Positions 1-37,335 of a stretch of 37,335 bases of DNA are shown here, in pieces. Within the stretch, counting starts at the first letter, position 1; every line of letters starts with the position of its first letter. This stretch comes from Methanobacteriota archaeon (GTDB lineage Archaea > Thermoplasmatota > Poseidoniia > Poseidoniales > Poseidoniaceae), in assembly GCA_018667575.1 (NCBI GenBank), contig JABIUA010000154.1:1-37335 (forward strand). Direction: 5' to 3'. A program made the position numbers and the translations under genes. Below the pieces are notes generated by a model. The model ran no database searches. It was not told where the DNA came from and worked only from the letters and a program-made list of their open reading frames with translations.

Positions 1-1103
1 ATACTTTTTTCATCAATTGAAACATCCATTCTCCATTTCGACCTAATCAGTTCGGGGCGGCCTGATAACAAGTCATTCTGTAATCGGTCTAAAAGATCGA
101 AAGCGCTTGGCTGCCACGCCTTAGCATGTGAAATTAGTCTTTGTAGTGTTCTCCAATTGAATCTATTATCTTCTTCAAGAAGTAAACCTCTTATGCTATT
201 TTGTTTCATAAAAATAGCTAGTTCAACCGGTACTTTTTGTGTCGTTAATACATCCTCATTGTGTAAATAAAGAATATACAATAAACGCTCTAATGCCTGA
301 CTTTTATCATAGCCTGGGATGAGGGCTTTGTTGAAATCACTCCTCCATTCTCTCCACTCTAAGTATAAATCAGGATCTAGGTGAGTGACCAATAAATCGC
401 CAAGAATACTACCGAGTTGTGTTGGATGGTGTGTCGGAGCATGGAATACTAAATTGGAAAATTTATCACCTAATTGCCGTACATAATCCAACGTATGTTG
501 AGCATGGAATGTATACATGAAACCTGAACTCATGGCGATTACAAGTGCTAGATTCCAAGCGACAGAGCCAGGAGGCGGAGATAGTGAAAGTAGCATTAGC
601 CCAAGTGATAAGCCGATTAGTACTGTACTGACGAGATTATTTCTCCTGTGATCCTTAAGTCCATCCAGAATCCTATCCATCCCCGGTTGAACTCTTAATG
701 CATGCTTACCGCCACTGCTAAATCCGCCCTGTTCTCTTAGAGATAGTCTTGCTTGCATGGCATGCCACGCTGATTCACTAGCGATTATACTAGGCAAAGT
801 TGCTAGTAAAATTGGCACTGGAAGTAAAAATACTAAGTTTGATTTCTCTGAAATTTGTTGTGGAAACAATACGCCAAGTAGAGAGAAAAATGCTAAAATC
901 AATCCCGCTATCGATCTCCAAAAAAGTAGGATTCGATTACGGGTTATGTTACCTGCTAACCGCCTTCTATTCTCCAATTTCTCCCATTGGCCCCTAGTAT
1001 GCTCTAGCGGGTCCTCGATTCTTTCAAACCCGTGACCGTATGGATCTGGTAATTCCAGGCTACGGAAATCATTGGAAGTTTTCCTTTTAGCCATCTTACT
1101 CAT
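1..1103 (-). CDS. Membrane protein, C-terminus beyond window edge (partial)
   Basis: Frame ending at ATG 1101-1103 (MSKMAKRKTSNDFRSLELPDPYGHGFERIEDPLEHTRGQWEKLENRRL...) has no stop through position 1; two hydrophobic hairpins (LLWRSIAGLILAFFSLLGVLF / LVFLLPVPILLATLPSII, and LVSTVLIGLSLGLMLLSLS / VAWNLALVIAMSSGFMYTF). Absent from the ORF track, presumably because it runs off the edge. Confidence 0.75.
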   Translation of the reverse strand, partial: MSKMAKRKTSNDFRSLELPDPYGHGFERIEDPLEHTRGQWEKLENRRRLAGNITRNRILLFWRSIAGLILAFFSLLGVLFPQQISEKSNLVFLLPVPILLATLPSIIASESAWHAMQARLSLREQGGFSSGGKHALRVQPGMDRILDGLKDHRRNNLVSTVLIGLSLGLMLLSLSPPPGSVAWNLALVIAMSSGFMYTFHAQHTLDYVRQLGDKFSNLVFHAPTHHPTQLGSILGDLLVTHLDPDLYLEWREWRSDFNKALIPGYDKSQALERLLYILYLHNEDVLTTQKVPVELAIFMKQNSIRGLLLEEDNRFNWRTLQRLISHAKAWQPSAFDLLDRLQNDLLSGRPELIRSKWRMDVSIDEKS

Positions 1104-1164
1104 CACCGCTCACGAGGTCCTAGACTTTACTTCTTGCCTCGAAAAACAATACAATGATACAATA

Positions 1165-1238
1165 CGGGCGCAGCAGGATTTGAACCCGCGATCTTCGGCT
1201 TAGGAGGCCGACACATTATCCAACTATGTTACACGCCC
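1165..1238 (-). tRNA. tRNA-Arg (anticodon CCT)
   Basis: Reverse complement GGGCGTGTAACATAGTTGGATAATGTGTCGGCCTCCTAAGCCGAAGATCGCGGGTTCAAATCCTGCTGCGCCC folds as a cloverleaf; anticodon stem TCGGC/GCCGA, loop CTCCTAA; T-loop GGTTCAAATCC. Confidence 0.9.
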
Positions 1239-1275
1239 AAACAGGCCAACGAACATTCAGCAATGAGCGTTACGA

Positions 1276-2427
1276 TTACCGAGTAGAAATATCTGCAACA
1301 TTCATCATAAATTTTTCTAATTCAATTCTTGGTTGTGATGTCTTCTGAATGGCTACTTCGCATTTAGCCAATGATATTATCAGTTTTGATAAATCTTGAT
1401 CCATCAAATGAAGTCGTCCTTCAGTCAATAACTTGTGTAGATGTTTTACAATATCTTCAGCTTCAAGGCTTTGCTTATCCATTATCTGGTCTAGAACTCC
1501 CATGGCCCCTTTCAAGACCCGAGCATTCTTGTTGCCCCTCTTTTCCCATTTCCAGTCATGTACCCTTCCACGCATTGCTTCTTCGAGCATTAGTTGAATC
1601 TCTCTATGTGCCGAAGAAGACATAACGTCTTGTAAATTCTTACGAGATTGAAGCATATCTCTGTGTGTTAAAACTTCAAGTAAAAATATAGCTTTACGAA
1701 CATTGCCATTTGCAACATGCGCGATGTCCCCTAACATTCCTTTGGCAGGAGACAGTTGTTCTTCAGCAGAAATCTTCTGTAAAATAGTTTCAATGTCTTG
1801 TCTTTTGGCCTTAGGTATTCTGATGTGCTGAGTTCTACTCCTAAGGGCTTCAATCAATCTTGAAGGCGTGGTTGTAGTGAAAATAAACCTAGCACTATTA
1901 CTGCTCTTCTCCATCATTCTCCGAAGGTATGATTGTCTTATATTACCCAAAGAATCCGCATCTTCTATTACAATAATTCTAGAAATTGGGATGGTTCGTG
2001 AATCTTTGCTAGACTCGAAACCGGCAGGTGGTCCGTTATCTCCTTTGACTTTCATCAAAGACGAGTCATAGGCATCTAGACTAGTTCTGCCAGCCAAGGT
2101 GTCTTTTGAATTACTACCTTCTGGGCGCAAAAATGTCTCGAATTTGGCCATTGCCCCACTAGTACGGGCTAGATCTTTGGCGTTCAGTACATGGGTTGTT
2201 GACTCATGCGCAGGGCCTAATACTTGCCTAGCAATTAATCGCCAAATTGCAGTTTTTCCTGAACCAGTAGGCCCTGAAAGTAAAAGGTGTGGAGGATTTG
2301 ATTGAAGTGAAGCCTTCTCGACTGTCTCAATTATATTATCAGGAATAAGCAAATCTCGGAAAAGCAAAGGTGCTTTTGACTCTAACCAAGATGGCATAGT
2401 ATTAGTCATAAGGCGGAGGTCTTTCAA
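1276..2427 (-). CDS. AAA+ clamp-loader subunit, replication factor C small-subunit-like (divergent)
   Basis: Walker A GPTGSGKT, Walker B-like IIVIEDADSL, RRMMEKSSNSARFIFTTTTPSRLIEALRSRTQHIRI (sensor 1 and SRC-like arginine finger), RFC-type C-terminal helical region. Confidence 0.8.
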   Translation of the reverse strand: MKDLRLMTNTMPSWLESKAPLLFRDLLIPDNIIETVEKASLQSNPPHLLLSGPTGSGKTAIWRLIARQVLGPAHESTTHVLNAKDLARTSGAMAKFETFLRPEGSNSKDTLAGRTSLDAYDSSLMKVKGDNGPPAGFESSKDSRTIPISRIIVIEDADSLGNIRQSYLRRMMEKSSNSARFIFTTTTPSRLIEALRSRTQHIRIPKAKRQDIETILQKISAEEQLSPAKGMLGDIAHVANGNVRKAIFLLEVLTHRDMLQSRKNLQDVMSSSAHREIQLMLEEAMRGRVHDWKWEKRGNKNARVLKGAMGVLDQIMDKQSLEAEDIVKHLHKLLTEGRLHLMDQDLSKLIISLAKCEVAIQKTSQPRIELEKFMMNVADISTR

Positions 2428-2445
2428 CTCTACGCGCGAATATTT

Positions 2446-2595
2446 TCACTCAGCAGGTAGACGCTTAGTGGTTTTTCTACGTAGCTTCATGAATACGCGT
2501 GAGCCACAAGCCTTACAGCTAATTCCATTACGCTCTCGGTGAAAAGATTCGATACTGCCACAAACTGCACACTTATAGTCAACTAACTCTACCAT
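2446..2595 (-). CDS. rpoP: DNA-directed RNA polymerase subunit P (Rpo12), 49 aa
   Basis: Manual translation MVELVDYKCAVCGSIESFHRERNGISCKACGSRVFMKLRRKTTKRLPAE; zinc ribbon CxxC...CxxC followed by basic tail typical of archaeal Rpo12. Too short for the ORF track. Confidence 0.85.
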   Translation of the reverse strand: MVELVDYKCAVCGSIESFHRERNGISCKACGSRVFMKLRRKTTKRLPAE

Positions 2596-2665
2596 TAAGT
2601 CCAACTCCAGTCCACCCGACTAAGCACCCTTTCTTAACCTGTCCTACGCGGAATGATACTATAAT

Positions 2666-3310
2666 TCAGCACATTCCACCGACTAATCCGGGCATCAGGC
2701 GTACCTTTTGGGCGCCCTGTAGGTCTGTTTCTGCTAAGTCTGCAGTGGCCACCATCCGATTGTCAACAAAAACCCATGTTCCATCGCAGTTGGATACGCG
2801 TTGAATCAATTCTGGCTTTGTCATCTCTACTTGTGAATGCCCTGTTTCATCAGCTATCTCGACTGTGAATCTAACCTCTTCTGAATTACCTCCCACTAGG
2901 CCTGGCATAGCCCTCAATCGGCTACCCTGTTCAATCTCCATCGAGTTAAGTTCAGAAGCGGATACCATCCTATCATCGACAAATAACCATGTTGCGCCTG
3001 AATTTGCGGTTTTAACAAGTTCCGCTTTAGACATCTCTACAATGGAGTGGCCGGTTTTATCTGCTACCTCTACCGTGTAAGTCTGTTCTTCTTCTGTGCT
3101 GCCACCAACAATACCGGGCATTATTCTGATTTTTGAATCGGCGCTAATGTCTAGCCCCTCTATCTCTTTGGCCTCTACCAACCTATTATCGACAAAAACC
3201 CAAGAGCCTTTCGACTCATTGGCCTTTTCAATAATCTCTGGTGCGGTCATTTCAACAACTGAGTGTCCAGTTGAATCTGCTATTTCTACGATGTACTTCT
3301 TATCTGACAT
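2666..3310 (-). CDS. Triple tandem beta-grasp-like (ThiS/MoaD/ubiquitin-like) protein, each module ending in VGG; C-terminal GGMC
   Basis: Three repeats with 71-aa period: ...VEIADSTGHSVVEM...WVFVDNRLV...KIRIMPGIVGG / ...VEVADKTGHSIVEM...WLFVDDRMV...RLRAMPGLVGG / ...VEIADETGHSQVEM...WVFVDNRMV...KVRLMPGLVGG-MC. Confidence 0.75.
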   Translation of the reverse strand: MSDKKYIVEIADSTGHSVVEMTAPEIIEKANESKGSWVFVDNRLVEAKEIEGLDISADSKIRIMPGIVGGSTEEEQTYTVEVADKTGHSIVEMSKAELVKTANSGATWLFVDDRMVSASELNSMEIEQGSRLRAMPGLVGGNSEEVRFTVEIADETGHSQVEMTKPELIQRVSNCDGTWVFVDNRMVATADLAETDLQGAQKVRLMPGLVGGMC

Positions 3311-3390
3311 GATACTTCCTCGGAAGTACAGAAAATCCAGTGTATATAATAAAACGCGAAACCACTCTAAAGACTACTAAGAGATACTTT

Positions 3391-3465
3391 TGGCGCCCAC
3401 TCCGGGAATTGAACCCGGGTCGCAGGAATGACAATCCTGCATGATAACCTCTACACCAAGCGGGC
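3391..3465 (-). tRNA. tRNA-Asp (anticodon GTC), 3' CCA encoded
   Basis: Reverse complement GCCCGCTTGGTGTAGAGGTTATCATGCAGGATTGTCATTCCTGCGACCCGGGTTCAATTCCCGGAGTGGGCGCCA; anticodon stem CAGGA/TCCTG, loop TTGTCAT. Confidence 0.95.
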
Positions 3466-3492
3466 CTTAGCAGTCTCACCGGAGCGCAACGG

Positions 3493-3501
3493 CTATTTAA
3501 G
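3493..3501. promoter_or_regulatory. Candidate archaeal TATA box, possibly bidirectional (tRNA-Asp on -, 3534 CDS on +)
   Basis: ggctatttaagcc, near-palindromic; centred about 32 nt upstream of the tRNA-Asp 5' end and about 37 nt upstream of the ATG at 3534. Confidence 0.4.
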
Positions 3502-3533
3502 CCGCTCTATGTGGCCTAACCGGAGAGTTACTC

Positions 3534-5162
3534 ATGGCTAGGAAAAAAACATCTGCTGAGAAAGCACGTGAGGATGCTGAAAATGAGAAAGTTGAGAATA
3601 TGCTCGATGGTGCTTTTGGGACACTGAGTGGCCTCGAGATGAATAAACCTGAAGAAAATCTACCGGAAGATATCTCAGAACCTGATACAAATACAGAAGA
3701 ATATCAAGAAAAAAACCACGAAGAAACCCAAGAATCAGCAGAAAATGAACAAATCACTGCTGAAGAAGAAACCAAAATTGAACAAACAGAAAATATTCCT
3801 AATGCTGAGGAGACTATTCTAGAAAATGAGCCTTCAATACAAGAAGATGATGAAAGAATGCCTCTTGCGTCACCACCAGAAGAATCATCTTCGAGTGACT
3901 CCCCGTCAAATGTTCCACCAAGTGGTCCACCAAGTGGTCCACCAAGCGGCCCTCCATCAAAGGGTCCACCGAGCCGTCCACCAAGTGGCCCTCCATCAAA
4001 GGGTCCACCGAGCCGTCCACCAAGTGGCCCTCCATCAAAAGGTCCACCATCAAAAGGTCCTCCCGGCTTGCCACCAAATCATCCTTCAAGCGAAGCAACC
4101 GAAGATAATACGCAAGAGGAAAGTCAAGAGGAGCCCCTTGAAGAAACTATTACTGAAGATGAATCTACCAACTCCGCTACTGAAGTAACAGAATCAGATA
4201 CTACTGAGGAACAAGTTGGCGAGGAAATGGTTGCTGAAACCAGTATAGAACAAGAATCTGTTGTAATCGCTGAAGAGCCCATTGATGAAATCGAAACTAT
4301 CGCTGAAGAATTAGAGCAGGATATTGTTGAAGAAGGAGTTGAAAGTTTAGAAGAGATGCCCGGAGAAGTTACCGATGTTGCATTAGAAAATCCAAATTCT
4401 GAAATGACTGAGGCAGAGAGTGTGACTGATGTAGAAACAGAAGCCGAAATAGCCCGTCTTTCTGCTGAAGTTGAACGATTGAGAAGATCTATGGCTGGGG
4501 CCGCTGAAGTAATTGAAGAACTTGAGAATCCACCTATGCCTCCTGCGATTATGGATAATTTGGTTATTGGCGCACACATTGTGGGAGATATGGCGCGATT
4601 AGCAAGGCAACTAGACCGAGAGCAACTGATTCGTGCGTCTATGGGAACAATAGCAATGCTCCACCCAGACCAACTAGAAATAATTGTTTCAACAAAGCAT
4701 ATGGCCCTACTTCCAAGAATGGATGAGAGAGACATTTGTGCTGCTAAATTAGGAGTTGACCCCCCCCGAGGCGCACCTACTGATTGGCGTGTTCTTGAAG
4801 TGGTCTTGGCCTCAGTGAGTTTGATCACTGGCGGCCCTGCTGCTGTAATTCACTCACATGGGCCGTTTACAACCGCTGCAAGTTGTGAGAAAGATTTAGT
4901 CTTAGTTCAGCCAATTGATGTTATTGGAAAGAAGCATATTGGCAAAATAATTATTGTGGACCCAGATGACGATAATCCTGAAGAATTCCTTCGACAAGTT
5001 GCTGAAGCTCTACAACAAGGCGGAATGAGGTGCGTTGTTATTAGAGGCAAGGGGGCTTACGCCGTGGGTGCTGATTTAGACCAGGCTTGGGCTAATGCTG
5101 CAATGCTTGAGCACAGTATGAAGATTGTTTTACTTGCAAGACAAGCTAATCTGAAAGTCTGA
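3534..5162 (+). CDS. Acidic/Pro-rich low-complexity N-terminus fused to a class II aldolase/adducin-like domain (catalytically degenerate)
   Basis: N-terminal E/T/S-rich plus PPSGPPSKGPPSRPPS repeats, predicted coiled coil (EAEIARLSAEVERLRRSMAGAAEVIEELE), then EIIVSTKHMALLPRMDERD...TDWRVLEVVLASVSLITGGPAAVIHSHGPFTTAAS...CVVIRGKGAYAVGADLDQAWANAAMLEHSMKIVLLAR, resembling FucA-type aldolases. Confidence 0.75.
   Translation: MARKKTSAEKAREDAENEKVENMLDGAFGTLSGLEMNKPEENLPEDISEPDTNTEEYQEKNHEETQESAENEQITAEEETKIEQTENIPNAEETILENEPSIQEDDERMPLASPPEESSSSDSPSNVPPSGPPSGPPSGPPSKGPPSRPPSGPPSKGPPSRPPSGPPSKGPPSKGPPGLPPNHPSSEATEDNTQEESQEEPLEETITEDESTNSATEVTESDTTEEQVGEEMVAETSIEQESVVIAEEPIDEIETIAEELEQDIVEEGVESLEEMPGEVTDVALENPNSEMTEAESVTDVETEAEIARLSAEVERLRRSMAGAAEVIEELENPPMPPAIMDNLVIGAHIVGDMARLARQLDREQLIRASMGTIAMLHPDQLEIIVSTKHMALLPRMDERDICAAKLGVDPPRGAPTDWRVLEVVLASVSLITGGPAAVIHSHGPFTTAASCEKDLVLVQPIDVIGKKHIGKIIIVDPDDDNPEEFLRQVAEALQQGGMRCVVIRGKGAYAVGADLDQAWANAAMLEHSMKIVLLARQANLKV
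3915..4065 (+). repeat. In-frame tandem PPS[G/K/R] coding repeats (about 39-bp higher-order unit)
   Basis: Repeats of ccaccaagtggt and of ggccctccatcaaa(g/a)ggtccaccgagccgtccaccaagt. Confidence 0.85.
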
Positions 5163-5211
5163 ATTTAGAAAAAAAACATTCTTTCATAAGTATAACTGTA
5201 AATCTTGGTAT

Positions 5212-6171
5212 ATGGCGAACAAACCAAAACTTGCTGTTTCAGCATGCTTAGTTGGACAAAAAGTACGATACAACGGCGATGCTGCCGAATTTAGAACTCT
5301 GTCAAGAAAGTGGAGTGAACACCTAGAACTAATTCCTTTGTGCCCTGAAGTTGGTATCGGAATGGGAGTTCCAAGACCCACCATTAGACTGGTTAAAGAA
5401 GAAGGGAAAATAAAATTGGTAAATCCAAAAAATGGCGAAGATTTTACTGAAAAAATGTTAGAGTATTCTGAAATTCAATCTGACTTGCTGGCTGCCTCGG
5501 GAGTCTGTGGCTTCGTTTTCAAGAAAGATTCACCGAGTTGCGGTGTTGAAAGAGTGAAAGTCTACAGAGGCGACAACCCTCGGGCTGTAAGAGACGGAAG
5601 AGGAATGTTTGCTACCGTATTTACCACTCTAAATCCACATATTCCTGTCATCGAAGAAGGGCGCATGAGTGATTCTCGACAAGCAGAACATTTCCTAGCA
5701 CGGGTTCACTTTTTCCATGAGTGGTTGAATACCGGAAAAGGTGGATGGAACGCCATGAAGATTATGCAATTCCACAATGACAACAAGTTATTCCTGTTGA
5801 GTAGAGCACCATCCTCCAAAAGAATGCTTGGAAGATTAATTGCCGACTTATTGGACAAAGGCGCCAATCCTGAATTTATCGCTCTTGAATATATGACTAA
5901 GGCTCAAAAAGCACTCAATACCTTGACTAGTAGAGGGCGTATTGCACATGCCATGGAGAGAGTAATTGGGCAATTTTCAGATAAGCTGACCAAGGACCAA
6001 AGAAAAGAACTGATCGACCTAATAAAGGAGTTCAGAGTTGGAAATGTTCCTCGCTTTGCCCCTCTAGTGCTTATCAAACATTATTTACGTCGATTCGGGA
6101 TGAATAAGAAAATTATCTCCCGATTTACAAATTCCATTCCTCTAGAAATGGGATTGATGGCTAAAGTATGA
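5212..6171 (+). CDS. DUF523 (TudS-like)-DUF1722 (YbgA-like) fusion protein
   Basis: VSACLVGQKVRYNG, LIPLCPEVGIGMGVPRP, FVFKKDSPSCGVERVKVY (DUF523 cysteines), then DUF1722 HNDNKLFLLSRAP...LGRLIADL region. Confidence 0.9.
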   Translation: MANKPKLAVSACLVGQKVRYNGDAAEFRTLSRKWSEHLELIPLCPEVGIGMGVPRPTIRLVKEEGKIKLVNPKNGEDFTEKMLEYSEIQSDLLAASGVCGFVFKKDSPSCGVERVKVYRGDNPRAVRDGRGMFATVFTTLNPHIPVIEEGRMSDSRQAEHFLARVHFFHEWLNTGKGGWNAMKIMQFHNDNKLFLLSRAPSSKRMLGRLIADLLDKGANPEFIALEYMTKAQKALNTLTSRGRIAHAMERVIGQFSDKLTKDQRKELIDLIKEFRVGNVPRFAPLVLIKHYLRRFGMNKKIISRFTNSIPLEMGLMAKV

Positions 6172-6228
6172 ATCTGCGGTGCAGTGGCTCACTCTAGTGT
6201 GAAATTAAAGTTAAAGTAATCAAAATGA

Positions 6229-6609
6229 TTACTCGATAAATACCTGTATATTTTCACCAGATACTCTAGTCTCGTAAGTCTTGAGATCTTTTTGCTTGGA
6301 AAATTTACCTACTAATTTACCATACGGAGGGAATAATGGAAACGGCGACCACTCAACTAGACTGCCATCATCTATCTTGTGGGTGGTTTGATGGAGTGGG
6401 CATCTAATGCAGCCATCCTTTACTTTGCCACCCATTGCAAGTGGCCAACGCATATGTCTACAGAGTGCCTCGGTAGCAAAATAATCTCCTTCAAGATTGA
6501 TTAGTAAAACTAATTTTCTACCAACAGTAACCATTTTTTTCTTACCTGGTAGCAATTTTCGTGCCTTTAGAGCGTTATGCCATTTATTCTCATCTTCAGT
6601 TTCTGACAT
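6229..6609 (-). CDS. Rieske [2Fe-2S] ferredoxin-like protein
   Basis: ALCRHMRWPLAMGGKVKDGCIRCPLHQTTHKI: CxH...CxxH Rieske motif. Start at MSETEDEN (6609) preferred over the upstream ATG at 6627. Confidence 0.85.
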   Translation of the reverse strand: MSETEDENKWHNALKARKLLPGKKKMVTVGRKLVLLINLEGDYFATEALCRHMRWPLAMGGKVKDGCIRCPLHQTTHKIDDGSLVEWSPFPLFPPYGKLVGKFSKQKDLKTYETRVSGENIQVFIE

Positions 6610-7336
6610 TACGCATACCTCCATCAAGATGCATTATTTGTCCAGTTAAATTATCTGGAGCGCTCGTCAATAACCAAAACATAGTTTCTGCTATCTCCTC
6701 GGGTTCATTTATTCGTTTCATTGGAATCTTAGATACCGCAGATTCAAGCATTGCTTCAGAGCGAGTTATCGGTGCTGAAAGTTTGGTATCTGTAAGGCCT
6801 GGAGCAACTGCATTGACTCTTATTTTCCTTTGGGCATAAGTAGCTGCTGCTGAGCGAACCATTGATTCTATGCCCCCTTTAGCGGCTGCAATCGCCTCGT
6901 GATTGACAAGTCCTAGGCTTGCCGCGACGCTAGAGGTGAATACTGCCCTTCCACCACCACTTTTCAGCATTGTTTTACACGTCATAGATAATGCCATAAA
7001 TGCACTAACCAGATTGGTTTGAATTACTTCTTCAAAGGCTTCTACTTTTACCGCATGAGGTGGCCTGATTAGTATCGAACCAACAAGATGGGCCATTCCT
7101 GATATCTTACCACCGCCTTGCTGAGCAGCTATTTCTATTGCACTAGCTAAATCTGTAGATGATAATGCGTCACCATTTACAATAGTTACTTTATCGGCAA
7201 TTTCATTGTCAACCGATTCATTATTTCTTACTAGCATCGTGACTTTGTAATCATTATTAGTAAGTTTTCTAGCTAGTTGTTGAGCGATATCACTGCCGCC
7301 TCCAATAATCAAAATAGACTCTGCCATAATTCGCAA
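6596..7336 (-). CDS. Short-chain dehydrogenase/reductase (SDR) family protein, active-site Tyr apparently missing
   Basis: Rossmann ILIIGGGSDIAQQLARKL; SSVAASLGLVNHEAIAAAKGGIESMVRSAAATYAQRKIRVNAVAPGLTDT; C-terminal LLTSAPDNLTGQIMHLDGGM. Confidence 0.88.
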   Translation of the reverse strand: MRIMAESILIIGGGSDIAQQLARKLTNNDYKVTMLVRNNESVDNEIADKVTIVNGDALSSTDLASAIEIAAQQGGGKISGMAHLVGSILIRPPHAVKVEAFEEVIQTNLVSAFMALSMTCKTMLKSGGGRAVFTSSVAASLGLVNHEAIAAAKGGIESMVRSAAATYAQRKIRVNAVAPGLTDTKLSAPITRSEAMLESAVSKIPMKRINEPEEIAETMFWLLTSAPDNLTGQIMHLDGGMRNVRN

Positions 7337-7365
7337 ATTGTTAAATGATTTTTATATTAGTGTTT

Positions 7366-7953
7366 TCAATTATCTCTATTCTGTCTACAAATTTCAACAA
7401 AATTTTCGAACATTTCTTTGCCGTATTCTGAATCATTAACTTCTGGATGAAACTGTAGTCCAAATCTATCTCCAGCCTCATTTTCCATCCCTTGTACTTG
7501 ACATGAAGGGCTACTAGCAGTAACGAAAAAGCCCTCTGGAACAACATGCACTTCATCATTATGTGATTCCCAAACTGTTTGAGTTTGATTTGTGCCTGCA
7601 AATATTTTGCCTCCTTCGTTTTGTAATTCTATTTGCATTGCCCCGAATTCAGGAATAGGCGACTCCCTAGCATCTCCACCATAATGTCTAGCCATGAATT
7701 GATGACCGGCACAGATTCCTAAAATTGGTATTCCAAGTTCCAAGTATGCTGCACAATTACCAAGTTCCCCAGTAAGGCCTACTCTAGCAGCTCCCCCCGA
7801 AAGAATAATTCCATCTAATTTTCTAAGTTCACTGAGCGGCGTAGTATTTTCAATAATTTGTGTGTCTACCTTGAGGTAACGTAACATTCGCCATTCGCGA
7901 TGAGTCCATTGACCGCCATTATCTACTACATCAATTACCAATGGTGAAGACAT
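7366..7953 (-). CDS. guaAA: GMP synthase, glutamine amidotransferase subunit A
   Basis: Class I GATase: GICAGHQFMARHYGG nucleophile elbow, SHNDEV, LQFHPEV; stand-alone subunit about 195 aa as in archaea. Confidence 0.88.
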   Translation of the reverse strand: MSSPLVIDVVDNGGQWTHREWRMLRYLKVDTQIIENTTPLSELRKLDGIILSGGAARVGLTGELGNCAAYLELGIPILGICAGHQFMARHYGGDARESPIPEFGAMQIELQNEGGKIFAGTNQTQTVWESHNDEVHVVPEGFFVTASSPSCQVQGMENEAGDRFGLQFHPEVNDSEYGKEMFENFVEICRQNRDN

Positions 7954-7966
7954 AATAACACCTCAA

Positions 7967-8356
7967 TTACTCTGTTTGAGCGTTTAATCTAGCAAACCTA
8001 AACGATTTGATACATAGGAAAGTGTATACTGAACCAGTGACTAATAGCATGAGCATAGACCCTGAAGCATAGGTTATACCATCAGACATAACCATGAAGA
8101 ATCTAGTTCCACCTATTGCACTTAGCAATCCGAAACTGACTGCGATATGCATCCATAGTTTACGCTTCTCTGGGACTTTTTGCGCCATAACTCCTGAAAT
8201 CAACAAAGGTATTCCTAATAATGACGGGAAAAAGGATGTTACTGAATTAGACTCTGATACTACAGATATGATTACTCCCCATGCTATCAAGAACGAACCA
8301 AATCCGATGGTGATTCTTGGCATTGACTGGCCTGCAACTGAAAATTCTTCGCTCAT
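7967..8356 (-). CDS. Small four-TM membrane protein, unknown function
   Basis: 129-aa ORF with four hydrophobic segments. Confidence 0.6.
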   Translation of the reverse strand: MSEEFSVAGQSMPRITIGFGSFLIAWGVIISVVSESNSVTSFFPSLLGIPLLISGVMAQKVPEKRKLWMHIAVSFGLLSAIGGTRFFMVMSDGITYASGSMLMLLVTGSVYTFLCIKSFRFARLNAQTE

Positions 8357-8393
8357 GGTTCACGCTTTGGGTGACCCTCTAAAGTTTCTTTGA

Positions 8394-9806
8394 ATGGTTT
8401 TGACATGGCTCTTTTATTGGATATGGGCCGTACGGAGTTACATGACCGGTGATAACCTCGGAGGAAATCTCGATGGCTGGCCGGGTTCAGTTTGGCTGGA
8501 AGGCAGAACCATTATCCACATGCAGAATGGTCAACCAAGACCATCACACATGCCTAGGGGGCCTGCTAAAAAGACCGGCTCCGGGTTTCTTAATCCTGCA
8601 ATGGCTCCTGCTAGAACTAGGTCTGTACTACTACTAGCGGATGTACTTGAGAATGACTGGTTGATTAAAGATGGAAAGTCGATAAGAGTGTTTGATGCAT
8701 TGTGCTCAACTGGAGTTAGGATAAGAAGATGGAGAAATGAAATTCCTGGCGAACTACAGAATAGAATTAGAATCACTGCAAATGATCTTGATGATTTTGC
8801 TTTAAACTGGGCCAAAGTTTCTCATCAAACACATCCACCGTCAGTAAGTATTGACCATTCAATCGAGTCTGATAGGTATGGTAAAAAGCCCGAAGGAGTA
8901 TTTGAAAATGGAATCTTTTTCCAACAATTAGATGCACGTGTCGCTTTGTCTGAAGCATCATATCAATGGATAGATGTCGATCCATTTGGCTCACCTGTAT
9001 CATTTCTAGATTCTGCGATTCAAAGTCTTGCAAGAACAGGTGTACTAGAGGTGACTGCAACAGATACTGCAGCATTGACTGGCTCATCCTTGAGTTCGCA
9101 ACAAAGAAGATATGGAGCAAAGGGTATCGTTGACCTTTATGCTCATGATGACGCAGTAAGGACTCTAATGGGTCTTATCGCAACAACAGCTGCCCGCCAT
9201 GATAAATCTATGATTCCAATTTTAGCACTGTTCGATGGGCATCACGTAAGAGTGAGTGTGAAACTTTCAACGAGTAAAGAAAAAGCAAGTCAAGTAAATA
9301 CCAATATGGGTTGGAGAGTTAGATGCGATGATGTCCCATACCGGTTCAAACAGCACCCAAATGAAGACCAACTAGAGCGCGCAAGTGGCCCTATGTGGAT
9401 TGGCCCTATGTGGAATCATCAAATCACTGAACGTATGACTGAACAAAGAGCCATGGAAATTTGTCATCCCTCAAAAGAAGATATAGTAAGAGCAAAGTCT
9501 GTAGGACTAGACTGGGATGATACTGATTTGGAATATGCAACTAGAGAATTATGCAGAAGTGTCAGGCATATCTCCAAAGCGGCTGATTTAATGAGCCGTG
9601 AACATCTTCTCTTGAATCTAGATTCTTTACCAAAATGGTCAGGGACTCCTGGCGCTCCAAAAATGGAAGTTCTCATTCAGTGCTTGATTGACAAAGGACA
9701 TTGCGCTGCTAGAGCACCTGATTCAGAACCTGTATTTGTGACTGATGCTACATTCCAAGATGTGGTAAAAGCAGTACAAGAGCTCAATAATAAATCAACC
9801 AAATGA
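8394..9806 (+). CDS. trm1: tRNA (guanine(26)-N(2))-dimethyltransferase Trm1 (start may be internal, e.g. MTGDNLG)
   Basis: GFLNPAMAPARTRSVLLLADVL, DALCSTGVRIRRWRNE, DVDPFGSPVSFLDSAIQSLARTGVLEVTATDTAALTG, RYGAK, all Trm1 motifs. Confidence 0.92.
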   Translation: MVLTWLFYWIWAVRSYMTGDNLGGNLDGWPGSVWLEGRTIIHMQNGQPRPSHMPRGPAKKTGSGFLNPAMAPARTRSVLLLADVLENDWLIKDGKSIRVFDALCSTGVRIRRWRNEIPGELQNRIRITANDLDDFALNWAKVSHQTHPPSVSIDHSIESDRYGKKPEGVFENGIFFQQLDARVALSEASYQWIDVDPFGSPVSFLDSAIQSLARTGVLEVTATDTAALTGSSLSSQQRRYGAKGIVDLYAHDDAVRTLMGLIATTAARHDKSMIPILALFDGHHVRVSVKLSTSKEKASQVNTNMGWRVRCDDVPYRFKQHPNEDQLERASGPMWIGPMWNHQITERMTEQRAMEICHPSKEDIVRAKSVGLDWDDTDLEYATRELCRSVRHISKAADLMSREHLLLNLDSLPKWSGTPGAPKMEVLIQCLIDKGHCAARAPDSEPVFVTDATFQDVVKAVQELNNKSTK

Positions 9807-10553
9807 GGGGTCAGCGAAGGAATCGTCGTCGTCTTCTGGCCCTGGCAACATGGTTACAGATTTCTCAAAGACTTCCTTGACACTATTTTCTATTTCTCTA
9901 GCATTCTCTAATAATTCGGTAAGTGGGATTTCAATTCCTGTTAGCTCTGAAACTGCTTCAATAGCAAGTGCTGCGGCTCTAGCGTCGGGATACATTGGAC
10001 TTGCTTCAGCAAGCAAAGCGGTAACGTCAATTCCTAAGCGATCTCCTTCGCCAAGTAAGAAACCGGTAATTCCCGCTACTATTCCTTGTCTTATTGGAGC
10101 GATTCCTGCGTGTTTAAGTCGCTGTCTAGCCAAGGATGACGAACCTACTCCGTATAACTCGCCGTGGGTTAATTGCTTATCTGGAGAAACAATACCATCT
10201 ATAATTATCAAATTCTCAAATCCACCTTTTGTGAACCATTCTAAAACTGTAGATGCGAACATAATGTCTTGCTTATCCTTGAAACGAATTTCAGAAGTAA
10301 AAACACCTATTTTGTCTCCTTGGTAAACCCTTACAGGGTGTTTTGGAACTTGGTCATGGATGAGAGCAACTGCTGGGAACTCTGAATTGAGTACTGTTCC
10401 AAGTTGTTGGAGTTTTAATGATTTAATAATATGGGAAGCAGCGATAACGCCAACCATTCCGGCAGTGGTAAAACCTGCTATTGCGACGCCTCCAGTCCTT
10501 GGGTCTGCACCATCATGGAGGACTAATGCATAACCTCTAAACTCGTGCTCCAT
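9795..10553 (-). CDS. PAC2 (proteasome assembly chaperone 2)/DUF75-family protein, paralog 1
   Basis: GGVAIAGFTTAGMVGVIAASHIIKSLKLQQLGTVLNSEFPAVALIHDQVPKHPVRVYQG; IIIDGIVSPD; GIVAGITGFLLGEGDRLGIDVTALLAEASPMYPDARAAALAIEAV. Confidence 0.85.
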   Translation of the reverse strand: MEHEFRGYALVLHDGADPRTGGVAIAGFTTAGMVGVIAASHIIKSLKLQQLGTVLNSEFPAVALIHDQVPKHPVRVYQGDKIGVFTSEIRFKDKQDIMFASTVLEWFTKGGFENLIIIDGIVSPDKQLTHGELYGVGSSSLARQRLKHAGIAPIRQGIVAGITGFLLGEGDRLGIDVTALLAEASPMYPDARAAALAIEAVSELTGIEIPLTELLENAREIENSVKEVFEKSVTMLPGPEDDDDSFADPSFG

Positions 10554-10572
10554 CAGTTCCCCTCAGCCATGC

Positions 10573-11178
10573 GTGATGAACTACAAACAAAAGACCTACT
10601 ATTTGTTAGTACAATTTCTCTTTGATTGTAAACTATTATCTATGCCGGATATTTGCACTAGTATGAGGGATGGCATGAACAAGACAACGAAAGTTTCGAT
10701 TCATGTAGGAGATTTCGATTTCGATGCTGAAGGAGGGCAGTTAGAAGTTGATGAAAGACTTGCACAATTCAAACAAGAAGGCCTCTGGGATGCTATGCTC
10801 GAGCGCGTTCAGGAAACCATCGAGTTTAGTAAAGAGGCTACATCAATAAATTCTAATGATGAAAATCAACCAGCAAGAGGAATAAATTTTCGATCATTGC
10901 TAGAAAATTATGCCCTTGATGGGAAACCTGAACAGGTTCTTGGGGCTTTACACTTTCTTCGAGAAATAGAAAAACTAGATGATTGCCCGCCTAGAGTGAT
11001 AAATTCGTTATTCGAAGATGCTAAAATAGAACCCCCCGGAAACCTTTCTCTTTACATCAATCGCCTTAAAGAAAGAAATTTTCTGAAAATACCTAGTAAG
11101 CATGGAGACAAAAATCGTTATGCTGAATTGACCGAGGAAGGTCGAAAACACTTGGAAGAAAAATCCGAGCGTATGTGA
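10573..11178 (+). CDS. Hypothetical protein with possible C-terminal winged-helix region (start likely internal, e.g. 10642 or 10675)
   Basis: C-terminal PGNLSLYINRLKERNFLKIPSKHGDKNRYAELTEEGRKHLEE looks like a wHTH recognition/wing pattern. Confidence 0.6.
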   Translation: MMNYKQKTYYLLVQFLFDCKLLSMPDICTSMRDGMNKTTKVSIHVGDFDFDAEGGQLEVDERLAQFKQEGLWDAMLERVQETIEFSKEATSINSNDENQPARGINFRSLLENYALDGKPEQVLGALHFLREIEKLDDCPPRVINSLFEDAKIEPPGNLSLYINRLKERNFLKIPSKHGDKNRYAELTEEGRKHLEEKSERM

Positions 11179-11187
11179 GGGTTTGCC

Positions 11188-11631
11188 GTGGTAATGTCGG
11201 GGAGCGGAGATGATGCTCGAGAGAATATAGGCATAGATAGTCAAGTCCTAGATTGGTCTTTCCAAAACAAAGCTGAATCGCTACTCCGCAAAGGGAGACA
11301 TTCCGGCTCAAATTTCAGAAGGGCTGTTTTAGATGGTGCAGATTTAACCGAAGGCGACTTCTCAAATTGTGATTTCCGAAAGGCATCGATGGTTGGTGTT
11401 GATTTGATGAAGTCGGCCTTTGACAATGCAGACTTTAGAGGGGCTGACTTAAAGAAAGCAAGAATGAATCTCTCGAATTTTAATAATTGTAAATTTGAAG
11501 GCGCTGACCTAAGAGGAATCAGAGGTAAGTATGCTATCTGGCAAGGAAGCGACTGGTGGAATGCAATAGTTGATGATGACCTGAAAAAGACTCTAGCCAA
11601 AAAATGGCCTAAACCAAGTGACCAAGAATAA
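11188..11631 (+). CDS. Pentapeptide-repeat protein
   Basis: A(D/N)L/F-xx periodicity: GADLTEGDFSNCDFRKASMVGVDLMKSAFDNADFRGADLKKARMNLSNFNNCKFEGADLRG. Confidence 0.85.
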   Translation: MVMSGSGDDARENIGIDSQVLDWSFQNKAESLLRKGRHSGSNFRRAVLDGADLTEGDFSNCDFRKASMVGVDLMKSAFDNADFRGADLKKARMNLSNFNNCKFEGADLRGIRGKYAIWQGSDWWNAIVDDDLKKTLAKKWPKPSDQE

Positions 11632-12288
11632 TCACTCGGATTCTAAATCTTGGTTTCCAACAAATTTTACTTTACTATCGCCGTTCAATGCCATTCTGGC
11701 TCGTGCATTCAATAGTGGCAAAGACGTTAATGCGCCGCAGACAAGCATACAAACACCACAAAGATACATTAGAATCTGATATGTCAAAAGTAGCGGACCT
11801 GAAAGGAACTCTTCCGCAGAATTATGAATTAGAATACTGCCCATAACTCCTGTGACAAAACCGATTGCTGCCCCTTCTATTCCTAGAAAAGCCCCTTTTT
11901 TGTTTAACATGAACAAATAGGGTGAACCGATTACAATCAATATTCCTGCGATTGCCAAACCTGCTGCTCGAATCAAATATCCTTGCCTTGCAGAATCATG
12001 AAAATTTTGATAATCTTCATTCGTAATTTCTGTATCAATATCACTATTTGGTGTTTCCAGAATTATATCTATCTCTTCCTGACTAAGATCTTCTTTTTGG
12101 CTTAATTGAAAATCACCATAGGCTAGTAGTAATAGCATAATACCGCCCATCAGCATCAGTACTGCAACTGATTTTGGCCCTTTAGTATCTGCTTTTATCG
12201 ATAAGTCAAGGCGTACATCTTTAGGGACTGCATTTTCTTTATCCATGCGAATGGAAAAGTCAAACTGCTTATCACTCATGTAAATCAC
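11632..12288 (-). CDS. Membrane protein, unknown function
   Basis: 218-aa ORF with several hydrophobic segments (VAVLMLMGGIMLLLLAYG, IRAAGLAIAGILIVIGSPYLFML, etc.). Confidence 0.65.
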   Translation of the reverse strand: MIYMSDKQFDFSIRMDKENAVPKDVRLDLSIKADTKGPKSVAVLMLMGGIMLLLLAYGDFQLSQKEDLSQEEIDIILETPNSDIDTEITNEDYQNFHDSARQGYLIRAAGLAIAGILIVIGSPYLFMLNKKGAFLGIEGAAIGFVTGVMGSILIHNSAEEFLSGPLLLTYQILMYLCGVCMLVCGALTSLPLLNARARMALNGDSKVKFVGNQDLESE

Positions 12289-12701
12289 TCTGATTGAATA
12301 TGGTTTTCAAGACCTTTTGATAACCAACTTGGAATCACTACAGATTCCAAGGTATCCATATTGACGCATACTGTCACTTGTGAGGATGACCATAATAACT
12401 CATTGTTCTGATTATGGAAACGATAAGCCCATGTGCAAGATTTTGTACCTACTTTCTCAATCCAGATAGTAGCATGAATTATATCACCATACCTCAATGG
12501 AGAAATGAAATCTGTTTCGATATGAACTATTGGAAATCCTATCTTTTTATCGTTTATCATTTCTGGGTAAGATATACCACACATTTCTTCCCAACACTCT
12601 TCAAAAAAACGGTGTGCTAAGTCATAAATTCGTGGGAAATAAGCGATATTAGCTGTATCCAACATCGGATAGTCTACACGACGTTGAAGTTTTACCGCCA
12701 T
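12285..12701 (-). CDS. Acyl-CoA thioesterase, 4HBT hotdog-fold family
   Basis: RVDYPMLDTANIAYFPRIYDLAHRFFEECWEE...FPIVHIETDFISPLRYGDIIHATIWIEKVGTKS. Confidence 0.85.
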   Translation of the reverse strand: MAVKLQRRVDYPMLDTANIAYFPRIYDLAHRFFEECWEEMCGISYPEMINDKKIGFPIVHIETDFISPLRYGDIIHATIWIEKVGTKSCTWAYRFHNQNNELLWSSSQVTVCVNMDTLESVVIPSWLSKGLENHIQSE

Positions 12702-12765
12702 GTATCTGCGAATAAACAGGTATCAATGAAACCTTGCATTTGAATATATTTCGAAACCCGTCGCG

Positions 12766-12772
12766 CTTATAT
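12766..12772 (+). promoter_or_regulatory. Candidate TATA box for tRNA-Arg(GCG)
   Basis: cttatat centred about 28-29 nt upstream of the tRNA 5' end at 12798. Confidence 0.5.
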
Positions 12773-12797
12773 CCAAAGCATAAGTGGAGTGCTTCAA

Positions 12798-12874
12798 GGC
12801 CCCATAGTGTAGCTTGGATATCACACTGGTTTGCGGAACCAGTAACCCGTGTTCGAATCGCGGCGGGGCCGCCA
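12798..12874 (+). tRNA. tRNA-Arg (anticodon GCG), CCA encoded
   Basis: GGCCCCATAGTGTAGCTTGGATATCACACTGGTTTGCGGAACCAGTAACCCGTGTTCGAATCGCGGCGGGGCCGCCA; anticodon stem CTGGT/ACCAG, 7-nt loop TTGCGGA. Confidence 0.88.
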
Positions 12875-12878
12875 ATGT

Positions 12879-13775
12879 TTACCACATTTCATAGTCCATT
12901 TTTGCACACATTTGCTCCATTTCCTCATCGCCGATATGGCTAAATTGTTCGACTAGTGGTAGTATTAGTTTACACAAGTCTAGAGATGTTGTCCAATCCA
13001 TCGAGTCGGGCATAGTGTTACCTGGGCATCTAGAAATTCTATTCATCATAGGAAAAATACTGCTCGAATCTTCTAGAACTGATGCTGTGTCCTTGGTTAA
13101 CATACGCCAATATCTCTGTCTTGGCTTCTTATACTCCAAACTGAAGCCAACAGCTAATGGATTGCCAAAACCAAGCCTCCACTTGAAACCATGAGTGCCC
13201 CTGAATGCTACAGTCAAAGTATCCAGGTCATAATCAGCATTGAATCTAGATGAAAAGTAACTTTCCATCTTATCTCCAATAGGACTGTGTGGGTCAGGAC
13301 CATACAATTCAATCAAAGCTGTTCTAAGGGTTTCTCCGTGTTCATTATCGAAGAAGTTTCTATCATTTAGTAATCCAAAAATCATCGCTGCGATACTATC
13401 TGCAAATGGGACATTTACATCGGAAATACTCTGAATACAAGCAAAGGTAGATTTCTCCTTATCCAGTTTGCCTTTAGCATGAACTGAAATCGTATCAAAA
13501 CCAATTCCATACACAATCGGATTTCTCAACCTCTTCAATAATGTATCAATTTTGATACAATAAGTGGCCAATTGCCCAGATACAACAATGTTATCATCAT
13601 CAAGCATTATCCTATCTGACTCTGAATCCATTATCTCATCAAGAAACTCAAATGCCCTAATGTGAGACGCTGTGATGGCTGATAATTCCATCATCAAGTT
13701 GCTTTTTTTCTGACTTTGGACGCCATTTGAAAGTGGCATGAGCGCTTTCTTTTTCATGCTCGTAATCAAATTCAA
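12879..13775 (-). CDS. Hypothetical protein (soluble, no recognised family)
   Basis: Long ORF between tRNA-Arg and the HAD gene; no recognised motif; start may be internal. Confidence 0.65.
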   Translation of the reverse strand: MNLITSMKKKALMPLSNGVQSQKKSNLMMELSAITASHIRAFEFLDEIMDSESDRIMLDDDNIVVSGQLATYCIKIDTLLKRLRNPIVYGIGFDTISVHAKGKLDKEKSTFACIQSISDVNVPFADSIAAMIFGLLNDRNFFDNEHGETLRTALIELYGPDPHSPIGDKMESYFSSRFNADYDLDTLTVAFRGTHGFKWRLGFGNPLAVGFSLEYKKPRQRYWRMLTKDTASVLEDSSSIFPMMNRISRCPGNTMPDSMDWTTSLDLCKLILPLVEQFSHIGDEEMEQMCAKMDYEMW

Positions 13776-13788
13776 GGGTATTTAATAT

Positions 13789-14481
13789 TCATACCTTCCA
13801 AATTTTACAAGTCCATCCGTTTTCATCAGCCATATTCTTCATTGTCCTTCCAGGATTAATTGCTATTGGATTGCCTGTTTTTTTCATAAACCATGTGTCG
13901 GCCATCGTATTTCCATAACCATAACACAATGATAAATCATGACCGTTCTCTTTTGCGTCTTTTTCAACAACTGGAACTTTACCCTTCCTTCTAGGTACGC
14001 TCCAGCCTTTCTCTGACCCTGATAAAGTCCCAATTCGTACTTCAGGTCCGCAACCATAGATTGTATCCATCTCAAGTAGAGTGCCCATCGCCTCTGCCAT
14101 TGGCGCTATTGTTGCTGTAACTAATACTACACGGTGGCCTTGCCCCTTATGCCATGAAATACAATCCAATGCCTCTTGGGGTACTCTTTTGATCAAAGTT
14201 TGCTCTGCGATTTCTTTGGAATAGCGCTCCAGCACTTGCCATGAAGCCAAACAGAAGTGACCCCTGTTTCTCGCTGCATCATATACTGAACGCCCACGTA
14301 GTAGGTTTCCAATGAACCCCAAGGCCCACATTGTCGCTCCCAAGGGTATTCTCCAAGGTCTTCTAATCCCCAGTTGACCGGTTAATGTCTTTTCACTCGA
14401 GGCGTCTAATAATGTACCATCGAGGTCAAAATAGGCCGCCACTTCACCTGTCATTGTGATGGCTAATTGATGATAATACAT
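13789..14481 (-). CDS. HAD-superfamily hydrolase, IB-like (SerB-like phosphatase)
   Basis: AAYFDLDGTLLDASSEKTL, VVLVTATIAPMAEAMG, LCYGYGNTMADTWFM. Confidence 0.87.
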   Translation of the reverse strand: MYYHQLAITMTGEVAAYFDLDGTLLDASSEKTLTGQLGIRRPWRIPLGATMWALGFIGNLLRGRSVYDAARNRGHFCLASWQVLERYSKEIAEQTLIKRVPQEALDCISWHKGQGHRVVLVTATIAPMAEAMGTLLEMDTIYGCGPEVRIGTLSGSEKGWSVPRRKGKVPVVEKDAKENGHDLSLCYGYGNTMADTWFMKKTGNPIAINPGRTMKNMADENGWTCKIWKV

Positions 14482-14506
14482 GAGTGAAACCCTTGAAATA
14501 ATTATT

Positions 14507-14797
14507 TCAGCGGACTTTCTTAGGTTTTAGGGCATTACCGATTTCGCCGTATACTCTTCTCCCCGCTTTATGGTCTTGCCACCAAGTCAGTGTTTTCGAT
14601 AGATTCCTAGAAATGAAGAAGCCGATTTTTCTTGGAGTAAGGCCGTGGTTCCTCATTGACTTATCATGTGATAAATTGGCCACGATGGATTGTGCCGAGC
14701 ATCCTGGGTTTGCTCCCACAAAATTTTCAACTTCTTTCTTCAATCTTTCAAACCTTGCTCGCTTCTGCGAACCCTTGCCTAATCTTCTAGGAACCAT
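14507..14797 (-). CDS. Small basic hypothetical protein, possible HTH
   Basis: 96 aa; ORF codirectional with neighbours; GCSAQSIVANLSHDKSMRNHGLTPRKIGFFISRN resembles an HTH pattern only weakly. Confidence 0.5.
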   Translation of the reverse strand: MVPRRLGKGSQKRARFERLKKEVENFVGANPGCSAQSIVANLSHDKSMRNHGLTPRKIGFFISRNLSKTLTWWQDHKAGRRVYGEIGNALKPKKVR

Positions 14798-14868
14798 ATC
14801 GGGAAATCATCGTGAACCCATATCAAAGAAATGGTGGTAATCCCAAAAATAGAACTACAAAATATGAT

Positions 14869-15240
14869 TCAATCAAAACGAACAGGTTGAATGGTTTTCC
14901 AATTTGCTGTAGCCAACTTTTTGGCTTTACCGTCTGCGATTATTGGATGGATTTTCTTCAGTCTTCCATGCATTCCTTGAACTTGGAATTTAACTCTCAA
15001 TTCGGCCGCTCTATCTCTTTGGATGGTCTCCATTTGTTCATCATCAAGTTCGATTGTCGCCATCTGTGAACCGTTGTTAATATCTGAAATGATGAAGTTT
15101 TGTCCGCTTACTGAGAGGCTTGGTCTAAACTCCCAATCATCAGGATTATTCATCCATACTGAAATATCAAAAGAAACTGTATCTCTAATATTGACTCTGC
15201 TGATTTCAACACTATCTACCATGGCTCTCATACCTCCCAA
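14869..15240 (-). CDS. Hypothetical protein
   Basis: 123-aa ORF, codirectional, beta-rich-looking sequence, no recognised family. Confidence 0.5.
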   Translation of the reverse strand: MGGMRAMVDSVEISRVNIRDTVSFDISVWMNNPDDWEFRPSLSVSGQNFIISDINNGSQMATIELDDEQMETIQRDRAAELRVKFQVQGMHGRLKKIHPIIADGKAKKLATANWKTIQPVRFD

Positions 15241-15276
15241 ATGGTCCGGCTAAATTACTTCTTGCATTAGTGCTGG

Positions 15277-16476
15277 TCAACCAAAAGTTATCTCGGTTAG
15301 CACAGGGCTCATCACAATAACTGTCACTTCTAAATCCCAATTATTACCAGGGTCTGGGTCTATCATTCCCTCGATAAGAGGATCTGGGTCGGCTTGTTGT
15401 GCAAATACAGTCCATGTCCAAACTCCTTGGCCTGTTCTTGCACCGGCTTGACCAACTAATTGATTAAGCAAATCTTCTGCAGAATCTGCACTGTAAATTC
15501 CATCCTTTCCTTCAGGATTAACGCCATTTCTGTCCATTGTAGCTTTAGCAGTTTCATTTGCAGTTATGTTTCCGCCTTCTGTTTGAACGGTTTTCTCGTA
15601 CTTATCATTCTCGATAAGTAAAGAGAGTGTGAAATTATCTTGAGGTCCTAACTCCTGTTCAAGTTGTAGCGTTGCGGTATACTCCATAATTCGGCCTCTA
15701 TCCCCAGGAGAAATACTCTCTTCCCATTGACTACCTTGTTCTAAGTATTCATCCCAAGTGAAAGTTAACTCTTCAGTAACCCATTTGACTTCAAAACTTC
15801 TTGTAATTACTTCGATGGTGAAGGATTCGGTTACCATTGCTTCTGTACCATCAGAAATAATCAAACTACCCATTATTTTGCCTGAGGAATTTGTTGGAAG
15901 TAAGACTGTAGGAGTTGTTGCATCGATATCGTTTCTTTGCTTACCGTCTGAATCTGAATCTGTAGACCAGTCGAGGTCCCAAGAAAATGTCAAGTCTTTA
16001 CCTTCGGGGTCAAAACTATTTGATGCATCAAGGAATGCAGAGTCTCCTGACTTAACTTGTTCCGGCACTGTTAGATTTAGAACGGGTGCTCCATTGACGA
16101 CTATTGTTGCTGAAATTTCATCTTCTCCACCTTGGCTGTTGATTACCGTTAAGGTAACAGTGTATACTCCAAATGTATCATAGGTATGGGAGGTGAATCC
16201 GACAACAGTTTCTGCTTTCTGCCCATTACCAAAGTTCCATTCGAATCCTGTCACTACCCCTTCAACTGCTTCAGAATCTCTAGCATCAAAGGTTACGGTT
16301 TCTCCTTCTTGAATGGAAAGCGGATATGCTTGAAGCGAAGCCCTCGGGTCGACGGTTGAGTCAATTCCGATACAACCAGAGACAAATACTGACATTAGCA
16401 TCAGCATAGCAAGAGAGAAAGACTTGGTCTTAGCAACAAATTGCATCTTCCTCATAATCACCATGAAATACTTCAC
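15277..16476 (-). CDS. Secreted lipoprotein with PKD-like domains (start likely internal)
   Basis: Hydrophobic signal plus lipobox MLMLMSVFVSGC; PKD motif FEWNFGNGQKAETVVGFTSHTYDTFGVYTVTLTVINSQGG and second PKD-like module VLNLTVPEQVKSGDSAFLDASNSFDPEGKDLTFSWDLDW. Confidence 0.85.
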   Translation of the reverse strand: MKYFMVIMRKMQFVAKTKSFSLAMLMLMSVFVSGCIGIDSTVDPRASLQAYPLSIQEGETVTFDARDSEAVEGVVTGFEWNFGNGQKAETVVGFTSHTYDTFGVYTVTLTVINSQGGEDEISATIVVNGAPVLNLTVPEQVKSGDSAFLDASNSFDPEGKDLTFSWDLDWSTDSDSDGKQRNDIDATTPTVLLPTNSSGKIMGSLIISDGTEAMVTESFTIEVITRSFEVKWVTEELTFTWDEYLEQGSQWEESISPGDRGRIMEYTATLQLEQELGPQDNFTLSLLIENDKYEKTVQTEGGNITANETAKATMDRNGVNPEGKDGIYSADSAEDLLNQLVGQAGARTGQGVWTWTVFAQQADPDPLIEGMIDPDPGNNWDLEVTVIVMSPVLTEITFG

Positions 16477-16527
16477 CCTTGTAATAGTATGTATATCTGG
16501 AGTGAAAATCGTTTCATTATAATGAGG

Positions 16528-16905
16528 TTAATTTTTATCCGAATCGAATGAAACTTCTCCGGGGATATCGCCTATAATTTCTGCTCCTTCTAGGTATTCT
16601 TCTATACCCTCAACTGAATCATGAACTACAATATTTTTAATCGAATTATCTTCTAAATCTGAACTATCAAGTTCGCTAAAATCAACATCGCCTGCGTCAT
16701 ATTCTGACACGATAATGGATTCCTCTAGTTGGACTTCTTCTTCCTCAAGCATCAATATGTCCATTGCATCAGCAGAAATCTTCTGCCTATTTCCGACATA
16801 GTTAGATGCATATTCATCTTGACTAATATCCTGTTCAGATTCTTCATTCTCCACTTTCGGAGAGCTCATAATGAATAATTTCTTGATTCGACCGAATAGT
16901 CCCAT
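16528..16905 (-). CDS. Acidic hypothetical protein (alternative start at 16869)
   Basis: 125-aa strongly acidic ORF; 5' end overlaps the divergent exonuclease ORF. Confidence 0.55.
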   Translation of the reverse strand: MGLFGRIKKLFIMSSPKVENEESEQDISQDEYASNYVGNRQKISADAMDILMLEEEEVQLEESIIVSEYDAGDVDFSELDSSDLEDNSIKNIVVHDSVEGIEEYLEGAEIIGDIPGEVSFDSDKN

Positions 16906-17806
16906 GGATTATCCTAGGGTAAAACTTGATTTTAATATTAGTGTAATTTGGAATAGAGATGTTCAAGGAGTGGGAACTATTGCTCAAGATATGGCTCAGA
17001 ACTTCCTCGAGGGTGAACGGGTCTTGGCTTTGGATTTAGAGACTACAGGAATTTCAACAAATAATGATAGAATTGTGCAAATTGCTTTAATTGGTTCTTC
17101 TAAAGATGGTAGTGAAATTTCCTATGAGAATCTAGTTAATCCCCGACGCTCAATACCGATACAAGCAAGTAACGTTCACGGGATTTATGATAATGATGTC
17201 AGAAATTTAGGTGACTTTTCGAAATTCGCCGAGGAAGTTTTTGAACAAATAGAAGGCGCTGTTATCATAGGTCATAATGTAAGGCAGTTTGATTTGCCAC
17301 TACTAAATAATGAGTTTAGGAGGTTAGGACGATTACCTCCGACTCCAAAAGCAGTATTAGATACCTTAGAGGTTGTTAGGCGAATAAAATTACCAAGGCC
17401 TCATAATTTAGGCGCATTGTGTAAAAAACATGGTATTTCTCTAGAAAATGCCCATACTGCGGCTGCTGATGCAGCAGCATCCTTGTTATTATTCTGGAGA
17501 CTCACTATCGACCATTCGCCTTACTTTAGAAAATCATTGGAAGAATTAGAAAGATGGCTTGTACATGGTGATTCTAGAAAAGATGATTCAAACCTTGGGA
17601 GAAGTCTCGAAGATTTAGATATGCTAGACTCGATAGGAAAAATAAGAATTGATGAGGGTCATTATGTTCTTGCTTTTGGAAGACACAAGGGGCGTCATGT
17701 TTCAGAAATTCAAAAAATAGACCCGAAATATATTTCTTGGCTCCTTTCTCCTAAAGGAATTGAAGATGAAGAAGCTCGTAAAACGCTTCGAAATTCTCTT
17801 GACTGA
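16904..17806 (+). CDS. DnaQ-like DEDDh 3'-5' exonuclease with ExoX-like C-terminal extension
   Basis: VLALDLETTGISTNNDRIVQIAL, IIGHNVRQFDLPLLNNEF, AHTAAADAAASLLLF (HxAxxD); C-terminal LAFGRHKGRHVSEIQKIDPKYISWLLSP. Start uncertain (16871, 16904 or 16991). Confidence 0.85.
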   Translation: MDYPRVKLDFNISVIWNRDVQGVGTIAQDMAQNFLEGERVLALDLETTGISTNNDRIVQIALIGSSKDGSEISYENLVNPRRSIPIQASNVHGIYDNDVRNLGDFSKFAEEVFEQIEGAVIIGHNVRQFDLPLLNNEFRRLGRLPPTPKAVLDTLEVVRRIKLPRPHNLGALCKKHGISLENAHTAAADAAASLLLFWRLTIDHSPYFRKSLEELERWLVHGDSRKDDSNLGRSLEDLDMLDSIGKIRIDEGHYVLAFGRHKGRHVSEIQKIDPKYISWLLSPKGIEDEEARKTLRNSLD

Positions 17807-18988
17807 TCAATTTTCACGAATGTATTCTTCATCATCTAAAATAGGTTTCCAAGGCAGAACATCGCACCAATGACCGATACGCCATGTACTTTGAGCAGTC
17901 ATTATTGAACCAAGAAATATTGGACCTTGGTGTTGTGATGAAAGTACCTCTTGTAGAGCATCTTTACCACGATCATCAAACTTGGCAGATTTCTTAATTC
18001 CTGTTGGTATTGCCCTTGTTCCTCCATCCGATGGTTCGCATAATTCGATTACAGCTGAACCGCTATTCGGTTCAAATTCGTGTAATAATACAACTGCATC
18101 TGAAAAATCATCTTTGTGAAGAGTACCGTTCTCATGTCTCCAATTCCACCAATGCGGGCACCATGCCTTCCAATCACAGAATCCACCGCAAGAGTCTGGA
18201 CCTGGAGTTGGAGTCATTGGAATTGTAGTGGGTTGGGTCTCTTGCCAAGCCGCATATGCCTGTTCGAGTACATTCTCTCCAATGGCAGCCCATTTAGATG
18301 AGTTTTGTGTGTACCAGCCTTCAGTTCTAACCGGCGGAGCATTAGGGTTATTATCGAGTAAAATATCTCGGTATAACCTCAACTGTCGATTTACTTCTGT
18401 TTTCAATTTCTTCTCTGGAGTTCTGCCTGTTTTCAAATCAGCAACCAGCCATCCAGTCATTTCACCTGCTTCATTTACGTCTGCCAATAATAAATCGAGA
18501 CGACCCATTAAACGACCGTCTTTGGTCTTCAATTCACCTTCTACTGCAATTGCATGCTTCTGGATTTTCCTCCAAAGAGCGCCGGTAATTCTCTTATGTT
18601 CAAGACCTTGAATACCTACGTGGTCTAGTAACATAATTACTCCTCCACGTTGTTGCTTAATGGCTTCCTTCCACTTTTCCTCTTTCCACTTAGGCCTTCT
18701 AGGCGTATTCATGAATACTCCTTTTTCTTCTTCCCAGCGTAGTTTTAGAATTCGTTCTGCTTCTTGGGGAAGCCACCCATCCTCTTGATTGCCTATGTGT
18801 GAATAATCTGTTAACAGTAAATCTTCGATAGATGCGTGGACTGCAGTTCCTAGAGACGCAGCCATTCCGGCCTTTCGAGGTAATCTTTGTCTACTCAACC
18901 AGTACATACGCGGGCAAGTTTCGTAGCGATTCCAGGCTGAAGGGGAAAGCATGTGTTCTCTAATCACAGGGGTGGTCTCTTCGGCCAT
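17807..18988 (-). CDS. PD-(D/E)XK superfamily nuclease (RecB/Cas4/AddB-like), predicted 4Fe-4S cluster
   Basis: LSPSAWNRYETCPRMYWLSRQRLPRK, GTAVHASIEDLL, GRLDLLLADVNEAGEMTGWLVADLKTGRTPEKK (GRxD...DxK), NRQLRLYRDIL (QLxLY), SCGGFCDWKAWCPHW cysteines. Confidence 0.85.
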   Translation of the reverse strand: MAEETTPVIREHMLSPSAWNRYETCPRMYWLSRQRLPRKAGMAASLGTAVHASIEDLLLTDYSHIGNQEDGWLPQEAERILKLRWEEEKGVFMNTPRRPKWKEEKWKEAIKQQRGGVIMLLDHVGIQGLEHKRITGALWRKIQKHAIAVEGELKTKDGRLMGRLDLLLADVNEAGEMTGWLVADLKTGRTPEKKLKTEVNRQLRLYRDILLDNNPNAPPVRTEGWYTQNSSKWAAIGENVLEQAYAAWQETQPTTIPMTPTPGPDSCGGFCDWKAWCPHWWNWRHENGTLHKDDFSDAVVLLHEFEPNSGSAVIELCEPSDGGTRAIPTGIKKSAKFDDRGKDALQEVLSSQHQGPIFLGSIMTAQSTWRIGHWCDVLPWKPILDDEEYIREN

Positions 18989-19076
18989 GTTGTATCGTTT
19001 TGTTTAACCATCATCAAACCACCGCAATGAGCAAACTGACGAAAGTCTTGATACACCATGAGGAAGTAGAGACTTC

Positions 19077-19880
19077 ATGCAAGGTCCTAGTGTCCGTATT
19101 AATGCCGAAGTTCCGACCGATAATGCTCTAGTTGTCACATGCTTTCCAAGTGTTGGAATGGTCTCCAGTGTTGTTGCACATTTTCTAATTGACCACCTAC
19201 AGTTAGAATTCATTGGCGGAGTTGTTGACCCAAGGCTACCTGCTCTGACCTTAGTTCAAGATGGAGTACCTTTACCACCAATTCGGGCTTATGCTGGAAA
19301 GCCTCAATGCACTATTGATGGCTGCGATCAAGTAATCCTACTGATGAGTGAATTAGTGGTGCCTGAAGCGCTGGCACATGATATTGTTTGGGCTATGTTT
19401 GAATGGTCCAAAGAACAGAAAATTGTTGCTGGAGTAGTCATCGATGCTTTTGCAAAAAGTGGGATGAAAGCCAATCTTAATGGCGCTGAACCTGTGATTG
19501 AATACGAAGATACAGAGGGTATCGACATTGTCGGAATCGGTGCAAATGAAAAGAGTCGCAAAATGCTTGAAGATATGAAAATTCCATTACTACAACAGGG
19601 AGTCATCAAGGGAATCAATGCCTCTATACTTGGTGAGGCAAGAAGACGTGGTCTTGACTTGATGTCAATAATGGTTGAAGCAGACCCAAGATTCCCTGAT
19701 GCAAGAGCTGCTGCTACATTGATAGAGAATTTGAATAACCTATTGCCGTCAATTAATCTTCCACATGAGCCACTTATTCAAGAGGCTGAATTCCTTGAAG
19801 CCCAATTACAATCAATGATGGAAGGAGCAAATATAGAGACTCCGGAAGGTGGCACTTCAAACTCAATGCTATACGGTTGA
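19077..19880 (+). CDS. PAC2 (proteasome assembly chaperone)-family protein, paralog 2
   Basis: DNALVVTCFPSVGMVSSVVAHFLIDHLQLEFIGGVVDPRLPALTLVQDGVPLPPIRAYAG; QGVIKGINASILGEARRRGLDLMSIMVEADPRFPDARAAATLIENL, parallel to the 9795..10553 protein. Confidence 0.85.
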   Translation: MQGPSVRINAEVPTDNALVVTCFPSVGMVSSVVAHFLIDHLQLEFIGGVVDPRLPALTLVQDGVPLPPIRAYAGKPQCTIDGCDQVILLMSELVVPEALAHDIVWAMFEWSKEQKIVAGVVIDAFAKSGMKANLNGAEPVIEYEDTEGIDIVGIGANEKSRKMLEDMKIPLLQQGVIKGINASILGEARRRGLDLMSIMVEADPRFPDARAAATLIENLNNLLPSINLPHEPLIQEAEFLEAQLQSMMEGANIETPEGGTSNSMLYG

Positions 19881-20441
19881 TTTACCCAGAATTTTCCATA
19901 GAACAGCAGTAGTAGATGCCAATCCCGAAATCAACAATATTGTACTTATTGTAATTGGCATTAAAATAATCATATCATATGGTAGGCTGAAAATATCCAG
20001 TAGCGACTCACCTCTCGTAAAAGAACCCCCTGCTGATGCTGTAAGAAGCATCAGTCCACTAGCCGCCATTCCAGAGAATGTTTGAACTAACATGGATTTC
20101 TTCTCGGCCAGAATAGTGTTCCCCATTTTCCATCTAGAAATTAGTGCTGCTGCTGCTAAACCAAACCCTGTCATCGATAAGAACATCTTGTTAACAAGAA
20201 TTGGCGTTGAAAAACCAGACCCAGGAGAAGAAGATATTCCACTAAATATTGCGAAAGGTGTTGCAATTATTCCAAAGAGTAAAGCAAAATGTGCTACATT
20301 ATCTGTGATAGAAACCATGTTCTTACTTTTTATTAATTCATATCTACATAGTGCATGTAGTAAGAAACAGAGACCTGCCATTGCAAAGGAGCCGACAACA
20401 AGTTCGGTAGTTATCACGTGAAAAGTTGCTGGAGATATCAT
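19869..20441 (-). CDS. Polytopic membrane protein with conserved-looking intramembrane His (possible heme-b-binding type)
   Basis: 190 aa, about five hydrophobic segments; FHVITTELVVGSFAMAGLCFLLHALCRYE and VAHFALLFGIIATPFAIFSG. Overlaps the preceding gene by 4 bp. Confidence 0.65.
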   Translation of the reverse strand: MISPATFHVITTELVVGSFAMAGLCFLLHALCRYELIKSKNMVSITDNVAHFALLFGIIATPFAIFSGISSSPGSGFSTPILVNKMFLSMTGFGLAAAALISRWKMGNTILAEKKSMLVQTFSGMAASGLMLLTASAGGSFTRGESLLDIFSLPYDMIILMPITISTILLISGLASTTAVLWKILGKSTV

Positions 20442-21520
20442 TGTGCCCCCTCCTCTAATTCTTCCAAATACTCATGGCCATACCATTGCCATTGTTCCAT
20501 AGTCCATCCTGGGGGTAACTGCCCACCAGGCAATGGCGGGGCTTCTGTTGGAAAGTTTTCCTGTACAACTTGGTCTGTTTGTTCCCATTGTTTCTCTGTT
20601 TTTTCGCCTTTTGATAACTTAAGTTGAACTGATAAAGCCAGTCCAAAAACAAAAATAAATAGTGCAAATGATTGAATATAAACTGCTGTTTGATCTACTT
20701 CAAACGGAGGCTCTTGTGCCACCAAATTGAACCAAGGAGTGGTTTGTGAAGGCCCCTCGCCCTCAAGAATTGCCCTCCATTGAATAATAGATGGTTGATT
20801 TGAGGCTGGGGCAATAAATTCCCACATATTATCGCCTAATGAATTGGCGGTTGCTGTGGTACTTGAACTACCCTCTACCTTCCATTCTATTTCTACACTA
20901 GTGACATCTTCCGTCGCAATGCTGACAAATGTTTCTTCACCAAGTGGACGGGTAGTTTGAGGCGTAAAGTCGGGCGATAATCTAGCGAGGTTGTCAGGGA
21001 TTGGAAGTACTTCCACTTGCAAACCTGAACTCACGCCGAAATAAGGAGTATCATCTCCACCGTGATGGATAGAAACATAGAATGTAGTAGTTGTCAAGAC
21101 TGTAGGTTTGATAGTCCAAGATGCTGAAAAGTTATCTTCACCTGACAATAATTTACCCTCAAGATAATTATTTGTTCCTCCATTCGAATCTGATAAAATC
21201 TCCCATTGCGCATCTGCTGGCGTATCGCTGTGCCCTGTTGTATCTGTCAGTAAAAAGACCCCTAAATCTCCTGAATATGTCAACTGAGAACCTGAAATGA
21301 CTGTAGAGATTGAGATCGGTTGGCCGAGATAAGGCGAGCCTTCTATTTGTACTGAAATAAACGCTGAAGAGGTTTGATTCAAAGATGAATCGCCGTGGCA
21401 AGCTCCGCCACATTGCATATCAAAAACACCGTCGCCAACTCCCCCAGGATTAGCTTGTGTAAAACTACTAATCGACAGCAAGATTACTACGACGAATAAA
21501 ATTCGCACACGTCTAAACAT
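20438..21520 (-). CDS. Secreted/membrane-anchored protein with CX3CH motif, reeler/choice-of-anchor-V-like domain and short cytoplasmic tail motif
   Basis: Signal peptide MFRRVRILFVVVILLSISSFTQA; FDMQCGGACHGDSS; beta-sandwich-like region; TM AVYIQSFALFIFVFGLALSVQL; tail LPGGQLPPGWTMEQWQWYGHEYLEEL. Confidence 0.75.
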   Translation of the reverse strand: MFRRVRILFVVVILLSISSFTQANPGGVGDGVFDMQCGGACHGDSSLNQTSSAFISVQIEGSPYLGQPISISTVISGSQLTYSGDLGVFLLTDTTGHSDTPADAQWEILSDSNGGTNNYLEGKLLSGEDNFSASWTIKPTVLTTTTFYVSIHHGGDDTPYFGVSSGLQVEVLPIPDNLARLSPDFTPQTTRPLGEETFVSIATEDVTSVEIEWKVEGSSSTTATANSLGDNMWEFIAPASNQPSIIQWRAILEGEGPSQTTPWFNLVAQEPPFEVDQTAVYIQSFALFIFVFGLALSVQLKLSKGEKTEKQWEQTDQVVQENFPTEAPPLPGGQLPPGWTMEQWQWYGHEYLEELEEGAQ

Positions 21521-24049
21521 TCAATCCCTCCTATCGATGAAAATTAGACTCAAAGAACCGATGCTCAAAATAATGAATAAGAGACCTGTAATTAATCCCC
21601 CTGTTGTAGAAACACTACTCTCTGTAGGCTCTATGGTTTCAACCATGAACCCTTCAATAGTACTAGAGCCAGAATGTAATCCCTGCCCATCGATAATCGG
21701 TCTGATAGTGTAATCGGTTGGACCCGAAATAAGTGGGGTATCAACGAATTCTAATTCACTTATTACTGTGATTGAATCACCGTTTCTCAAAATTTCAAAT
21801 GTTGCTTCTGGGCCGCTCCAAGACCAAGAAAGTCTGACTTGTTCTTGCATTGAATATGCTTCTAAAGAAGTAACCTTAGGACCTGCTTCTGTTTGTAAAT
21901 TAATGGAAGTATATCCATTACTTCCAAGTTCATCATAGACAGTTAGAGTTAGTGTTACCATTCCATTTGGTATGAAAGTATACTCTTTACCCGAGCCTGT
22001 CCCCGAATTACCATTATTATCACTCCATTGCCAAGAATAAGTCTCAATCCTACCATCTGAGTCAGTAGAGTTCTGAGCACTAACTTTTATCTCTTCACCA
22101 TCCCATAATTTTTCACTTTCAACATCGATTTGAGCAGTTGGTGCTAGATTTTCAATTGTGATCTGTGAGGACACCATACTACCATTTGATTCGCCATCGT
22201 TAGGAATTACGTCGACTGACCAAACCTGCCCCGGCCCGAGTAATTGAGCAGGGACACTAGATTGTCCATCTAGAGAGCCTTCTTTGAAACCATTCCTATA
22301 CCATGTTATTTCATTGGATACTAAGTCGCCGTCTATATCGTCATTTGTAACTGATAATACTAGGTCTTCAAGTGAAGTATGAGATAACTCCACTATCGCA
22401 TTTGGAATTGTGTTTATGATTTCAACAGATGTAGATAACTCATTCATACTGAACTCTTGTCCATCATCCGCTCTAACAAATACTGTCCAATTATCTCCTT
22501 TTGAAGTTAAGGAAGAAGGCAATGTAATTTGATTTTCAATTGATGTAAATTCTTGACCATTCTTATACCATCTTGTTTCTGGAGAGGCTGGTGCGTCTCC
22601 ATCTAAATCACTCATTGAGAGACTCAATGTTATATTTTGAGAGGTTTGCGCTTGACTAAAATCTAAACTTATTGAATCTAATTCCGGTGCAGTATTAAGA
22701 ATTGTTACCGATGAACTAATCTCCCAATCTGACCATTCAGTACCGTCGTTAATACGAACATGCACCCCCCATTGTTCAGACTTACTGGTTTGCTCTGAAG
22801 ATAGCGTAGTAGTGGTGATACTCGGCATCAGAACTCCATTTCTGTACCATTGAATTTCTGTATCAACAATAGTATCACCGTCTATATCATTGGATAAGAA
22901 ATCAAGTGACAAGGTATCTATCGTGTAAGGGTTGGAGGGTAGAATAGTAAGTGTGGATATTGTTGGTTTGTTATTAACTGGTGCAGTTGAACCAATGGTT
23001 ACTGTTTGTGATGTTTTCCACACTGTTGTGTCTTCTCCATCTGAAACCCTAATTTCAACATACCATTGGTCTCCATCTCTTGTAGCTAAGGACGTTACAG
23101 TAGATTGATCGTTTAATTCGCTAACAAGTGCTCCATCAAGATACCACCTAATTTCTGTAGTCAAAACATCTTGGTCATCGTCACTCGAACTAATAGTGAT
23201 CGATAAATCATCATTTGAAGACGGTTGTGATGGGGAAATCGCTGGAGTTGAAACTGTAGGAGGTGTATTTTGAATCGTCACTGTATTACTTGTAATTGTT
23301 TGGCCACTATCCTGTCCATCTGAAGGAGTTACCTCTGCATACCATTGTTCGTTCTTGGCGGTCAAACTAGAGGATACAACCTTGCCTGGTATCGTTCCTT
23401 GAGGTTGTGCGATAGAGTCTTTGTACCATGTAATTACAGTACCTGATTCTGGATTTCCATCGGGGTCTGAATAACTGTATGAAAGTGTTAGACTATCTGC
23501 AGTCTTGGCATCGGTTGGAGTTAACATTGCATTACTGGCTGATGGCGCTTGATTTGTTGGGGCATTCTCTAGTACCTGAATGGTTAATGTGCCCCAGCGG
23601 TCTCCTGAATCAGCACCATTACCATTTGATGTAAGGGCTGCTAATTGGAAATTAGCCGCTCCCGAACCTGAACTTGGAGCAGTCCAATCAAAGCCCCAAG
23701 TTCTAGAACTGGAACCTGTAATTGAATGAGTTGCGCTATCACCTGTTGAACTAATACCAACCGCGAAACCAAAATAACTGAATGTTCCTTTGTCAACATC
23801 CATACTAAAACCACCGCCAGAACCTGAAACTCCACCAGTAACAGAGACTGTCAACTGGTAAACTGAGCCTGGAGTATAGGCGGAAGGAAGGCCTGAAACT
23901 GAAGGGGTTGCCAAATTTGCCCCTGGTTGAGAATGACATCCACATCCTGTACCGGAGTTCAGTTTACCATTCTCTTTACCCTGCGTAATAGGTGCTACTG
24001 CAAGTAACAATATGATACAAACTGCAAAGACCGTCTTAGAGTAGTTCAT
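21521..24049 (-). CDS. Large surface protein: CXCH-containing reeler/choice-of-anchor-V-like N-domain, five Ig-like repeats, PKD and FnIII-like domains, C-terminal TM
   Basis: Signal peptide; GTGCGCHSQPGANLATP...YTPGSVYQLTVSV...SRTWGFDWTAPSSGSGAANFQLAAL; five repeats with (W-Y-x-[ND]-G ... W-x-V-x-x-x-DG); PKD TYSWQWSDNNGNSGTGSGKEYTF; TM GLLFIILSIGSLSLIFIDRR. Confidence 0.82.
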   Translation of the reverse strand: MNYSKTVFAVCIILLLAVAPITQGKENGKLNSGTGCGCHSQPGANLATPSVSGLPSAYTPGSVYQLTVSVTGGVSGSGGGFSMDVDKGTFSYFGFAVGISSTGDSATHSITGSSSRTWGFDWTAPSSGSGAANFQLAALTSNGNGADSGDRWGTLTIQVLENAPTNQAPSASNAMLTPTDAKTADSLTLSYSYSDPDGNPESGTVITWYKDSIAQPQGTIPGKVVSSSLTAKNEQWYAEVTPSDGQDSGQTITSNTVTIQNTPPTVSTPAISPSQPSSNDDLSITISSSDDDQDVLTTEIRWYLDGALVSELNDQSTVTSLATRDGDQWYVEIRVSDGEDTTVWKTSQTVTIGSTAPVNNKPTISTLTILPSNPYTIDTLSLDFLSNDIDGDTIVDTEIQWYRNGVLMPSITTTTLSSEQTSKSEQWGVHVRINDGTEWSDWEISSSVTILNTAPELDSISLDFSQAQTSQNITLSLSMSDLDGDAPASPETRWYKNGQEFTSIENQITLPSSLTSKGDNWTVFVRADDGQEFSMNELSTSVEIINTIPNAIVELSHTSLEDLVLSVTNDDIDGDLVSNEITWYRNGFKEGSLDGQSSVPAQLLGPGQVWSVDVIPNDGESNGSMVSSQITIENLAPTAQIDVESEKLWDGEEIKVSAQNSTDSDGRIETYSWQWSDNNGNSGTGSGKEYTFIPNGMVTLTLTVYDELGSNGYTSINLQTEAGPKVTSLEAYSMQEQVRLSWSWSGPEATFEILRNGDSITVISELEFVDTPLISGPTDYTIRPIIDGQGLHSGSSTIEGFMVETIEPTESSVSTTGGLITGLLFIILSIGSLSLIFIDRRD

Positions 24050-24118
24050 ACCATCTTTACAGCGTTTTAGTATTGAAGGTTAACCCTAAATTGATTCAAA
24101 ATGAGGTTGCTTCAGCGA

Positions 24119-26248
24119 TCAACTATAGTCTGCAAGACTACTCTGAGTACTACTAATTTCGACTTTCTTTTCGTCATTTGAATCAATTGGAGTTGGGTTT
24201 AACAATTCCAATAATTCTGACTCGCTCCAGATTTTTATTGCTAGACTTTGTGCCTTTGATAGTTTAGAACCTGCATTCTCACCAGCGATTAAAACATCGA
24301 GATTGGATGAAACACTACCCACAACTTTTCCTCCAGCGCCTTTAACCATCTGTTGTATCTCTTTTCGAGGATTACTAAGTGTCCCAGTAATACAGAATGT
24401 CATTCCGCTAAAAACCCCTCCAGAGACTGATTTAGGTTCGTCGAGAAGATTAAGATAATTTGCCAAATCAAATAATAATTCTTTGCGATTTAACAACCCA
24501 TCTCTAACTTGAAGTGCCACTTTAGACCCTATTCCATCATTTTCACACATAGTGCGTAAAGCAGAATTTAGAATATACGGCTTTTCCTTTGAATCATGAA
24601 CTGGACCGAAGTTTTCATCACCTGATTGAGCCATTGCATCGTCTGCCCATTGCATTAATCCGTCGAAGTTCTTAGTTTGCTGAGCAACTAATGATGCAAG
24701 TTCTGGACCAATACCAGGTAATCCCAAAGCATGAATGAAGCGACTTAACTTCATCTCCTTAGTACGGTTTATCTCACTAAGAACATTATTTGCAGATTTT
24801 TCCGCCATTCGTTCCAAGGATAATAACTGTGATTTTTCTAACCGATAAAGATCCGCTATGTTAGAAATTAGACCTGTTTCTAATAATTGTTCAACAAGTT
24901 TTTCTCCTATTCCATCCATTTCCAAAGCCCTACACCAATAGATTATTGCCCTACTGGTCCTAGAATCACACATCAAATCGGGGCACTTCAAAAACGCCCC
25001 CTCCTCAATTAATTTTGTATCACATGCTGGACAATCTGATGGAATTATTATCGAGCCTCTAGGCGGTAATATACCTGTAAACGGTGTGCCATCAGCATGA
25101 AATCTATTTTCTATATCTGAATTTAATGCTGGGCCTAAACTTGACTCTATTTTTGGAATCACGTCACCACGACGAACAATCATCACCTTATCTCCAATCT
25201 TAACTCCTAGCCTTTCAACCTCACCAGGGTTATGCAATGTGGTGTTCTCAACTGTTACACCTCCAACCATTTGTGGTGCAATGCGTGCAACTGGTGTGAC
25301 ATTTCCCGTTCTTCCAGTCTGCCAATCAACATGTAGTAAAACAGAAGTTGCCTCTTCAGGGGGGAATTTCCATGCCAATGCCCATCGAGGATGATGGGCA
25401 GTCATGCCGAGATTTTGTCGTTGTTCTAAATTATCTAATTTGAATACAATGCCATCTATTTCAAATTGATAATCAGACCTCTTTTCTGACCACTGCTTAG
25501 TGTGTTCGATCATTTCTATCTGTGGTCTTTTAGATTCAAAAACTGTCCATGGAGCAGGCTCTATTCCTGCATCTTGTAGCCAATGCAATAACTCACTATC
25601 ATACAAAGCCGTTGGAGGGTTAGAGGGGAATTGTACATCATAAGCACAGAATACTAAATCAGAGGCTTCGGCTTTACCATCGCCATGCTTCTGGCGAAGC
25701 GCTCCCGAACAAAGATTACGAGGATTTGGAGAAACATCGCTGTACTTGGCATGAAATGTCGCTAACGGCATTACCACTTCACCACGTACATGAATTGTGT
25801 ACGGATGTTTCAAGCGAGTAGGAATGTTTGCAACTTGAATTGCATTTAAAGTGACATCCTCGCCTTTCTCTCCACTGCCCCTAGTAGCTGCCCTGTGTAA
25901 ATTTCCAGACACATACTCGAGCGATAGTGCTGACCCGTCTAACTTCGGCTGCGCTAGGTACCTTGTACCACCGGATGTTGATTGTGTTACAAAGTGTACT
26001 ATATCTTCATCTTTAGTACCTTTATCTAAAGAGCGCATAGGGAACATATGCTCAACTTTTTTAGTTCCTGGTAAAGGCTCTGGCCCTACTTCATGCAGGA
26101 CTAAGTTATCAGGATCTAAAGATTTCAATTCGTCCCAAAGTAAATCAAACTCAGCGTCTGAAATCTCGGGAGCAGAGTGGTTGTAGTATAAATCTCGATG
26201 ATATTTTATCGAATCGGCCAGATGTTGAATCCTATCTTCTCCGACCAT
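24119..26248 (-). CDS. ligA: NAD-dependent DNA ligase LigA
   Basis: YYNHSAPEISDAEFDLLWDEL (domain Ia), YLAQPKLDGSALSLEY (KLDG), EIDGIVFKLD, WALAWKFPPEEA, Zn finger CPACDTKLIEEGAFLKCPDLMC, HhH, C-terminal BRCT (FSGMTFCITGTLSNPRKEIQQMVKGAGGKVVGSVSSNLDVLIAGENAGSKLSKAQSLAIKI). Confidence 0.95.
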   Translation of the reverse strand: MVGEDRIQHLADSIKYHRDLYYNHSAPEISDAEFDLLWDELKSLDPDNLVLHEVGPEPLPGTKKVEHMFPMRSLDKGTKDEDIVHFVTQSTSGGTRYLAQPKLDGSALSLEYVSGNLHRAATRGSGEKGEDVTLNAIQVANIPTRLKHPYTIHVRGEVVMPLATFHAKYSDVSPNPRNLCSGALRQKHGDGKAEASDLVFCAYDVQFPSNPPTALYDSELLHWLQDAGIEPAPWTVFESKRPQIEMIEHTKQWSEKRSDYQFEIDGIVFKLDNLEQRQNLGMTAHHPRWALAWKFPPEEATSVLLHVDWQTGRTGNVTPVARIAPQMVGGVTVENTTLHNPGEVERLGVKIGDKVMIVRRGDVIPKIESSLGPALNSDIENRFHADGTPFTGILPPRGSIIIPSDCPACDTKLIEEGAFLKCPDLMCDSRTSRAIIYWCRALEMDGIGEKLVEQLLETGLISNIADLYRLEKSQLLSLERMAEKSANNVLSEINRTKEMKLSRFIHALGLPGIGPELASLVAQQTKNFDGLMQWADDAMAQSGDENFGPVHDSKEKPYILNSALRTMCENDGIGSKVALQVRDGLLNRKELLFDLANYLNLLDEPKSVSGGVFSGMTFCITGTLSNPRKEIQQMVKGAGGKVVGSVSSNLDVLIAGENAGSKLSKAQSLAIKIWSESELLELLNPTPIDSNDEKKVEISSTQSSLADYS

Positions 26249-26279
26249 GCTAATCCACCGAGGCTAGAGGATATGAACA

Positions 26280-26708
26280 TCACGAAAATTCTAAGCCAAG
26301 TAACTCAAAGTCCGCCAATGGACAACGAGTCATTATTGCATTGGTAAGTATTCGAATATGGATCTCAGCAACTACATGTATTGTTGCTTGAAACATATGT
26401 CCTGCGTGAACATCATTGTCGTCATCTGACCAACAACAGTGAATGTGGGTGAAAGCCTTACCTTCTTGGGTGCGAGCAATATTGCCCGAAAGACTCACTA
26501 ATTCCGAAGGTGCCTCTAGAGGTCTGCGCTGATATACTCCTTGTTCATTCATATATCCATACAAGTTATCTCTAGTTCTTCCAATGCCGCTGGTTATGGC
26601 TGCTGCATCAAATCCTACTTCATCAGCAAGGCTTTGCAACGATGAATGTATTTCCTCATCAGGGTCTAATCGTACAAACAGGTCTTCGCCACTTCTCGTC
26701 CACTCCAT
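26280..26708 (-). CDS. PPC/DUF296 domain protein
   Basis: LFVRLDPDEEIHSSLQSLADEVGFDAAAITSGIGRTRD...FTHIHCCWSDDDNDVHAGHMFQATIHVVAEIHIRIL. Confidence 0.85.
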   Translation of the reverse strand: MEWTRSGEDLFVRLDPDEEIHSSLQSLADEVGFDAAAITSGIGRTRDNLYGYMNEQGVYQRRPLEAPSELVSLSGNIARTQEGKAFTHIHCCWSDDDNDVHAGHMFQATIHVVAEIHIRILTNAIMTRCPLADFELLGLEFS

Positions 26709-26747
26709 GATGTAGCGAATTGGAGGCGATTATTGAAAATAACGATT

Positions 26748-27290
26748 CTATTCTTCTTCAAACTCTGGTTGTAATATCTGTTTTATTCTAGATTTAGCCT
26801 CGACTAAATCATGGTAATTTCCACCAAGTGGGAGCGGAGCAAAGATACCCCAGCCCTTTCTCAACAGAATAATTCGTCTTTGAGTTTTACTTTTCGAGAG
26901 TTTTAATCGCTTCCACTCATATCTTTGCCCGTCGGCAAAAAGGTGAGTTTTTGTTACCGCATATCGCTTGGGAATCAATAATGATATTAAATGTAAAGAT
27001 AGGAGAGCGTCCCATAATATTGGATAAAATATTGGCGTATTAGAAAGTTCTACTAAACCCCAAGGGAGTGCCATCATCGCTGCCATTGAAGCCAAGTTAC
27101 CCCATTGCCTAACAACCTCATTTGGCCCTTCACTTGACCATGCGAATACCTCCTTAGATAAATTACCCAACTTAGGAATATCGCGCTTCTGTCTAGTTAG
27201 CCAGAAAGCATCCCAAACAACGATTATCGCTAGTATAGAAATAGCAACAGAACCAATTATTCCTGGGTTGGGAATTGAAATAATATCCAT
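26748..27290 (-). CDS. Membrane protein, unknown function
   Basis: 180-aa ORF, N-terminal TM and central TM hairpin; abuts the downstream-oriented giant surface protein gene. Confidence 0.65.
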   Translation of the reverse strand: MDIISIPNPGIIGSVAISILAIIVVWDAFWLTRQKRDIPKLGNLSKEVFAWSSEGPNEVVRQWGNLASMAAMMALPWGLVELSNTPIFYPILWDALLSLHLISLLIPKRYAVTKTHLFADGQRYEWKRLKLSKSKTQRRIILLRKGWGIFAPLPLGGNYHDLVEAKSRIKQILQPEFEEE

Positions 27291-27294
27291 ATAA

Positions 27295-30200
27295 TCACTC
27301 TAGGTATTGTTTGTCTTCGGTTTCTTCATCGTCACCTTTCTTCATTCGCATGATAAATAATACGAATACTATAGCTAAAACAACTAGAATCAGCATGGTC
27401 GACATGTCAAATTCCCCGGAATCGTCATTCGACTGCCCTTCCAGTACGTCAGGAATTCCATCTCCGTCATCATCTTGGTCTTCAATAAGTACGGTGGTCA
27501 ATCCTACAGGACAGTTGATATTGTCTGGCTGTTTATCACCATCCGTATCTTGCCAAGCACAAGCATCGAGTGGCCAGGAATCTCGTTCATCATCAAAGCC
27601 ATCATTATCATCATCTGAATCATAGATATCGGGCCCACAAGAGCGCCCGATTTTCAAATCGAACCATGTATCTTGGTCACAATCCAAGGTATTGTCGCCA
27701 TCGGAATCTAGAGGTATGGATTCAAAGGAAATAGTTACTTGCTCTGAAGCCTTTAATTGGTCTGTTACTTTCAATTCTAGGACATACATTCCTGGGCTTG
27801 GGACTGTCAAATTTTGATACGATGTGCTTGAATTCACTCGAGAAATAAGATTATTCTGCGCATCGAAAATTGTCCATTGATATATCAATTGTTCAGGCAT
27901 ATCCAAGTCATCAGAAACTGTAGCATTGGCTTGGAATATTTGCTGCTGCATTATTTTCTGCCCAAATGAGGGTTGATCAATAGTCACTGATGGGGGCTGG
28001 TTTGACTGTAGTTGTATGGTAATCATAGAACCTATCGCCCAATTATTAGAATTATCATATGATGCTGATTTTGCGGGTAATCCATCAGAATTAGCATTGA
28101 TTTCTAAATTTGTGATTTCGACAACACTTCCGTCACTATACTGCTCAACTACAAGTAACTGGTATGAAATCGCTACTCCTGAAACAAAATCTAAGGAAGT
28201 TGTTCCATCTGAAAGGATAGAAAATATTTCAAAAGTTGTGAGTTGGGATACTTCCGATAACTGTGCATCGAGAATCAATGTATGATACTGATTTGCTTGT
28301 GCGCCGTTCCATAAAGAAATTGGCTGTTGTGCTAAGAATATTGAATCTATGAAATTGATAGTTGTATCATCACTTAGCTCGTTGGTTCCTGATAATGTTG
28401 TGGACTCCACAACCGCTGAATAATTCTCTGCTGAAATTGTAGTTGATGCGGTGATGGTTGAATCACGGAGTATGAATGGCGCTGAAGAATCTCCATTGTC
28501 TGCATGAAGGTCTAAGCCCACTGAATAATCACTCAGGTTTAGATTCTCAACAATCATTGAACTTGAAGAACGACCATGATGGCTGATAAAGCCATTTCCA
28601 GAGCCTGAGCCTGTTAACTCAATATTGGTTAAAAGGCCAGCTGAGTAATCAAAATCAATGGCTGGCGCCCCAGTTATCTCAACGGAGTCTATTGCTAAAT
28701 TTCGATTGTTTCTTCCTGCAATTGCTGCTGAACCACCAGCGTTTGCTGAAACTGAATCGAGGGTGAATTGTTCATCCATAGAATCTAGCCAGAATACATT
28801 ACCAGTTCCCGTAAATTGTGTTGCGTCAACAGACGAAATAAATCCAGATACTTCAGTTAAATCAAATCCTGTCTCTATTCCTTCTCCAATACTAATATTT
28901 GTCGCTTGAATGGTAGTCTGTCGAGCCCAAATAGCCGGACCATTACAATTTGACAATTCTAAATTAGAAAGATAAATTTCGGCTTGAGACTGATATAATT
29001 CGATACATGCACTTCCTCCGTCACTAAACTGAGAATTCTTAATTTCAACAATAGCATTACTTCCTGTTTCGACGTATAGAAGAGGTTCTGATGCTGTAGA
29101 GCGCATCATTGTAACCCCATCAGCATATACTGAACCAGTTTGTGAAACATGCAATGGAGTAGATGCTTCAACCACATCAGTATTGGATAATTCAATACGA
29201 GAACTTAACTGCCCTCCAAGTATTAATCCAGTCCATCTTGCACCTAAGCCTGTCGAAGAGATAGTAGAGTCGCCAGCATCAAGGGTGCCATCAACAGTTA
29301 TCGAAACTCCATCTGATACTCTAAATGAAACACCATCGTCGATTACCAAAGATTTCAATTGAGGTATTAGCAAATCATCTTCTAGATAATATGGACTCCA
29401 TTTAGCCTCAAGAACTGTAGATTCGGCCATCACTCCAGAATTGATTGTAGAAGCCATGAAGGTATGCGAGAAGGATTTTGAAGAGTCCCAAGATACAAAG
29501 TCTGAGAAAGAATCAATTTGTAAGGTTATATTTTGTAACCCACCATAATTATCATTGTTTACATCGATATAACGAGCGGTTGCATCCGTGATTACCTGCC
29601 CGTATTGATCGGTTAACTCATTAGTTCCGTTAATGGAAATCAAAGCACCTTCAACTGGAATGCCCTTGTCAATAACCGAAAGTTCTAGAGAGGAAAGTTG
29701 AGTGAAAGAAGACTGGGCTTGGACACTTATCGATGAAGCAATATCCCCTCCAAGCATCTCTATGTTACAATTAGAATGAAGTTCTAGTGATTTATTGAAT
29801 ATTACAGAAACAATAGAACTGGTGGAACTGCATGACCAATTAACCATAGCATCAATGATAAGTTGACTATTTTCAATCGATGTTACAGATGCTGTAGAAT
29901 AGATGTTTACCTTATCTGCAGTTATCTTTGAATCTTCACCAATTATTTGCGAGGAATCGTACAAAGAAATCTCGGAATTAGAATCTATTATTATTTCAGA
30001 TGAAACTAGTTTCAGCGTACTTACGCCCTGCATCACCAGGTCACCTGAGATAATGTGAGGTTGGCCATCTGGTCTAGCACCTAGAATTACAGATTGGCCT
30101 GTTGTAATGGTCCAATCTCCTTGAGGTATTACTGGAATCTGAACTACTTGGTTGGTTTGACCGCCGACTAAAGTTTGAATTACACCTGTCCCAGAATATA

Positions 30201-31995
30201 CCGCTTCGATTATTGAACCTTGAGATAATAGTGGAAGAATTGCAACGCCGTTGGCATCACAATCTATCTCAAAGCCATTAACAATAATTGTCGCTACTAT
30301 AGGATTACCTGATATATCAGTGATTTGGACATTCGTTTCTTCAAAATAGCCAGAACTTGTAGTTGAAAGGGTGACACTTGTACTTCCCCCGTAGTATATG
30401 CTCCCATCGCCAAATGCATCATATGAGTTAGAGTTTGTATTTAATGGTGTAAATACTCGAATATTGGCCTGAGAATTATCAGAAAGCATCAACGGAGAAT
30501 TATGAAGTTCTGCATCCCAGTTACTTGTTTGAAAATATGATTGCTCACTAAGCTGAACACCAAATGCTTGATACTTTGTTGATAATGATTCGGTCACTAA
30601 GTGGCTGTCAAGTGACTCTATTGCTGTATCTGTTCCTCCGTGCACTTCAACGATATTACCTCTAAATTCACTATCTTGAAGGTAAATTCCAGTAGAAAAA
30701 TTCTCAATCATAATATGGTCAGATTCTATTTCTGCATACCATGAACTTATTGCCATTGATTGAGTATCTTGTTGACTATATGGCTTGATTACAGTTATGC
30801 TAGACCAAGTGTGGGTTGAATCTAATATATCGATACCCAATGACTGGGCTTGATTAACCTGAATTGAATTAATACCAGTCAGCGTGGATGATGGGCCTCT
30901 AAAGACAAGCCCTGAAGTCGATGTCTGAATCGATATATCGTGGCCTGATATATGCCCGCTACCTGTTGCTTCAATTGCCGTACCTATAGAGGAAATTTGC
31001 ATTCCATTAATCGCATGAGTTCCCGGACCAGATAATGAAAGTCCATTCTTGACATTGGCGATGGTGATATTGTTCAAACTACAAATTCCTGTGCATCGTT
31101 GATCTATTGAAGGCGAATTACTGTCAATCGAACCATCAAAAGATACATTGGAAATGGTCAATGATGTTGCGCCATTGGATACTAAAATTCTATTTCCTGA
31201 AGCAGATACGCCTTCTACTGTTAAATCATCACTATTGGCTGCATCAATTAGCAAAGCAATGTCTTGTCCGAACACATTTGAAACACTAACCTTAGCCGAA
31301 ATTTGACTAGAGATGCCCACAGTAACAAAGTCAAATTTAATATTCTCTGCTGTTGTTTGTCCAGCCAAATTCTTCAGTGCAACTCCGACACTAGAAAAAT
31401 TAGAATTAGTAACTGTTGACGTCCCTGTTGTCTGAATCCCAGTCGCAGAATATTCAATCTCTGCATTGGATAATTCCAATGTACCACTATTCTGGATTGA
31501 ATCATAATCAATTTGTTCAGAATGGTAACCATTAATTGTTGAGGTTGCCATATTATTTATCCCAATGTATGAGTCGAAAATCTGTATTGAATTAGCATTT
31601 AATTCGCCATTAACCAGTATTCCTGTCTTAGCATTCTCTATCAAAGTATCATTGATAAAGGCTGAACCCCCGCTATTGATGATTAATCCTTTCCATAAAC
31701 CTGCACCATGTGAACCTTGAGTGACTGGAGGAGTAGAAGAAAAGAAATTAGCATCATTAGCAATTAATGTACCGTCGACTTCTATCCAATAATTATCTCC
31801 GCAGTCAATTGTAGTCCCTGGTAGGATGGTTAGAGTTGCACCCTGGGCAATAGTTAGATTTCCGGAAAGAGTTTGCTGCCCACTCCAAGTAATATCTGTT
31901 GAAATTGTACTATCAGAAGCACTGACCATTATCGGGCTGGATAAAGAAATCAGCAACAGGAGTATGATGGCAGACGCAATAGAGGCCTTTCGCAT
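27295..31995 (-). CDS. Giant surface protein: parallel beta-helix (polymorphic repeat) ectodomains, acidic D-x-D-x-D calcium-type repeats, C-terminal TM
   Basis: Signal peptide; long runs of beta-helix-type repeats (GTLIANDANFFSS..., NSQFSDGGSACIELYQSQAEIYLSNLELSNCNGPAIWA...); DSDGDNTLDCDQD...DSDDDNDGFDDERDSWPLDA...DQDDDGDGIPD; TM MSTMLILVVLAIVFVLFIM. Confidence 0.85.
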   Translation of the reverse strand: MRKASIASAIILLLLISLSSPIMVSASDSTISTDITWSGQQTLSGNLTIAQGATLTILPGTTIDCGDNYWIEVDGTLIANDANFFSSTPPVTQGSHGAGLWKGLIINSGGSAFINDTLIENAKTGILVNGELNANSIQIFDSYIGINNMATSTINGYHSEQIDYDSIQNSGTLELSNAEIEYSATGIQTTGTSTVTNSNFSSVGVALKNLAGQTTAENIKFDFVTVGISSQISAKVSVSNVFGQDIALLIDAANSDDLTVEGVSASGNRILVSNGATSLTISNVSFDGSIDSNSPSIDQRCTGICSLNNITIANVKNGLSLSGPGTHAINGMQISSIGTAIEATGSGHISGHDISIQTSTSGLVFRGPSSTLTGINSIQVNQAQSLGIDILDSTHTWSSITVIKPYSQQDTQSMAISSWYAEIESDHIMIENFSTGIYLQDSEFRGNIVEVHGGTDTAIESLDSHLVTESLSTKYQAFGVQLSEQSYFQTSNWDAELHNSPLMLSDNSQANIRVFTPLNTNSNSYDAFGDGSIYYGGSTSVTLSTTSSGYFEETNVQITDISGNPIVATIIVNGFEIDCDANGVAILPLLSQGSIIEAVYSGTGVIQTLVGGQTNQVVQIPVIPQGDWTITTGQSVILGARPDGQPHIISGDLVMQGVSTLKLVSSEIIIDSNSEISLYDSSQIIGEDSKITADKVNIYSTASVTSIENSQLIIDAMVNWSCSSTSSIVSVIFNKSLELHSNCNIEMLGGDIASSISVQAQSSFTQLSSLELSVIDKGIPVEGALISINGTNELTDQYGQVITDATARYIDVNNDNYGGLQNITLQIDSFSDFVSWDSSKSFSHTFMASTINSGVMAESTVLEAKWSPYYLEDDLLIPQLKSLVIDDGVSFRVSDGVSITVDGTLDAGDSTISSTGLGARWTGLILGGQLSSRIELSNTDVVEASTPLHVSQTGSVYADGVTMMRSTASEPLLYVETGSNAIVEIKNSQFSDGGSACIELYQSQAEIYLSNLELSNCNGPAIWARQTTIQATNISIGEGIETGFDLTEVSGFISSVDATQFTGTGNVFWLDSMDEQFTLDSVSANAGGSAAIAGRNNRNLAIDSVEITGAPAIDFDYSAGLLTNIELTGSGSGNGFISHHGRSSSSMIVENLNLSDYSVGLDLHADNGDSSAPFILRDSTITASTTISAENYSAVVESTTLSGTNELSDDTTINFIDSIFLAQQPISLWNGAQANQYHTLILDAQLSEVSQLTTFEIFSILSDGTTSLDFVSGVAISYQLLVVEQYSDGSVVEITNLEINANSDGLPAKSASYDNSNNWAIGSMITIQLQSNQPPSVTIDQPSFGQKIMQQQIFQANATVSDDLDMPEQLIYQWTIFDAQNNLISRVNSSTSYQNLTVPSPGMYVLELKVTDQLKASEQVTISFESIPLDSDGDNTLDCDQDTWFDLKIGRSCGPDIYDSDDDNDGFDDERDSWPLDACAWQDTDGDKQPDNINCPVGLTTVLIEDQDDDGDGIPDVLEGQSNDDSGEFDMSTMLILVVLAIVFVLFIMRMKKGDDEETEDKQYLE

Positions 31996-32094
31996 AGACT
32001 CCCCTTTACATGCTTAGCATATCAAACCAAAGGCTTCCGGTCTTGTCTAAAAATATGAACCTACTCGGAGAGTGATTACTAAGTTTACCTTAAG

Positions 32095-32169
32095 TGGGCC
32101 CGCCCGGATTTGAACCGGGGTCTGACGACCCCCAGCCGCCAAGTATAGGCCAAGCTAACCCACGGGCCC
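32095..32169 (-). tRNA. tRNA-Pro (anticodon GGG)
   Basis: Reverse complement GGGCCCGTGGGTTAGCTTGGCCTATACTTGGCGGCTGGGGGTCGTCAGACCCCGGTTCAAATCCGGGCGGGCCC+A; acceptor GGGCCCG/CGGGCCC, anticodon stem GGCGG/TCGTC, loop CTGGGGG. Confidence 0.88.
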
Positions 32170-32178
32170 TTGTCTGAA

Positions 32179-32382
32179 TCACTGACGAGAAGCGCTGAAA
32201 GGTGCAACTTCATGTATTAGGTCTAGATGACCAACATACATTCTTCTGCAACAGTAACGTTCTAATCCAACTTGATCTAGCGCATCAGAAACTTCGACTC
32301 CTGATGTTACTTTCTCATTGAATTCTTCCCACTTATGAGCTACAACGGCTCCACAACTAAAACATCTAATTGGAATAATCAT
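32179..32382 (-). CDS. rpoN: DNA-directed RNA polymerase subunit N (Rpo10)
   Basis: MIIPIRCFSCGAVVAHKWEEF...LDQVGLERYCCRRMYVGHLDLIHEVAPF, diagnostic Rpo10 sequence. Confidence 0.95.
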   Translation of the reverse strand: MIIPIRCFSCGAVVAHKWEEFNEKVTSGVEVSDALDQVGLERYCCRRMYVGHLDLIHEVAPFSASRQ

Positions 32383-32391
32383 TTTATCGCC

Positions 32392-32829
32392 TCATCGGTA
32401 AGATTTCTGTTTCTTTCTACGTGCACCACGGCCGAGTTGGTGTTTGGCTTCCTTACGACGTGGGTCGTTAACCAAAAGACTTCTATCAAATCTCAGATAT
32501 TCGTCTCTCAACTCTTCATCTTGGCCCTTAGCTCCACCATTGTAGTGGACTAGTCCACGAGCAATAGCTGTACGAATTGCGTCTGTTTGACCCATTATAC
32601 CGCCACCGACAGTGGTGATATTAATATCAACTTTAGCCAATCTGTTCATTGCATCTGCTATGATAAGTGGCTCCATTGCCTTTCTACGAGCCAAAGAGGG
32701 TTGAAGAATTTCAATAGGTTCGCTGTTAACTCTGACTCTGCCTTGACCAGCTTTGACACTAGCTCTAGCAACTGCGGTCTTTCTCTTACCAGACGTTTCG
32801 ACGGATTTCTTTTGTTGTTTACGTGCCAT
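32392..32829 (-). CDS. rps9: Ribosomal protein uS9
   Basis: GKRKTAVARASVKAGQGRVRVNS...GGGIMGQTDAIRTAIARGLV...LRFDRSLLVNDPRRKEAKHQLGRGARRKKQKSYR. Confidence 0.97.
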   Translation of the reverse strand: MARKQQKKSVETSGKRKTAVARASVKAGQGRVRVNSEPIEILQPSLARRKAMEPLIIADAMNRLAKVDINITTVGGGIMGQTDAIRTAIARGLVHYNGGAKGQDEELRDEYLRFDRSLLVNDPRRKEAKHQLGRGARRKKQKSYR

Positions 32830-33314
32830 TACTGTTCACCTCCGGTCCAACGATGACTTGGTGCACCTAGATTGGCACTTATATCACCTAAAGAGATGAA
32901 TCTCTCTGGCGTGGATTTTCTAATTTTTGAATCATCACCCGATTCATGTCCATCAGGCAAATCGCCAGATAGATGGCTTGGGCAACCGATCTCGACACGC
33001 AGATTGCGAAGCGCTCTGCGGCCACTGCTCTTCTTTTGGTATGGAAGCATACCACGAACGGCACGCTTCAAAATCATATCAGGCATACGTGGGAAAAATG
33101 GACCCTTTCTTGCGTGATTCAATTCATACTTAGCATGATACTTAGACAAAACTGAGGTTGGGCTACCTGAAACGATAGCTTTCTCAGCGTTGATAATGAT
33201 GACTTTGTCATCTCTGTCAGCTCTTGCTGCCTTCAAAAGGATATTAGCAGTTGCTGATGCTAGACGGCCTAAAACAAGGCCTTCAGCATCAAAAACAAAG
33301 GTAGTTTCATCCAA
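32829..33314 (-). CDS. rpl13: Ribosomal protein uL13
   Basis: FDAEGLVLGRLASATANILLK...VIIINAEKAIVSG...GPFFPRMPDMILKRAVRGMLPYQKKSSGRRALRNLRV. Confidence 0.96.
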   Translation of the reverse strand: MDETTFVFDAEGLVLGRLASATANILLKAARADRDDKVIIINAEKAIVSGSPTSVLSKYHAKYELNHARKGPFFPRMPDMILKRAVRGMLPYQKKSSGRRALRNLRVEIGCPSHLSGDLPDGHESGDDSKIRKSTPERFISLGDISANLGAPSHRWTGGEQ

Positions 33315-33672
33315 GGATAACTACCCCCTTTCCTGATGGGTTTTCGTTCATCAGCTCGCCATAGGTCATTATTCGACCACCAGCGGCTTCTATCTTCTCG
33401 CGAGCACCGGTGCTCACGCTGTAGGCGGCGATAGTGTGGTTACTGGTTAACTCACCACTACCGAGTAGCTTGCCAGGCACGAGGATGGTTGCACCCTCGG
33501 GGGCGTGACGGCTAACACGGCTAAGGTTAGGTTGGGCCCAGTTCTTGCGACTTCTAGATAGACGCATGGCCACATCTCGCCAAACAGCGGAACCGGTTTC
33601 ACGAGACTGGGCTTTCAGTTGGTTTATTACACCAACCAATTGTGCGTTTGTCTTGTTATTTGGGTTACTCAT
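33307..33672 (-). CDS. rpl18e: Ribosomal protein eL18
   Basis: SRETGSAVWRDVAMRLSRSRKNWAQPNLSRVSRHAPEGATILVPGKLLGSGELTSNHTIAAYSVSTGAREKIEAAGGRIMTYGELMNENPSGKGVVILG; start MSNPNNKTN preferred over the upstream ATG at 33714. Confidence 0.93.
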   Translation of the reverse strand: MSNPNNKTNAQLVGVINQLKAQSRETGSAVWRDVAMRLSRSRKNWAQPNLSRVSRHAPEGATILVPGKLLGSGELTSNHTIAAYSVSTGAREKIEAAGGRIMTYGELMNENPSGKGVVILG

Positions 33673-33732
33673 TTGACTCCCTCGATGCTTTGAAGCATGC
33701 TGCCGAATCGCCATCCCATTATCAATGCACCG

Positions 33733-33759
33733 ACGCGAAAGACAGTCACGTTTTCGCGT
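33733..33759. other. 8-bp perfect inverted repeat (hairpin) upstream of rpl18e
   Basis: acgcgaaa-gacagtcacgt-tttcgcgt. Confidence 0.5.
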
Positions 33760-33780
33760 TATTATTGGTGTAAAGGTCGC

Positions 33781-34224
33781 TTATTCGTAAAGAATTTCGC
33801 CTTTTGCATCTAATAATTCTACAGTTAACCCTGCAGCTCTTCCTTGAATAATTATCTCGTCGTGAAGCGTATCTGAGAAATCATCTAGCGCTCCCAGAGC
33901 GGTAATTCCTGCAACATCAGTTAATTGGTCGATTAAATGGTTTAATACACAACTTACGCCGTATGCTTGCCCGGCTCTAAAGGCGTGATCTACTCCGCCG
34001 ATCTCCGGGTCTTCAGCCTTCATTCTGAGCATTACTTGTTGAGAGTAAGCGACTAGAGCACCATATATCGATTCGATAATCTGTGCTGCTTCGAGGTCGC
34101 CTAGAAGCATTTGAGCCTCGCTTAAAGCGACTCTTACTGCTTGTCCGTAAGTGCCGTGTGCACCTATTACATCTGAGGTTTCCTTCTGCATTGCTTGGTC
34201 GATGAGGGTTTTCCAGTCTTCCAT
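33781..34224 (-). CDS. Hypothetical helical protein
   Basis: 147-aa ORF, uniform alpha-helical composition, codirectional with neighbours. Confidence 0.65.
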   Translation of the reverse strand: MEDWKTLIDQAMQKETSDVIGAHGTYGQAVRVALSEAQMLLGDLEAAQIIESIYGALVAYSQQVMLRMKAEDPEIGGVDHAFRAGQAYGVSCVLNHLIDQLTDVAGITALGALDDFSDTLHDEIIIQGRAAGLTVELLDAKGEILYE

Positions 34225-34286
34225 GAATCTACCACATCCGACCTGCTCCTTGAAGGTTCGGCTGGATTTTACTAACTAAATAGCAA

Positions 34287-37200
34287 TCAAATCTTGAAAT
34301 CTGTGCCTTCGCCTTCAACGATGCCGGCTTGACGAACAGTTCCATCCGCAGCAACGAATTCTCCAGCCTTAACCTGATTATCATACAAGTTAACATCATC
34401 GAATCGCTTGACTAGCACTCCTTCACCAAGAGACATTGTCAATGTTCTAACAATTACATCCAAGGTTTGTAATGCTCGGTCTCTGTGACTTGCATCGATT
34501 GTGTGGTCAGAATATCTTGCTTCCTCAAAGATCGTCAAGAAGCCGTCTAATTGTTCACTTGGAACCATATTAAACGCACTTCTAACCGCGGCTTCGAACT
34601 CACGTGTTGTTTCGTAAACCTTCTTCATGAAACCATACTTACGGAAGTGTCTAACGAGATTCTTGTAACAATCAAAGATTGCAGCAATAAATTCATTGCT
34701 TGCTTCTAATTGTAACATAGTATCTGTCAAAATACCTCTGAGCGCTTGAACCTGTCTTCTAGCTTGAGCTCTCTGGTAGTATAACGCTCCACCAATGACT
34801 AGTGCCATCAGTAATATTACCAAAGCCATAGTATTCCCAGGAGTAAAGAAGCCTGTGCTAGATGAAAGTGAAACCGGTTCACTCCATTGAATTTCATGAG
34901 TGATATCATCATCGGAAGGTGCGAAGAAAGTAGAACCAGGATAGTAAGCAATAATTCGCCATCTTCCATCACAATCCTTTCCTCCACAACTTCTTCCATC
35001 AAACGCCCATTCAAAGCGAGCAACACCTTGCTCATTGGTCTTGGACTTGTTATCTCCATCTGTGACCCAACTTCCATTGTCAAAGTACTGGCGTAAGAAT
35101 ATTATTTCTTCGTTTTCTACTGCAAGGTCCAGTCTGTCCCTTAGTAATGCAACTTCACCAACTACTATGTCGCCTTCGAACAGTCCATTATCTCCAATGT
35201 AACTCCACGTTTGCTTAACCTGGAGGTCTACTCTAGACCTAACCAAAATATTGACATCAGTAAACGAGCCATTTAGGGCGCTTGAAGCGTCTTTGTCACA
35301 ACCGCCGGGTACATTTGCATCCGGTTCGAAAGCTACTCGTAATGTTCTGTAACCTTCGGTCTTTCCACCTGTAGTTTCCACTCCCTTCAAAGTCGGGTTC
35401 TGTAGTGGGTCACCACTGAACCATTCAATCGTACCATCAATATTGCTGGTTCGGATGGTTGCAATAGGTCGGACATTGGACTCAGGGTCTAGATAGATGT
35501 TCAGACACTTTCCGCCAACCCATTGTCCGTTGGTTTGAGTTAAACGAGCATCAATGTGGAATGATTCCTTCAAGAAGAGGCGGTAATATTCGGTTCCGTT
35601 AGGAGCAATATACTTGTCTTCTGTTGACTTGAATGGCCCTACTTCACTTATTGCAATTGTCGAGTTAGAAAATACTTCAAATTCAGTTTGTAGTGATTTG
35701 TTAGAGTATCGATATCGGTCATTATTCTCGTTATCCCAAGCAGAATAGGTTACTGTAACTCTGGCTTTACCTGCAATAACGCCTGATAATTCGCAGTCGA
35801 TTGCGAAATAACCGTTAATGTCTGTGTAGCCTTCTTGGCATCCCTGAACTCCAGAATCTCCATTCACCATTTCATATTGAACTCTGACCTTTCTGTTGGA
35901 AAGATTGGTTCCAAGTTCATCTTGTAATTGTCCAGTAACTTCCATGTCTTTCTCTTCGACTTGGCCGGTTGCTGGGTTTACTTCACTGGTGTATACGATT
36001 TGGTCATCGACAATTAGTGATGTTCTTCCGATTAGAGAGAATCCGTTTGCATTATTAGTCATTAGAACTCTGTATTGCTCGCTATTTGGTATTGAAGAAC
36101 AAGGGTCCCAAGAACCGCCTAATGTACGGATATTGGTATTTGGATCTAGCATTGAGCAGCCTTCATTCGGTAGATTTTCTTCGAATCTTAGAATTACATT
36201 GACTGGCCCAAACCCATCAGGCAAGAAACCTGCAGGGTCACTCTTGAGTGAGCTTGGATTTAGTGGGCTGATATTTGCTTTTAGACACCCAACACTTTCT
36301 TCTCTACTCAAACCGTTCTTGTCAGTATCTCTGTCTGCAAAGCCGTCATCATTACCGTCATAGTAGCAGAGATGAGAATTATCAGGTTGCTGAGATGGTA
36401 GCGTCAAGAATCCAGCAGAAGGTGCTATCGTGGCTACTACCTGTCTGTATGCAACGCCGTTGAAATCTGTACCTTCGAATATAACATCGACTAATCCACC
36501 ATTAGGACTGTTAGCCCCATTCAAGTTAGTCGGTGTAGTTCCACTAGCTGCATCATCCGTAATCAGGGCAGTAAAGTCCCATTTATCACCAGACTGCCGT
36601 ATGTTATCACTGGTGGTGGTAACTGTGATATTGGTTCTTGAAATGACCCATATCGATTGGCTAACAGTAGAACCTTTGAGATTGGATGAACCAGGATACT
36701 CAAATTGTAAAGTGAAATTACCAAGTGAATCTGCTCCTTCGATCTCAAATGGTATTTCGAAGAATCCTCTATCGTCTGTATAATTAATTCCAGTTCTTCC
36801 GTCAAAAGACCAAGTATAGTTTACTGGAGCATTTGGAACTGCTTGTCCTGAATTATCCAACAACTTAGCTTGTACGAGGTTGGTTGTATTACGATATAAT
36901 CTTGGAATTGAGGTCATAACGAACTCAGTTGTTCCAACAACTGATACATTGATGTATGCTCCAGTTGGTGATAATGTGCTGGTATTACCTGTGAAATAGT
37001 ATGACGAACTTGTGAAATCGACACGCATTCCGTAAGTCTTAGCAGAGAATTGGTTTTCCCATGTGAAGTTGTAGTCATAAACTGCATCACAAGTGGAACA
37101 GGCCTTCTTTGGAGGGGCTGTGAATTGTGTTTCGCCTGCACCGACGAATTGCCTGTTTCCATCTACGTCTACTTGGAGGGCAATCGGGTCTGCGTCCCAA

Positions 37201-37335
37201 GGGTCATCGGTACGGTTTGTAACCGAACCAACCATTCGCAAAGTTTCTCCTGTATTCATTTCTGGAACTATCTCACATCTTGTTTCACTTTCCAAGTCGA
37301 AAGGATCGACCTTTCCACATGGCGGTAAGTTTGTC
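34287..37335 (-). CDS. Large Ig-like surface protein with TM and C-terminal cytoplasmic DUF4129-like domain (5' partial)
   Basis: Frame remains open upstream of the listed start (TNLPPCGKVDPFDLESETRCEIV...) to the window edge; Ig-like repeats (YTWSFDGRTGINYTDDRGFFEIPFEIEG, VEENDEEIIFLR-type), TM NTMALVILLMALVIGGALYY, then FDCYKNLVRHFRKYGFMKKVYETTREFEAAVRSAF...LDGFLTIFEEARYSDHTID. Confidence 0.82.
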   Translation of the reverse strand, partial: TNLPPCGKVDPFDLESETRCEIVPEMNTGETLRMVGSVTNRTDDPWDADPIALQVDVDGNRQFVGAGETQFTAPPKKACSTCDAVYDYNFTWENQFSAKTYGMRVDFTSSSYYFTGNTSTLSPTGAYINVSVVGTTEFVMTSIPRLYRNTTNLVQAKLLDNSGQAVPNAPVNYTWSFDGRTGINYTDDRGFFEIPFEIEGADSLGNFTLQFEYPGSSNLKGSTVSQSIWVISRTNITVTTTSDNIRQSGDKWDFTALITDDAASGTTPTNLNGANSPNGGLVDVIFEGTDFNGVAYRQVVATIAPSAGFLTLPSQQPDNSHLCYYDGNDDGFADRDTDKNGLSREESVGCLKANISPLNPSSLKSDPAGFLPDGFGPVNVILRFEENLPNEGCSMLDPNTNIRTLGGSWDPCSSIPNSEQYRVLMTNNANGFSLIGRTSLIVDDQIVYTSEVNPATGQVEEKDMEVTGQLQDELGTNLSNRKVRVQYEMVNGDSGVQGCQEGYTDINGYFAIDCELSGVIAGKARVTVTYSAWDNENNDRYRYSNKSLQTEFEVFSNSTIAISEVGPFKSTEDKYIAPNGTEYYRLFLKESFHIDARLTQTNGQWVGGKCLNIYLDPESNVRPIATIRTSNIDGTIEWFSGDPLQNPTLKGVETTGGKTEGYRTLRVAFEPDANVPGGCDKDASSALNGSFTDVNILVRSRVDLQVKQTWSYIGDNGLFEGDIVVGEVALLRDRLDLAVENEEIIFLRQYFDNGSWVTDGDNKSKTNEQGVARFEWAFDGRSCGGKDCDGRWRIIAYYPGSTFFAPSDDDITHEIQWSEPVSLSSSTGFFTPGNTMALVILLMALVIGGALYYQRAQARRQVQALRGILTDTMLQLEASNEFIAAIFDCYKNLVRHFRKYGFMKKVYETTREFEAAVRSAFNMVPSEQLDGFLTIFEEARYSDHTIDASHRDRALQTLDVIVRTLTMSLGEGVLVKRFDDVNLYDNQVKAGEFVAADGTVRQAGIVEGEGTDFKI

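Follow-up and report, generated by a model that had tools for sequence, protein, structure and literature searches.

Tandem ubiquitin-like modules in Poseidoniales archaea: a likely polyubiquitin-like precursor with E1-like, JAMM and cysteine-bearing partners

The window analysed here (the whole stretch of DNA, 37,335 nucleotides) encodes a protein of three ubiquitin-like (UBL) modules in tandem, called polyUBL. This protein is likely to be a polyubiquitin-like precursor, although the steps that would follow from this reading, namely cutting by a JAMM protease, activation by an E1-like enzyme and attachment to proteins, are inferred without biochemistry. Comparison of genomes shows that the UBL, an E1-like ThiF protein, a JAMM protein and a cysteine-bearing protein, X, constitute a four-component set across the order Poseidoniales. 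The evidence in hand consists of the predicted fold, conservation, gene linkage, gene fusions and catalytic residues. The features found in the window are collected in Table 1.

Table 1. Features of the polyUBL and X regions of the window
Feature	Position	Strand	Basis
polyUBL gene, triple ubiquitin-like, 214 aa + stop	2666..3310	-	ORF and orthologues
Module 1, residues 1-70; GG codons 3101-3106	3101..3310	-	sequence
Module 2 with acidic linker STEEEQ, residues 71-141; GG codons 2888-2893	2888..3100	-	sequence
Module 3 with linker NSEEVR, residues 142-212; GG codons 2675-2680	2675..2887	-	sequence, structure prediction
C-terminal extension 'MC' past last GG, presumed removed	2669..2674	-	sequence, tails in relatives
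GAGG, Shine-Dalgarno-like, 7 nt 5' of polyUBL ATG	3318..3321	-	sequence reading; inference
TATA-box-like AT-rich stretch 5' of polyUBL start	3340..3353	-	sequence reading; inference
tRNA gene directly upstream of polyUBL; context, outside the system	3394..3465	-	
tRNA gene beside X gene; context	12798..12871	+	
Protein X, 298 aa, invariant Cys113 (codon 13437-13439)	12879..13775	-	co-occurrence with UBL and E1, fusion to UBL in relatives

The diglycines of polyUBL are at residues 69-70, 140-141 and 211-212, with a spacing of exactly 71 residues. The protein sequences of the three modules are 46-50% identical to each other. At the DNA level, 33-41% of the third codon positions are identical, versus 64-66% at positions 1 and 2. 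The third positions are thus nearly random while the other two are kept, showing that the modules are old duplications retained at the protein level. The original prediction, made from the DNA letters without database searches, had described a triple tandem protein of 214 residues with these glycine positions and this spacing, had listed the motifs of the modules, and had proposed divergence at the DNA level with selection on each unit. All of this held; the strand, which it had not given, is the minus strand.

Scans of polyUBL against Pfam, NCBIfam and PADLOC gave no credible match. PF02597 matched neither the window protein nor the scanned modules, and Multi_ubiq gave no match at E<=1 to 16 modules or to the whole window protein. 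Potato-type trypsin inhibitors appeared as weak PDB matches to polyUBL and were rejected as probably due to chance; the likeness is at the level of motifs.

Each UBL module is predicted to be a beta-grasp domain. The AF2 model of module 3, for which the alignment consisted of only the window's own three modules, has a b-b-a-b-b-(h)-b topology and a pLDDT of 76.6. The 50 best Foldseek matches of the module in the PDB are mostly the UBL of ubiquilin, ISG15, ubiquitin, SUMO, Mth1743 and MoaD, with E-values of 0.0036-0.1, probabilities up to 0.98 and TM scores of 0.34-0.53. Since all of these E-values exceed 0.001, the fold evidence is at the level of topology only. Nevertheless, a fold other than beta-grasp, which would have refuted the original prediction, was not found: the model of one module and the Foldseek matches support beta-grasp. 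The module profile matches mainly ubiquitin chains among the PDB sequences, without gaps up to the GG and in C-terminal register. The low E-values of this search are summed over repeats; the match of any single domain is weak. Significant sequence homology of the modules to ubiquitin was not found, as pairwise hhalign against ubiquitin/Rub1 gave E-values of only 0.02 (16-row profile) and 0.005 (137-row profile). The value for a pair of ThiS/MoaD-like proteins from the same genus was 0.019.

The UBL module profile matches 152 of the 324 Poseidoniales genomes. Outside the order, only four marginal matches (E 0.005-0.008) were obtained among 296 genomes drawn from the phylum, and these are not credited. 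The relatives have one, two, three or four modules, the number being stable within clades. Orthologues of each of these lengths occur in many independent genomes, so polyUBL cannot be put down to faulty assembly. Among 89 distinct ORFs of relatives there are 152 complete module ends, all of them either GG (121) or AG (31), the single exception being an ORF truncated by the end of a contig. The first glycine is therefore an alanine in about 20% of the ends, always as AG, and the last glycine never varies. The internal ends of the two-, three- and four-module relatives, about 64 in number, all keep [GA]G. A set of 137 distinct modules from relatives shows no variation at the G of 'TGH', the W of 'WVFV' or the final G. 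Trimming partly enforced the invariance of the final G in this set; the count of 152 ends was made without that trimming. The claim that every module ends in a diglycine was thus borne out in part, and the finding that was to count against it, loss of the GG in homologues, is half met, in that some relatives have AG while the terminal G does not change.

The chain continues for 1-19 residues past the last glycine, most often for one, in 80 of the 81 complete free-standing UBL proteins. The two ThiS/MoaD-like proteins of the window's genus, in contrast, both end in a bare '...PPVSGG'. A trimmed precursor is therefore the simplest reading. The originally proposed likeness to ThiS/MoaD holds as far as the beta-grasp fold; given the tails, polyUBL is nearer to pro-ubiquitin than to a sulfur carrier. 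Two-module relatives of the same genus (L007-L009, L012, L014-L018 and others) end in VPALQAG or VPALLAGQ, not GG, and in several genomes with these ends X lies inside a protein of about 800 residues beside an aldolase-like gene.

There is no E1 or JAMM gene in the window, as had been noted originally, and the expectation that such partners are encoded elsewhere held for both. Contig C11 of the same genome has an operon (G000:C11:431-1877) for a 218-residue ThiF/E1-like protein, a 185-residue JAMM protein and a helical 79-residue protein. In other genomes of the genus this trio is situated between GDP-mannose-dehydratase-like and 3-hydroxyacyl-CoA-dehydrogenase-like genes, named from their sequences without a database search. 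A conserved protein of 75-79 residues, without a Pfam match, is encoded directly 3' of the JAMM gene (L067:1638-1877, with equivalents in L072 and L080-L085).

There is very little doubt that the E1-like protein belongs to the E1/ThiF superfamily. It matches PF00899 at 5e-15, and its profile finds MccB (1e-12), ubiquitin E1, ThiF, MoeB and Cap2 in the PDB. The GxGGxG, DxD, K and 'SCQ' Cys are invariant in about 40 sequences of the family; we take this cysteine to occupy the place of ThiF Cys184/MoeB Cys187. In 95% of the family a histidine replaces the usual arginine of NLxRQ (NLGHQ in L067), and the zinc CxxC pairs are missing. Because of these two absences, E1 activity is assumed. The 185-residue protein carries WVHTHPGFMAYWSSTD, the JAMM signature H-x-H-x7-S-x2-D. 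The E, H, H, S and D of E...HxHPx(6)SxxD are invariant in 38 of 38 family members, and of 12 sequences compared with Pfam, 8 match Prok-JAB best, at scores below the cut-off of that family. The likely assignment to JAMM, inferred from sequence alone, rests on the motif and these sub-threshold HMM matches.

These genomes have in addition a second, ThiF/MoeB-like E1 of about 400 residues and an ordinary ThiS/MoaD-like protein. A genome search for single-module ThiS/MoaD proteins had been proposed with the original prediction, and such proteins, with bare GG ends, were found in the same genus. Co-occurrence based on the ThiF Pfam family is confounded by the general 400-residue enzyme; the specific E1 profile was used instead.

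In many other genomes the UBL, E1 and JAMM genes are adjacent on one strand, usually with X first (X-UBL-E1-JAMM). In the window's genus the UBL gene is not adjacent to those for E1 and JAMM: in the window's own genome, UBL and X are about 9.6 kb apart in the window, and the operon of E1, JAMM and the 79-residue protein is on another contig. The components are also joined by fusions. UBL-UBL is fused to E1 in L078, L079 and L128 and to X in L077, and a fusion of UBL to an X-like part was recognized by eye in L159. E1 is fused to JAMM in at least ten loci (L074, L134-L136, L138-L143). Over the 324 genomes, the odds ratios of co-occurrence are 84 for UBL and E1 (counts 138/14/18/154), 75 for UBL and JAMM, 292 for E1 and JAMM, and 182 for UBL and X (148/4/29/143). 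Within the window's genus, X is present in 42 of 42 genomes with UBL versus 7 of 21 without. The Fisher tests of co-occurrence ignore shared ancestry. Many of the genomes are incomplete, and this makes an association harder to detect.

Several other genes were seen beside the UBL operons. TFB-like genes, with a zinc ribbon and cyclin-repeat-like part, were recognized by eye only in L076 (5498-6517), L078 (397-1473) and L086 (643-1776). AAA+ ATPases are encoded at L069:1362-2798 and L076:4070-5473; that of L069 matches PF00004 at 3.9e-23, with IetA/TRIP13 as the nearest PADLOC entry. Such an ATPase could be a modifier-linked unfoldase. Second UBL-E1-JAMM operons, with a single- or double-module UBL, stand beside T7-like single-subunit RNA polymerase genes in L070, L071, L073 and L077. 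The polymerase assignment rests on PF00940 (1.6e-20) in L070 and was made by eye in the other three. These neighbours suggest carriage of the second operons by mobile elements. In a search for a viral origin, UBL, E1, the UBL-E1 fusion and the RNA polymerase encoded nearby all lacked a match in IMG/VR.

Protein X, a likely fourth component, does lie in the window. The segment that follows UBL-UBL in the L077 fusion is a homologue of X, and members of the X family are found at E<=1e-4 in 177 of the 324 genomes. Two further copies are encoded in the window's own genome, one of them within a 799-residue ORF on contig C47. The named GTDB records that match X are Candidatus Poseidoniales/Poseidoniaceae, marine group II. 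Across 42 distinct domains of the family, a Cys-Ile and two Asp never vary. The 'VHPKD...ACIQVD' of X relatives is reminiscent of HPN...C in E2 enzymes. That X might be an E2 is a hypothesis derived from its operon position, the fusion and the invariant cysteine, to which fold and profile searches give no support. X has no Pfam match. Its AF2 model has a pLDDT of 68, indicating moderate confidence, and gave no significant Foldseek match in the PDB (best E 0.28). Profile searches against the PDB and Pfam found no E2, and hhalign against three yeast E2s found no match (probability 0.3%).

In the proposed mechanism, JAMM would cleave the short linkers behind every [GA]G and trim off the short C-terminal tail, so that each monomer ends in an exposed glycine. 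This glycine would be adenylated by the E1-like enzyme, whose invariant cysteine may carry the modifier as a thioester. Transfer to lysines on target proteins would follow, perhaps by way of X with its invariant cysteine in the role of an E2, and the same JAMM could take the modifier off again. Cleavage, activation, conjugation, the role of X and the targets are all inferred. A precedent is the pro-ubiquitin of Caldiarchaeum, from which a JAMM removes a 9-residue tail, the untrimmed form being refractory to E1 (PMC5654768). The original proposal of a candidate polyubiquitin, cleaved to monomers, is supported and strengthened by the co-occurring E1 and JAMM, the conserved glycines at the module ends and the short C-terminal extensions, while cleavage and conjugation remain inferences. 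On a bolder reading, which we consider less likely than not, this would be a true polyubiquitin gene with a dedicated JAMM, a minimal E1 and, in X, a cysteine E2 of a new type outside the UBC fold, partly carried on mobile elements. If true, it would be an E1-E2-JAMM cascade distinct from the ubiquitin, SAMP, Bil and Caldiarchaeum systems.

It remains possible, though rather unlikely, that internal cuts do not occur and that polyUBL, trimmed at the C terminus alone, serves as a single multivalent modifier like ISG15 or BilA. In BilA two UBL domains follow one another and the C terminus is processed (PMC11354881), and a module number that is stable within clades agrees with this. However, an uncut protein need not keep its internal glycines, and the internal ends retain [GA]G despite about 50% identity between modules and near-random third codon positions. 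A second alternative, which appears unlikely, is a sulfur carrier, in which the module glycine would become a thiocarboxylate and JAMM would free the product, as Mec+ does for CysO or as for PdtG in siderophore operons. Some sulfur-carrier operons do include JAB proteins (PMC1779556, row 4a). Against this, the genomes already have the bare-GG ThiS/MoaD-like protein and the larger E1, no sulfur-transfer or cofactor gene was seen by eye among the ORFs around the operon, and tandem precursors with tails better suit a modifier. A structural scaffold, in which the modules would be retained for binding, the glycines would be structural and E1 and JAMM would serve another substrate, is consistent with the separate location of UBL in the window's genus and with AG in some relatives, but is very improbable in view of the invariant final glycine, the UBL-E1 and UBL-X fusions and the UBL-E1-JAMM operons.

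Several known systems come close to the present one. The bacterial polyUbl operons of type 6e (Iyer, Burroughs and Aravind 2006; PMC1779556), whose polyUbl domain we take to be Pfam Multi_ubiq (PF14452), have one to three tandem UBL domains of about 70-75 residues, compared with one to four modules here, and likewise place E1 beside a JAB or fuse the two. They also encode an E2/RWD-like protein, sometimes fused to the polyUbl, and X takes the same place. However, the type 6e hosts are proteobacteria, actinobacteria and cyanobacteria, while the present system is archaeal and has four-module forms, UBL-E1 fusions and no Multi_ubiq match. The E2 of type 6e is inactive and without a cysteine, whereas X has an invariant cysteine and no detectable UBC fold. 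The type 6e metal-binding protein has the signature C-x3-C-x(35-38)-H-x2-C; some X proteins start with a different one, CxxC...CxxC.

The operon of Caldiarchaeum subterraneum, with ubiquitin, E1, E2, RING and an Rpn11-type JAMM (PMC5654768), shares the residues past the GG, the JAMM and a dedicated E1. Its single ubiquitin is homologous to that of eukaryotes and it has a true E2 and RING, in contrast to the tandem, very distant modules and the lack of a recognised E2 in Poseidoniales. Without a Multi_ubiq match or a detectable E2, the Poseidoniales set belongs, on these criteria, to neither the type 6e nor the Caldiarchaeum group. By analogy, it is nonetheless likely to resemble both in its working. 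SAMP, ThiS, MoaD and Urm1 have in common with the UBL modules the beta-grasp and a C-terminal GG activated by a ThiF/MoeB-type E1, this activation being inferred for the UBL modules, and SAMP1 works with HvJAMM1 (PMC4443979). They are, however, single modules with a general UbaA/MoeB E1, and the exact GG end of ThiS, MoaD and SAMP is not met by the UBL family because of its tails. The ISG15-like bacterial BilABCD system (PMC11354881, sec. 2.4) also has a tandem UBL, E1 and JAB in one operon; BilA is a two-domain modifier, and in Poseidoniales X is not detectably an E2 and a defence context is not shown. Polyubiquitin itself has head-to-tail modules, a terminal GG and an extra C-terminal residue, features that polyUBL shares.

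A survey of archaeal Ubl genes in 2010 found Jab proteases rarely associated with them, and no E2 (PMC2948915). In the open-access literature searched, the operons with tandem polyUbl come from bacteria, and the modifiers of archaeal systems are single. The present findings suggest, in the absence of biochemistry, that Poseidoniales probably carry out a form of ubiquitin-like protein tagging unrecognised by the family databases searched. A complete-looking set with tandem precursors is present in about half of 324 genomes from very abundant archaea of the ocean surface (Marine Group II), and it bears on the origin of polyubiquitin-type precursor processing. The system consists of few proteins and could be rebuilt in vitro, and the variation from one to four modules, together with the repeated fusions, provides a natural experiment on the processing of precursors.
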